A DNA stretch of 48,998 nt from assembly GCA_025454895.1 (NCBI GenBank), contig JALONO010000013.1:1-48998 (forward strand), read 5' to 3'. Under the pieces are notes generated by a model. That model was not told the origin of the DNA and made no database searches. It saw only the letters and a list, made by a program, of their open reading frames with translations. The stretch is from Bernardetiaceae bacterium (lineage in GTDB: Bacteria > Bacteroidota > Bacteroidia > Cytophagales > Thermoflexibacteraceae). Below are positions 1-48,998 of the stretch, piece after piece. Numbering within the stretch: position 1 is the first letter of the stretch; every line of letters begins with the position of its first letter. A program made the translations under genes and the position numbers.

Positions 1-1
1 C

Positions 2-217
2 ATTCATCATTTGTTGAACTTGCGGGTGGGCAAAGCATTTGCGGCCAATCCATTGTTAGTCATTTCCCTGCCGTATTTATTACTCGGTTTTTTTATCGAA
101 TACACCCCCTGGGGTACCCGGTTATGGGGGGTGCACCGGTTGCTTTACGGACGCACGGCGGCCTGGGTGGCTTTTTTTATTGTTTGCAGCTTTTGGCTAG
201 GGCGCAACCTGGTTTAA
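2..217 (+). CDS. DUF2752 family protein, 3' part only
   Basis: The reading frame is open to the left edge of the window, so only the C-terminal ~70 residues are seen. The fragment begins in a segment resembling the part of DUF2752 that follows its CPxCGxTRA motif (a basic stretch then 'GKAFAANPL'), followed by two hydrophobic membrane segments (roughly LLVISLPYLLLGFF and AAWVAFFIVCSFWLG). DUF2752 proteins are small membrane proteins of unknown role, common in Bacteroidota. The diagnostic Cys motif would lie upstream of the window, so the family call rests on the downstream half alone. It is convergent with the lipoprotein gene that follows, with a gap of 5 bp. Confidence 0.6.
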   Translation: MHHLLNLRVGKAFAANPLLVISLPYLLLGFFIEYTPWGTRLWGVHRLLYGRTAAWVAFFIVCSFWLGRNLV

Positions 218-222
218 GGTGC

Positions 223-849
223 TTACTCCCGCCCAAACTTGCGCGTAGCCGGGTCGTAGTAAAACCGTTTGTACTGGCCCTCGTTCCGCTCAAACTGTTC
301 CATGTCGAACCGGGCCGTGTCGCTGGCCAGCGAGTCAAAGGGCATTTCGCTGGTGAACGTGAGGCGGGAGCCTCGCCAGCCCAGCAGTTCCACGCCGCCG
401 GGGTAGGGGTTGAGGTCATGCGCGTTCCGGTAGTCGTAGCGGCGGGTGGCCAGCAGGCTATCCACGCTGAACACCTCGAGCCAGGGGTGGCCTTCGCCCG
501 CACAGGCCAAGGCTCCGTAGCGGCCATCGGGCGAGAACTGGATCTGGTAGGCATTTTGGGGGAAGTCCGGGTTGGTGAGCGAACTGCCCAGCAATTCGCG
601 GTAGCCGCTGCTGTCGGCCAGTATCCACACCGAGTGGCGCAGGCCATTGGCCAGGGTATCGGCCATGAGCAGCACGCAGAGGCGACAAGGTTGGGGAACC
701 TGACCGTGCAGCGAGTAGCTCACGCGCACGCAGGGCAGCGTATCGTAAAGCCCGGTGGGCGCGGCGGCGGTTTGCCCCGGCCCGGCCCCGGGCTGGCAGG
801 CGGCGGCCAATAGTACTGTCACTAGGCAAAAAAGGAGGTATATTTTCAT
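223..849 (-). CDS. Putative lipoprotein, 208 aa, unknown function
   Basis: The product starts with a lipoprotein signal (MKIYLLFCLVTVLLAAAC, lipid Cys at residue 18), so it should be exported and lipidated. The ATG at 849 is preferred over an upstream in-frame TTG at 858 because it gives a compact signal peptide. The mature part has an 'FSPDGRYGAL' segment, like the blades of TolB or WD40-like propellers, but at this length it could hold only part of a propeller. The C-terminal half is charged and aromatic. It is divergent from the outer-membrane barrel gene starting at 989. I do not recognise a specific family. Confidence 0.7.
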   Translation of the reverse strand: MKIYLLFCLVTVLLAAACQPGAGPGQTAAAPTGLYDTLPCVRVSYSLHGQVPQPCRLCVLLMADTLANGLRHSVWILADSSGYRELLGSSLTNPDFPQNAYQIQFSPDGRYGALACAGEGHPWLEVFSVDSLLATRRYDYRNAHDLNPYPGGVELLGWRGSRLTFTSEMPFDSLASDTARFDMEQFERNEGQYKRFYYDPATRKFGRE

Positions 850-988
850 GATGCGCAAGGCTTGGCCTGCTATTTACAAAAAAAAGTTAAGGGTGTTAAG
901 GTTTGTCAATCCCAGAGCCGGAGCGGGCCTTTTTGGCTTAACATTGTTGTACAGTCAACTGGCGACTTTGTGTACCGCTACCCCGGCC

Positions 989-2437
989 ATGAAAATGAAA
1001 TTTGTTTTACAGTACCTACACCAGTGGCTGGCCCCCGCAAGTTGGTTAGTGGTGGGGGCTGTGTTAGGGTGGGCCTGCCCGGCCCAGGCCCAAACCGAGC
1101 CTCCCCGAGCCGAGCCGGACAGTTTCTACATCCGCGACGTACATTTGGATTGCAACCACCGCACGGTGGACCGCATCATCTTACGCGAAATGGCCCACCG
1201 GCCCGGCCAACGCATCGCCCGCGCGGGCATTGGCGAAGAACTCAAGCGCGAGGCCAGCAAAATCATGAACACCAACTTGTTTGTGGTGGCGGAGGTGTTT
1301 CATGTGGTGGTGCAGGCTGATACCATTGACCTGGCCGTAAACGTGGTGGAAAAGTGGTACACCTTCCCCGTACCTATTTTGGACTTGGGCGACCGCAACT
1401 TTAACGAATGGTGGCAGCAGCGGGGCCGCGACTTGGACCGGCTGGTGTACGGTATCCGGTTTGTGCAGCAAAACGTGCGCGGCCGCAACGAAGACCTGCG
1501 GTTTACCGTGCAACTGGGCTTTACCCGTCGGCTGGAACTGGAGTACAACATCCCCTACATCGACCGGCGGCAAACCACTGGCCTCAACGTGCGGGTGTTT
1601 TATGATAACGGCAAAAATGTGCCTTACCGCACCCAACGCGACTCGCTGGTGTTTTTGCGAAGCGATCTGGTGTTGCGCGAACGGTTCTCGGCCGAAGTGG
1701 GGCTATTTAAGCGCAGCCAGTTTTACAACACCCACTTTTTTGACCTGCGCCGCCAGCACCAGTGGGTAAAGGACACCATCGCGGAACTCAACCCCGATTA
1801 TTTTGGCGCCGGGCGCACCCAGCTCCAGTTTTTTGAGCTGGCCTACACCTTCAACCGCGACATCCGCGACTTGGCCGCTTATCCGCTAAAAGGGATGCTA
1901 TTTAGGTTTACGGCCACCCAGCGGGGCCTGGGGCCGTTCGATGACCTCAATCTGTTTAATTTACAGGGCCTTTACGCCCGTTTTTTCTATTTGGGCAGCC
2001 GGTTTTACTATTCGGGCAGTGCCCGGGCCTATATTTCGTTCCCCGACCGCCAGCCGTTTACCGAGATGCGCACTTTTGGCTACCAGGGGCAATTCCCGCG
2101 CGGGTACGATCGGTTCGTGATCGACGGCCAGCGGTGGGGCGTGGTCAAAAACACGCTGCGTTGGCAAGTGCTCAACCAAACGCTTTACAACCGGCTCACT
2201 AAGTTGGAGCAGTTTCGCACGGTGCCGGTAGCACTCTACCTCAAGGGCTATGCCGACGCGGGTTATGTGCGCAACCCCATTGCCAGCCCCGAAAACCGCT
2301 TGTCGAACCGGTTGCTGGCGGGCTACGGCCTGGGGGCCGACCTGGTGGTGTACAACACCTCGGTATTCCGGTTCGAGTATTCGTTCAATATCGAGGGCGG
2401 CCGGGGTTTCTTTTTTAACCTGCAAAGCGATTTTTGA
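989..2437 (+). CDS. BamA/TamA-family outer membrane protein
   Basis: This 482-residue protein has a signal peptide ending near 'CPAQAQ', a POTRA-like domain (about residues 45-130, beginning 'FYIRDVHLDCNHRTVDRIILRE' in style) and a C-terminal beta-barrel with alternating aromatic strands that ends in Phe, as Omp85 proteins do. A Gly-Arg-Gly-Phe segment lies near the end. The start at 989 was chosen because it begins the signal peptide; the frame is open further upstream but without a plausible leader. The length is short for BamA (which has five POTRA domains), so it is more likely a one-POTRA accessory Omp85 protein than BamA itself. Such proteins insert or translocate proteins at the outer membrane; the substrate is unknown. 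Confidence 0.8.
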   Translation: MKMKFVLQYLHQWLAPASWLVVGAVLGWACPAQAQTEPPRAEPDSFYIRDVHLDCNHRTVDRIILREMAHRPGQRIARAGIGEELKREASKIMNTNLFVVAEVFHVVVQADTIDLAVNVVEKWYTFPVPILDLGDRNFNEWWQQRGRDLDRLVYGIRFVQQNVRGRNEDLRFTVQLGFTRRLELEYNIPYIDRRQTTGLNVRVFYDNGKNVPYRTQRDSLVFLRSDLVLRERFSAEVGLFKRSQFYNTHFFDLRRQHQWVKDTIAELNPDYFGAGRTQLQFFELAYTFNRDIRDLAAYPLKGMLFRFTATQRGLGPFDDLNLFNLQGLYARFFYLGSRFYYSGSARAYISFPDRQPFTEMRTFGYQGQFPRGYDRFVIDGQRWGVVKNTLRWQVLNQTLYNRLTKLEQFRTVPVALYLKGYADAGYVRNPIASPENRLSNRLLAGYGLGADLVVYNTSVFRFEYSFNIEGGRGFFFNLQSDF

Positions 2438-2567
2438 TGACGGCCCGGCCGCTTTTCTTGGCCTTTTTGGCCCCAACACTCCCATCGTTTACTTGGCCAA
2501 GCAACCAACCCGCCTACTCTCCCGTATGGGTTTGTCAGGATACCCCTTCTACTTTACTTTTAGGTAT

Positions 2568-3227
2568 ATGCAGGTTTGGCGCAAGCGTAAATTTTACCTC
2601 CGGTTGATTACTGGATTGCTCGTTTTAGGGGCCTTGGGGGCCGGGTTTAGCTATTGGTACGTGGGCCACGTGGCCCGCCCGTGGCTGTACTCGAGCGTGG
2701 AGACCGTGCCCCACCACGCGGTGGGCCTGGTGCTAGGGACCGCCCAGCGGCTCGAGGGCGGCCATGCCAACCCATATTTTACGTACCGCATCAAAGCGGC
2801 CGCGGCCCTGTTCCATGCGGGCAAGGTGCGCTGTTTGGTGGTCAGTGGCGACAACCGCACCCACCATTACAACGAGCCAGCCGCCATGCGGGCCGCGCTC
2901 CAGGCGGCGGGCGTTCCCGATACTTGCATCGTCGAGGACTTTGCGGGCCTGCGCACACTCGACTCGGTGGTGCGCTGCCAACTTATTTTTGGCCAAAACC
3001 AGTTTGTCGTCATTTCGCAGCCGTTTCATAACCAACGGGCGGTGTTCATTGCCCGGCAGCGAGGGTTGCAAGCGGTGGGTTTCAACGCCCCCGACGTGTC
3101 GTTGCAACTGGGGCTGAAAGTCCAGGTGCGCGAAGTAGCCGCCCGCCTCAAGGCATTTTTAGACGTATTTGTGCTGCACACCCAGCCCAAACATCTGGGC
3201 GACCCCATCCGCCTGCCTTTGAGCTAG
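2568..3227 (+). CDS. SanA/YdcF-like DUF218 protein
   Basis: The 219-aa product has one N-terminal membrane anchor (about residues 9-30) followed by a DUF218 domain. Family signatures are visible in order: 'GLVLGTAQR', 'NPYFTYRIKAAA', 'LVVSGDN', 'NEPAAMRAAL', 'TLDSVVR' and 'VISQPFHNQRA'. This pattern matches the SanA subgroup (vancomycin-sensitivity protein of enterobacteria), thought to act at the cell envelope, with no proven enzymatic reaction. ATG 2568 is preferred because homologues start with a few basic residues before the anchor; ATG 2526 is an in-frame alternative. It follows the outer-membrane gene by about 130 bp. Confidence 0.85.
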   Translation: MQVWRKRKFYLRLITGLLVLGALGAGFSYWYVGHVARPWLYSSVETVPHHAVGLVLGTAQRLEGGHANPYFTYRIKAAAALFHAGKVRCLVVSGDNRTHHYNEPAAMRAALQAAGVPDTCIVEDFAGLRTLDSVVRCQLIFGQNQFVVISQPFHNQRAVFIARQRGLQAVGFNAPDVSLQLGLKVQVREVAARLKAFLDVFVLHTQPKHLGDPIRLPLS

Positions 3228-3256
3228 CCCGCCGCGCAAATGTGCGCGCCAACGGT

Positions 3257-3264
3257 TACTTTTG
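3257..3264 (+). promoter_or_regulatory. Bacteroidota -7 box (TACTTTTG) for tsaE
   Basis: The sequence matches TAnnTTTG, the -7 element used by the primary sigma factor of Bacteroidota. It lies 27 bp before the tsaE GTG start. No clear -33 TTG is seen at the usual spacing, so the promoter is plausible rather than certain. Confidence 0.5.
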
Positions 3265-3291
3265 CCGCCAACCGCCCCTGTTGGCTAGCTC

Positions 3292-3714
3292 GTGGAACTC
3301 ATTTGCGAAAACTTGGCCCAACTGCCCGCCATTGCCCGCCAGGTGCGGAACTTTGCCGGGCCGCTGCGTGTATGGTTGATGGAAGGGCAGCTGGGAGCTG
3401 GTAAAACCGCCCTGGCTCAGGCCGTGTGCCGCGACCTGGGCGTAACCGACCCGGTGAGCAGCCCTACCTTTGCCATTGTGAACCAGTACGCGACCGCGCA
3501 GGGCCAGCCGGTTTACCACCTTGACTGTTACCGGTTAAAAAACGAGGCCGAAGCCCTAGACATCGGCGTAGAAGAGTACCTTTACAGCGGCCATTATTGC
3601 CTTATCGAATGGGCCAGCCGCATCCAAGCCTTGTGGCCCCCGGCTTACCTGGCCATTGACATTGCGCTCGGCCCCGGCCAAGAGCGGCGCCTAAACCTGA
3701 CCCGGCATGACTGA
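3292..3714 (+). CDS. tsaE: tRNA threonylcarbamoyladenosine biosynthesis ATPase TsaE
   Basis: TsaE is the ATPase that helps TsaB-TsaD install N6-threonylcarbamoyl on A37 of ANN-decoding tRNAs in the cytoplasm. The 140-aa length is typical. The Walker A motif 'GQLGAGKT' is at residues 32-39, followed by the family blocks 'VSSPTFAIVNQY' and 'HLDCYRL', and by 'LIEWASR' near the end. The start is a GTG that immediately gives the expected N-terminus. The last 8 bp overlap the ald gene, so the two are very likely co-transcribed and translationally coupled; the same pairing is common in Bacteroidota. Confidence 0.95.
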   Translation: MELICENLAQLPAIARQVRNFAGPLRVWLMEGQLGAGKTALAQAVCRDLGVTDPVSSPTFAIVNQYATAQGQPVYHLDCYRLKNEAEALDIGVEEYLYSGHYCLIEWASRIQALWPPAYLAIDIALGPGQERRLNLTRHD

Positions 3715-4933
3715 CCACCTAAAATCGGAAATCCGCAAACTGGCCCAAGGCAGCCAGCTTTATCCGCAAGAGATGCTGGTGAAAGTGCGCGAAGGCCAAC
3801 AAATCTTGCACATTGGCTTGCCCAAAGAGGCAGGCACTTACGAGAACCGGATCACCCTCCGGCCCGAGTCGGTGTCGGTGCTGGCGGCCAATGGCCACCA
3901 GATCACCCTCGAGGCAGGCGCAGGCCTGCGCAGCAACTACCCGGACCGTGAGTACAGCGAGGCTGGGGCCAAAATCGTGTATTCGTCCGAAGAGGTGTAC
4001 CAGGCCGACGTGATCCTGAAAATTGACCCGCCCCTGCCTGCCGAAATCGAGCTGATGAAGCCGCGCACTACCATCATCTCGGCCTTGCAATTTGCCAAGG
4101 TGGACAGCGAGTATTTCTGTGCCCTCAACCGCAAGCGCATTACCGCCCTGGGCTACGAAATGCTGGAAGACGACATCGGCGGCTTGCCCCTGGTGCGGGC
4201 CATGAGTGAAATTGCCGGGAGTGCGGCCGTGCTCATCGCGGCCGAGTATCTGAGCAACACCAACGGCGGCAAAGGCATTATTTTAGGCGGCATTACGGGG
4301 GTGCCGCCCACCAAAGTGCTCATTTTGGGCGCGGGCACGGTGGCCGAGTACGCCGCCCGCACCGCCATTGGCCTGGGCGCGGCCGTAAAGGTGTTCGACG
4401 ACAACCTGTACAAGCTCCGCCGCCTCAAACACGCCCTGGGCGACCCCCAACTGTACACCTCCACCATCGATGCCACCACCCTGGCCCGGGCCTTAAAAAC
4501 CACCAATGTGGCCATCGGGGCCTTGCGTAACGACCTCGGTATCTGCGTAGTAACCGAAGAAATGGTGCAGCAGATGCGCCCCGGCTCGGTCATTATCGAC
4601 GTGAGCATCGATAACGGCGGTTGTTTCGAGACCTCGCAAATGACCACCCACGACCACCCGGTGTACACCCGCCACGAGGTCATCCATTATTGCGTGCCGA
4701 ACATCGCCTCGCGGGTAGCCCGCACGGCCACTAAAGCCATCAGCAACATCTTTACCCCCATTTTGCTCAAAATTGCTGACCTAGGCGGGGTGGACGAGAT
4801 GATTTTTGCCCACGAGGGCTTTGCCCGGGGCGTTTACTGCTACCAGGGCGATCTCACCCACGAGCACATTGGCAAACGCTATGGACTGAAACACAAAGAG
4901 TTACGATTACTTATTGCCGCTACCAAACACTAG
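3707..4933 (+). CDS. ald: Alanine dehydrogenase
   Basis: The product (408 aa) belongs to the alanine dehydrogenase / transhydrogenase alpha-subunit family, which interconverts L-alanine and pyruvate plus ammonia with NAD. Visible signatures are 'GLPKEAGTYENRITLRP' at the N-terminus, the substrate-site region around 'LKIDPP', and the Rossmann glycine motif 'LILGAGTVAEYAA' at about residues 206-218. It carries a longer N-terminus (~30 residues) than the Bacillus enzyme, as other Bacteroidota members do. The gene starts inside the last codons of tsaE. Confidence 0.93.
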   Translation: MTDHLKSEIRKLAQGSQLYPQEMLVKVREGQQILHIGLPKEAGTYENRITLRPESVSVLAANGHQITLEAGAGLRSNYPDREYSEAGAKIVYSSEEVYQADVILKIDPPLPAEIELMKPRTTIISALQFAKVDSEYFCALNRKRITALGYEMLEDDIGGLPLVRAMSEIAGSAAVLIAAEYLSNTNGGKGIILGGITGVPPTKVLILGAGTVAEYAARTAIGLGAAVKVFDDNLYKLRRLKHALGDPQLYTSTIDATTLARALKTTNVAIGALRNDLGICVVTEEMVQQMRPGSVIIDVSIDNGGCFETSQMTTHDHPVYTRHEVIHYCVPNIASRVARTATKAISNIFTPILLKIADLGGVDEMIFAHEGFARGVYCYQGDLTHEHIGKRYGLKHKELRLLIAATKH

Positions 4934-4964
4934 CCGGTCGGCACTCATAGCCTTTGCCCGCCCA

Positions 4965-6134
4965 CTAGCGGCTGGCCTCGATGGCCTGGGCCACGTCGGC
5001 CACGATGTCGTCCGGGTGTTCCAGCCCCACCGAAATGCGCACCAGGCCGGGCGTGATGCCCACGGCGGCCCGTTCTTCCTCTTTCAACTTGGAGTGGGTG
5101 GTAGTGGCCGGGTGGATCACGATGCTGCGCGAGTCGCCCAGGTTAGGGGTCAACGACAAAAGTTTGATCGCGTTCAAAAACCGACTGGCCCTGGCCAGCC
5201 CGCCCTGTAACTCGAAGCTCACCAAGCCGCCACCCAGCCGCATTTGTTGCTTGGCCAGCGCATGTTGGGGGTGCGACGGCAGAAACGGATATTTTACCCA
5301 AAAGCTCTCGGGGCTAGCCTCGATAAACTGGGCTAGTTGCAGGGCGTTGCTGCAATGTCGTTCCATGCGCACGGCCAGGGTTTCCAGGCTTTTCGACAGC
5401 AACCAGGCGTTAAACGGCGACATGGCCGGGCCGGTGTGGCGGGCAAAATAGCGGATGTCTTTGATCAATTCGCGGCTGCCCAAAATAGCCCCGCCAATGG
5501 CCCGCCCCTGCCCGTCGATAAACTTGGTGGCCGAGTGGGTGATCAGGTGCGCCCCGTAACGGGCCGGGTTTTGCAGGTACGGGGTGGCAAAACAGTTGTC
5601 CACGTTCAAAATCAACCCGTGGCGGGCGGCCAGTTGGCCCAGCCAGGTGAGGTCGATCAGGTCCAGGGCCGGGTTGGAGGGCGTTTCCACAAAAATCATC
5701 CGGGTGTTGGGCTGGATGGCCGCCTCCCAGGTTTCGGGCGCGTGGATGTCCACATACGTGTGCCCGATGCCCCAACGCGGGAAAATTTGGGTAAAAATTT
5801 GGTGGGTGGAGCCAAACACCGAGCGGCAGGCCAGCACATGGTCGCCGCTGCGCAACAGGGCCGCCATGCTGGTAAACATCGCCGCCATGCCCGAAGCCGT
5901 GGCGATCCCGTCTTCGGTGCCCTCCATTTGGCACAGTTTCTCGATCAACTCGCTGGTGTTGGGGTTCGAGTACCGGGTATAAATGTTACCCGGCAGCTCG
6001 TCGGCAAACAAGGCCCGGGCTTGTTCGGCATCCTCGAAAGTGAAACTCGAGGTGAGGTACAGGGGCACCGAATGCTCGCGGAAGTCGCTCGGTTGGGCCT
6101 GGGTGCGCACGGCGCGGGTCTCAAAATGGGACAT
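4965..6134 (-). CDS. metZ: O-succinylhomoserine sulfhydrylase (MetZ-type PLP enzyme)
   Basis: This 389-aa protein is a Cys/Met-metabolism PLP enzyme. The Schiff-base lysine is K204 in 'THSATKFIDGQGR'; the 'FIDGQGR' continuation is characteristic of MetZ-like sulfhydrylases rather than of cystathionine beta-lyases. Other conserved blocks are 'YTRYSNPNT', 'ASGMAA' and 'VETPSNP'. MetZ makes homocysteine directly from O-succinyl- or O-acetylhomoserine and sulfide in methionine synthesis; the exact acyl donor cannot be told from sequence. It is convergent with ald. No met genes are adjacent, and I could not recognise a SAM riboswitch upstream. Confidence 0.87.
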   Translation of the reverse strand: MSHFETRAVRTQAQPSDFREHSVPLYLTSSFTFEDAEQARALFADELPGNIYTRYSNPNTSELIEKLCQMEGTEDGIATASGMAAMFTSMAALLRSGDHVLACRSVFGSTHQIFTQIFPRWGIGHTYVDIHAPETWEAAIQPNTRMIFVETPSNPALDLIDLTWLGQLAARHGLILNVDNCFATPYLQNPARYGAHLITHSATKFIDGQGRAIGGAILGSRELIKDIRYFARHTGPAMSPFNAWLLSKSLETLAVRMERHCSNALQLAQFIEASPESFWVKYPFLPSHPQHALAKQQMRLGGGLVSFELQGGLARASRFLNAIKLLSLTPNLGDSRSIVIHPATTTHSKLKEEERAAVGITPGLVRISVGLEHPDDIVADVAQAIEASR

Positions 6135-6340
6135 GGGAAGTCGGTTGTTAGGGCCACTTGGCGGTGGCGGGCAACTAAATGGGGCAGCGCGAGGTTCACG
6201 GTGCGCCCAATCGTCAATTTAACAATTTTGGCTAATGAAATGCACCGTATCGTAAAAAAGCAATCGGTAACATTTAAAAAATAGCAATTTGATGGGGCAA
6301 AGATGCAGGTTTTTATTTTGATCCGCCCTGCTTGGCCGCT

Positions 6341-6760
6341 TTATTCGCCCACCACGGCATAACTGTGGGTGATGGTGGCCGTTTTGCTGAGCATGGCGGT
6401 TACGGAGCAGTATTTTTCCAACGAGAGCCTGATGGCCCGCTCGGCTTGTTCGGACTGCAACTGGCCCCAAAACTCGTAATGGATGTGGATAGCGGTAAAC
6501 ACCGCCGGGATTTGGCCTTCGGCCCGCTGGCCGGTGAGGGTGAGCCGTAGGTTGCGCAGCCCGGCCCGTTGTTTTTGCAAGATGCTGATCACGTCAATTT
6601 CGGTGCAGGCACCCAGGGCGGCCAGCACGGCTTGCATGGGCCGCATGGCCAGGTCGCGCCCCCCGATGTCGGCACTGGCATCAAAGCGGTGGGCGTGGCC
6701 CGTTTCGGTGCGGGCTTCCAGGTGGTAGGCGTCGTCCAGCCGGTCGATTACGATTTGCAT
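6341..6760 (-). CDS. OsmC family protein
   Basis: The 139-aa product has the OsmC fold signature: the first redox cysteine is C52 in 'ALGACTEIDV' and the second is C118 in 'EKYCSVTAML'. OsmC and Ohr proteins reduce organic or lipid hydroperoxides using these two cysteines; the YhfA-like branch, which this most resembles, has a poorly defined physiological role. The ATG at 6760 gives the usual short N-terminal strand. It is separated from metZ by about 200 bp and has its own promoter-like box upstream. Confidence 0.88.
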   Translation of the reverse strand: MQIVIDRLDDAYHLEARTETGHAHRFDASADIGGRDLAMRPMQAVLAALGACTEIDVISILQKQRAGLRNLRLTLTGQRAEGQIPAVFTAIHIHYEFWGQLQSEQAERAIRLSLEKYCSVTAMLSKTATITHSYAVVGE

Positions 6761-6840
6761 ACGGCAATTAATGATTAAGGGATGGGCTTATCGGGTGGTT
6801 AATCTTGATAAAATTGGCAACCCAAATGAGTAACAACGGC

Positions 6841-6848
6841 CAAAGGTA
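6841..6848 (-). promoter_or_regulatory. -7 box (TACCTTTG) upstream of the osmC-like gene
   Basis: On the minus strand this is a full match to TAnnTTTG, about 80 bp before the start codon. No -33 TTG is seen at 19-21 bp. The remaining 200 bp towards 7052 hold no further gene that I can see. Confidence 0.4.
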
Positions 6849-7052
6849 GTGCGCCTGCTGGTTGATGGCTAGGGGCGGCGGCGGCGAAAGGGAAAAAGGA
6901 GGTTTGTCTCATTGGCGGTCAGGTGCTTTTATTTTGATTTACAGTAAGTTACAATGACACCACGTCCGCTCCAGCGTTTGGCTTCGCAAACCCGTCAGTC
7001 CAAGTAGCAATGAATCAAGGTATTTTCGTAAAACATTGATTTTCTCGGGCAA

Positions 7053-8882
7053 TCACCTCACCACCACCAACCGCCCCTGGCCCCGGAAATGAGGAGTGGC
7101 CAGGCTCCACAGGTAAGTGCCGGGGGGCAGCGAGGTTACGTTTAGCTCGTACTCGTGCGGCCCGGCGGGTAGCGTCGCTTCTACCAGGGGGGCCAAGGGC
7201 CGTCCGGTAAGGTCGTGGAGGGCGAGTTGCACGGGGCCGGGGCTGGCCAAGTTAAACGGCAACCGGGCGGTAGTTTGGGCAGGGTTGGGGTAAGCGGGCC
7301 GCAAACTAGCCAGCGGGCTGGCCTGCGGGCTGGCCGTTACCAGCAGGCTGGCCGGGTTACTGGCCGGGCTTTCGTTGTGTAACCGGTCCAGGGCCGTAAT
7401 CACATAAGTGTAGCGCACATCGGCCAGGTTGGTGGTCAGGTCTAGGAAGGCGGTGGTATCGGTGGGGGTTACCGCCCGGATGAACCGGGCCTGGGCCAAG
7501 TCGGGGGCCTGGTTGTTCTCGAAGCGATAAATGACGAACTGGCGCACCCGGTCCAGCGGCCCGGCCGGGGCGGTCGGGCGGTCCCAGCGCAGTTGCACGC
7601 CCTGGCGGGTGAGGCTGGCCACCAGGCCCGTGGGCGCGGGCGGGGGCGTGGCATCGCGCCAGGGCACCAAGGGCAGCAGGGCGGGGTGGCGGTAAAAGTC
7701 TTGTCGGAGGCTGTCTTGGATGGCCAGCAGGTTGCCCGTTACCGAGCGGGAGCTGAAGAAAATGCTGCCGTTCACCTCGGCCGTGGTGCGGTTGAGGCGC
7801 AGTTGGTTGGGCATTTGGCTGGGGTTGAGCCAATTGGGGTCGCTGGTGGTGTTGATCCGGTACGCCCCTTGGCCAATGTACAAATGGCGGCCAAAGCTGT
7901 TTTGGGCCCACCAGGGCACCAGCACTTCGTAGCGGGCGGCCGTAAACCCAATGCTCCAATATAGTTGCGGGGCCAGGTAATCCACCCAACCTTGCTGGGC
8001 CCACTTGCGCGAGTCGGCAAAAATTTCGGAGAAGCTCTGGAGGCCCCGGGTATCGGAGCCGAGCGGGGTGGCGGTGCCCCGGTTCTGCCAAATGCCGAAC
8101 GGGGAGATGCCAAACTTGACCCAGGGTTTAGCCGCCCGCAGGCTATCGGCCACGGCGCGCACCAGCAGGTCCACGTTGTCGCGCCGCCAGTCGGCCCGGT
8201 TGGTGAAGCCCCGCGCGTGGACCCGGAACGTGGAGTCGTCGTTGAACACCTGGCCGGTTTCCGGGTAGGGATAAAAGTAGTCGTCGAAGTGGATCGCGTC
8301 CACGTCGTAGCGGCGGGCCACGTCCATGATCACGCGCACCACGTGGGCGCGCACCTCGGGCAGGCCGGGGTCCAGGTAGCGGGCGTTGCCGTAGGGGCGC
8401 AGCCAACTGGGCTGGGTGTTGGCCAGGTGGTTGGGGGCCAGCCGGGCGTTGCGCGCATCCGAAACGGCCCGGTAAGGGTTGAACCAGGCATGGAACTCCA
8501 GCCCCCGGCGGCGGGCCTCGGCAATCATAAAGGCCAGGGGGTCATAACCGGGGGCTTGGCCCTGCTGGCCGGTGAGCACGCTGCTCCACGGTTCTAACTG
8601 GCTGGGGTAGAGGGCATCGCAGGCGGCGCGCACCTGCACCACCACCGCGTTGAGGCCGCTGCGCTGGTGCTGGTCCAGCAGGGCCACAAACTCGGCCCGT
8701 TGCTGCTCGGCGGCCAGGGTGTTGCGGCTGGGCCAGTCGATGTTGCTCACCGTGGCCACCCACACGCCCCTGAACTCGCGCTTGGGCGGGGCCGAAAGTT
8801 GGGCCAAGGCCGGGTCATTAATTAGTGGGAGCAAACTGCCCAAGGCCCACCAAAACAAACGAGATAAAAGCCGGGGTTTCAT
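7053..8882 (-). CDS. Secreted GHL10-type glycoside hydrolase with FN3-like and T9SS sorting domains
   Basis: The product (609 aa) has a signal peptide and then a large GHL10 (DUF187, GH10-like) TIM-barrel domain, about residues 35-370. It is recognised by 'REFRGVWVATVSNIDWPS' at its start, 'FHAWFNPYR', 'IHFDDYFYPYP' and 'PQLYWS'. After it come a fibronectin-III-like stretch (about 415-520) and a C-terminal region beginning 'AYPNPAQTTARL' and ending in a beta-rich 'GTYLWSL...GQGRLVVVR', typical of type IX secretion sorting domains. It is therefore probably exported by T9SS and acts outside the cell on a polysaccharide or peptidoglycan-related glycan; the substrate is unknown. ATG 8882 begins the signal peptide. 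Confidence 0.88.
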   Translation of the reverse strand: MKPRLLSRLFWWALGSLLPLINDPALAQLSAPPKREFRGVWVATVSNIDWPSRNTLAAEQQRAEFVALLDQHQRSGLNAVVVQVRAACDALYPSQLEPWSSVLTGQQGQAPGYDPLAFMIAEARRRGLEFHAWFNPYRAVSDARNARLAPNHLANTQPSWLRPYGNARYLDPGLPEVRAHVVRVIMDVARRYDVDAIHFDDYFYPYPETGQVFNDDSTFRVHARGFTNRADWRRDNVDLLVRAVADSLRAAKPWVKFGISPFGIWQNRGTATPLGSDTRGLQSFSEIFADSRKWAQQGWVDYLAPQLYWSIGFTAARYEVLVPWWAQNSFGRHLYIGQGAYRINTTSDPNWLNPSQMPNQLRLNRTTAEVNGSIFFSSRSVTGNLLAIQDSLRQDFYRHPALLPLVPWRDATPPPAPTGLVASLTRQGVQLRWDRPTAPAGPLDRVRQFVIYRFENNQAPDLAQARFIRAVTPTDTTAFLDLTTNLADVRYTYVITALDRLHNESPASNPASLLVTASPQASPLASLRPAYPNPAQTTARLPFNLASPGPVQLALHDLTGRPLAPLVEATLPAGPHEYELNVTSLPPGTYLWSLATPHFRGQGRLVVVR

Positions 8883-9045
8883 AAACACCAAAGGTTGAGG
8901 AGGCTGGCCAGAGCGGTGAGGCCGGATAGAGCCAAAAAGGTAACCGGAAAGTGGGCCGGGCAGACAAAACGGCTGGACAAAATTGGCGGCCGGGAACCAA
9001 ACCGCCAAGCCTACGAACGGGCAATTGGCAAGGAAAGGAGCGAAC

Positions 9046-9079
9046 AAAAAAATCCCCGCCATCCGTTAGATAGCGGGGA
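9046..9079 (-). terminator. Rho-independent terminator (minus strand)
   Basis: A GC stem TCCCCGC/GCGGGGA (9053-9059 with 9073-9079), extended by an inner ATC/GAT pair, is followed on the minus strand by a run of seven T. It lies 164 bp upstream of the glycosidase start and ~530 bp downstream of the TPR gene, which has its own terminator. It must therefore end a separate transcript or act as an attenuator. Confidence 0.85.
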
Positions 9080-9195
9080 CTTTGCGCAGTTAAAAAATCA
9101 ATCAGGTGAAAAAAAGAAAATCAACCCGGAAAAAAATGGTGCGCCAAAAAAGTTGTTTGAGCAGTTTAGTTTACTAAGGCAATACAATTCATTGA
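9046..9195 (-). ncRNA. Candidate small RNA or attenuated leader, ~150 nt
   Basis: A minus-strand promoter (9201-9231) and a strong terminator (9046-9079) delimit a transcript of about 145-150 nt with no protein gene inside. The predicted 5' end carries an AUG almost at the start, opening an 8-codon peptide (MNCIALVN, then stop). The middle has several U-tracts. It could be an independent small RNA. Alternatively it could be a leader of the glycosidase gene 164 bp downstream, with the terminator working as an attenuator. I do not recognise it as 6S RNA, tmRNA, SRP RNA or RNase P RNA. Confidence 0.5.
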
Positions 9196-9200
9196 TGGCT

Positions 9201-9231
9201 CAAATTTAAGAACTTTATATTTAAAGACAAA
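9201..9231 (-). promoter_or_regulatory. Full Bacteroidota promoter, TTTG-N19-TAAATTTG
   Basis: On the minus strand a -33 TTTG (9228-9231) is followed after 19 bp by TAAATTTG (9201-9208), a match to both consensus boxes at consensus spacing. It is the best-formed promoter in the window. Transcription would start near 9195 and run towards the terminator at 9046-9079. Confidence 0.65.
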
Positions 9232-9312
9232 TTTTTTATGAAAAATTTATTTTGAAGGCCGTTTGATGAACAATATTTAATAAAAAGGCAAAGAACATTA
9301 AACAATCGGAGC

Positions 9313-9410
9313 TTTGTTGAAGCAAGCTTTGGCGCGGTGGGTCGCGTTTTAGGTTAGCAGGCGATAAAAACGGGTTTTTGTGGAGGTAAGCTCGAGATTG
9401 CTTCAACAAA
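9313..9410. repeat. 98-bp segment bounded by 13-bp inverted repeats
   Basis: TTTGTTGAAGCAA (9313-9325) recurs as its perfect reverse complement at 9398-9410. The ~70 bp between have no coding potential that I can see. The layout resembles a small MITE or a long-loop hairpin. The surrounding 9232-9312 and 9411-9550 hold nothing I recognise. Confidence 0.5.
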
Positions 9411-9550
9411 ATCATCATCGCCCACTTGCGGAAACCCCCGACGAGGCATAACCAAAAACCGATTGCGGGTTGGTTATTTGTAAGTCATTGATAATCAAGG
9501 TAAACAACTATTAGCTAATTCTGCGGTCAGCCGAGGCTTGGGCTGGGCCT

Positions 9551-9583
9551 AAAAAGCAAACAGCCCGCCGAGTGGGCGGGCCG
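9551..9583 (-). terminator. Terminator of the TPR gene
   Basis: A GCCCGCC/GGCGGGC stem (9563-9569 with 9575-9581) is followed on the minus strand by a T-rich tract. It sits about 25 bp after the stop codon of the TPR gene. Confidence 0.8.
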
Positions 9584-9607
9584 TTTACCGGGCAGGTCAA
9601 GTTTGAC

Positions 9608-10957
9608 CTAGTTCTCCAGGTTTTTGTCGCTCAGGGTGGTATCTTCCAGGTCGTCGCTCTTCAGAGTCTCGTCGTTGTTTTTGCGCAGTTCAACCACCGA
9701 GGCGAATTTGTAATTGCCAAACTCGGCTCTTTTGAAGGCCATGTTGGCCAACTTGGTGTTATTAGCCTTGTTGTACATCAGGCCTTGGGCAAAATTGAAC
9801 ATGGCTTTGGTTTCTTGGTCCAGGCCGGGGTTTTTCAATAGCTCGCTCAGCAGGTTAATGCCGTCGTTGAGTTTGCCGGAGCGGGCCAGCGATACCGCTT
9901 TGATAAAGCCCACGTTGTAATTCGGGGCTTGCACGGCCAGGCAGGCATCGGCCGAAGCGATGGCCTCGGCAAACTTGCCGCTTTCAAATTCCTGTTGGGC
10001 AATTTGGGCGTAGAGGTTGCCTTTCTTGATGGGGTCTTTCTCGGCTTCGGCCGCCTTTTTCAGTTGGGCCGCAATGGCCGATTTATCCGTTTTGGCCTGC
10101 GAGATTTTGATCATCACCTCGTGGGCGGCGGTAAAGTCGGGCTTAATTTTAAGGGCCTGATCCAGCATCGTTTTGGCTTCGTCCAGTTCCCAGGCCTTGA
10201 AATAAGCAGTGCCCAAACCGAGGAAATAACTGGGGGTCATTTCAAAAATCCGGTTGCGGTAGGGGCCAAAGTTGGCCTTGGCAAACGCAGCGTTCGCTTC
10301 CGGGTATTTGCCCGAGTTGTACAGGCCCAAGCCCAGTTCAAAATAGAAACGCGCGGTTTCCTTGGGGTCGGTACTGGTGAGGCTGCCCGTGGCTTTGAGC
10401 ATGCTTTTCACGGCTTCGTCGGGCTTACCTTGTTGGTTGCTAAGCTTGGCGTGGTAATACAGCGCGTTCAAGTTGCCGGGGTCGGCGGCTAGGGCATCGT
10501 TAATGTGATTGGTCGCTTCTTTAAAGCGGCCGTCTTTATACAACAGCTTGATGATATTGATTTTGTACTCGGCTTTTTCCTTAGCGTTGGCTTCCAGTTT
10601 AAAAGCGTTGTCGTAAGCGGCAATGGCATCGTTTACCTTGTTCTTGAGCACAAACAATTTGGCCAGGCGGGTGTGCGCGCCCAGGTAATCGTTCTTCAGT
10701 TCTACCGTTTTTTGGAAGCACTGGATGGCGTTGTCCGCATCCTTGAGCACCACGTAGGCCTGGCCCTTGCGGAACACGTACTCCGGGTTAGCCGGGTCGG
10801 CGGCAATGGCCTTGTTGTACTCGTCGATAGCACCGCGGAGGTTGTTGTTCTTTTTAAGCTCTTCGGCTTTGAGCAGATAATCCAAGCCTCCGTTCTGGGC
10901 CTGGGCTACCGTAACACTGGCCCAAAGCAACAAACAATATATGGTAAATACTCGCAT
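9608..10957 (-). CDS. Exported tetratricopeptide-repeat protein
   Basis: The 449-aa protein has a signal peptide (cleavage near 'AQAQ', about residue 21) and then TPR units through most of its length. Typical TPR residues (Trp/Leu-Gly-Tyr/Ala-Pro spacing) are visible in 'NLRGAIDEYNKAIAADP' and 'DADNAIQCFQKTVELK', among others. TPR proteins are interaction scaffolds. With a Sec signal and no lipobox it is probably periplasmic. It stands alone between a terminator and a ~390-bp upstream region. The Lys/Glu/Asn-rich composition and acidic C-terminus fit a soluble scaffold; no partner can be named. Confidence 0.85.
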   Translation of the reverse strand: MRVFTIYCLLLWASVTVAQAQNGGLDYLLKAEELKKNNNLRGAIDEYNKAIAADPANPEYVFRKGQAYVVLKDADNAIQCFQKTVELKNDYLGAHTRLAKLFVLKNKVNDAIAAYDNAFKLEANAKEKAEYKINIIKLLYKDGRFKEATNHINDALAADPGNLNALYYHAKLSNQQGKPDEAVKSMLKATGSLTSTDPKETARFYFELGLGLYNSGKYPEANAAFAKANFGPYRNRIFEMTPSYFLGLGTAYFKAWELDEAKTMLDQALKIKPDFTAAHEVMIKISQAKTDKSAIAAQLKKAAEAEKDPIKKGNLYAQIAQQEFESGKFAEAIASADACLAVQAPNYNVGFIKAVSLARSGKLNDGINLLSELLKNPGLDQETKAMFNFAQGLMYNKANNTKLANMAFKRAEFGNYKFASVVELRKNNDETLKSDDLEDTTLSDKNLEN

Positions 10958-11344
10958 GATGGAGGTTGTTTGACTTCAATACCACTTAATAAAAATAGGT
11001 GAAAAGGGGAGCATTAGTTAATATAACAATTTGTATGCTAAATTCCGCGAACCCGGTTAAGATGGGTCTTTTACTTGTTTTTATACAATCATATAACGAT
11101 GAAAGTCAAGCCAAAGCGGGCCTTGTGTAAGAAAAATCCGATTTTAGTTTTCGCCCGTTCGGGTGGGCGTGCAACCAGGAGGGTTCCACAGGGTTGGCCC
11201 CACCTAGCCGGGTACCGGGGCCGTGTAGGTTTTAAAGGCTTTGTTTACTTTTGCCCAGCCCTAGTGGCGCGGGCAGCCAACTGAACCGGTTTTGCAACCG
11301 CTTGGCCCGGCCAAAAAAATATTTTTGTCTTATCACCTTGCCCC
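10958..11344. other. Intergenic region between divergent genes
   Basis: About 390 bp lie between the TPR gene (minus) and the FAH-family gene (plus). The left part is AT-rich and probably carries the TPR promoter; a near-match TATTTTTA lies on the minus strand about 40 bp upstream of its ATG. The right part has a -7 box at 11246. I see no gene; short open frames here lack plausible starts or composition. Confidence 0.5.
11246..11253 (+). promoter_or_regulatory. -7 box (TACTTTTG) for the FAH-DUF4340 operon
   Basis: This is an exact TAnnTTTG match 91 bp upstream of the FAH-family ATG. The -33 box is not clear, and the leader would be longer than for other genes in this window. Confidence 0.45.
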
Positions 11345-11956
11345 ATGAAATTCATCTGCATAGGCCGCAACTACGCCGACCACATCGCTGAACTTAAAAA
11401 CGAGCGCAACGAAGACCCGGTGGTGTTCCTGAAGCCCGACACCGCCCTGCTCAGAGACAATGAGCCGTTTTATTTGCCCGATTTTTCCAAGGATGTGCAC
11501 CACGAAGTGGAAGTGCTGCTTAAGATCAACAAGGAGGGCAAGTACATCGACCGCCAGTTTGCCCCCAAGTACTACGACGAGGTGGGCCTGGGCATCGACT
11601 TTACCGCCCGCGACCTGCAAGCCAGGCAAAAGGCCAAGGGCCTGCCCTGGGAAATCGCCAAGGCGTTCAACGGGGCGGCCGTGGTGGGCCAGTTTGTGCC
11701 CAAAACCCGCTACCCGGACCTGGGCGCGCTCGATTTTAGCCTCCAGGTAAACGGCCAGGTGCGGCAAGCGGGGCACACCAGTTATATGTTGTTCGATTTT
11801 GACACCATCATTGCGTATGTGTCGCAGTTTTTCACCCTAAAAAAAGGCGACATCATTTTTACGGGCACCCCGGCCGGGGTGGCGGCCGTGCAGGCGGGCG
11901 ACCAACTCACGGGCTACATCGGACAAGAAAAGTTTTTTGATTTTGCCATCAAATAA
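11345..11956 (+). CDS. Fumarylacetoacetate hydrolase family protein
   Basis: The 203-aa product matches the compact FAH-domain proteins (YcgM/FahA type). These hydrolyse or decarboxylate 2-oxo acids such as acylpyruvates or oxaloacetate, using Mg or Mn. The metal ligands are visible as 'HHEVEVLL' (E54, E56), with an Asp in the following 'GIDFTARD' block. 'FTGTPAGVAAVQAGD' near the C-terminus is the other family hallmark. It starts with 'MKFICIGRNYADH', the usual N-terminus. The DUF4340 gene starts 3 bp after its stop, so the two form an operon. The exact substrate cannot be deduced. Confidence 0.9.
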   Translation: MKFICIGRNYADHIAELKNERNEDPVVFLKPDTALLRDNEPFYLPDFSKDVHHEVEVLLKINKEGKYIDRQFAPKYYDEVGLGIDFTARDLQARQKAKGLPWEIAKAFNGAAVVGQFVPKTRYPDLGALDFSLQVNGQVRQAGHTSYMLFDFDTIIAYVSQFFTLKKGDIIFTGTPAGVAAVQAGDQLTGYIGQEKFFDFAIK

Positions 11957-11959
11957 GCC

Positions 11960-12892
11960 ATGACCCCCAAAATCAAGCTCCTGGTGGGCGTTATTGCCGC
12001 CCAAGTGGGCCTCATTGCTTGGCTTAGCCTGAGCGGGCCGGGTGCTCCCAGTGCGGGCAGCCCCAGCGAAGCCTTGGCCTTTGCCCTCGCCGACACCGCC
12101 GGGGTGGACCAAATTGGGTTAGGCCCCAACACGCTCACCAAACAGGGCCGGGGCTGGCTCATCAACGGCCGCCACCCCGCTGACGGGCGCCTGGTGGCCC
12201 AATTGCTGGAAATTTTGGTGAAGGTAGAAGTGAAAAAGCCTGCCCCCGCCCGCCTGCGCGACAGCCTGGCCAAGGCCCTGGCTGGCCCGGCCCACCAACT
12301 CACGATTTTGGCCAACGGGCAGCCCAAACAACGCTACCAGTTTGGCGGCCAGGGGCTGGAAAGCTACGGCCTGGCCCCCAGCGGCCCCTTTGCCAACCAG
12401 CCCATGGTGCTGTTTTTGCCCGGCCAAAACCTGGTGTTGTACCAGGCCCTGCAAATGCCCGCCGCCGAGTGGCGCGACAAGGTAGTGCTGGCTTCCAACT
12501 TTAACTCGCTGCGTCGGTTGGAGTTGCGGTACCCGGCCCAGCCCGCCGATGACTTTGTGATCACCCCCCACCAGGGTTTTTACCAGATTGAGGGCATTAC
12601 CCAGCTCGACAGTGCCATGACCTACAATTACGTAAACGCCTACCGCCGGGTGGAAGTAGTAACCTACGTGGAACGCCCCGGCCTGGCCGACTCGCTCAAG
12701 CAGGCAGCCCCCTTTGCCACCATCCACTGGCAGGACATCAACGAGCAGCGCGACACCCAACTGAACATTTACGCCAATCCGCAAACGCCCCAGCGGCTCT
12801 ACGGCGTGCTGGCCCGCACCGGCGAAGTGGTGGGGCTAGACCCCCGATATTTTACCAAGTTTTTGGTGCGCAAAAAGGATTTTGGCAAGTAA
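11960..12892 (+). CDS. DUF4340 domain-containing membrane-anchored protein
   Basis: The product (310 aa) has one N-terminal transmembrane segment (about residues 6-24) and an extracytoplasmic region with DUF4340 features: 'GRGWLINGRHPADGRLVAQLLEIL', an 'LxSYGLAPSGPF' block and a C-terminal 'YFTKFLVRKKDF'. DUF4340 proteins have no established function; they often accompany ABC-type gliding or export genes, or sit beside dnaN in Bacteroidota, as here. The gene is only 3 bp behind the FAH-family gene and 78 bp ahead of dnaN. Confidence 0.8.
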   Translation: MTPKIKLLVGVIAAQVGLIAWLSLSGPGAPSAGSPSEALAFALADTAGVDQIGLGPNTLTKQGRGWLINGRHPADGRLVAQLLEILVKVEVKKPAPARLRDSLAKALAGPAHQLTILANGQPKQRYQFGGQGLESYGLAPSGPFANQPMVLFLPGQNLVLYQALQMPAAEWRDKVVLASNFNSLRRLELRYPAQPADDFVITPHQGFYQIEGITQLDSAMTYNYVNAYRRVEVVTYVERPGLADSLKQAAPFATIHWQDINEQRDTQLNIYANPQTPQRLYGVLARTGEVVGLDPRYFTKFLVRKKDFGK

Positions 12893-12926
12893 CCCGCCAA
12901 AGCAGCCACATATAGGCAACAAACTA

Positions 12927-12934
12927 TATTTTTG
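12927..12934 (+). promoter_or_regulatory. -7 box (TATTTTTG) for dnaN
   Basis: This exact TAnnTTTG lies 36 bp before the dnaN ATG and just after the DUF4340 stop, so dnaN can be transcribed on its own as well as by read-through. Confidence 0.55.
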
Positions 12935-12970
12935 CCGCTTAACCACACCATTCCCCAAGCATTTACCGCC

Positions 12971-14104
12971 ATGAAATTCGTTATCTCTTCGTCGGCTTTG
13001 CTCAAACAACTGGCGGCCCTCAACGGGGTTATTGCCAGTAACCCGGTGGTTCCCATCCTAGAGAACTTCCTGTTTGACGTGAAGAACAACACCCTCACCC
13101 TATCGGCCTCGGACCTGCAAACCTCCATGACGGCCGAGATGAAAGTGGATGCCGAAGAAGACGGGAGCATTGCCATTCCGGCCAAGATGCTCATCGAGAC
13201 CCTGCGCAACCTGCCCGAGCAGCCCGTAACCTTCCGCATCGACCTCAATACTTACGCCATTGAAGTGATTTCGGAGAACGGCCACTACAAGTTGGCGGGC
13301 GAAAACGCGACCGATTTCCCCCGCGTGCCCGAGCTGAAGAACGCCGAGGCCATCGAAATCTCGGCCGAAGTGCTCGCCTCGGCCATTGCTTACACCCTGT
13401 TTGCTACCAGCACCGACGAGATGAAGCCCGCCATGAACGGCGTGTTCGTGAACCTGCGCGAGGGCGATGCCACCTTTGTGTCCACCGATAGCCACCGGCT
13501 GGTGCGCTACCGCCGCACCGACGTGCGTTCGGACAAGGAAATTGCCATCATTGTGCCCCGCAAGGCCCTGACTTTGCTCAAAAACAGCTTGCCCACCGAT
13601 ACCTCCTCCAGCGTGCGGATGCAGTTCAACAAAGCCAACGCCTTTTTTAGCTACGCTAACATTACTATGGTGTGTCGGCTCATCGATGAGCGGTTCCCTG
13701 ACTATGAGTACGTGATCCCGCAAAACAACGACAAGGTGCTCGAGATCGACCGGGCCGACTTCCTCAGCTCGCTGCGCCGGATCGCCATTTACGCCAACAA
13801 GTCCACCAACCAGGTGCGCCTCAAGCTGGCCAAAGCGGGCGAGCTCCTCGTTTCGGCCGAGGACATCGACTTCTCCAACGAGGCCGACGAAAAACTAGCC
13901 TGCGATTTCCAGGCCGACGACGACATGGAAATCGGCTTCAATGCCAAGTTCCTCATCGATGGGCTTAACAACCTGGCCGCCAGCAAAGTGGTGTTCAAAC
14001 TGTCTGAGCCTAACCGGGCCGGGCTGCTCACCCCCGCCGAAAGCGAGCAAAACGAGGACGTGTTGATGTTGATCATGCCCGTGATGCTCAATAATTATTA
14101 CTAA
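12971..14104 (+). CDS. dnaN: DNA polymerase III sliding clamp beta subunit
   Basis: The 377-aa protein is the ring-shaped processivity clamp of the replicative polymerase. The N-terminus 'MKFVISSSALLKQL', followed by 'ILENFLFDV', is standard, and the three clamp repeats can be followed through 'ATDSHRLV'-like ('STDSHRLVRYRR') and the C-terminal 'LIMPVMLNNYY'. ATG 12971 was chosen over the upstream open frame because it gives the family N-terminus and sits behind its own promoter box. dnaA is not adjacent, so this is not a classical dnaA-dnaN origin locus; no DnaA-box cluster was noticed nearby. Confidence 0.96.
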   Translation: MKFVISSSALLKQLAALNGVIASNPVVPILENFLFDVKNNTLTLSASDLQTSMTAEMKVDAEEDGSIAIPAKMLIETLRNLPEQPVTFRIDLNTYAIEVISENGHYKLAGENATDFPRVPELKNAEAIEISAEVLASAIAYTLFATSTDEMKPAMNGVFVNLREGDATFVSTDSHRLVRYRRTDVRSDKEIAIIVPRKALTLLKNSLPTDTSSSVRMQFNKANAFFSYANITMVCRLIDERFPDYEYVIPQNNDKVLEIDRADFLSSLRRIAIYANKSTNQVRLKLAKAGELLVSAEDIDFSNEADEKLACDFQADDDMEIGFNAKFLIDGLNNLAASKVVFKLSEPNRAGLLTPAESEQNEDVLMLIMPVMLNNYY

Positions 14105-14212
14105 CCGGGAGGGTTGGTTAATGGTTGGTTGAGGAGAAGGGGTTGTATATCAGCGTTTTATTCTCTAAGACGATTTGCTAGCTTGGTTTAGCTGCTCAAA
14201 TTTGTTTCTATG

Positions 14213-14241
14213 GCCGGCCCGCTCTGGGGCTGGCTTTTTTT
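14213..14241 (+). terminator. Terminator downstream of dnaN
   Basis: The stem GCCGGCCC (14213-14220) pairs with GGGCTGGC (14227-14234, one G-T pair) and is followed by seven T. It is 108 bp after the dnaN stop. Confidence 0.75.
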
Positions 14242-14388
14242 ATAGAGGGTGGGCGAACTTGGGATATGCTTCAAAATGCATCTTCTTAGCCCCACTTGGT
14301 CAGCTAGTCAGATGAAACACAATTTTGAAACTAGTATATGAAATGGGAGGTCTATGGTAAAAAAACCGAAAGGCCCGCGCCAGCCCGG

Positions 14389-15012
14389 CTAGGCGGAGGC
14401 CAGCGGTAACACCCGCGCCAGGGCGTTAATGCGGTATAACCGCCCAGTGGGATGTTCCTCGCACCGAAAGTGCTTGCGCAGCCGATCGCCCTTGCGGAAC
14501 ACCCGTCCGTCTTCCAGTTTAAACCAGGCGTTCGGGGCCACGTCTTCCAAATGCACCGCCCCGTTGGCCGGGTTGTCGTACTGGCTCAGCACGCGCGAGA
14601 GGGCCTGGTCGCGGCAAGTGGCGGCGGCGGGCTGCGCCAAGTAGCGGGCCAGAGCCGCCTGCACCTCGGCCGGGAACACCCCCAAGCTCAGCAGCGGCCC
14701 CATCAACTGCCGGAACGCCGCCTGCCAGCTAGGCCCGTGCGGGGCCACGGCGGAGCCATGTTGCAGCCAGTTAACTAAGTGGGCCAGTTCGTGGGTAAAG
14801 GTGATCAAAAACGCAAACGGGTTCAGGTCGCCATTGATCGAGATGCGGTGGCCGTGGCCATTGAACGGGGCGCGGTAAGTACCCAGCAGGCTCCGCCGCC
14901 GCCGGGTAATTTTCAAATGTACCTGGTGATGGACCACCCAGGCCACTACCTGGGGCACCGCCGCCGGGGGCAAGTATTTTTCAAGAACCTTGGTAATGTG
15001 TTGTTCGGTCAT
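14389..15012 (-). CDS. SprT-like zinc metalloprotease-domain protein
   Basis: The 207-aa product carries the zincin motif HELAH at residues 74-78 within 'LITFTHELAHLVNW', preceded by 'RISINGDLNPF' as in SprT-like proteins. A third zinc ligand is likely in 'HGPSWQAAFRQLM'. A C-terminal segment with 'FKLEDGRVFRKGDRLRKHFRC' resembles the SprT zinc-ribbon region, but only scattered Cys remain. SprT-domain proteins in eukaryotes cleave DNA-protein crosslinks; the bacterial role is unproven. ATG 15012 is preferred because the upstream open frame adds an atypical hydrophobic extension. Confidence 0.85.
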   Translation of the reverse strand: MTEQHITKVLEKYLPPAAVPQVVAWVVHHQVHLKITRRRRSLLGTYRAPFNGHGHRISINGDLNPFAFLITFTHELAHLVNWLQHGSAVAPHGPSWQAAFRQLMGPLLSLGVFPAEVQAALARYLAQPAAATCRDQALSRVLSQYDNPANGAVHLEDVAPNAWFKLEDGRVFRKGDRLRKHFRCEEHPTGRLYRINALARVLPLASA

Positions 15013-15153
15013 AAAGGTAAACGGGGCTTCCTGGCCCACTAAAATAAACCTCGCGGCAGGCTTAGCCAAGACGGCCGTCCCCAAACAAAAAAAGCCGACC
15101 ATCATCAGTCAGCTCAATCGTTGTTATTCGTTACTGCCCGGTGGGCCGCCTTA

Positions 15154-15303
15154 CTAGCGGTATTGCAGGCTGTTGTAATAACGCACCGCTTTGCGCTTTT
15201 TGGCCGTACTGCCACACTTGGCCTGCATGCACGACGAGGCGAAGAACCCAAACCCGATCATCAAGATCAAAAAATGTACGAACGAACGGCTAAACTTACG
15301 CAT
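15154..15303 (-). CDS. Small putative lipoprotein, 49 aa
   Basis: A short frame starts at an ATG at 15303. It encodes a basic N-terminus, a hydrophobic stretch (HFLILMIGFGFFASSC) with a lipobox-like 'ASSC' (Cys at residue 25), a second Cys five residues later and a basic tail ending 'NSLQYR'. The layout resembles the very short lipoproteins found in many Bacteroidota genomes. It lies upstream of the SprT-like gene on the same strand, 141 bp from that start. The function is unknown. Confidence 0.55.
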   Translation of the reverse strand: MRKFSRSFVHFLILMIGFGFFASSCMQAKCGSTAKKRKAVRYYNSLQYR

Positions 15304-15501
15304 GAGTGAAAACAAAAGGGAATAGTGAAGATAAACTTATTAGATGGTCAAAATAAGGGGTGAAACAACTTAAATACAATTTTAAGTGGAGCAAAGTAAA
15401 GTAAGTATTTTCACTTTAACAAAGTCAACCCATTAATTTCGTTAAATTCTTACCTCAATCTTGCAAAGCCCACTAAGTGCCCAGATATGACAAGGTTGGC
15501 G

Positions 15502-15509
15502 TAATTTTG
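15502..15509 (+). promoter_or_regulatory. -7 box (TAATTTTG) for the 250-aa lipoprotein
   Basis: This is an exact TAnnTTTG match, 23 bp before the ATG at 15533. The rest of 15304-15501 is AT-rich with no gene seen. Confidence 0.5.
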
Positions 15510-15532
15510 CAGCAGATCAAAAAAGAACGGCC

Positions 15533-16285
15533 ATGCTGAGGCAACTAATGTTCAGGAAATTAGCTTGGATTGGGGGGCTGATCGTCCTCGCCGCTTGTGT
15601 ACGGCCTGTGCCCGAACCTCGGATCCAGATCGGGGTCCGGGTGCTTAACCGGATCACCAACCAACCGGTGAGCGGGGCTACAGTGCGCCTCTACGACAGC
15701 CGGGAGGAGTTCCTGGCCGACCAAAACGTGCGCTACACCGCCACCACCGACCGCTCGGGCCTGGCCGTGTTTGAGGATGTGCCGCCGAACCGGATCAGCC
15801 TGGTGGTGAGTGCCGAGAGCGGACAACTTAACAACTGGAGCAATAAAACCGAATTTTTGTTTGACCCGACTAGCGCGGCCGTTTTTACTTTTGAGACTAA
15901 AATCGAGGAAGTTCCGTTCGCCAACGTCCTCTCGGGCCGGGGCAATAAAGTGTGGCGGCGCAACTACGTGCAAATCAACAATACCCGGAACACCGACTGC
16001 TCGGCCCGGCTGGAGCGTAACTTCTCGTTGCAGCGGCCCGACTCCGCTTCGGTTACCATGATTTTGAACGATGCCGGGAGCCAAGGCTGCCCCGGGGCTG
16101 GCCAGTTGCTGGCCTCGGCCAGTTGGCGGCCCTCCGACGACCGGACTAGCCTGCTCATCGGCCTAGGCAGCAGTATCAGGAACCAGCGGCGTATGGTCAT
16201 CTTGGAACTTTCCGATAGGCGCTTGCGCCTGCAAGAGATTTTGAGCGGGGCCACCGTGCTGGAAGAATATCAATTGGTGCAGTAA
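15533..16285 (+). CDS. Lipoprotein with a carboxypeptidase-regulatory-like domain
   Basis: The 250-aa product has a lipobox 'VLAAC' (Cys about residue 22) and then an Ig-like or CarboxypepD_reg-like fold: 'RVLNRITNQPVSGATVRLYDS', 'TTDRSGLAVFEDVPP'. Such domains are common structural modules of Bacteroidota surface lipoproteins. The C-terminal half ('LLASASWRPSDDRTSLLIGL') looks like a lipocalin-type beta-rich module, seen as 'lipocalin-like' in related proteins; this part is an inference. ATG 15533 follows the promoter box; ATG 15548 is an alternative. Confidence 0.75.
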   Translation: MLRQLMFRKLAWIGGLIVLAACVRPVPEPRIQIGVRVLNRITNQPVSGATVRLYDSREEFLADQNVRYTATTDRSGLAVFEDVPPNRISLVVSAESGQLNNWSNKTEFLFDPTSAAVFTFETKIEEVPFANVLSGRGNKVWRRNYVQINNTRNTDCSARLERNFSLQRPDSASVTMILNDAGSQGCPGAGQLLASASWRPSDDRTSLLIGLGSSIRNQRRMVILELSDRRLRLQEILSGATVLEEYQLVQ

Positions 16286-16399
16286 AAGGCCATATCGGCT
16301 GTATGGTTGCCGCGCGGCGGCATTTTCGCCCTTGGTTTGCAAGCGTTGGTAAACCTGCTTGCCGCAATCAGGATTAGACTTTTCCGTGAATTCAATTAT

Positions 16400-16591
16400 T
16401 AGAGTTTTTGCATATTGAAAATCAGATATTGACTTAAATTGGCCTCTTGTTCACCACCTCCTACGCGCTTCAAAATTGCGTCCCGGCCCACAAGGCTCGC
16501 CCCAAAAGCTCATTCGCTTTTGGCCGTCCGACGGTGAGGGGCTTCCTCTGAATTCAGTTAAGATGCTCATTATCATCACACAAAAACTCTA
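16400..16591. mobile_element. MITE-like element, copy A
   Basis: Terminal inverted repeats TAGAGTTTTTG (16400-16410; reverse complement 16581-16591) bound 192 bp without coding capacity. The centre (about 16476-16535) holds a hairpin around CCAAAAGC...GCTTTTGG that is also present, inverted, in copy B at 21154-21320; both copies share ATTGCGTCCC beside it. No target duplication is clear. Confidence 0.5.
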
Positions 16592-16610
16592 TTGAGCGAA
16601 AATCACAAAT

Positions 16611-16647
16611 AAAACCGGGTTGGTGTTCATCGCACCAACCCGGTTTT
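16611..16647 (-). terminator. Bidirectional terminator
   Basis: A perfect 15-bp stem (16611-16625 with 16633-16647) has T-rich sequence on either side. It is 73 bp downstream of the minus-strand gene ending at 16720. Confidence 0.8.
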
Positions 16648-16719
16648 GTCTTCTCAATCAAAGAGAAAAACAAATTAAAATATTGATCTACAATTACTTA
16701 ATTTCTGTAAGTTGACGAC

Positions 16720-17961
16720 TCATTGACCGTTCATTTGGCCACGGCTCGTCATTTTCACTACCAGGTGGTCGGTGGTTTCGGTGTCGGCGAAACCGGCCAG
16801 CACCAGGTTACCGGTGGCATCTTCCACGGCGCTGTACACCCGTTGGGCCCCTTTGCCGCCAAAATGCTTCTTCCACAGTTCTTTACCGCTGTTGTCAAAC
16901 ATCACGGCCAGGGCGTCGTTGCCGTCGGTGCTGGTGTTTTCGCCGTCGTTGTTGGGCACGTAAATGTCCGTGTAGCCCACCACCAAAATCTGGCCGTCTT
17001 TGGTTACCAGCACGTCTTGGGCTTCGTCGGTGCTGGGGCCGCCCAACACTTTATCCCACTGCTTTTGGCCCTTGGCATCGATTTTCACCACCCAAATATC
17101 GTGGCTACTTTCGGCAAACGAATAGGTGTAGCCGCACAGCACGTAGCCATCGGCCGTGGCGGCGATTGAATTGGCCCGGTCGTTTTGCTTGCCGCCATAG
17201 GTTTGCTCCCAGGTTTTAAAGCCATCTTTGTCGGCCGCCACTACCCAGAAGTTCCACACCTTGTTTGGGGGCACTTCCTTGTTGCCGGCAATGATAAACC
17301 CGCCATCTTTGGTGGTCAGGAGTTGGTTGCCTTCTTCGTTGCCCAGTTCCACGCCATAGTTGCGTTTCCAAACCAACTCGCCTTTTTCGGAAAGTTTCAG
17401 CAGTACGGCGTCGCTTTTGCCGGTGGCCATTTTGGTGCTGTTGCCCAGTAATATAAAGTGGCCGTCTTCTAGTTGCAGTACGGCCCGGGCCTCGTCGATG
17501 CTCTCGTTGCCGCCCAGTACTTTGTCCCACTGCTTCTTGCCGTCTTTATCGAGTTTGATGATCCAAATGTCCTTCATGTCGGGGCCGCCGCCGTAGCTGT
17601 CGCTGGTGGCTGCCACCAAGGCCCCGCCATCGCGGGTTTCGGTAATGCTCACCCCTTCGTCGGTTTCCTTGCCGCCCAGGTTTTGCTCCCAAACCACGTT
17701 GGCGCTGCCATCGAGCTTCACGATGCTCACGTTCATATCGTCCGCCGAATTGCCGAACGAGTTGGTGCGGCCCGTGATTAGGTAGCCGCCTGCCTTGGTG
17801 CGGCAAATGTCGGCGGTGGCATCGTAGTTTTTACCGCCAAATACTTTGTAAAACGAGCTTGTAGGCTTCGTGGCGGGCGGCTCGGGCCGTACTGGGCGCG
17901 GGCCAGCCGCCACCGAGGTGCCAATCAACGCGCCGCAAAGCATAAGTAAACCCCTTGCCAT
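16720..17961 (-). CDS. Secreted repeat protein, probable beta-propeller
   Basis: The 413-aa product has a signal peptide and about seven repeats of ~50 residues. Each has the pattern W-x-(K/Q)-x-(Y/L)-G-G-(K)-x-x-D, then (I/L)-x-x-T-x-DGG(Y/F)-(I/L)-x-x-G-x-T-x-S and (D)-x-W-(V/I)-(V/I)-K-(L/I)-D. Such repeats form seven-bladed propellers in exported Bacteroidota proteins, often as surface or T9SS cargo domains. No catalytic motif is visible and no C-terminal sorting domain is present, so its role is unknown. An alternative in-frame ATG lies at 17943. Confidence 0.78.
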   Translation of the reverse strand: MARGLLMLCGALIGTSVAAGPRPVRPEPPATKPTSSFYKVFGGKNYDATADICRTKAGGYLITGRTNSFGNSADDMNVSIVKLDGSANVVWEQNLGGKETDEGVSITETRDGGALVAATSDSYGGGPDMKDIWIIKLDKDGKKQWDKVLGGNESIDEARAVLQLEDGHFILLGNSTKMATGKSDAVLLKLSEKGELVWKRNYGVELGNEEGNQLLTTKDGGFIIAGNKEVPPNKVWNFWVVAADKDGFKTWEQTYGGKQNDRANSIAATADGYVLCGYTYSFAESSHDIWVVKIDAKGQKQWDKVLGGPSTDEAQDVLVTKDGQILVVGYTDIYVPNNDGENTSTDGNDALAVMFDNSGKELWKKHFGGKGAQRVYSAVEDATGNLVLAGFADTETTDHLVVKMTSRGQMNGQ

Positions 17962-18020
17962 AAATGCTTTGTTGTAAAAATGAATGAATTTAGCTTTTGA
18001 TTTTGTGGAAGGCCAAATAA

Positions 18021-18722
18021 ATGACCAATCGTTACGTTTACCACCAGCTACATTTACAACAAATGTGCCTACTTGCTGAAAAGGCCATTTTTTGGCAAGA
18101 TAAAAGTACCCTCATCGTGGCTGATTTGCACCTGGGCAAAGCCGCGCACTTCCGCAAGGCGGGCATTCCGGTGCCCGCCCAGGTACACCAAACCGACCTG
18201 GCCACCTTGGACGGGCTGCTGCAAAGTTGGCCCGTGCGGCGGCTTGTGATCCTGGGCGACCTTTTCCACAGCGATTGGAACAGCGACTGGCACGCCTTTG
18301 CCCACTGGGTGAGCCGCTGGCCCCAGTTGCAAGTGGTGCTGGTAAAAGGTAACCACGACCGCCTGCCCGATGCCTTGTTCAAAGACCTGGACGTGCAAGT
18401 ATGCCCCCAGTGGCTGGTGGAGCCACCGTTTGTGTTTAGCCACGTGCCCCTGGCGGGCGGCCAGCCTGAGCCTGACCTTGGCCCCGCCCGGCCCCGCCCC
18501 GAGTTGCCGCCCGACCTGTACTGCCTTAGCGGGCACCTGCACCCGGCCGTGCGCTTCCGGGGGCGCGGGGGCCAGTCGGTCTCGTTGCCTTGCTTTTACT
18601 TCGGCGAAAAACAGGGGTTGCTGCCCGCCTTTGGGCGGTTTACGGGTACGGCCGCCCTGCGCCCCCGCCCTTCCGATGCGGTGTTCGCCATCCTGGGCCA
18701 GCAGGTGCGGCAAGTGGTGTAG
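18021..18722 (+). CDS. pdeM: Ligase-associated DNA damage response endonuclease PdeM
   Basis: The 233-aa protein is a calcineurin-like metallophosphoesterase. Its metal-binding motifs are all visible: 'DLHLGKAAHFRK' (D35, H37), 'GDLFHS' (D80), 'GNHDRLP' (N111, H112) and 'SGHLHP' (H172, H174). The 'DLHLGKAxxFR' form is typical of PdeM, which in many bacteria is encoded with a DNA ligase and Lhr-like helicase. Those partners are not adjacent here, so the gene is isolated from its usual operon. An octamer repeat array begins 18 bp after the stop. Confidence 0.88.
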   Translation: MTNRYVYHQLHLQQMCLLAEKAIFWQDKSTLIVADLHLGKAAHFRKAGIPVPAQVHQTDLATLDGLLQSWPVRRLVILGDLFHSDWNSDWHAFAHWVSRWPQLQVVLVKGNHDRLPDALFKDLDVQVCPQWLVEPPFVFSHVPLAGGQPEPDLGPARPRPELPPDLYCLSGHLHPAVRFRGRGGQSVSLPCFYFGEKQGLLPAFGRFTGTAALRPRPSDAVFAILGQQVRQVV

Positions 18723-18739
18723 CAGGGGTTTATAGTAGA

Positions 18740-18875
18740 ATGACTAAATGATTGCATGATTGCATGATTGCATGATTGCATGATTGCATGATTGCATGAT
18801 TGCATTATTATTCTATTTGATTGTCAATTATTTACAAGGTATGAAACATCCAACCGCTATTTGGTTTTGGTGTTA
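18740..18875 (+). repeat. Octamer-array repeat family, copy a (after pdeM)
   Basis: Eight consecutive octamers, ATGACTAA then seven ATGATTGC (18740-18803), are followed by the conserved tail TTTGATTGTCAATTATTTAC and, about 25 bp on, CTATTTGGTTTTGGTG. The array starts 18 bp past the pdeM stop. The same order of parts recurs at 38508-38600. Confidence 0.85.
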
Positions 18876-18940
18876 TATGGGCGCGGAAAGGTGGGGGCGG
18901 CCCCGCCAATGGGTTTAACCGGGCGGCCGAGGCGGTAACC

Positions 18941-19083
18941 GGCTTAGGGGGGCGCAAGGCGCGACGTAAGGAGCGGTGCGGGGGCCGGGCGGGGGCCAAA
19001 AAAACCGCTGCCGGGGCTTTAGCCGTGGGCAGGTGGCCCCCGCCCGGCCCCCGCACGGCAGGCTATGCCGGACCCTGGAGCAC
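18941..19083 (+). repeat. Giant-hairpin repeat, copy 1
   Basis: A perfect 23-bp stem (18976-18998 with 19034-19056) encloses a 35-nt loop. It is flanked by AAGGCGCGACGTAAGGAGCG on the left and ACCCTGGAG on the right. Both flanks recur in the copies at 25621-25800 and 27401-27583, although the stem sequence differs. A further inverted repeat (CCCCCGCGCG...CGCGCGGGGG) follows at about 19090-19141. The remainder of the pdeM-pdhC gap has no gene. Confidence 0.75.
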
Positions 19084-19309
19084 CCCAGCCCCCGCGCGTG
19101 AACGCCCGGCCCTCCCCCGCACCCGAGTGCCCGCGCGGGGGCAAGCCCCAAAAGGTTGAAATCAACGGCTACCCATTAGCTTTTGGCCAAGCCCAAGTAA
19201 CGGGCAGGCGGCCAGTAGGCCAGGTGTCGGGAATTTTCCGCCCTGCCCAGTAGCCACCACCCCCCACATTCTCTGGCCGCCAAGGTTTCACATTTGCCGG
19301 GCTTTGCCC

Positions 19310-19317
19310 TATTTTTG
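19310..19317 (+). promoter_or_regulatory. -7 box (TATTTTTG) for the E2 gene
   Basis: An exact TAnnTTTG match lies 49 bp before the ATG. A TTTC (19286-19289) lies 20 bp upstream and may serve as a weak -33 element. Confidence 0.55.
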
Positions 19318-19366
19318 GCACCCGATACCTACAACCAACTTAGCGCGCAAAAATCCCGATAACGAT

Positions 19367-20998
19367 ATGGCGGAAATTATCCGAATGCCCAAAATGAGCG
19401 ACACCATGACCGAGGGCGTGATCGCCCGCTGGCTCAAAAAGGTGGGCGACAAAGTAAAAAGTGGCGATATTTTGGCCGAAGTGGAAACCGACAAGGCCAC
19501 CATGGAACTGGAAAACTACGAAGACGGCACGCTGCTGCACATCGCCGTAGGCGACGGCCAACCGGTGGCCGTGGACGGCACCATCGCCATCATTGGCCAG
19601 GCCGGGGAAGACATTAGCGGCCTGCTCAGCGGGGCGGCCAACCCCAAGCCCGCCGTTGAACTATCGGCCCCGGCTACCAACGCCCCGGCCCAGGTGCAAG
19701 CTGCCCCCGCCGTGGACTTAAGCAGCATCAAGGCCACCGTGGTGCGCATGCCCAAGATGAGCGACACCATGACCGAGGGCGTAATTGCCCGCTGGCTTAA
19801 AAAGGTAGGCGATAAAGTGAAAAGTGGCGATATTTTGGCCGAGGTGGAAACCGACAAGGCCACTATGGAACTGGAAAACTATGAAGACGGCACCCTGCTG
19901 TACGTGGGCGTAGGCGACGGCCAGTCGGTGGCGGTGGACGGCATCATCGCCATTATTGGCGAGGCGGGGGCCAACTACCAAGCCCTGCTCACCCAAGGCA
20001 GCCCCCAGGCCGCTCCGGCCGCCAGCAACAACCCGGCCCCGGTGAATACCCCGGCCGTGAACCCCGCCCCCGCCGCCCAAACCGGCGGCCCGGCCCCGGA
20101 GGTAAACCCGGCCGCCACGGGCGGGCGCGTGGTGGCCTCGCCGCTGGCCAAAATGCTGGCCAAGGAAAAAGGGCTGGACATCAGCCAGATCCCGGGCACG
20201 GGCGAAGGTGGGCGCGTGGTTAAGCGCGACGTGGAGACCTTTGTGCCCACCGCCAAACCCAGCGAGAAAACCGCTGCCCCGGCCGTGGCTCTACCCGCTG
20301 CGGTGGCTGGCCAGGAAAGTTTTACCGACCTGCCGGTGAGCCAGATGCGCAAAACCATTGCCCGGCGTATGGGCGAAAGCGCGTTTGGAGCCCCCCATAT
20401 TTATCTCACCATCGAGATTGATATGGACAAGGCCGTGGAAGACCGCGCCAGCCTTAACGAGGTAGCCCCGGTCAAGCTGTCGTTCAACGACCTGGTGATC
20501 AAGGCTACGGCGGTGGCCCTGCGCAAGCACCCCAACGTAAATAGCTCTTGGTTGGGCGATAAAATTAGGGTGAACCACCACATCCACATTGGGGTGGCCG
20601 TGGCCATTGAAGACGGCCTGCTGGTGCCCGTGGTGCGCTTTGCTGACGGCAAGTCGCTCAGCGAAATCTCGACCGAGGTGAAGGAACTGGCCACCAAAGC
20701 CAAGAACAAGAAACTGCAACCGGCCGAAATGTCGGGCAGCACGTTCACCATCTCCAACCTGGGGATGTTTGGTATCGAGACTTTTACCTCCATCATCAAC
20801 CAGCCGGACTCCTGCATTATGTCGGTGGGGGCCATTAGGCAGGTGCCCGTGGTGGGTAAAGACGGCCAACTAAAAGTGGGCAACGTGATGAAGGTAACGC
20901 TGGCCTGCGACCATCGCTCAGTGGACGGGGCGTTAGGAGCGGCGTTTTTGCAAACCTTTAAGCAATTGATGGAAGACCCGATCAGGATTTTAATCTAA
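19367..20998 (+). CDS. pdhC: Pyruvate dehydrogenase E2, dihydrolipoyl acetyltransferase with two lipoyl domains
   Basis: The E2 core transfers acetyl groups from lipoamide to CoA in the pyruvate dehydrogenase complex. The product (543 aa) has two lipoyl domains (about residues 2-85 and 126-208; lipoylated Lys in 'ETDKATMEL' in each). An Ala/Pro-rich linker follows, then a peripheral subunit-binding domain ('VASPLAKMLAKEKGLDISQIPGTG' in style, ~260-300) and a catalytic domain ending with the HRSVDG motif ('DHRSVDGALGAAFL'). The two lipoyl domains are identical over more than 50 consecutive residues. No E1 or E3 gene is adjacent, so the complex is dispersed. ATG 19367 gives the standard 'MAEIIRMPKMSDTM' start. 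Confidence 0.93.
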   Translation: MAEIIRMPKMSDTMTEGVIARWLKKVGDKVKSGDILAEVETDKATMELENYEDGTLLHIAVGDGQPVAVDGTIAIIGQAGEDISGLLSGAANPKPAVELSAPATNAPAQVQAAPAVDLSSIKATVVRMPKMSDTMTEGVIARWLKKVGDKVKSGDILAEVETDKATMELENYEDGTLLYVGVGDGQSVAVDGIIAIIGEAGANYQALLTQGSPQAAPAASNNPAPVNTPAVNPAPAAQTGGPAPEVNPAATGGRVVASPLAKMLAKEKGLDISQIPGTGEGGRVVKRDVETFVPTAKPSEKTAAPAVALPAAVAGQESFTDLPVSQMRKTIARRMGESAFGAPHIYLTIEIDMDKAVEDRASLNEVAPVKLSFNDLVIKATAVALRKHPNVNSSWLGDKIRVNHHIHIGVAVAIEDGLLVPVVRFADGKSLSEISTEVKELATKAKNKKLQPAEMSGSTFTISNLGMFGIETFTSIINQPDSCIMSVGAIRQVPVVGKDGQLKVGNVMKVTLACDHRSVDGALGAAFLQTFKQLMEDPIRILI

Positions 20999-21005
20999 TT
21001 ATTAA

Positions 21006-21055
21006 ATGACTACATGATTAAATGATTGTTTTATTTGATAATCAATCATTTGCAA
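21006..21055 (+). repeat. Octamer-array repeat family, copy b (after E2 gene)
   Basis: Three octamers, ATGACTAC, ATGATTAA and ATGATTGT (21006-21029), begin 7 bp after the E2 stop and lead into the conserved tail TTTGATAATCAATCATTTGC. Confidence 0.75.
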
Positions 21056-21153
21056 GTGTAGAAATGCCCAATTGCGGTTTGATGGTAGGGTAAACAACCA
21101 TCTGGTTTTTTTGCGAGGGGCGGCGGTGGCTGCGCTTCGTTTTTTGTTGATTA

Positions 21154-21320
21154 GACCTCTTGCATATTAGCCGTAGTCAGGTCGAGATTGCGTCCCCTGC
21201 CCGACGGACGACCAAAAGCGAATGGGCTTTTGGGGCGAGCCAGTGCTGCTGGATAGGGTGGCGGATTATGAACGAAAATCCCGGATTTGGCCAGGTCACA
21301 AACCTAATATGTAAGAGGTC
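21154..21320. mobile_element. MITE-like element, copy B
   Basis: A 17-bp terminal inverted repeat, GACCTCTTGCATATTAG, recurs at the right end with one mismatch (21154-21170; 21304-21320). The 167-bp element has a central hairpin CCAAAAGC...GGCTTTTGG. This core matches copy A at 16400-16591 in the opposite orientation. No transposase is encoded. Confidence 0.6.
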
Positions 21321-21410
21321 GATTTTCAAAGTTGGGGAGATAGAAGTGATGTTTCCTGCCCGGGCAGACGGCCGTAGGGGCAACCCTTGTGGTTGCCCGT
21401 CCGCCGAGCA

Positions 21411-21434
21411 ATTTTGAACGGATCACCCCTGCCC
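21411..21434 (+). repeat. Fragment of the ~120-bp interspersed repeat
   Basis: The segment TTTTGAACGGATCACCCC and a few bases beyond match the 3' end of the repeats at 27.6, 28.8 and 31.2 kb. The rest of the repeat is missing. Confidence 0.5.
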
Positions 21435-21472
21435 TTCATCAAAGACTCGCCAAAAAATCGCCCGTTGTGGCC

Positions 21473-21480
21473 TATTTTTG
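21473..21480 (+). promoter_or_regulatory. -7 box (TATTTTTG) for ilvD
   Basis: An exact TAnnTTTG lies 40 bp upstream of the ilvD ATG. No attenuator with branched-chain codons was found between them. Confidence 0.5.
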
Positions 21481-21520
21481 GCCCCTTTCCACTTTTTTGC
21501 CTTTTGCAAACCCTGCCATC

Positions 21521-23215
21521 ATGACGGTTATCAACAAATACAGCCGCACCTTTACCCAAGACGACAACCTGCCCGCCGCCCGGGCCATGCTCTACGGCAT
21601 CGGCCTCACCGACGACGACATGGCCAAGGCCCAAGTGGGCATTGCCAGCACCGGTTTCGAGGGCAATACCTGCAACATGCACCTCAACGCCCTGGCCAGC
21701 CGGGTCAAGGCCAGCCTCAATGCCACCCAGCGGCTTATCGGTCTCATGTTCAATACCATCGGGGTCAGCGACGGCATGACCAACGGCACCGATTGGATGC
21801 GCTACTCGCTACCCAGCCGCGACCTTATTGCCGACTCAATCGAGACCGCCGTGGCCGGGCAATGCTACGACGGCACCGTAGCCCTGGTGGGCTGCGATAA
21901 GAATATGCCTGGGGCCATGATCGCCCTGGCCCGGCTCAACCGCCCGGCCATTGTGGTATACGGCGGCACCATCAACTCCGGCCGCTACGACTACGGGCAG
22001 TACAAAGGCAAAAAGCTGGACATCATCAGCGTGTTTGAAGCCTACGGCAAGCGGGTAGCGGGCACCATCAGCCAAGAAGAGTACCACGGTGTGATCAAAA
22101 ACGCCATCCCCGGCGCGGGCGCCTGCGGGGGCATGTACACCGCCAACACCATGGCCACCGCCATTGAAGCCCTGGGGCTGAGTTTGCCCAACAGTTCGTC
22201 GTTTCCGGCGGTAAGCCCCATGAAACAGGCCGAGTGCGACCAAATTGGCCCGGCCATGCTCCACGCCTTAGAGCTAGACTTGAAACCCCGCGACCTGATG
22301 ACCTTCGAGGCGTTTGAGAACGCCATTACGATGGTGATGGCCCTGGGCGGCTCCACCAACGCGGTGCTGCACTTGTTGGCTATGGCCAAAGCGGCGGGCG
22401 TAAAGCTCACCCTGGCCGATTTCCAGCGGATCAGCGACCGCACGCCCTACCTGGCCGACCTGAAGCCCAGCGGCAAGTTTTTTATGGAAGACCTCTGCAA
22501 CGTGGGCGGGGTACAGGGGGCTATGAAGATGCTCCACGCCGAGGGCCTCATCCACGGCCACTGCCTCACCGTAACGGGCCGCACCGTGGCCGAGAACCTG
22601 GCCGCTTCGGCCGGGCTGCAACCGGGGCAGGAAATTGTGCGCCCGCTGAGCCAGCCGCTGAAGCCCACGGGCCACATCCAGATTTTGTACGGCAACCTGG
22701 CCCCCGACGGGGCGGTGGCCAAAATCACGGGCAAGGAAGGCGAGCGTTTTGAAGGCACCGCCCGCGTGTACGACTCCGAGGCGGCCCTCAACCAGGGCAT
22801 TGCCGAGCGGGAAATTCAGCCCGGCGACGTGGTGGTGATCCGTTACTGCGGGCCTAAGGGCGCCCCCGGCATGCCCGAAATGCTCAAACCTACTTCGGCC
22901 ATCATGGGCGCAGGCCTCGGCGATCAAGTGGCCCTCATCACTGACGGTCGGTTTTCGGGCGGCACCCACGGCTTTGTGGTGGGCCACATTACCCCGGAGG
23001 CCCAGGTGGGCGGCCCGCTGGCCCACGTGCGCACGGGCGACCGCATCGTGATCGACGCGGCCGGCCGGGCGTTAAACGTACTGGTGGACGAGGCTGAGCT
23101 GGCCCGCCGCCGCGCGGCCTGGGTGGCCCCGCCGTTTAAAGTTACCAACGGGGCCTTGTGGAAATACATTAAAAACGTTAGCCCCGCCTCGGAAGGGTGC
23201 GTAACTGATGGGTAA
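21521..23215 (+). CDS. ilvD: Dihydroxy-acid dehydratase
   Basis: IlvD dehydrates 2,3-dihydroxy-isovalerate and -methylvalerate in valine, isoleucine and leucine synthesis and needs an Fe-S cluster. The 564-aa product shows the three cluster cysteine regions: '[11 protein letters not shown]', 'VGCDKNMPG' and '[13 protein letters not shown]'. The C-terminal '[21 protein letters not shown]' signature is intact. ATG 21521 matches the family start 'NKYSRTFTQ'; the longer upstream frame runs into repeat DNA. No other ilv or leu genes are adjacent, so the pathway is split. Confidence 0.95.
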
Positions 23216-23231
23216 ATGAGTGTATGATTTT
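23216..23231 (+). repeat. Two-unit octamer copy c (after ilvD)
   Basis: ATGAGTGT and ATGATTTT abut the ilvD stop codon. This is the shortest member of the octamer family and lacks a clear tail. Confidence 0.45.
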
Positions 23232-23258
23232 CCTTCTTTATTGATTTACAGCGTGTTA

Positions 23259-23291
23259 AATCCCTAAGGGTTGCCAAAGCCCTTAGGGATT
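23259..23291. terminator. 12-bp perfect hairpin after ilvD
   Basis: AATCCCTAAGGG (23259-23270) pairs perfectly with 23280-23291. T-tracts are poor, so it may be a terminator or an mRNA-stabilising hairpin between two convergent genes. Confidence 0.55.
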
Positions 23292-23315
23292 GTTGCTTTA
23301 GCCGACATGTCAACA

Positions 23316-23350
23316 AAAACCCCGAAGGTTTGGAAAATCTTCGGAGTTTT
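23316..23350. terminator. Bidirectional terminator between ilvD and tlpA-like gene
   Basis: AAAACCCCGAAG (23316-23327) pairs with CTTCGGAGTTTT (23339-23350) with one mismatch. The outer A/T pairs supply a short U-tract on either strand. Confidence 0.6.
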
Positions 23351-23389
23351 GCCAAAATCGAATAGAGATCGCGAATTTTCTCTCAGGTA

Positions 23390-23442
23390 AATGATTGATA
23401 GTCAAATGGAACAATCATTTAATTATGCGATCATTACGTCAT
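23390..23442 (-). repeat. Octamer-array repeat family, copy d (after tlpA-like gene)
   Basis: On the minus strand four octamers, ATGACGTA, ATGATCGC, ATAATTAA and ATGATTGT (23411-23442), begin 7 bp after the stop of the tlpA-like gene. They are followed by ATTTGACTATCAATCATTTAC, the family tail. The orientation follows the gene. Confidence 0.7.
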
Positions 23443-23449
23443 TTTGGTG

Positions 23450-24559
23450 TTACATGAGCAGTTCGTTGAGGCGATCCTCCAGGGCTTGGCCGCGCAGGGC
23501 TTTGGAGATGATCACCCCTTCTTTGTCGATGAGGATGGTGAGCGGGATGCCCTCGATGCGGTAAAGCGGCACCACGGTGGAGTTCCAGAATTTGAGGTCG
23601 GAGACGTGTACCCACGGTAGGCCGTCTTGCTGGATGGCGGCTTCCCAGGCGCTCTTCTCTTTGTCCAACGAAACGCCGAAAATCTCGAAATCCTTGTCTT
23701 TGAACCGGCGGTACATGCGCACCACGTTGGGGTTTTCTTTACGGCAGGGGCCGCACCACGAAGCCCAGAAATCGACTAATACGTATTTGCCCCGTAACGA
23801 GGAAAGTTTGACCATTTTACCCTCGGGGGTGGGCAGTTCAATGTCAGGGGCGGGCTGGCCCACGGCAAGGCGGGCCAACTTATCGAGCTCGGCCCCAAAA
23901 TGCTGCACGTATTCCGAGCCGGGGTAAGCCTCGGCCAAACGTTTATGTACACCTTGGAGGTAGGGCATTTCTTGGTCGGTGTTGAGCAGGCCCGCCACCA
24001 TCACGGTTACAATGGAAGGCTCGCTCTCGTCGATCATCTGCTTGATTTGCAGGGTGGAGCGGGCTTGCATTTCGTGATAGATTTTTTGCAAATAAGCCAT
24101 GTCGTGGCCTTGCATGGCCAGGGTTTGCAGGCTATCGTTGCCCCGTTTTACATTTTCCACCAATTTTTTGTAGGCGGCCAGGTAGTCGTTGTCTTTTGAA
24201 CCTTTGACCGTGAACGCGCCGTAGGGATTGCGGCCGTCTGCCTCCACCTCGAGGTTGGCATTGCCAATGACGAGCTCATTGCTTTGGGTGTTGTAAAAAT
24301 TGAGCACGTAAATGGCCGGGGCGTTCTGGCTCACCTGGAACTTGAAAAGCCCGGCCTCGTCGGCACAGGCCGAGTCGACGATCTCCTTTTTGTCCCAGCC
24401 GATGCGCTCGAGGTAGATCATGGCCTTGGGTTGGGGGTGCTGGACCCGGCCCGAGACCAGTACTTTACCTTCTTCGGAGGAAGATGGGTTGGTTTGGCAG
24501 CTAACCAGCAGCGGTGCGCCGAACAGCCCGCACATGGCGGCCTTGGTGAGCAAATTCAT
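23450..24559 (-). CDS. TlpA-family thiol:disulfide reductase lipoprotein with DUF4369-like domain
   Basis: The 369-aa product has a lipobox ending at C21, a beta-rich DUF4369-like N-terminal domain (about 32-125, 'LVSGRVQHPQPKAMIYLERI' in style), a helical linker and a C-terminal thioredoxin domain (about 235-369). The redox motif WCGPC is at residues 268-272, and the cis-Pro region 'GIPLTILID' follows. These periplasm-facing proteins reduce disulfides during cytochrome maturation or envelope protein folding; the partner is unknown. This architecture is very common in Bacteroidota. Confidence 0.9.
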   Translation of the reverse strand: MNLLTKAAMCGLFGAPLLVSCQTNPSSSEEGKVLVSGRVQHPQPKAMIYLERIGWDKKEIVDSACADEAGLFKFQVSQNAPAIYVLNFYNTQSNELVIGNANLEVEADGRNPYGAFTVKGSKDNDYLAAYKKLVENVKRGNDSLQTLAMQGHDMAYLQKIYHEMQARSTLQIKQMIDESEPSIVTVMVAGLLNTDQEMPYLQGVHKRLAEAYPGSEYVQHFGAELDKLARLAVGQPAPDIELPTPEGKMVKLSSLRGKYVLVDFWASWCGPCRKENPNVVRMYRRFKDKDFEIFGVSLDKEKSAWEAAIQQDGLPWVHVSDLKFWNSTVVPLYRIEGIPLTILIDKEGVIISKALRGQALEDRLNELLM

Positions 24560-24696
24560 GGTTGATGTTTAACTTGAAAACGGCCCGGAAACCCAGGGCC
24601 AGGGAAAATTTAGGTCCGTTAGTTACTGAATGGAAAAGCCCAATAAAAACGGTGAGTTGTGGTGGATCAATATACAAATTTCCGCCGCAGTGGCCT

Positions 24697-24718
24697 ACTA
24701 ATCAATCATTTTGCAAAG
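24697..24718 (+). repeat. Isolated tail of the octamer repeat family (copy e)
   Basis: TAATCAATCATTTTGCAAAG closely matches the tail at 21037-21055, but there are no octamers next to it. It lies between the tlpA-like gene start and the end of the crotonase gene. Confidence 0.4.
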
Positions 24719-24749
24719 TTTAACAACCAATTGACCGGGCCGCCGGGCC

Positions 24750-25571
24750 TCAATTATGCGGGAACACCGGCGGGCGTTTTTCGCGGGCGGCGGCCAGGGC
24801 CTCGTGCAGGTCGGTGGAGTCGAGCAGGGCGGCGTTCCAGGTGGCCACGTAGTCCAGGCCGTCGGGCACGGAGTGGTCGCGGGTGTAGCGCAGCATTTGC
24901 TTGATGCCCCGCACGGCCAGCGGCGACTTGGCGGCCACTTGCTGGGCCAGTTGGGTGGCGTGCTGGAGCAGGGCGGCCTCGTCTGGTAGGCAGTGGTTGG
25001 CCAGCCCCCAGGCCGGGGCCTCGCTGCCGGCAACGGCCCGGCCGGTAAAGGCCAGTTCGGCTACCAGGCCGGGGGCCATGAGCTTGGGCAGCCGTTGCAG
25101 CGTGCCCAGGTCGGCCACCATGCCCAGTTCCACTTCTTTGATGCTGAACGTGGCCGTGGGGCAGGTGTAGCGCAGGTCGCAGGCACTGGCGATGTCGAGG
25201 CCCGCCCCCACGCAGGCCCCGTGGATGGCGGCGATGACCGGCTGGCGGCAGTTTTCCAGGGCGTTGATGGGGGCTTGCAGTTGCAACACAAATTGACGCA
25301 GACGCTCGCGGGCGCGGGCGGCATCGGGGTGGGCGGTTTGCTGCCGCAGGTCGGCCAGCAGGCTCAGGTCGATGCCGGCGCAGAAGTGCTTGCCCTCGCC
25401 CGCGAGCACGATGGCCCGCACGTGGGGGTGCGCGTGCAGGTGCTCGAAGAGCTGGCGCATTTCGGCCCAAGCGGCCAGGTCCATGGCATTGGCTTTGTCG
25501 GGCCGGTGAAAGCGCACCTGGGCCACTTGGTGGGCCTCGTCGATTTGGAGGGAAAAACGGGTGAGTTGCAT
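24750..25571 (-). CDS. Dienoyl-CoA isomerase-like crotonase (ECH1-like)
   Basis: The 273-aa protein is a crotonase-fold acyl-CoA enzyme. The oxyanion-hole blocks are 'HFCAGIDL' and 'HGACVGAGLDIASACDLRY'. The catalytic acidic pair of delta(3,5)-delta(2,4)-dienoyl-CoA isomerase is conserved, with E146 and D154 in 'KEVELGMVADLGTLQRLP', and 'YTRDHSV' and 'YVATWN' near the C-terminus also fit that subfamily. It probably shifts double bonds during oxidation of unsaturated fatty acids. Other beta-oxidation genes are not nearby. An alternative name is enoyl-CoA hydratase. Confidence 0.88.
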   Translation of the reverse strand: MQLTRFSLQIDEAHQVAQVRFHRPDKANAMDLAAWAEMRQLFEHLHAHPHVRAIVLAGEGKHFCAGIDLSLLADLRQQTAHPDAARARERLRQFVLQLQAPINALENCRQPVIAAIHGACVGAGLDIASACDLRYTCPTATFSIKEVELGMVADLGTLQRLPKLMAPGLVAELAFTGRAVAGSEAPAWGLANHCLPDEAALLQHATQLAQQVAAKSPLAVRGIKQMLRYTRDHSVPDGLDYVATWNAALLDSTDLHEALAAAREKRPPVFPHN

Positions 25572-25620
25572 GGCTAAGTGGTTTGGCGGGCAAGGTAGCT
25601 AAACATTGGCAATGACAGGC

Positions 25621-25800
25621 GGGCCGGGGCACCAAGGCCGGGCCGCGCCGCTGACCGGAAGGCGCGACGGAAGGAGCGGTGCCAGGGCGGGGGGCCAGCC
25701 GGGCCTGGCCCCGCCGGCCTGGTTGGCCCCCCGCCCTGGTACGGACGCTTACGCATACCCTGGAGGGCAGCGCACCGCCGTGGGCGATGGAAACGAACCG
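25621..25800 (+). repeat. Giant-hairpin repeat, copy 2 (left arm of inverted pair)
   Basis: This ~180-bp GC-rich repeat is nearly identical, in inverted orientation, to 27401-27583. Its core is a 22-bp stem (25679-25700 with 25721-25742) around a 20-nt self-complementary loop, flanked by AAGGCGCGACGGAAGGAGCG and TACGCATACCCTGGAG. It fills the gap between the crotonase and lptB genes; no coding function is seen. Confidence 0.85.
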
Positions 25801-25857
25801 CCCCCGCGCCCTCAAACGAAAACGAGGGGCCAGCGGCCCGGGCATGGGCCGGGAAGG

Positions 25858-26595
25858 TTAATCGAAAAACTTGCGTTTGAACTCGTACTTGCGGCCCAGG
25901 TAGGCGGCCCGTACCAGTTCGTTCTCGACCAGGATTTCGGGCTTGTCCGACACCAGGATTTTGCCCTGGGTGAGGATGTACGCCCGGTCGGTGATGGACA
26001 GGGTTTCGTCCACGTTGTGGTCGGTGATGAGGATACCGATGTTTTTTGACTTTAGTTTCCAGACGATGTGCTGGATTTCTTCCACGGCCAGGGGGTCCAC
26101 GCCGGCAAAAGGCTCGTCGAGCAAAATGAACTTGGGCGATACGGACAAGGCCCGGGCGATTTCGGTGCGCCGCCGCTCGCCGCCCGACAGCACGCTACCC
26201 TGGCTCTTGCGCACGCGGGTGAGGCTAAATTCCTCGAGTAACACTTCCACCCGCTCTTTTTGCTCGGCCTTGCTCAGCGAGGTCATTTGCAGGGGGGCCA
26301 AAATGTTTTCTTCCACCGTGAGTTGCCTAAACACGGAGGCTTCTTGGGCCAGGTAGCCCACCCCGCGCCTGGCCCGGCGGTACATGGGCAGGGGGGTAAT
26401 GTCTTCTTGGTCGAGGTAAATTTGCCCGGCGTTGGGTTTGATCAAGCCCACGATCATGTAAAACGTGGTGGTTTTACCGGCCCCGTTTGGCCCCAGCAAG
26501 CCCACAATCTCGCCCTGGCTCACCTGCACCGACACGTCGTTGACCACGGTGCGGGCTTTGTACTTTTTAATCAAATTGTCGGCTTTGAGCAACAT
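25858..26595 (-). CDS. lptB: LPS export ABC transporter ATP-binding protein LptB
   Basis: LptB powers extraction of lipopolysaccharide from the inner membrane by LptFG. The 245-aa product has Walker A 'GPNGAGKTT' (35-43), the Q-loop region 'GVGYLAQEASVFRQLTVEEN', signature 'LSGGERRRTEIARAL', Walker B 'FILLDEPFAGVDP' and the H-loop 'LITDHN'. 'GYLAQEASVFRQLT' is characteristic of LptB rather than of amino-acid transporters. ATG 26595 gives the family N-terminus; the frame runs further upstream without a credible start. lptA, lptC, lptF and lptG are not adjacent. Confidence 0.94.
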   Translation of the reverse strand: MLLKADNLIKKYKARTVVNDVSVQVSQGEIVGLLGPNGAGKTTTFYMIVGLIKPNAGQIYLDQEDITPLPMYRRARRGVGYLAQEASVFRQLTVEENILAPLQMTSLSKAEQKERVEVLLEEFSLTRVRKSQGSVLSGGERRRTEIARALSVSPKFILLDEPFAGVDPLAVEEIQHIVWKLKSKNIGILITDHNVDETLSITDRAYILTQGKILVSDKPEILVENELVRAAYLGRKYEFKRKFFD

Positions 26596-26605
26596 GCGGG
26601 TTTTG

Positions 26606-26613
26606 CAAAGGTA
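26606..26613 (-). promoter_or_regulatory. -7 box (TACCTTTG) close to the lptB start
   Basis: This exact TAnnTTTG on the minus strand ends only 10 bp before the lptB ATG, so a transcript from it would have a very short leader. Confidence 0.45.
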
Positions 26614-26662
26614 GGTGGCGGCCCATTTTGCCGGGGCGGCTTTTAAACCCGGCCCGGCCGTG

Positions 26663-26670
26663 TAAATTTG
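26663..26670 (+). promoter_or_regulatory. -7 box (TAAATTTG) for the isochorismatase-like gene
   Basis: An exact TAnnTTTG lies 88 bp before the ATG in the gap divergent from lptB. The -33 region is weak. Confidence 0.4.
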
Positions 26671-26758
26671 CCAGGTGCAGGGGCACGTCCGGGCCACGAA
26701 ATTAGCCTGCCCGGCCCGCACCCCGGCTTTTGGCTAACATAATTTAACTACCCTGGCC

Positions 26759-27376
26759 ATGTTTTATCCTGATTTTTCGCCCCTAAGCACGGCCCTGTTG
26801 TTGGTGGACCTGCAAAACGATTTCTTCTTCAAAAAAGGGGCCTACCCCCGGGCGGGCCTGGCCGTGCCCGAAGGCCCCGAACTGCTGGACCGCCTGGCCC
26901 AGGTGGCGGCGGCCCTGCGCCGGGCGGGCGGGTGGGTGGTGAGCACCCACTTTACCCTGCTGCCCGGCCGCGACGGCGAGCCGCTCATCAGCCCCAGTTT
27001 GCGCCAGGCCCGCCCCTTTTTGGCCAAGGGCGACTTTGCCCCCGGCAGCTTTGGCCACCGCCTGGTGGAGGAATTGGCCCCCGCCGATTTCCAGATCGAC
27101 AAAATCGCCCCGTCGGCCTTTTATCAATCGTTTTTGGACCACGTGCTGCGGGCCAGCGGCATTAGCACCCTGGTCATCGGCGGCGTAGTTACCAACAGCG
27201 GGGTGGCCGCCACCCTGCGCGACGCCCAAAACTACGGCTACCAAACCGTGCTCCTCACCGACGGCTGCGCCGCCTTTAGCCCCGAGGCCCACCAGCACAT
27301 GGTGCAGGCCCTCCAGCACGTAACCCCCGCCCTCACCTGCGAGCAGGCCGTGGACGTGCTGGAAGGGTATAAATAA
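26759..27376 (+). CDS. Isochorismatase-family hydrolase lacking the nucleophilic cysteine
   Basis: The 205-aa product has the fold and two of three catalytic residues of the family: D17 in 'LLVDLQNDFF' and K115 in 'QIDKIAPSAF'. At the usual Cys position the sequence reads 'GGVVTNSGVAATLRDA', with G148 where amidase members have Cys. True isochorismatases (EntB, PhzD) also lack this Cys, so hydrolysis of a vinyl ether or another non-amidase reaction is more likely than nicotinamidase activity. No siderophore or menaquinone genes are adjacent, so the substrate is unknown. The gene lies between the two inverted giant-hairpin repeats. Confidence 0.85.
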   Translation: MFYPDFSPLSTALLLVDLQNDFFFKKGAYPRAGLAVPEGPELLDRLAQVAAALRRAGGWVVSTHFTLLPGRDGEPLISPSLRQARPFLAKGDFAPGSFGHRLVEELAPADFQIDKIAPSAFYQSFLDHVLRASGISTLVIGGVVTNSGVAATLRDAQNYGYQTVLLTDGCAAFSPEAHQHMVQALQHVTPALTCEQAVDVLEGYK

Positions 27377-27400
27377 CGTCTTTTTAGGGCGCGGCAACCC

Positions 27401-27583
27401 ATCGTTTCCATTGTTTACGGCGGTGCGCTGCCCTCCAGGGTATGCGTAAGCGTCCGTGCCTGGGCGGGGGGCCAACCCGGCCGGCGGGGCCAGGCCCGGC
27501 TGGCCCCCCGCCCAGGCACCGCTCCTCCCGTCGCGCCTTCCGGTCAGCGGCGCGGCCCGCCCCCGGTGCCCCGGCCAGGGCCG
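27401..27583 (-). repeat. Giant-hairpin repeat, copy 3 (right arm of inverted pair)
   Basis: This is the reverse complement of 25621-25800 with few differences. The stem is 27456-27477 with 27498-27519. One stem position differs from copy 2 on both sides so that pairing is kept (CCAGGG/CCCTGG in copy 2, CCTGGG/CCCAGG here). It starts 24 bp after the isochorismatase-like gene. Confidence 0.85.
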
Positions 27584-27706
27584 TTCCCTTCTATTTTTGA
27601 CGGCTTGGCGAAAACCATTTGTACCCAGCTTGGCACGGTTAAAAGCCCAAAACCACCTTGGCGGCTTTGTGTCTTGGCGAGAAACACTTTTGAACGGCCC
27701 GTGCCC
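27584..27706 (+). repeat. ~120-bp interspersed repeat, copy 1
   Basis: It begins CCCTTCTATTTTTG and continues through CTTGGCACGGTTAAAAGC, CCACCTTGGCG and GCGAGAAACACTTTTGAACGG. The same order of blocks is found at 27717-27804, 28739-28860 and 31119-31241, always on the plus strand. The first block contains a perfect TAnnTTTG box. Confidence 0.8.
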
Positions 27707-27716
27707 CGAACCCCCG

Positions 27717-27804
27717 AGAAGCTGGGCTTGGCGCGGTCAAAAGCCCCCAACCACCTTGGCGACTTTGCGTTTTTGCGAGAAACATTTTTGAACGGATCAG
27801 CCCC
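27717..27804 (+). repeat. ~120-bp interspersed repeat, copy 2 (5'-truncated)
   Basis: It lacks the first ~35 bp with the promoter-like box but keeps GGTCAAAAGCCC, CCACCTTGGCGACTTTGCG and GAACGGATCA. It is in direct tandem with copy 1. The following ~100 bp (27805-27903) have nothing that I recognise. Confidence 0.75.
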
Positions 27805-27903
27805 ACCCCCGGCGAAACAAACTTTCTTCCCGGCCGTTTCCTGGTTAACTTGCCAAGGCTTACCGCCAAAGTCAAACAGCGGCTGCAGGTTCCAGGTGCT
27901 ATA

Positions 27904-28021
27904 AATAATTGACAATTAAAATGTAAAAATCATTAAATCATTAAATCATTAAATCATTAAATCATTAAATCATTAAATCATTAAATCATTAAATCATTAA
28001 ATCATTAAATCATTAAATCAT
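27904..28021 (-). repeat. Octamer-array repeat family, copy f (longest array)
   Basis: Eleven perfect AAATCATT units (27927-28014) and a partial twelfth (to 28021) lie next to AAATAATTGACAATTA, the family tail in reverse complement. The whole copy is therefore on the minus strand. It runs directly into the coding sequence of the nagB-like gene. The array has stop codons in every frame. Confidence 0.9.
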
Positions 28022-28029
28022 GCCGGGCC

Positions 28030-28716
28030 GTGGCCGACCTGGTTGGCCAAACCGTGGCCACCAAGCCCGGTGCCATCATTTGCCTGCCCAGCGGCGACAC
28101 CCCCGTGGGCGTGTTCGCCTGCCTGGCGGCCGATGCCCAGGCCGGGCGGTTGGAACCCACCCAGGCTACTTGGGTGGGGCTGGACGAGTGGGCGGGCCTA
28201 GGCCCCACCGACGAAGGCTCGTGCCAGTTTGTGCTGCAACAGCACCTGTTTAGGCACTGGCCGCCCGTGGCCACCCGGTTTTTGAACGCCCAGGCCCCCG
28301 ACCTGGCGGTCGAGTGTGCCGCCATGAACCACTGGCTGGACCAGCGCGGCGGGCTAGACTTGATGCTGGTGGGCCTGGGGATGAACGGCCACATCGGCCT
28401 TAACGAGCCGGGCACGCCGTTTGGGGCAAGGGCCCACGTGAGCGAACTGCACCCCACCACCGTAACGGTGGGGCAGAAGTACTTTTCCCGGCCCACCGCC
28501 CTTACCCAGGGCGTTACGCTGGGCTTAGGCCATTTTGCCCAGGCCCGGTTGCCCATTTTAATGGCGGCGGGCCTGGGCAAGGCCCCGGTGGTGCAACAAG
28601 CCCTCCACGGCCCGGTAGGCGAGGCGTTACCGGCCAGCATTTTGCAAACTCTGCCCCACGCCCAGGTGATGTTGGACGTTCAAGCGGCTGATTATCTGAC
28701 AATTAAAAAAGATTAA
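28030..28716 (+). CDS. NagB/GalB-type glucosamine-6-phosphate isomerase-like protein, 5' end truncated
   Basis: The product is a sugar-phosphate isomerase or deaminase of the NagB family. Visible are the phosphate loop 'LPSGDTPVGVF', the 'LDEW' block (general base Asp) and 'LGMNGHIGLNEPG' with the catalytic His and Glu; the position of E. coli Asp141 is Asn. Homologues carry about a dozen more residues at the N-terminus. Here the frame upstream of 'RAVADLV' enters the octamer array and meets TAA at 28006-28008, with no ATG. GTG 28030 is the only ordinary start. It may be a functional shortened enzyme or a 5'-damaged gene. Confidence 0.7.
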   Translation: MADLVGQTVATKPGAIICLPSGDTPVGVFACLAADAQAGRLEPTQATWVGLDEWAGLGPTDEGSCQFVLQQHLFRHWPPVATRFLNAQAPDLAVECAAMNHWLDQRGGLDLMLVGLGMNGHIGLNEPGTPFGARAHVSELHPTTVTVGQKYFSRPTALTQGVTLGLGHFAQARLPILMAAGLGKAPVVQQALHGPVGEALPASILQTLPHAQVMLDVQAADYLTIKKD

Positions 28717-28738
28717 CCCACCGGGGCAGGCGGGGCTT

Positions 28739-28860
28739 GTCCCCTCTATTTTTGGCGGCTCGGAATAGGCCATTTGTGCCAAGCTGGGCACGGTTAAAGG
28801 CGCAAAACCACCTTGGCGACTTTGCGGCTTGGCGAGAAACACTTTTAAACGGATCACCCC
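28739..28860 (+). repeat. ~120-bp interspersed repeat, copy 3
   Basis: A full-length copy begins CCCTCTATTTTTG and ends AACGGATCACCCC. Its TCA (28854-28856) is, on the other strand, the TGA stop of the histidine-kinase gene, so the repeat overlaps the end of that gene. Confidence 0.8.
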
Positions 28861-31037
28861 ACCGGGGCGGGGGGGGCTTCCAACTCAGGTACGGGCAGCA
28901 GGGTAGTAATGCGCGTGCCCTGGCCCGGGGCCGTGCGGATGATCACCTGGCCGTTGAGCAGCCGGGCGCGATGTTGCAAATTACTGAGGCCGTTGCCCCG
29001 GCGGATTTTTTCCAGGTCGAAACCCTGGCCGTTGTCCTCGATGATCAACTGCAACTGCCCGGCACTGGCCGATAGCTCAATCATTAAATGCTTGGCCTGG
29101 CTGTATTTCTGCACGTTGTTGATCGCCTCTTGGGCAATGCGGTACACGGCCACCTCGGTCTCGGGGCTGAAACGGCGGCCGCCCAAGTCCCCAAAAAAAT
29201 CGACATCGATGCCGGTGCTGGTCTCGGTAGTGTGGGCCAAGTTTTCCAGGGCCTCGGCCAGGCCAAAGTCGCTGAGCACGCTGGGCATCAGGTTGCGCGA
29301 AATGCGGCGGATCTCCTGGTTGGCATCCTGGGCCAATTTTTCGGCCTGTTCAAAATCGGTTTGCAGTTGTTGGCCGGGCGCGTCGGTGTGGTTGGCCAGG
29401 TAGCGCAGCTTCATTTGCACCGCCGAGAGCATTTGGCCCACCCCGTCGTGGAGTTCGCGGGCCACCCGCTCGCGCTCTTCTTCTTGGCCTTTTACGATGG
29501 CTAGTGAGCGCACCCGCTCCTGCTCGCGCTCCTGCTCGCGCAGTTGCTCGGCCATGCGGCGTTCCTCGGTTACGTCGTCGGCGGTGGCCAGTACGCCCAT
29601 GAGCTGGCCGGTGCGGTCGCGCATGGGGGCCACTTTGAGGTCCAGCCAGTAGGTGCGCCCCTGGCTGTGGGCCTGGGCCGAGTATTGTAGCAGCCCAGCG
29701 TTAGCCTGGGTGATTTTGCGGGCCTGGGCCTCGAAATGGGTCAAAAACTCGCCGGAAAGGGGCAGGCCCTGCACTGGTTTGTCAATAAAATCGGAGATTT
29801 GGCCGCCCAAGGTTTCGGCAAAAATGCGGTTACAGCCGATCACGGTCAGGTTTTTATCCACAAAAAACATCCAGCCGGGAATATTGTCCGAAATGAGTTG
29901 GAGCGTGCGTTCCAGCTTGGAGGCTTCTTCTTCGGCACTGGCGTAAGGCGTTTTGTTGGTGCAAAACACCAGCACCTCCGGCGCGTGCCCCGTGGGCGCG
30001 GGCACCACCCGAAAGGTAACGTCCACTACCAGCGGTCGGTTATCGTGGTTGGTTTGCCGCAGCTCGCCTTGCCAGTAGCCAGTCTCCATCAGTTCGGCAA
30101 AAAAAGCCTCGAAGCTGGGGCTAGGGTGATACGTGCCGGGTAATAGCTGGTCCCAACGTTGGCCAAGGGCCTCTTCGGTGGAGCGGCCGTAAAGCTGCTC
30201 GGCCCCGTGGCTCCAAAAAATGACCTGGGCGGTAAGCGGATCCAGCACCACCATGGCCTCGGTGGCTTGGTGGACGAGGCTTTCCAGCCGTTTGATCTCC
30301 AACTGCTGGTCGGAGAGGGGGGCGGCGGGCGAGTCGACCTGGTGTACCGTGCCCACAAACCGCCGGGGCTGGGCGGCGGGCCGGGCGGCCAGCTCCAAGT
30401 ACCGCACTTGCTGGTTGGGCAGCACAATGCGGTAGTGCAGGTGCAGGGGGGTTTCCCGCTGGATCGCCACTTCAATCTGCGCCAGCACCCCCGGCCGGTC
30501 GTCGGGGTGGATGCTATCGAAAAACACCTTGGCGCTGGGGGTTTTGCTATTGGGCAAGATGCCAAAGATGCGGAAGGCCTCCTCGGTCCACTCGAAGCGG
30601 CCGGTGCCAAAGTCCAAGCTAATGGAACCGATTTTGGCCGCTGCCTGGGTTTCGCGCAGCACCCGCTCGCACTCGGCCAGGTTGTAAATGGCCCGCACCT
30701 TTTGGCTCACATCGGTGTAGTAGCCCAGCCAGTAGGTTTGGCCTTGCCAAGCGTGGTAAGCGGTTTTGAGCTTGCAATACACCAGGCGGCCTTGGCGGTT
30801 GGTAAAGGCCAGGTCGTAGGCGTTGGTGGTGCCCCGGATAAAGTTGAGCCTTTGCACGGCGGCGGGCTGGCCCACCAGTTCGTCGGGCGGGCAACCGACC
30901 AAGCGGGCAAACTCCGGGTTTACGTAGTGCCAAAAGGCCGGGGCCTGGGGGTCGGCCAGCACCAGGCCAATGGGCAACTGGTCTGCTTGGGGCAGGCCAA
31001 ATTGGGTGGCGGGGCTAACAAGGGCGTTTTCGGGCAT
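28854..31037 (-). CDS. Multi-PAS sensor histidine kinase (HisKA_3 type)
   Basis: This 727-aa protein has no membrane segments and is probably cytoplasmic. It carries about four PAS-like domains (roughly 10-115, 130-245, 260-385 and 390-505), a short coiled coil rich in 'REQEREQER', and a HisKA_3 dimerisation helix with phospho-His in 'RVARELHDGVGQ'. A HATPase domain follows, with the N box around 'EAINNVQKYS', 'IEDNGQGFD' and 'GNGLSNLQHRA'. Such NarX/LiaS-type kinases normally work with a LuxR-type response regulator; none is adjacent, so it is an orphan. ATG 31037 follows a promoter box; an upstream TTG is possible. The stop codon lies in a repeat. Confidence 0.9.
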   Translation of the reverse strand: MPENALVSPATQFGLPQADQLPIGLVLADPQAPAFWHYVNPEFARLVGCPPDELVGQPAAVQRLNFIRGTTNAYDLAFTNRQGRLVYCKLKTAYHAWQGQTYWLGYYTDVSQKVRAIYNLAECERVLRETQAAAKIGSISLDFGTGRFEWTEEAFRIFGILPNSKTPSAKVFFDSIHPDDRPGVLAQIEVAIQRETPLHLHYRIVLPNQQVRYLELAARPAAQPRRFVGTVHQVDSPAAPLSDQQLEIKRLESLVHQATEAMVVLDPLTAQVIFWSHGAEQLYGRSTEEALGQRWDQLLPGTYHPSPSFEAFFAELMETGYWQGELRQTNHDNRPLVVDVTFRVVPAPTGHAPEVLVFCTNKTPYASAEEEASKLERTLQLISDNIPGWMFFVDKNLTVIGCNRIFAETLGGQISDFIDKPVQGLPLSGEFLTHFEAQARKITQANAGLLQYSAQAHSQGRTYWLDLKVAPMRDRTGQLMGVLATADDVTEERRMAEQLREQEREQERVRSLAIVKGQEEERERVARELHDGVGQMLSAVQMKLRYLANHTDAPGQQLQTDFEQAEKLAQDANQEIRRISRNLMPSVLSDFGLAEALENLAHTTETSTGIDVDFFGDLGGRRFSPETEVAVYRIAQEAINNVQKYSQAKHLMIELSASAGQLQLIIEDNGQGFDLEKIRRGNGLSNLQHRARLLNGQVIIRTAPGQGTRITTLLPVPELEAPPAPVG

Positions 31038-31061
31038 GGCAGGGCCGGGCAATGGCTCGGC

Positions 31062-31069
31062 CAAAGGTA
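31062..31069 (-). promoter_or_regulatory. Promoter boxes for the histidine kinase gene
   Basis: TACCTTTG on the minus strand lies 24 bp before the kinase ATG. TTG (31090-31092) lies 20 bp further upstream, close to the Bacteroidota consensus. Confidence 0.6.
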
Positions 31070-31118
31070 CGCCGCCCGCTTGGGAAAGCCAACCCGGCCC
31101 GTGCGCTAGGGCAGGGGT

Positions 31119-31241
31119 GATCCCTTCTACTTTTAGCGGCTAGTAATAGGCCATTTTTAGCACGCTTGGCCCGGTCAAAAGCCCAAAACCAGCTTTGCGT
31201 CTTAGCGGCTTTGCGAGAAACATTTTTGAACGGATCAGCCC
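31119..31241 (+). repeat. ~120-bp interspersed repeat, copy 4
   Basis: The copy has the box as TACTTTTA and ends AACGGATCAGCCC, 6 bp before the stop codon of the minus-strand ABM gene. It shares all internal blocks with copies 1 and 3. Confidence 0.8.
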
Positions 31242-31246
31242 GCCCG

Positions 31247-31546
31247 CTAGGGCGTGGGCACCTGCTGGCCGCTAAAGGCCAGGGGCCGGTCGGCAAACAG
31301 CAGTTTGGTGGCCGCCCAGGTTTGTTGGAACAACGCACTTTGGCGGTATTTTTCCAACGCCTCGGGGCCGGTCCAGTGGCTGTGGGTGATAAAAACCGTG
31401 GGCTGGTCTAGGTCGCGGAGCAGTTCTAGGTGCTGGCAGCCCTCAAAGGCACGGATTTTGTCTTTGCTTGACCGGAAGATTTCCAAAAAAGCGGCCACGG
31501 CATCGGGCCGGAAGGTCATGCGAACTATCCTGACCAACATAAGCAT
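31247..31546 (-). CDS. Antibiotic-biosynthesis-monooxygenase (ABM) domain protein
   Basis: The 99-aa product is a single ferredoxin-like ABM domain: 'LVRIVRMTFRPDAVAAFLEIF', then 'FEGCQHLELLRD', 'FITHSHWTGPEALEKYRQSALF' and a C-terminal strand. Such small dimeric proteins include quinol monooxygenases (YgiN) and heme-degrading enzymes, but catalytic residues are poorly conserved and no substrate can be named. ATG 31540 is an alternative start two codons in. It is divergent from the lipoprotein at 31639. Confidence 0.82.
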   Translation of the reverse strand: MLMLVRIVRMTFRPDAVAAFLEIFRSSKDKIRAFEGCQHLELLRDLDQPTVFITHSHWTGPEALEKYRQSALFQQTWAATKLLFADRPLAFSGQQVPTP

Positions 31547-31638
31547 TTGGTTTTGAATACACTAAAACAGACGATCCCGTTTTTTGGGCAAACTTACTTG
31601 AATTAAAACGTTATTATCCTTTGGTAGCAAAAAGCAAC

Positions 31639-32349
31639 ATGAAACGTTTATTTACTTGGGCCGCCCTGCTTGGCCTGGCGGCGTTGGGGGCTTGTACCTC
31701 CAGCCAGATCGAGCCTTTGGAAGGGCTGGACTTTGGGCGCGACTATTTCCCGCTCGCGCGCGGCCGCTACGTGGCCTACAACGTGCGCGAAACCAGTTAC
31801 CAGTTGAACCGGCCCCCGCAAATTACCACCTACCAAGTAAAAGAAGTGCTGACCGAAACCTTTACCGGGGCCGCCGGGGAGCAACTGTGGCGGCTAGTGC
31901 GCTACCGCCGGGCCAACGGGCGGCAAAACTGGCAAGTGGTGGGCAACAGCGCCCTGCGCGCCGACGAGCGGTTCGGCATCCGGCTGGACGACAACCAGCC
32001 CTACGTGCGGCTCAACTTCCCGTTGCAGCGCGGCCAAACCTGGGACGGCAACCTGTTCAACAACCGGGGGCGCGAGCTGTACCAACTCACCGACCTGAAC
32101 CGCGCCTACCGTTTCGATGGCCGCAGTTATACCGAAACCGCCACCGTGCTGCAAAGCAACGACTCCAGCCTGGTGGACAAAGACAAACGGCTGGAAGTGT
32201 ACGCCCGCAACATTGGCCTCATTTACCGCCTGCAAGACCAAGTGGCCTACTGCCAAGACCGCACCCAAAACTGCTTTGGCCGGGCCGTGATCGAGAGCGG
32301 CACCGTGGTGGAGCAAAGCATCTACGAACACGGGGTGGAGCAGTTTTAA
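31639..32349 (+). CDS. Lipoprotein of unknown function, 236 aa
   Basis: It has a clear lipobox 'LAALGAC' (Cys at 19) after a basic start 'MKRLFTW'. The mature part is beta-rich, with 'DYFPLARGRYVAYNVRET' near its start and 'YARNIGLIYRLQDQ' near its end, an arrangement seen in Bacteroidota lipoproteins of unknown role. The ATG at 31639 begins the signal peptide; a promoter-like TATCCTTTG (31615-31623, one base longer than consensus) lies just upstream. Transcription ends at the strong hairpin beginning 25 bp after the stop. Confidence 0.75.
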   Translation: MKRLFTWAALLGLAALGACTSSQIEPLEGLDFGRDYFPLARGRYVAYNVRETSYQLNRPPQITTYQVKEVLTETFTGAAGEQLWRLVRYRRANGRQNWQVVGNSALRADERFGIRLDDNQPYVRLNFPLQRGQTWDGNLFNNRGRELYQLTDLNRAYRFDGRSYTETATVLQSNDSSLVDKDKRLEVYARNIGLIYRLQDQVAYCQDRTQNCFGRAVIESGTVVEQSIYEHGVEQF

Positions 32350-32373
32350 GTTCTCATTTTTGTTTACAACCCA

Positions 32374-32411
32374 AAACGCCCGCTTGGCAACATGGTGCCA
32401 AGCGGGCGTTT
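32374..32411. terminator. Bidirectional terminator, 16-bp perfect stem
   Basis: The stem 32374-32389 pairs perfectly with 32396-32411 around a 6-nt loop, with A/T at the outer ends. It lies between the lipoprotein (plus) and the small-gene cluster (minus), serving both. Confidence 0.88.
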
Positions 32412-32430
32412 GCAACTAAGGGTTGAACGC

Positions 32431-32832
32431 TTACTTGTAACTCCTGGAGACAAGTAAGAACTCGGGAGCAGATGGATACCCAAGAACCTTATCCAGGAAA
32501 GCGATGAGCCGAGTTTTTTCATCGCCCTGTCCCCTCACTGGATTATACATTACTTTTATTTCGCTCGAATACTTTAAAATACGTCCATTTCTGCTCAAGT
32601 AATCGATGTATCCGCTAATAAAAGTAGTGGGATATTGATCATCCTTGATTATTTGTTGCAATAAGCCAGCCACCGAAGAGCTTAACAAGCGAGCACTCAA
32701 TCCCTGGGCGGCCAAGCGGCGGTCCATGTCTTCATAGAAACCTTCGGGGCTGCTAATGTAGGTTTCCTCGCCCTGGATTTTATTGATGGTCTTTTCGTAG
32801 ATGGACGCTAACTTTTGTTTGATCGAAAACAT
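32431..32832 (-). CDS. Small protein of unknown function, cluster gene 6 (133 aa)
   Basis: This is the last gene of a six-gene minus-strand cluster. It begins with a basic amphipathic segment (MFSIKQKLASIYEKTINK) and has no signal peptide or membrane segment. The middle segment 'FISGYIDYLSRNGRILKYS' resembles in pattern the '(V)RYLVDNRML' segment of the neighbours at 33557 and 34092, but similarity is weak. The C-terminus is a predicted helix with 'LIAFLDKVLGY'. I do not recognise a family. It sits 20 bp from the shared terminator. Confidence 0.7.
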   Translation of the reverse strand: MFSIKQKLASIYEKTINKIQGEETYISSPEGFYEDMDRRLAAQGLSARLLSSSVAGLLQQIIKDDQYPTTFISGYIDYLSRNGRILKYSSEIKVMYNPVRGQGDEKTRLIAFLDKVLGYPSAPEFLLVSRSYK

Positions 32833-32929
32833 GAGATGATGGATTGAATGGTTTAATATTAGATATGAATTTACTTTTTAGGCCACACAGAATGGGGCCT
32901 ACTATGGCCAGGGAGCAGCCACTAGCCCC

Positions 32930-33352
32930 TCAAGGGTTCCAAACATAGGCTCCCATTTGCATATCCTGACCAAAATCTATTATTCCTTGTGGGGATTGCT
33001 GTATGTTTTGCTTGGCCAAGAGAAGATCGCTGTCAGAAACGCCCCTTAAAATTTTAATTTTGTTGGCATTGAGTTGGGCAATGATCCAGTTGCCTCGGGT
33101 ACGGAAGTTGCCCTGGGTGGTGCCCATCACCAAGCAATTTCCCAGCGCGTCGGAGCGGTCACTGGCGGAAGCCTGGCGACACCGCTCCAACACTAACAAA
33201 TCGGCCATATTACCATCCTGGAAAGCAAACTGTTGACTTAACATGTCGTACAGATCGAAGTAGCCGATCACATTTTGGTTGCTGCCGCCCACCGAGCTAG
33301 GCCCGTGGGAAAACTTGTGCTTTACCTTCTTGAAAAATTCTTTGATACCCAT
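32930..33352 (-). CDS. Small protein of unknown function, cluster gene 5 (140 aa)
   Basis: The protein starts 'MGIKEFFKKVKHKFSHG', a Lys/Phe-rich amphipathic start like those of its neighbours, followed by a Gly/Ser linker. The body has 'YFDLYDMLSQQFAFQ', two Cys (in 'LERCRQA' and 'GNCLVMG') and no recognisable motif. It lacks the '(V)RYLVDNRML'-type segment, so it may be a different fold sharing only the leader. Its composition is typical of a soluble protein. The function is unknown. Confidence 0.65.
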   Translation of the reverse strand: MGIKEFFKKVKHKFSHGPSSVGGSNQNVIGYFDLYDMLSQQFAFQDGNMADLLVLERCRQASASDRSDALGNCLVMGTTQGNFRTRGNWIIAQLNANKIKILRGVSDSDLLLAKQNIQQSPQGIIDFGQDMQMGAYVWNP

Positions 33353-33420
33353 GATTTTAAAGTACGTTGAAGTGAAAAATGAGGGGGAATTGCCAATTTA
33401 AGTTTCACCCTGGCCTGGGG

Positions 33421-33497
33421 TCGGTTTAAAGAAACCGATCTCACGGCGGCGAGTTTTACGGAGCGGACTTACAGGTGGGGCCAGTTTCTCAAAACTG
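33421..33497. repeat. Pair of short hairpins between cluster genes 4 and 5
   Basis: TCGGTTT/AAACCGA (33421-33438) and CAGTTT/AAACTG (33482-33497) are each followed by a GCGGCGG segment and a TTTTAC or TAAAAT stretch. They could be RNA processing sites within an operon transcript. Confidence 0.35.
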
Positions 33498-33556
33498 ACC
33501 CGCTGCGGCGGTAAAATCACCGGTGGTAAATTGTTATGCTTAGCCAGTAGCTTGCC

Positions 33557-33958
33557 TTAATTAGCTCCCATTGGGTAGATAGTAACTTCGCGGTTATCTA
33601 CGGCGTCCACTAGGTCAATCATATCGAGTTTGAAGCCTGTTGGGTTGCTTTGGTACCTAAACAACTGGCTCAATGGGATTACCATTCCGTCGCGCCGGAG
33701 CATCCGGTTATCTACCAAGTAACGCACTAAATATTTGAGGCCCTCGTGATCGTTGCTGTCAATCATCTGACTGGCATAGCGGCTAAACTGCTGCCGACGC
33801 CATTGTTCCCCGTTAAACCCCCCGCTGAACATGCTGCTGAGCGCATTGGTGGCTCCGGTGGTAGCCGTGCCCGTGTCAAAGCCCAATTGTTGGATGTTTA
33901 GGCCCTGGCTAGGGTGGCCCGTGATTTTGTTGTAGATTTTTTTAATGAAGTTAGGCAT
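33557..33958 (-). CDS. Small paralogous protein, cluster gene 4 (133 aa)
   Basis: The ATG at 33958 gives the start 'MPNFIKKIYNKITGHPSQ', again basic and amphipathic; the frame continues upstream without a good start. The rest is a clear paralogue of the next gene (34092-34466). Shared blocks are 'GLxIQxxxFDxGTxTxATN', 'RRQxFxxYxxxxxxxN', 'YLVRYLVDNRML', 'IxLxxLFxxQxxPxxFxLDMxxLVD' and a closing hydrophobic strand. It has no known domain that I can name, no Cys pair and no membrane segment. The function is unknown. Confidence 0.75.
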   Translation of the reverse strand: MPNFIKKIYNKITGHPSQGLNIQQLGFDTGTATTGATNALSSMFSGGFNGEQWRRQQFSRYASQMIDSNDHEGLKYLVRYLVDNRMLRRDGMVIPLSQLFRYQSNPTGFKLDMIDLVDAVDNREVTIYPMGAN

Positions 33959-34091
33959 GGCGGTATGGATTAAAGTTTTAGTGAAATTTTGGGGATAAGT
34001 GGATGATTTAGCTACCCGCCCCGATTGGGACGGGTAGCCCACTTGCGCATGCGACAAAGTGCAACTGTTGCAAGTGGATAACATAAAGGTT

Positions 34092-34466
34092 TTAGCTAGC
34101 CCGGTAAGGCAATACGAGTACTTTACCGTGACTGGCATCGTCCACCAATTCTACCATATCCAGAAAAAAGGCAGCGGGTATATTCTGATTTTTGAATAAT
34201 TCCGCTAGAGAAATGTATTTCCCGTTGCGGGCCAGCATCCGGTTATCGACCAGGTAGCGTACAACGTATTTAGCTTCCGGGATGCGGTTCTGCCTTAGTA
34301 GGTTTTGTAGGTAGAGTGCAAAGGTCTGTCGCCGATGGCTTTCGTTGGGTTGGAGCGCAATCATGGCCAACAAATTGGTTGTGGCTTGGGTGTCCGTTCC
34401 AGAATCGAACTCCACGTGCTGGATGGTGAGACCGGGGGAAGGTTTTTTCTTAAAAAAGCCGAACAT
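34092..34466 (-). CDS. Small paralogous protein, cluster gene 3 (124 aa)
   Basis: The product starts 'MFGFFKKKPSPGLTIQHVEFDSG' in style: a six-to-eight-residue Phe/Lys leader, a Pro-rich hinge and then the body. It aligns over its whole length with cluster gene 4 through 'YVVRYLVDNRMLARNGKYISL' and 'FFLDMVELVDDA'. Predicted mainly helical. The strong conservation of the central segment between the two genes, but not of the linkers, suggests selection on a shared fold. The family is unrecognised. Confidence 0.75.
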   Translation of the reverse strand: MFGFFKKKPSPGLTIQHVEFDSGTDTQATTNLLAMIALQPNESHRRQTFALYLQNLLRQNRIPEAKYVVRYLVDNRMLARNGKYISLAELFKNQNIPAAFFLDMVELVDDASHGKVLVLPYRAS

Positions 34467-34742
34467 AAAAGAGAAGGATTAAGTGGTTTAAAGGGCCAAG
34501 CTAGCCGGGCTAGCCTGGGCGGAGGTGTAAGTAAAATTGTTAGTCGCTTAAGGTTAGCCCGCTGGTGGGGCAGGTTTGAGTTAGTTAGAATGATTGCAAA
34601 AATCGGATGAAATTAATTAAAAAGCCGATCAAATTTGGTTTTTATCCGATTAATACTCAATTATACTGTGCCTTGGCCAAAAAGGTTGCACGGTTGGGCC
34701 GATTTTTTTTGAAAATTTTTTTCGGCGGGCGGCTGGGCTGGC
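34467..34742. other. Gap between cluster genes 2 and 3
   Basis: The ~275 bp contain an imperfect inverted repeat AATCGGAT (about 34597)...ATCCGATT (about 34644) and two T-runs near 34700 on the plus strand. No gene is visible. Confidence 0.35.
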
Positions 34743-35135
34743 TCACGGGCGGGCGGCCACGTGTACGCGCCCCTGTTGTAGCTCGTGGCACAAGGCGTAA
34801 ACCTCCAACACAAAAGCCGTGGGGTTGCGTTGGTGGCCCAGCAGGTCGGTGGGGCCCAGGGCCTGCCCCTGGCGTGCCAGCAACTGGTGGGCGGCCAGGT
34901 AGGCCAATAGCTGCCGCACTTCGGGGAGCCGCTTGGCCCGTAGCAGGTTTTGGAGGTTGCTGGCCAGGGCCAGTCGCCGGTCGTGGGGAAGGGCCAGGGC
35001 CAACACTTCGGCTAGCAAGGCGGTGGTGTCAATTTGGCGGGGCACGGCCTCGCTAAGAAGATGGGCCTGACTTTGGTGGCGGCTAATGAGCGGGATTTCG
35101 CCCTTGGTTTTGAGCCAATTTACGTAGTTGAACAT
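34743..35135 (-). CDS. Small paralogous protein, cluster gene 2 (130 aa)
   Basis: This is a more GC-rich, diverged paralogue of genes 3 and 4. 'DTTALLAEVLALALPHDRR', 'LASNLQNLLRAKRLPEVRQ', 'LLAYLAAHQLLARQG' and 'FVLEVYALCHELQQGRV' align with 'QATTNLLAMIALQPNESHRR', 'YLQNLLRQNRIPEAKY', 'VVRYLVDNRMLARNG' and 'FFLDMVELVDDASHGKV' of gene 3. The leader is 'MFNYVNWLKTKGEIP'. Codon and base use differ from genes 3 and 4, so the duplication is probably old. The function is unknown. Confidence 0.72.
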   Translation of the reverse strand: MFNYVNWLKTKGEIPLISRHQSQAHLLSEAVPRQIDTTALLAEVLALALPHDRRLALASNLQNLLRAKRLPEVRQLLAYLAAHQLLARQGQALGPTDLLGHQRNPTAFVLEVYALCHELQQGRVHVAARP

Positions 35136-35425
35136 GGTGGGTGAGGCAGATAAAGGTTTGAAAAAACCGCAGACCTAACTAGGGGCCAGGGTATAATTTT
35201 ATCTTAATCCGGCCAGGCCTGGGGTACGGCAATGAATTTGAGCAGATGGGATGGATGCCCTCCTCAAGAGCGGCCCCGGGTAGCGAGGCGGCTAGCCAGG
35301 GGCGGGCCCGTGGGCCAATAGCAACGTGAACATATAGAGCAGAGGGATTATTTAGTTTAATAAAGTCAATACAAAGCAGCCTTGGGCGACAACCCAAGTT
35401 TGGCAACGGTAAAGTAGCGCTTCAA

Positions 35426-35821
35426 TTATTGGTAACTCGGCTTGCGTACTTCTACATCTTCGGCAAAGGCCAGGGGCTGCAAAAACAGGTACAGTTCTTT
35501 CTCCACGTTGGCGTTTTGGGTAAAAATGTCGTCGTACTTCAGGTACCCCTGGCGCGACTTGCTGTAAAAACAGCGTTGGTTGGCCAAAAAACGGATAAAC
35601 TCCTTCAGTTGAGTAGGCGGAATAGGCTTATTAAGCAGCCAGTATAGGAGCATCCCCGCCGAGGAGGATGAGTAAGGGACGTATTTGTTGTTGAAAAGGG
35701 TATCATAGAACTCGGCAAAATCGAAGACTTCTGACTGCGGCATGGCCAGGGGCTGACCGAAATCAGGGCTTTGTACACGTAGCGGACTTTTTTTATAAAA
35801 AAGTAGCTTAAAAATGTTCAT
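35426..35821 (-). CDS. Small protein of unknown function, cluster gene 1 (131 aa)
   Basis: This is the first gene of the cluster, behind its own promoter box. It starts 'MNIFKLLFYKKSPLRVQSP', the same leader style. The segment 'LKEFIRFLANQRCFYSKSRQG' falls where the paralogues have '(V)RYLVDNRML...G', so it is probably a distant relative. 'YSSSSAGMLLYWLLN' is a hydrophobic helix but too short and polar at its ends for a confident membrane segment. The 290-bp gap to gene 2 shows no other gene. Confidence 0.7.
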   Translation of the reverse strand: MNIFKLLFYKKSPLRVQSPDFGQPLAMPQSEVFDFAEFYDTLFNNKYVPYSSSSAGMLLYWLLNKPIPPTQLKEFIRFLANQRCFYSKSRQGYLKYDDIFTQNANVEKELYLFLQPLAFAEDVEVRKPSYQ

Positions 35822-36292
35822 TAGGCAATTATCTGAAGAGTTAAAATGAATGAATTATCAGTTGGGCAAATTTAAACGATGTTTTACGCTGTTAGTAAAA
35901 TTCCGGCCGAAATTGAGCGATTTCCCGATGAAACTACCTATTTATCCTATGAAATATCATTCCGATGTGCAATTATACCTGAGTTAGATGAAAAAAGTTG
36001 CTTTGGGAGCATTTATTTTTACTTTAAAATGATTTGAAATATTACGTAAGTGTTATTTATTGTGTTTTTAAGGTAAAAAAATATCTTTTGTTAATAAAAA
36101 AAACATATTGTTTATTTTATTAACTATTCTTCATCCAAGAAAAATTGGGGATGAACCGCTTTTTGTTTTGAGAAAACGGTGGAATAAACCTCGGGTGAGA
36201 AAGTGGGGCGGAAAAAGGGGACAGGTGAAAATCGGCTGGCGGGAAAATGGTGGAGAAATCTCCGCAAATCGCTTTACCTAAAAATCCTCCTC
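35822..36292. other. AT-rich divergent promoter region
   Basis: The 470 bp between the small-gene cluster (minus) and the secreted glycosidase (plus) are markedly AT-rich compared with the rest of the window. Apart from the minus-strand box at 35867 I see no defined site, repeat or gene. Confidence 0.45.
35867..35874 (-). promoter_or_regulatory. -7 box (TAAATTTG) for the small-gene cluster
   Basis: This exact TAnnTTTG on the minus strand lies 45 bp before the first cluster gene. The later genes lack clear boxes, which favours one long transcript down to the terminator at 32374-32411. Confidence 0.5.
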
Positions 36293-38500
36293 ATGTTTGA
36301 CTTTAAGCGTCTCTGGCTTTGCGGGTTAACGTTGTTGCCCGCCGCTGTCCTGGCCCAAAACCCCGACCCCCAAACGGGTTGGTTCGCCTTTAGCCCGAAA
36401 AACGATTTCCGGCCGGGGGCCATCGGCTTGGCCCATTGGCTACCCCGCCCGGCCGGCCAGCACGGCTTTGCCCAAATGCAGGCCGACCGGATCGTGTTTG
36501 AGAACGGTACGCCGGTGAAGTTTTGGGGGGTGAACATCGGGGATCGGGCCTGCTACCCGCCCGCCGCCCGGGCCGACAGCCTGGTCAACTATTGGGCCAA
36601 GTACGGGATCAACGCGGTGCGGTTTCACAAAATGACCTGGCACCAACGCCAAGGCGATAGCTCCACCGTGATGAACCAGTTTTTTTGGGAACGTTTCGAT
36701 TATTTCCAGACCCAATTGCGCCAGCGGGGCATTTACTATGGCTGGTCGCACATTTATGGCCACCGGGTAGCCCCCGCCGATAGTAGCCGCCTGCTGGCCT
36801 ATTCGGAAGTCCGCAACCTCAAGTACCCCTGGGCGCACCTCAACGGCACTACCTCGAGCCTGGTCAATTTTGCCCCTGATTTGCAGGAGCTTAGCATTGA
36901 ACTGACCGTGAACATGCTCAACCACCGCAACCAGGCCACGGGCCTGCGCTACGCCGATGACCCCGCACTGGCGTTTGTGGAACTACAAAACGAGGACAAT
37001 ATTTTCTGGTCGGCCATTGGCGAGAGCCTGAAACAGGCCCCTACTTACCGCCGCCTGCTGGGGAGGCAGTTTGCCGCCTGGCTGGCCCGCCGCTACCCCA
37101 ACGATGCCGCCCTGCGCGCCGCCTGGGGAGCCGAGCACCTGCCCGCAGGCGAGGGCCTGGCGGCGGGCGAGGTGTCGCCTGCCCCTAACCACGGCCTGTT
37201 TGGCTGGGAGTACGAAACGGCCCTGAAAGAAAACCGGCCTATGCGCCGCCATATTTTGGATAAAATAGCGTTCCTCTACCAAACCCAAGCCGAGTTTTAC
37301 GCCCGGTTTGCCAAAGCCATCCGGGCCACGGGTTACCGGGGCCTCATTGTGGGGTCTTGTTGGCAGGCGGGGTCAGGGCCTAGCCACTTTTTTAACCTCC
37401 ATGCCGACTACCAGGTCGGGATCATCGACCGCCACAATTATTACGGCGGCGGCGGCGGCCACACCCTTAAGCCGGGGCGGTTCCAAAGCGCGCCGATGCT
37501 GGCCCAGCCGGGCAGTGGGCTGTTGAGCACTAGTTTACAACAGGTGGCGGACCGGCCCTTTGCGTTTTCGGAATGGATGAGCCTGATCCCCAATGAGTAC
37601 ACCGCCGAGGCCCCGCCCCTGATGGCCCTGTACGGCATGGGCCTGCAAGGTTGGGACGCTTCGTTCCACTTTTCCGCCAATTGGCCGGGGTTCACGCCCG
37701 GCCTGGCCCTGCCCGGCGGCAACATCTACAACGCCGACTCGCCCAGCCAGATCGGGTTGTACCCGGCCCTGGCCCGCCTGGTGTACCGGGGCGAAATTAC
37801 CGAAGGGGCGACCTTGGCCACTCGGCGGGTAAACCTCGACAGCCTGGCCCAGGGCCGCGTGGGCTTTACCGAACGAGTGGTGCAGGGCTACGATGTAAAA
37901 AGTATCGAGGGCGAGGTTTCGCCGCGCACCTTGGCGGCGGGCCGCAACGTGGTGGCGTTTGGCAACCAGGCGGGCAGCGAGCAAAGCCCCCAACTGACCA
38001 CCCTCATCGATGAAACCGCCAAAATAATCCGCTCCAACACCGGCCAACTGGCCTGGCACTACGGCGAGCGGCCTTATGTTACGGCCAACACGCCCTTTAC
38101 AAAGGCGGTGGTGGGTTTTGCCCAGGGGCGGCCCCAAGCCTTTGCCGAGGTAGAACTGGAACTGGCCACCCCGTTTGCGGTGGTGCTGGTTACCGCCACC
38201 GACCAGGCCGCGCCCCTGGCCACGGCCCGCCAGTGGCTGGTTACGGTGCTGGCCCGCAGCCAAAACACCGGCATGGCCTTTAACCCCGCCCGCGATACCC
38301 TGCTGGCGGTGGGCCGCCCGCCCCTGCTATTGGAACCCGTGGACTTGGCCCTCAAGTTTAACCGGCCGGGCCGCCCCCGCATTACCGTGCTGGACCACGA
38401 CGGTTTGCCCACTCCCCGGCAGGTGCCCGTGCGCAACGGCCGCGCCCGCCTGCAAGGCCAGCGCGATCAAGCCCTTTATTATTTGGTAGAGTTTGACTGA
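36293..38500 (+). CDS. Secreted clan GH-A glycoside hydrolase (cellulase-like)
   Basis: The 735-aa product has a signal peptide (to about 'VLAQ', residue 21) and a GH5-like TIM barrel. It shows 'FWGVNIGDRACYP' and 'GINAVRFHKMTWH' at the start of the barrel, the acid/base pair N233-E234 in 'FVELQNEDN' and a probable nucleophile E427 in 'FAFSEWM'. A ~200-residue beta-rich C-terminal region with no sorting signal follows. It probably cleaves a beta-linked polysaccharide outside the cytoplasm; the substrate is not predictable and no SusC/D pair is adjacent. ATG 36293 begins the signal peptide; the frame is open 90 bp upstream. Confidence 0.85.
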   Translation: MFDFKRLWLCGLTLLPAAVLAQNPDPQTGWFAFSPKNDFRPGAIGLAHWLPRPAGQHGFAQMQADRIVFENGTPVKFWGVNIGDRACYPPAARADSLVNYWAKYGINAVRFHKMTWHQRQGDSSTVMNQFFWERFDYFQTQLRQRGIYYGWSHIYGHRVAPADSSRLLAYSEVRNLKYPWAHLNGTTSSLVNFAPDLQELSIELTVNMLNHRNQATGLRYADDPALAFVELQNEDNIFWSAIGESLKQAPTYRRLLGRQFAAWLARRYPNDAALRAAWGAEHLPAGEGLAAGEVSPAPNHGLFGWEYETALKENRPMRRHILDKIAFLYQTQAEFYARFAKAIRATGYRGLIVGSCWQAGSGPSHFFNLHADYQVGIIDRHNYYGGGGGHTLKPGRFQSAPMLAQPGSGLLSTSLQQVADRPFAFSEWMSLIPNEYTAEAPPLMALYGMGLQGWDASFHFSANWPGFTPGLALPGGNIYNADSPSQIGLYPALARLVYRGEITEGATLATRRVNLDSLAQGRVGFTERVVQGYDVKSIEGEVSPRTLAAGRNVVAFGNQAGSEQSPQLTTLIDETAKIIRSNTGQLAWHYGERPYVTANTPFTKAVVGFAQGRPQAFAEVELELATPFAVVLVTATDQAAPLATARQWLVTVLARSQNTGMAFNPARDTLLAVGRPPLLLEPVDLALKFNRPGRPRITVLDHDGLPTPRQVPVRNGRARLQGQRDQALYYLVEFD

Positions 38501-38507
38501 GGCTAAA

Positions 38508-38600
38508 ATGACTTAATGATTGCATGACTAAATGATTTTTCTACTTGATTGTCAATTATTTAGGTTATCAGCAACCCGTAATCGTTATTTGATTTTGGTA
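38508..38600 (+). repeat. Octamer-array repeat family, copy g (after the glycosidase)
   Basis: Four octamers, ATGACTTA, ATGATTGC, ATGACTAA and ATGATTTT (38508-38539), start 7 bp after the stop. They are followed by CTTGATTGTCAATTATTTAG and, ~25 bp later, GTTATTTGATTTTGGT. The order and spacing match copy a. Confidence 0.85.
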
Positions 38601-38601
38601 A

Positions 38602-39221
38602 GATAGCAGGGTGGGTTTCGATCGCCCGAACTGCTAATTTGGGGGCATTTACTCTCATTCATGCGTTTTTTGCCAGGGTCGATAGGTGGTTGGCGTGCCT
38701 CGCCTAATCGGGCCAATTTTTTGATGGAGTGGAGGGCTTAGATCGCTTTTTGTAGTGAGCTAACAAAAGTTGTAAAAAGCACTTCTTTGCAATCACTTGA
38801 TGGTGAATGGCTCATGGCTTTTTTCGGGTTTTTTTCTGCGCTTAAAACGACCTGGCTACACCTTGTTAAGTAATAAATAAAAAACTTTAGTAACAACACA
38901 ACCTTGTTTACCAGATTTGCGTTATCTAACTGTCAATTAAATAATCAACCCAAAACTTTTTGCCTATCGATTAAAAAGCTACACTCTCCCTCCATTTTCG
39001 TGGTCTTATTCAAATTAGCTTGAAAAACAGTCCCTTCTGTTTTGTTGCCTTTGAGCGGTGCGTAGCTTCGCTTGGGGCAGGGCTGCTCATCGTTTGCTAA
39101 TTTTATCGTCATTCTAAAAAATGACGTTCGCAGATCATCGGCATCTTTCAAGATGGCGGGGTGGGCGGGTGGCCATTTTTTGCCCGCAAAGCCCCAAGTC
39201 CGACTTTCCCCCTGTTAATGC
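38602..39221. other. Gene-free stretch
   Basis: About 620 bp, AT-rich in its centre, contain only short frames with unconvincing starts on either strand. I see no promoter box, terminator or repeat. Confidence 0.4.
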
Positions 39222-39918
39222 ATGAAAACAACTTTTACTTACTTATTCATCGCCTGGCTTTGGGCTTGGTTTGCCGGGCCGTGCCCACCCACAGTTCAAA
39301 GTCGTTTCTGTACCCACTGGACAGACGGCGGCTGGCGCCTAGCCAGTTTTATAGACGGTGGCACCACAGCCAGGCTCAAATTACCCATATCAGTTGGCTA
39401 CGCTCCAACCATCCCCGATTAAGGGCTTGGGGGTTAGTTCCTTAATTGGCGGTGGTTTAAAGTGCCAGCCGAGCAATGCTTTGGGCCGAAGGGCAGGCCC
39501 CAGTAAATGTGCCCACTTCGCAGTTTCAACGGGGCAGCGCCCGCTAGGTGCAAGCGCCTCACCTCAAGTTCGTTACCAGCTATAACGATCAAGTTAAACT
39601 TACTTTGGGCAATCGGGGGTATTTTTAAAGACCGCCTCCATATTCGATCTTGGCTGAGTTTGGCTCCGAGTTTTCGCTCAACTCGCCATTTCCAGCCGTC
39701 CCCTGGCCAGCCGCATCAGCTCGCTCCCCAAGCTCATTCGCCACGGGGGCGGGCTGGTGGGTTGTTACGTAATCTCGGCCCGAGGCGTGGACTTTGCGCC
39801 CGCCCCCGTGGCCCACTGGCAAACCCAAGGGCCGGGCGGCTCGAGGGGGATAAGGCCGCCCCAAGGCCCCGGCTGGTTCCACATTTCGCGGCAGGGGCGT
39901 TACTTTTGCGCGTCTTAA
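39222..39918 (+). pseudogene. Possible remnant of a degraded exported-protein gene
   Basis: A 66-aa frame (39222-39422) begins with a signal-peptide-like start (MKTTFTYLFIAWLWAW) and then stops. Downstream, another frame is open without a start codon from 39658 to 39918 and has plausible coding character ('GGGLVGCYVISARGVDF', 'GPGWFHISRQGRYF'). The two pieces are in different contexts and I recognise no family, so this may be gene decay or chance. Confidence 0.25.
39901..39908 (+). promoter_or_regulatory. -7 box (TACTTTTG) for cutC
   Basis: An exact TAnnTTTG lies 19 bp before the cutC ATG. Confidence 0.55.
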
Positions 39919-39927
39919 CCCCTTGTT

Positions 39928-40701
39928 ATGCTCGCCCCGCCCGTGGATTTAAAGCTCGAAGTGGCCGTTGACTCGCTCGAGTCGGCGTTTACGGCGGCGC
40001 AAGCCGGGGCCGACCGCCTGGAGCTATGCGCGGGGTTGTTCGAGGGTGGCACTACCCCCAGCGCGGGCTTTTTGGCCGTGGCCCGGGCGCATTTAGACTT
40101 GGACCTGTTCGTGATCGTGCGCCCCCGGGGCGGCGATTTTGTGTATTCCGCCGAGGAAATCCGCCTGATGCGCCACGATATCCAAGTGGCCAAGCAAATG
40201 GGGGCCAACGGCATTGTGGCCGGGGTGCTCACCGCCGATGGCCAGGTGGACACCGCCCGCACCGCCGAACTGGTGGCCGAGGCGGCTCCGTTGCCGTTCA
40301 CCTTCCACCGGGCATTCGACTGGGTGGTTGACCCGCTGGCGGAGTTGGAAAGCCTCATCGCTTTGGGCTGCCACCGGGTGCTCAGCTCGGGCCAGCAGCG
40401 CACCGCTTACGAAGGCCGCCCCCTGCTTAAGCAAATGGTGGAACTGGCCGCCGGGCGGCTCATCGTGATGCCGGGCGGTGGGGTCAACGAGCGGCTGGTG
40501 GGCAAGCTCTGGCGCGATACCGGGGCTACGGAGTTCCACCTCTCGGCCCGGATGCAGCGGCCCAGTGCCATGCGCCACCATAACCCCCAGGCCCTCATGG
40601 GCGGCGGGTGCGTGCCCATGCCCGAGCATACGCGCTTCGTGGCCGATGGCCAGCGCATTGCCGAAGTAAAACAGATTTTGCGCGACCGGGGCGGCGTGTA
40701 A
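39928..40701 (+). CDS. cutC: CutC family protein
   Basis: The 257-aa product is a CutC TIM-barrel protein. Family blocks are 'LEVAVDSLESAFTAAQAGADRLELC', 'GGTTPSAGFL', 'IVRPRGGDFVYS', 'FHRAFDW', 'VLSSGQ' and 'VMPGGGVNE'. CutC was named for copper homeostasis in E. coli, but a direct copper role is disputed and no enzymatic reaction is known. It is convergent with the SirB1-like gene, whose end is 4 bp away. It may be transcribed alone from the box at 39901. Confidence 0.92.
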   Translation: MLAPPVDLKLEVAVDSLESAFTAAQAGADRLELCAGLFEGGTTPSAGFLAVARAHLDLDLFVIVRPRGGDFVYSAEEIRLMRHDIQVAKQMGANGIVAGVLTADGQVDTARTAELVAEAAPLPFTFHRAFDWVVDPLAELESLIALGCHRVLSSGQQRTAYEGRPLLKQMVELAAGRLIVMPGGGVNERLVGKLWRDTGATEFHLSARMQRPSAMRHHNPQALMGGGCVPMPEHTRFVADGQRIAEVKQILRDRGGV

Positions 40702-40705
40702 CCGC

Positions 40706-41554
40706 TTAGTTATCCTCGCCGTCGCTAATGAGGCGCAGTAGGCCCTTTACCTCTTCCACCTTGTCCGGTTCCCCGATTTTCTCGTAAGAAAGCGAGAGAT
40801 TGCGCAGCACCCGCCGCACAATGTCGAGGTGCGAACAAGGGTTGTAAAACGTGGGGCTGGGGTTCAGGTTCAGTTGCAGCAGGTAGTTGTCGATGTCTTT
40901 CCGGTTAAAAATCAACCCCCGGTTAAAGGCGTTGATGTAAAACTGGACATCGGGCGTTTGGTAGGTGAGGATGAACAAATTGGGCAAGTTGACCCCGTAG
41001 ATGGGCAGGTCAAAACGCCGGGCCATCAGCAGGTAAATGACGCAGAGGCCAATGGGGTTGCCCCGGCGGGTTTCTAGCAAAGTGTTGATGAGCGAATTGC
41101 CCACCGCATGGAAATTGGTGGTGTTGGCCTTGAACTTCAGCTTGTTGTAAAAAATATCATTCAACAGTCTAATTTGGTCAGAAGGCCGCAAGTCGGGCTT
41201 GAAGTCGAGCCAGGCCTCGAAAAACAACTGCTGCATCCGGGCGTTAAGCTCCTCGAACGACAGATCGGGGTACTGGTAGTTGGCCACGATCCACATGCCG
41301 CGCAGCAGGTCCTCGCCGCCCTCGGCTTTCCATTGGGTAAGGTTTTGGCCCACCAACCGGTATTGAAGTTGATGCACTAGGTCTTCAATCCGTTTTTGTA
41401 GCTTGGCATCAAACTGGCTGGCTTGCCACTGCTCCTCCAAATAGGGGATCATGCTAGGGCCTAAGGAAAATATCTTCTCCTCGATGTGCTGGCGCACCTC
41501 CCGGTCGTCGTCGTCCAGCAGGGCCACGATGGCCTTCAGTTCGCTCTCAGTCAT
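40706..41554 (-). CDS. SirB1-type transglutaminase-like protein
   Basis: The 282-aa protein matches the SirB1 / transglutaminase-like family: 'LLNDIFYNKLKF', 'NSLINTLLETRRGNPIGLCVIYLLMARRFDLPIYGVNLPNLF' in block form, and a C-terminal TPR-like helix pair 'VRRVLRNLSLSYEKI'. The N-terminal ~90 residues have HEAT-like helices ('DDDDREVRQHIEEKIFSLG'). A catalytic Cys/His arrangement is not complete here (Cys in 'IGLCVIY'). The cellular role of bacterial SirB1 proteins is unknown. It follows siaC on the same strand with a gap of 151 bp. Confidence 0.85.
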   Translation of the reverse strand: MTESELKAIVALLDDDDREVRQHIEEKIFSLGPSMIPYLEEQWQASQFDAKLQKRIEDLVHQLQYRLVGQNLTQWKAEGGEDLLRGMWIVANYQYPDLSFEELNARMQQLFFEAWLDFKPDLRPSDQIRLLNDIFYNKLKFKANTTNFHAVGNSLINTLLETRRGNPIGLCVIYLLMARRFDLPIYGVNLPNLFILTYQTPDVQFYINAFNRGLIFNRKDIDNYLLQLNLNPSPTFYNPCSHLDIVRRVLRNLSLSYEKIGEPDKVEEVKGLLRLISDGEDN

Positions 41555-41705
41555 GGGGGATGGTTATCATGATGGATGGGTGGATGGCAAAAAGCCCCAC
41601 AATAAAAAATGGGCCTACGGTTACTAGCACGTGAAAATAACCCAGCCGGGGCAGATAATGTTTTTGGAACCTAACAGCACCGGTGGCGATGCCAGTAGTG
41701 TTGGG

Positions 41706-42080
41706 CTATTGAATTGCAATCATGTTGATGGGGATCGCCACGATGTTTTTGAAGTCGCCCCCGCTATCGAGCATGTCTTCGTCGTCGGGTTCGTAGTACC
41801 AGTTGATCACGACCGACTGTGGCGGTAGTTTCTCTAACCGGCGGAATATCTCCACCAAACATTTAGACGAACTGGTATTGAAATATTCCAATTTGATATC
41901 GAAAACCGTGCGGGGTTGGGGGGCGGTTGAGTAATGGTCCAGCCAGTTGAAAAGCGGTTGGTAAAACTCGATGGAATTTTCCGGGATGGAGCGGCCGGCC
42001 ATCACAAAATGGCCAGATTGCCCGTCAAAGTTGAGTTGCGGGGTTTTGTTGGTTTCGGCTAGGTAGTAATTGTTGGTCAT
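41706..42080 (-). CDS. siaC: SiaC-family regulatory phosphoprotein (DUF1987)
   Basis: The 124-aa protein has the SiaC pattern: 'GRSIPENSIEFYQPLFNWLDHY', 'FDIKLEYFNTSSSKCLVEIFRRLE' and 'VINWYYEPDDEDMLDSG'. In Pseudomonas, SiaC binds and activates a diguanylate cyclase and is switched by phosphorylation of a Thr/Ser by SiaB; the equivalent segment here is 'FNTSSSK' (67-73). The gene starts 20 bp after siaB, so they form an operon. The phosphatase (SiaA) and cyclase (SiaD) of the Pseudomonas system are absent from this window. Confidence 0.88.
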   Translation of the reverse strand: MTNNYYLAETNKTPQLNFDGQSGHFVMAGRSIPENSIEFYQPLFNWLDHYSTAPQPRTVFDIKLEYFNTSSSKCLVEIFRRLEKLPPQSVVINWYYEPDDEDMLDSGGDFKNIVAIPINMIAIQ

Positions 42081-42100
42081 AAAATAGATCCGCTTTTACC

Positions 42101-42640
42101 TTAGGGTTGAGGGGCAGTGATGTGGACAGTGAGGCTGAAGAAAGAGAATTGGTGATCGTAAGGTTTAAACTCATATTCCAACTTGTTGCCCGATTTACGG
42201 GCCATGTCCAAGAAACCCAGGCCAGCGCTTTTTTGCGTGAGGGTCCCGTTATTGAGAACTTGCTGGTAACGAGCGCGAAGTTCATCGGCGGTGGCCTGGT
42301 TCACGGTGTCGAGTTTGGCTTGTAAACGAGGTACCTCGGAGTTGCTCACGTAGTTGCCGGTGGAAACGTGATAGCCGTTTGGATCGCGGGCCAGCACAAA
42401 AATAATGGCATCGTCCTCCTGCATGCTCAAGTAGCTGGTATCTTGAAAATGGTGGTAGATGTTTTGCAACAATTCTACCAAAATAGAGAACACCCGCTTT
42501 TTTACCTGGCCTTGCTCGGTAAGCAGGCTGAGGCGGGTTTGGGCCACGTCGATCATGCTGTTGAGCAGGCTGGCCGTGGCCGCGCCTTTATACGACATGA
42601 TGATGGCCTCCGACTGAATTTTGCGATAATAGTTGTCCAA
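42101..42640 (-). CDS. siaB: SiaB-family protein kinase (DUF6272)
   Basis: The 179-aa product resembles the HATPase-like kinases that phosphorylate SiaC. It has 'IIMSYKGAATASLLNSMIDV', 'RVFSILVELLQNIYHHF' (an N-box-like helix with Glu and Asn), 'YVSNSEVPRLQAKLDTVNQ' and 'KSAGLGFLDMARKSG' (a G-box-like segment). The start is a TTG at 42640, which gives the usual ~15 residues before 'SYKG'; ATG 42598 is the alternative. It is paired with siaC downstream. Confidence 0.87.
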   Translation of the reverse strand: MDNYYRKIQSEAIIMSYKGAATASLLNSMIDVAQTRLSLLTEQGQVKKRVFSILVELLQNIYHHFQDTSYLSMQEDDAIIFVLARDPNGYHVSTGNYVSNSEVPRLQAKLDTVNQATADELRARYQQVLNNGTLTQKSAGLGFLDMARKSGNKLEYEFKPYDHQFSFFSLTVHITAPQP

Positions 42641-42754
42641 TGGCTAGCGTCGCTAGTAACGATGATCAATTTACCTAAACCGAGGCAATTATTGTGCAAT
42701 TATACGGTTTTTGGCGTATTTGCCTACTTGCCCAACCGTATTATCGATCTGCCG

Positions 42755-43846
42755 TTACCAACGCCAGCCCAGGCGCAGGTCCATAAAGTCGGCAGTGTAG
42801 GTGTGGGCTTTGAGGTTTAGGCCCAACCAAAACCGCTCGGTGGCCTGGAACTCCAGCCCATACCGTTGGAAAACCCGCTGAAGGGCCGGGGCGGGGCGGT
42901 AAAAGTAAGTACCTAATTGCTGGGTAAACCGGAACCGACCCAGCAGCAATTGGTGGCCCACCAGCCCGGCTGCCCAGTAGTAGTCGGTGGTGTCGTTCTG
43001 GCGGCGTACCTGCTCGCGCACTGCGTAGTCCACGGCCCATTCCAGCCCGGCGCTGAGCGCGCTCAACCGCCCCACCACGCGGGTAACCCCCACGGTGGCT
43101 CCGGCAATGAGGTAACGGGCCGGGTCGCCCCGTTCGGCGGTTTTGGCCGTGGCGTAGGCGGCCGCGTGCCAGTGCGTGCGCCGGGCAAGGCCCTGCCGCC
43201 AGTTGGCTTTTTGGTAGCTTGGCAGGCCCACCGGCCGGGGAATATAAGCCAGCCCCAGGCCCACCGTGGGGTAATTGATGCCCTTGTTGGGTTCTTGCAG
43301 GCCCCCGTTAGAAATGTGGTTGAAACTGCCAAACGCCCGCAACCGGTAGTGCGGGCTGAGGCCGTAACTGGCCTCGGCCCCCATCAGCAGCACAAAACTG
43401 ACGGGCGTGCTGTAAAACAGGTTGGTGGGGTTGGTTTGCGGGTGATACACCCGGTTGAGGTAGGCCAGCCCCGCCCCCGTGCGGAACGATACGTGGAACC
43501 GACGCTGGGCGGCCAGCACCGGTTCCACAAAGGCCAAGGCGGCTAACGACGATCCCAGAATGGCCTGGTTATCAAAGTTAATGTACATAATCGACAGCCC
43601 CATTTGCGGGAAACACTGGCAGTATTGCCAATGGCGGCGGGCGGTCAATTGGCGGCTCACTTCCAGCTCGGCCCCCCACGGGCGCGAGTAGGCCAGTTCG
43701 CGGATACTCTCCGAGTGGGGGATGATGAACCCGTAGTGCGCCCGCAGGCCCACGCGCAAGGGGCGAGCCGTGCTGTCAACGGGTTGGGGCTGGGCTAACA
43801 AAGGGCCGCCCAAGCTGAGGGCGGCGAGGTAGAGCCAGAGTTTCAT
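42755..43846 (-). CDS. Acyloxyacyl hydrolase / PagL-like lipid A deacylase
   Basis: The 363-aa product has a signal peptide and beta-strand-rich outer-membrane architecture, ending in an aromatic residue (Trp). The PagL hallmark is visible in 'FGSFNHISNGGLQEPNKGINYP', with the catalytic His and Ser; the acidic third residue is probably the Glu in 'LQEPNKG'. PagL removes the 3-O acyl chain of lipid A in the outer membrane. The protein is longer than Salmonella PagL and has extra strands, as in other Bacteroidota relatives. It is upstream of siaB on the same strand but 114 bp away. Confidence 0.85.
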   Translation of the reverse strand: MKLWLYLAALSLGGPLLAQPQPVDSTARPLRVGLRAHYGFIIPHSESIRELAYSRPWGAELEVSRQLTARRHWQYCQCFPQMGLSIMYINFDNQAILGSSLAALAFVEPVLAAQRRFHVSFRTGAGLAYLNRVYHPQTNPTNLFYSTPVSFVLLMGAEASYGLSPHYRLRAFGSFNHISNGGLQEPNKGINYPTVGLGLAYIPRPVGLPSYQKANWRQGLARRTHWHAAAYATAKTAERGDPARYLIAGATVGVTRVVGRLSALSAGLEWAVDYAVREQVRRQNDTTDYYWAAGLVGHQLLLGRFRFTQQLGTYFYRPAPALQRVFQRYGLEFQATERFWLGLNLKAHTYTADFMDLRLGWRW

Positions 43847-44411
43847 GAGAAATGGTGGCCCGCCTGGGGCCTAGCGGGGGCACCGCGTTGGCGACCAAGG
43901 CAAGGTTGGCTAGTTGGTGAAGATGTAAAGACAGATTACTGATAATATGCGGCGTACCCGGAGCGATGGCCGAGTAGCTGGGGCTTGGGCGACGGAGCCG
44001 CCCACCCCTAATGGTCAATCGTTATTAATCATAAACGGACTCATTTTTATTTGACGGAATGATCGTTCACAAGCTATTTGAATCAATGTGTTAATGAAAT
44101 AATGGATCAGGGTTTACTTTCCCTCTATTCTGTCGTTTTGGTTAAGACAACTGACCGGGCCTTGACCCCTACGTAAGTTGATTGGTAAATTGTAAGCGTT
44201 TAGTTGTTAGCATGTTGATGATATCATGAAGCGATAAATTGATAACTACCCATTCACAACTCGGCTTTGCAATTTTAACGCAAACGCGGGCGGGCTTGTT
44301 GCGCCGGGATAGGGGAATGGGCGGCCGCGCCGCCCAGCTGGTTCACTTTTGCGGTTTTGGCTTAAATTGAGGCGACAAACGCCCGGTTTTAGGGTGGTAA
44401 TCGGCCTTGCC
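43847..44411. other. Divergent intergenic region with two hairpins
   Basis: The 565 bp separate the PagL-like gene (minus) and the ubiA-like gene (plus). The hairpins TGGGCG/CGCCCA (about 43992-44010) and TGGGCGG/CCGCCCA (44317-44335) are visible, and CACTTTTG at 44344-44351 is a near-match -7 box for the plus-strand gene. The middle 300 bp are AT-rich without genes. Confidence 0.4.
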
Positions 44412-45284
44412 ATGATCCAACGTTCCACTTGGTTGCACCTGCGGGTGCCGTTTTCGTTTTTTTTGCTGCCCATGTTTTTGTTTGCCCTGAGTTTGGCCGG
44501 GCCGCAAGTGCAATGGGGCCAGGCCGTGCTGGCGTTGATAGCTTGGCATTTGTGCATTTACCCGGCCAGCAACGGCTACAACTCTTACTACGACCGCGAC
44601 GAGGACAGCATCGGCGGGCTGGAAAAACCGCCGCCCGTGAGCCGGGAACTTTGGGCGGTGGCCCTGGGGCTGGATGCGGTGGGCATTTTGTTAGGGCTAC
44701 TGGTAAGCTGGCCGTTTGCCCTGGCCCTGTTTGTGTATGGGTTGGTTTCCAAAGCGTATAGCCACCCGGCCGTGCGGCTCAAAAAGTACCCCGTGCTGAG
44801 CCTGCTCGCCGTAGCGGTGTTCCAGGGCGGGTTTACGTTGCTGGCCAGCTACCACGCGCTCACCGGGGCGGGCTTGGCCCAGTTGCTGGAGGCCCGGCTG
44901 CTGTGGCCCGCCGGGCTGGCCTCGCTCATGCTGCTAGGCTCGTACCCGATGACCCAGGTTTACCAGCACGCCGAGGATGCCCGCCGGGGCGACCTGACCC
45001 TGAGCCGTTGGCTGGGCATAAGGGGCACTTTTTTGTACACCATGACGGTGTTCGGGGCAGCCACGGCCGGGTTTGGGATGTATTACGTACACTACTATTC
45101 TTGGGCGGCGGCGGGCTTGTTTGCGCTGGCCCTGGGGCCGGTGCTGGGGTTCTTCCTCTGGTGGCTGGCCCGCACCTGGACCGATGCCGCCCAAGCCAAT
45201 TTCCGGTACACGATGCGGCTCAATGCCCTGTCGGCCAGTTGTTTAAATGGATTTTATGTGGTTTTTTGGGCCTGGTTTGGGTAG
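44412..45284 (+). CDS. UbiA-family prenyltransferase
   Basis: The 290-aa membrane protein has about eight hydrophobic segments. The first Asp-rich motif of the family is 'NGYNSYYDRDEDSIGG' (N54, D61, D65), which binds the prenyl diphosphate through Mg. A second acidic motif is at 'YQHAEDARRGDLTLS'. UbiA enzymes transfer prenyl groups to aromatic acceptors such as menaquinone or heme precursors; the acceptor cannot be deduced and no menaquinone genes are near. ATG 44412 is chosen because it opens the first membrane region as in homologues. Confidence 0.85.
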   Translation: MIQRSTWLHLRVPFSFFLLPMFLFALSLAGPQVQWGQAVLALIAWHLCIYPASNGYNSYYDRDEDSIGGLEKPPPVSRELWAVALGLDAVGILLGLLVSWPFALALFVYGLVSKAYSHPAVRLKKYPVLSLLAVAVFQGGFTLLASYHALTGAGLAQLLEARLLWPAGLASLMLLGSYPMTQVYQHAEDARRGDLTLSRWLGIRGTFLYTMTVFGAATAGFGMYYVHYYSWAAAGLFALALGPVLGFFLWWLARTWTDAAQANFRYTMRLNALSASCLNGFYVVFWAWFG

Positions 45285-45393
45285 GAAAATGCAAGGATGC
45301 CATCCCCTGCTAGCGGCTAAAAGCCCTGGCAGCGGTTTTCCCGAGAAACCTGCCCTGCCAGACGCTGAACCCCTGTCAGCAGCTTTACATCGT

Positions 45394-45401
45394 TACCTTT
45401 G
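45394..45401 (+). promoter_or_regulatory. -7 box (TACCTTTG) for the beta-helix lipoprotein
   Basis: An exact TAnnTTTG lies 19 bp before the ATG at 45421. Confidence 0.5.
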
Positions 45402-45420
45402 AAATCGTTTTAAGATCAAA

Positions 45421-46836
45421 ATGCGGACGTTTCGCGTTGTTTTGTTGATGGACAGTTGGATAAAATGGCCGATGGGGTGGTTAAGCCTCCTCGCCTGGGG
45501 CGGCCTGCTGGGCTGCGAACCTCGGCAGGAGGTGCTCACCACCAGCCCGGAGGCCCGGCTGGGCTTCTCCCGCGACACGGTGTTGTTCGACACCCTGCTC
45601 ACCGACCGGCTGAGCCTGACCCGCCGCCTGTGGATTTATAACCCCAGTGCCAACGCCGTGGAAACCGACCTGCGGCTGGCGGGCGGGGAAAATTCGCCCT
45701 ACCGGCTGGTGGTGAACGGGCAGGAAGCCCGGCCTACGAGCCGCCTGCGCCTGCTGGGCCGCGACAGTGCCCTGCTGCTGGTTACGGCCCGGGTGCCGCC
45801 CGGCCAGCGCGACTTGCCGTTTGTGGTGCGCGACTCGGTGCTGTTTACCACCAACGGCAACGCCCAGAAAATTTTGCTGCTGGCTTACGGGCGCGACGCG
45901 GTGTACCTGCGCAACGTGCGCCTGCGCGGGGCGCACCGCTGGAGCGGCTCGCGGCCCTACGTGCTGGTGGGCAACGTGCTGGTGGACAGCCTGGCCACGT
46001 TGCAGGTGGCCGAAGGGGTGCAGGTGCTGTTGGATGCCGGGGCTAACCTACTGGTAGCCGGGCAGTTGCGGGTAGAAGGTTCGCCGGGCCGCCCGGTGGT
46101 GTTTACCAGCAGCCGCCAAGACGGAGCCTTTGCCGACGCGCCCGGCCAGTGGGGCGGGCTGTATTTTTTGGAAGGTTCCCGGCCGCATTACGTGGGCCAC
46201 GCCCGGTTGCGCAACGGCACGTTTGGGCTGCGCCTGGGCCGCCCCGACGCGGATACCCTGCCCGATTTGGTGGTGGAAAACACCATCATCGAGAACATGC
46301 GGGAGGTGGGCATTGCCGCCTTCACGTCCGACTTGCAGGCCACCAACACCGTGGTGAGCAACTGCATTGGCCAGTTGGTGCTGTGCGTGGCCGGGGGCCA
46401 TTACCGGCTGCGGCACTGCACGTTGGCCAACAGCCAAACCCGGTTTTTGCGCGAGGGGCCGTCGGTGGTGGCCAGCAACACCCTGCTGCTGGACAACGGC
46501 CAAAACTTGGACGCGCCCCTGGGCTTTTGGCTGGAGAACAGCATAGTGTGGGGCGACCAAGCCGACGAGCTGGGCCTGGTGGACGGCCGCCGCAGTCCTT
46601 ACACGGCCGAAGTGCGCAACTGTCTGGTGCGCAGTAGTTTAAACAACTTGGCCGCCAACCGCAACCTGGCCAACCAGAACCCGCGCTTTGTGAGCGCGCC
46701 GGAGCGCAACTTCCGGCTCGACTCGCTCAGCCCGGCGGTGAACCTAGGCGCGCCCCTGGGCATCCGCACCGACCTGCTGGGCCGCCCCCGCTCGCCCGCC
46801 CGCCCCGACGCGGGGGCGTACGAGCGGCGGGATTAG
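45421..46836 (+). CDS. Lipoprotein with right-handed beta-helix repeats
   Basis: The 471-aa product has a lipobox 'GGLLGC' (Cys about residue 32, or 23 if translation starts at ATG 45448). An Ig-like N-terminal part (about 45-150) is followed by pectate-lyase-like parallel beta-helix coils (about 185-430), e.g. 'VVENTIIENMREVGIAAF', 'ATNTVVSNCIGQLVLC' and 'ENSIVWGDQADELG'. A closing 'PARPDAGAYER' motif is typical of such proteins. It is probably a surface lipoprotein binding or cleaving a glycan; no catalytic residues can be assigned. Confidence 0.85.
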   Translation: MRTFRVVLLMDSWIKWPMGWLSLLAWGGLLGCEPRQEVLTTSPEARLGFSRDTVLFDTLLTDRLSLTRRLWIYNPSANAVETDLRLAGGENSPYRLVVNGQEARPTSRLRLLGRDSALLLVTARVPPGQRDLPFVVRDSVLFTTNGNAQKILLLAYGRDAVYLRNVRLRGAHRWSGSRPYVLVGNVLVDSLATLQVAEGVQVLLDAGANLLVAGQLRVEGSPGRPVVFTSSRQDGAFADAPGQWGGLYFLEGSRPHYVGHARLRNGTFGLRLGRPDADTLPDLVVENTIIENMREVGIAAFTSDLQATNTVVSNCIGQLVLCVAGGHYRLRHCTLANSQTRFLREGPSVVASNTLLLDNGQNLDAPLGFWLENSIVWGDQADELGLVDGRRSPYTAEVRNCLVRSSLNNLAANRNLANQNPRFVSAPERNFRLDSLSPAVNLGAPLGIRTDLLGRPRSPARPDAGAYERRD

Positions 46837-46937
46837 CCGTCAATTTTTTCGCCGAAAAACCATATTTTGCCTTTTTTTGCTAATTTACGAGCGTGAACGC
46901 CCCGCCGGGGCCTCTTGCGCCTGTACCTGCCTGCACC

Positions 46938-48811
46938 ATGCCTGAAAACGAACGCGGCACCCAACACTTTAAGCCCAAAGAAAATCCCCCGCCCGTGGGG
47001 AAAAATTATTTGTTGGCGATTGGGATAGACCAGTACGCTGACCAAGGAATACGCAACCTTCGCAATGCCGTAAGCGACGTGAAGGCCGTAGTCGGGTTGC
47101 TGGCCGAGCGATACTATTTTTCCCCGCCTAACAACGATCAGGAAACCGTATTACTGCTTGACCAAGCGGCCACCCGGGCCAAAATCATCGGCCAACTGAA
47201 GGCATTTGGCAACAAAGTGAAAGAGCCGGATAGTTTGGTCATTTATTTTGCGGGGCACGGCGAAATGGACGGACCGAGGGGCTACTGGATTCCGCACGAC
47301 GGGCTGGCCAAGGATACGCCTGATGGCGAGCACAGTTGGGTCATCAACTCCGATTTAACCTCTTATCTGGGCGATTGCACGGCCCGCCACATTTTCTTTC
47401 TGGTGGATTCGTGCTTTCCGGCCACCTTGCTGCGCGAGAGCCGGGACACCGGAACTAAAAACGCTCAGCTTCTATATTCCCGGCCCTCGCGGATGGCCCT
47501 GGTTTCCGGGGGATTAGAGCCGGTTTCTGACGGGGTGCGGGGTGGTCATAGTCCTTTTGCTACCTGTTTGCTCAACTTTTTGGGCAGCCACGACGGCCCT
47601 TACTTGCGAGCCGCCGAGCTGTGTTTAAAAGTAGAGGAAGAAATACCCAAGTACATTCCGGGGCAGCACCCCAGCCACGGTAACGTAAACGATCTTTTAG
47701 CCTCCTACATGGGCAAGCCTAAGGGCGAATTTGTCTTTTTTACCCGCCCCAAGCCGCCTGCCCCAAACCCCGCCGAGGCCGCCTGGCAGGCCGCCCTGGC
47801 CGCTTACGACGATTTTTTGGAGCAACACCCCGATAGCCCTCACGCCGAGGAAGCTGAAACCCGGATACGCGCCCTGGAAGAGGCCCTGGCAAAGACACAG
47901 TTAGATGAACTGACCCTATTTATCCAGACCCAAGACAGTCATTCCCTATCCGATGTCCGCGACTATTTGAAAACGTACCCACAGGGCCAGTATATAAAAG
48001 AAGTCCAAGCCCTTCGCGAGCGATTGAGGAACCAACTACCTTCCACCAGCTCCCTAGCCAACGAGAACCCGCCACCTGCCGAATCACCTGTAAATCCAGC
48101 CCTACAAGTAACCAAGCATGTTCCTCATGTCAACTTCACCGAAACTGTCAGTGGTGTGAGTTTTAACATGATATACGTAGAGAGTGGCGAGTTTATGATG
48201 GGCGACACCTTTGGCGAGGGTAATAGAGATGAACTGCCCGTCCACCCCGTTATTCTGGACGGCTGCTACTTGGGCGAGACGGTGGTAACCCAGAGCCTGT
48301 ACCGGGCCGTGACGGGCCGGAACCCCAGCTACTTCAAGCTCGGCGACGAACACCCTGTCGAGCAGGTGAGCTGGGATGACGCCCAGGACTTTATTCAAAA
48401 GCTGAACCAGTACACGGGCAAAAAATACACCTTGCCCACCGAGGCCCAGTGGGAGTTTGCTGCTAGGGGAGGCACCAGTAGCTTGGTACGACGCTAACTA
48501 TCAACAAAGCCGCCACGGGAGCCAGGGCACTACCCACCCCGTGGCCACCAAAAAGGCCAATGAACTGGGCTTTTACGATATGAGCGGCAACGTATGGGAG
48601 TGGTGCCAGGACTGGTACAACGCGAAATTTTACGACAACCCGGTGGCCCGGACGCGCAACCCAGTTAACTTAGAGAGAGGCTCCAACCGGGTGTACCGTG
48701 GGGGGGGGGTGGGGCAACGTCCCGCAGTTCTTGCGGGTTGCCAATCGCATCAACGATGTCCCGACTTACTGGAGCTACAACCTAGGGTTTCGCCTCGCCA
48801 GGATTGCTTAA
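46938..48811 (+). pseudogene. Caspase-FGE fusion gene with two frameshifts; DGR-target-like C-terminus
   Basis: The N-terminal ~270 residues form a caspase-like (C14) domain with H107 in 'YFAGHGE' and C159 in 'FLVDSCF'. A helical segment with tetratricopeptide-like 'FLEQHPDSPHAEEAETRI' follows, then an FGE-sulfatase (SUMF1) C-type-lectin-fold domain from 'MIYVESGEFMMGDTFGE'. The frame ends at 48497, after 'EFAARGGTSS'. It resumes in a second frame near 48472 ('VAWYDANYQQ'; ~15 expected codons missing) and shifts again in a run of ten G (48700-48709). A third frame then encodes the expected end 'WGNVPQFLRVANR...GFRLARIA' to 48811. ATG 46938 is preferred; GTG 46893 is an alternative. The lesions may be real or sequencing errors. 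Confidence 0.8.
48710..48811 (+). other. Candidate variable repeat (VR) of a diversity-generating retroelement
   Basis: In the third frame the end of the FGE domain reads W-G-N-V-P-Q-F-L-R-V-A-N-R-I-N-D-V-P-T-Y and continues W-S-Y-N-L-G-F-R. The twelve positions that are Asn in typical template repeats use GGC, AAC, GTC, TTC, ATC, AAC, GAT, GTC, TAC, AGC, TAC and AAC. All can arise from AAC or AAT by changing only A. This is the mark of adenine-specific retrohoming, but no template repeat or reverse transcriptase is inside the window. Confidence 0.5.
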
Positions 48812-48915
48812 CTTTTAGCTTTCTTACCTTTTTACCTTTTGGCCAACCTTTGGTTTTTTTACCAATAGTGTTATTGTGAATTGATAATGATTGACTTATT
48901 TGCATTCGGAGGAAG

Positions 48916-48936
48916 CCCCTCCCCGACGGGGAGGGG
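48916..48936. repeat. 9-bp GC hairpin near the right edge
   Basis: CCCCTCCCC pairs with GGGGAGGGG around a GAC loop and is followed by GTTGGGGTGGGG-type sequence. It is a widespread kind of bacterial intergenic palindrome. Its position 105 bp after the candidate VR also fits the hairpin often found downstream of DGR variable repeats. The rest of 48812-48998 has no gene. Confidence 0.6.
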
Positions 48937-48998
48937 TTGGGGTGGGGCCAAGGCGATTGGATTTAGATGTGATATTATCAATAAAAATTTCTAAGTAG

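Follow-up and report, generated by a model that had tools for sequence, protein, structure and literature searches.

Caspase-type peptidases have already been described as parts of the targets of diversity-generating retroelements (DGRs). In cyanobacteria, orthocaspase-bearing DGR proteins combine a caspase-type peptidase with a C-terminal C-type-lectin domain that carries the variable region, and targets remote from the reverse transcriptase are also on record (PMC7517822). FGE/CLec sensors with protease effectors are known from other multicellular bacteria as well (PMC10907252; PMC7159879), and the DGRs of Thiohalocapsa PB-PSB1 and other multicellular bacteria pair such sensors with the effectors of conflict systems, show incomplete loci and remote targets with MITE-like repeats nearby, and have had their diversification measured in natural populations (PMC10907252). 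TvpA of Treponema denticola is a DGR target of the FGE-type C-type-lectin fold without a caspase domain.

The locus described here lies at the right-hand end of the window, by which is meant the whole stretch of DNA that was analysed, one entire contig (C119) of 48,998 bases in an assembly of 389 contigs that is 95.55% complete. Its last gene codes for a protein in which a caspase domain, a linker, and an FGE (C-type-lectin) domain are joined, and the 3' end of this gene is, with high confidence on the strength of sequence comparison, the variable region of a DGR target. As caspase-bearing targets have been published before, the locus adds another member to a known class. It shares with the cyanobacterial proteins the fusion of a caspase-type peptidase to a C-terminal lectin domain, but belongs to another phylum, the Bacteroidota, as its GldK/PorK-like FGE paralogues and its relatives indicate, and reverse transcriptase and template were not found in its assembly. 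With the Thiohalocapsa-type systems it shares the putative FGE sensor, the incomplete locus and a dispersed repeat nearby; the targets there carry STAND, MoxR/vWA or CHAT/TIR parts, whereas here caspase, linker and FGE domain are fused directly. No description of such a system was found for the lineage.

Architecture of the locus

Pfam assigned residues 25-236 of the window protein to the caspase domain PF00656 (E 8e-10) and residues 410-515 to the FGE domain PF03781 (E 3.3e-17). When aligned with its relatives, the protein retains the motifs of the catalytic His (YFAGHGE) and Cys (LVDSCF), and this aligned GHG/DSC pair, together with PF00656, identifies it as a caspase-like (C14) peptidase with a His-Cys dyad. 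Its closest solved structure is the T. denticola DGR variable protein 2y3c, and its C-terminal end (...GFRLA) aligns with the target of a complete DGR in a related genome. The gene starts near 46938, and the contig ends at 48998, shortly 3' of the variable region (Table 1). The end of the contig is probably due to the dispersed repeat at that place, which has about 50 related matches in the genome. The hairpin inside this repeat is GC-rich, and one related match lies at 16528-16594 of the window on the minus strand; the hairpin was rejected as a DGR cruciform because it belongs to the dispersed repeat.

Table 1. Coordinates of the features of the caspase-FGE locus in the window, and of the complete DGR in the related genome G006.
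Feature	Position	Strand	Basis or remark
Caspase domain (Peptidase_C14), linker and first half of the FGE/C-type-lectin domain	46938..48497	+	Pfam PF00656, PF03781; the open reading frame ends at the frame-break stop
First frame break, 43 bases of the C388 copy missing	48476..48477	+	alignment with C388
Middle of the FGE domain, second frame (VAWYDANYQQS...NVWEWCQDWY...)	48478..48705	+	comparison of reading frames
Very probable DGR variable region; third frame from 48710, coding end reaching a stop at 48811	48679..48792	+	gapless alignments with the G006:C59 template and with C388
Second frame break, run of ten G with one base over	48701..48710	+	comparison with C388
Dispersed intergenic repeat, including the hairpin CCCCTCCCCGACGGGGAGGGG at 48916-48936	48857..48960	+	about 50 related matches in the genome
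Complete caspase-FGE DGR, L077 (G006:C59)	387-4120, about 4 kb		five parts: target, HRDC, bAvd, reverse transcriptase, template

Two breaks interrupt the gene in this assembly and separate the variable repeat from the frame of the FGE domain: the caspase domain and the first half of the FGE domain share one frame, the middle of the FGE domain is read in a second, and the variable repeat in a third. Compared with a second copy on contig C388 of the same genome, the window copy has 43 bases fewer at about 48476/48477 and one extra base in the G run, and the C388 copy carries an in-frame TGA. A full-length protein could not be made from the window copy as assembled, and the defects of the two copies point either to decay or to assembly error within a hypervariable stretch.

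A matching template in a complete DGR of the same family

Genome G006, which belongs to the same family, holds on contig C59 a complete DGR made up of a caspase-FGE target, an HRDC protein, a bAvd (PF22296, E 6.2e-17), a DGR-type reverse transcriptase (RVT_1, E 1.6e-24) and, downstream of the gene for this enzyme, a template repeat. Among solved structures the enzyme is matched best by 8ub7, listed as 'Reverse transcriptase', which we take to be the Bordetella phage DGR enzyme. The template and the variable region of this system differ at 16 of 92 columns, and all 16 mismatches fall on template adenines. From 48710 on, the template of the relative (WNNNPQNLRVANRNNNNPTNRNNNIGFRL) aligns without gaps to the window (WGNVPQFLRVANRINDVPTYWSYNLGFRL), and its AAC/AAT codons, 13 in number, meet NNY codons in every case in both own copies, i.e. 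those of the window and of C388. The variable positions are thereby fixed externally, by the template of a relative and not by an own template.

This alignment places the assignment on firmer ground than the argument by which it was first proposed. A sequence-only reading of the window had named twelve codons as those usually diversified in DGR targets, and had stressed that all of them can be reached from AAC or AAT by changes of adenines only. The twelve codons are present at the positions given, in the frame that starts with TGG at 48710, but the condition says no more than that the third base is C or T. This holds for 48-57% of the codons in the genes checked and for 23 of the 34 in the stretch 48710-48811, and 96% of the 34-codon windows in the neighbouring gene contain at least twelve such codons. 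Because C/T-ending codons are this common and the positions were picked by hand, the codon argument is weak, and the pattern amounts to little more than chance. The accompanying contrast in Val codons, GTC at the variable positions against a predominance of GTG elsewhere, proved uninformative: GTC is rare in the three neighbouring genes (0, 0, and 1), yet inside the caspase gene it occurs 10 times against 9 for GTG. Counted over all Val codons, GTC accounts for 10 of 32 in the gene at 46938-48470 and for 1 of 85 across the three neighbours, a deviating codon usage that may reflect a different origin of the gene. The stretch 48710-48811 itself was rightly taken for DGR variable sequence; the variable region, however, begins near 48679, and in the assembly it does not share the frame of the FGE domain.

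Adenine-directed differences between the two own copies

The second copy on C388 allowed the variation in the region to be compared with the template of the relative. Over 113 columns from 48679, with the G run omitted, the window copy and the C388 copy differ at 20 positions, and 17 of these are adenines in the G006:C59 template; with 38 adenine columns among the 113, the hypergeometric p is 2.6e-7, a value that assumes independent columns and uses the template of a relative and thus serves as a guide, not as an exact probability. At codon positions 1 and 2 the share is 17 of 18 (p = 1.5e-6). The 202 bases upstream of the variable region also hold 20 differences, distributed 6/5/9 over the three codon positions and without the adenine pattern, and from 48781 on the two copies are identical over 68 bases. 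Three differences do not follow the adenine rule: TGG/TGA, TGG/AGG, and the third base of GAT/CGC. Of these, TGG/AGG would do so if the own template has AGG. The differences between the own copies thus lie mostly where the relative's template has adenine, in the 3' terminal part of a target gene, as in a DGR. The central expectation of the sequence-only reading, a DGR variable region at the end of the caspase-FGE gene, was borne out by these comparisons.

The search for the DGR machinery

The same reading had predicted a template repeat and a reverse transcriptase just to the right, and had suggested looking for an Avd gene there too. The contig stops at 48998, and in the 95.55%-complete assembly none of the three was found: there was no PF00078/RVT_1 match and none with the G006:C59 enzyme as query, no bAvd, and no template, whether the variable region or the inferred template served as query. 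With an assembly that is incomplete, these negative results do not establish a loss of the machinery. With the reverse transcriptase not found in such an assembly, the locus is filed as a DGR target and not as a complete DGR; its variable region lies at the C-terminus of the FGE domain, as in C-type-lectin targets, and in-frame continuity is lacking as assembled.

Several candidates elsewhere in the genome were set aside. An S23/PF05635 match on contig C141, considered as an Avd, scores under the curated cut-off, is frame-broken, and lies beside ABC-transporter genes with no template there. The HRDC matches of the genome are inside frames of 755-759 aa, taken to be RecQ-type helicases. The other FGE proteins of the genome, among them GldK/PorK-like paralogues, were considered as extra targets, and by eye none has a DGR-type end. 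Beyond the genome, the exact pattern of the variable region had no match in viral contigs, the G006:C59 reverse transcriptase gave a single distant match in viral contigs, and a search with the window protein across genome contigs returned distant homologues only.

One locus or two, live or orphaned

The relation between the two copies bears on where the machinery might be. The first 100 bases of C388 are identical to the window and the last 64 bases of C119 are identical to C388, with 89% identity between, and no third contig with the downstream stretch at comparable identity turned up. This fits two versions of one population locus, in which C388 continues rightwards; it fits as well two paralogous loci whose short contigs were lost in binning. 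If C388 is the true continuation, the 13.4 kb that it adds past the end of the window contain no reverse transcriptase, and the DGR would act in trans, as has been discussed for other DGRs (PMC10907252; PMC7517822). The combined proposal that C119 and C388 are one locus, and that the caspase-coupled sensor is diversifying now through a reverse transcriptase elsewhere in the genome, appears unlikely.

The broader reading, that the system is live and the assembly incomplete, stands at about an even chance. A short or unbinned contig would then carry the reverse transcriptase and template, and the frame breaks would be assembly artefacts in a population-variable stretch beside a dispersed repeat. 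The fragmentation into 389 contigs and the repeat-bounded end of C119 agree with this, as does the position of both copies at contig ends, with perfect ends of 100 and 64 bases around a less similar middle, as in an assembly bubble; the fragmented genomes G001, G002, and G125 likewise have DGR-type FGE ends in assemblies without a reverse transcriptase. Against it stand the joint absence of reverse transcriptase, bAvd, and template, and the disabling changes in the window and C388 copies alike.

These same observations lend substance to a second reading, a real possibility although we give it somewhat less than an even chance, by which the locus is an orphaned and decaying target: the reverse transcriptase cassette would have been lost, the gene would be turning into a pseudogene, and the adenine-directed variation would be a fossil. 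The machinery missing from the assembly, the loss of 43 bases and gain of one G in the window copy, and the TGA in C388 are what decay would leave behind. On the minus strand of C388, at 6741-7115 (L014, G000:C388), a caspase-type linker fragment lies downstream of the second FGE copy; it is apparently gene debris, and such debris of a further caspase linker also suits an orphan. A caspase frame that is open across 519 codons with catalytic His and Cys retained is harder to reconcile with decay, and the breaks are confined to where the assembly is least reliable. Finally, an ordinary FGE C-terminus that was never hypermutated and shows the codon pattern by chance is very improbable, for although NNY codons are common in the genome and FGE domains are widespread, with other FGE proteins of the same genome lacking a DGR-type end, the differences between the copies are concentrated at template adenines and a matching template exists in G006:C59.

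Proposed function and related systems

If the system works as its published counterparts do, the reverse transcriptase, together with bAvd, would copy the template RNA and misread its adenines, and the resulting cDNA would take the place of the 3' end of the target. This would re-randomise the exposed surface with which the C-type-lectin (FGE) domain binds its ligand and leave the caspase part constant. Because a caspase is coupled to a variable FGE domain, the most likely role, by analogy with published systems, is that of a variable sensor driving a caspase-type protease effector. A reverse transcriptase may still act on this repeat in this organism.

Relatives hold further DGRs with FGE targets that have other N-terminal parts, namely L078 (G006:C77), L079 (G041:C5), and L080 (G099:C245). 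In 60-base windows their templates and variable regions differ at 13, 10, and 14 positions, respectively, all of them template adenines, and in each an HRDC-like gene precedes that of the reverse transcriptase. DGR-type FGE C-termini also occur at L082 (G001:C6), L083 (G002:C224), and L028 (G125:C389), in assemblies that show no reverse transcriptase; the last of these has a caspase-linker-FGE architecture resembling that of the window.

The locus extends to a further lineage the direct fusion of a caspase-type effector with a self-diversifying binding domain, and the DGR of G006 offers a compact, complete system for testing whether, as proposed, a variable sensor is wired to a death protease.
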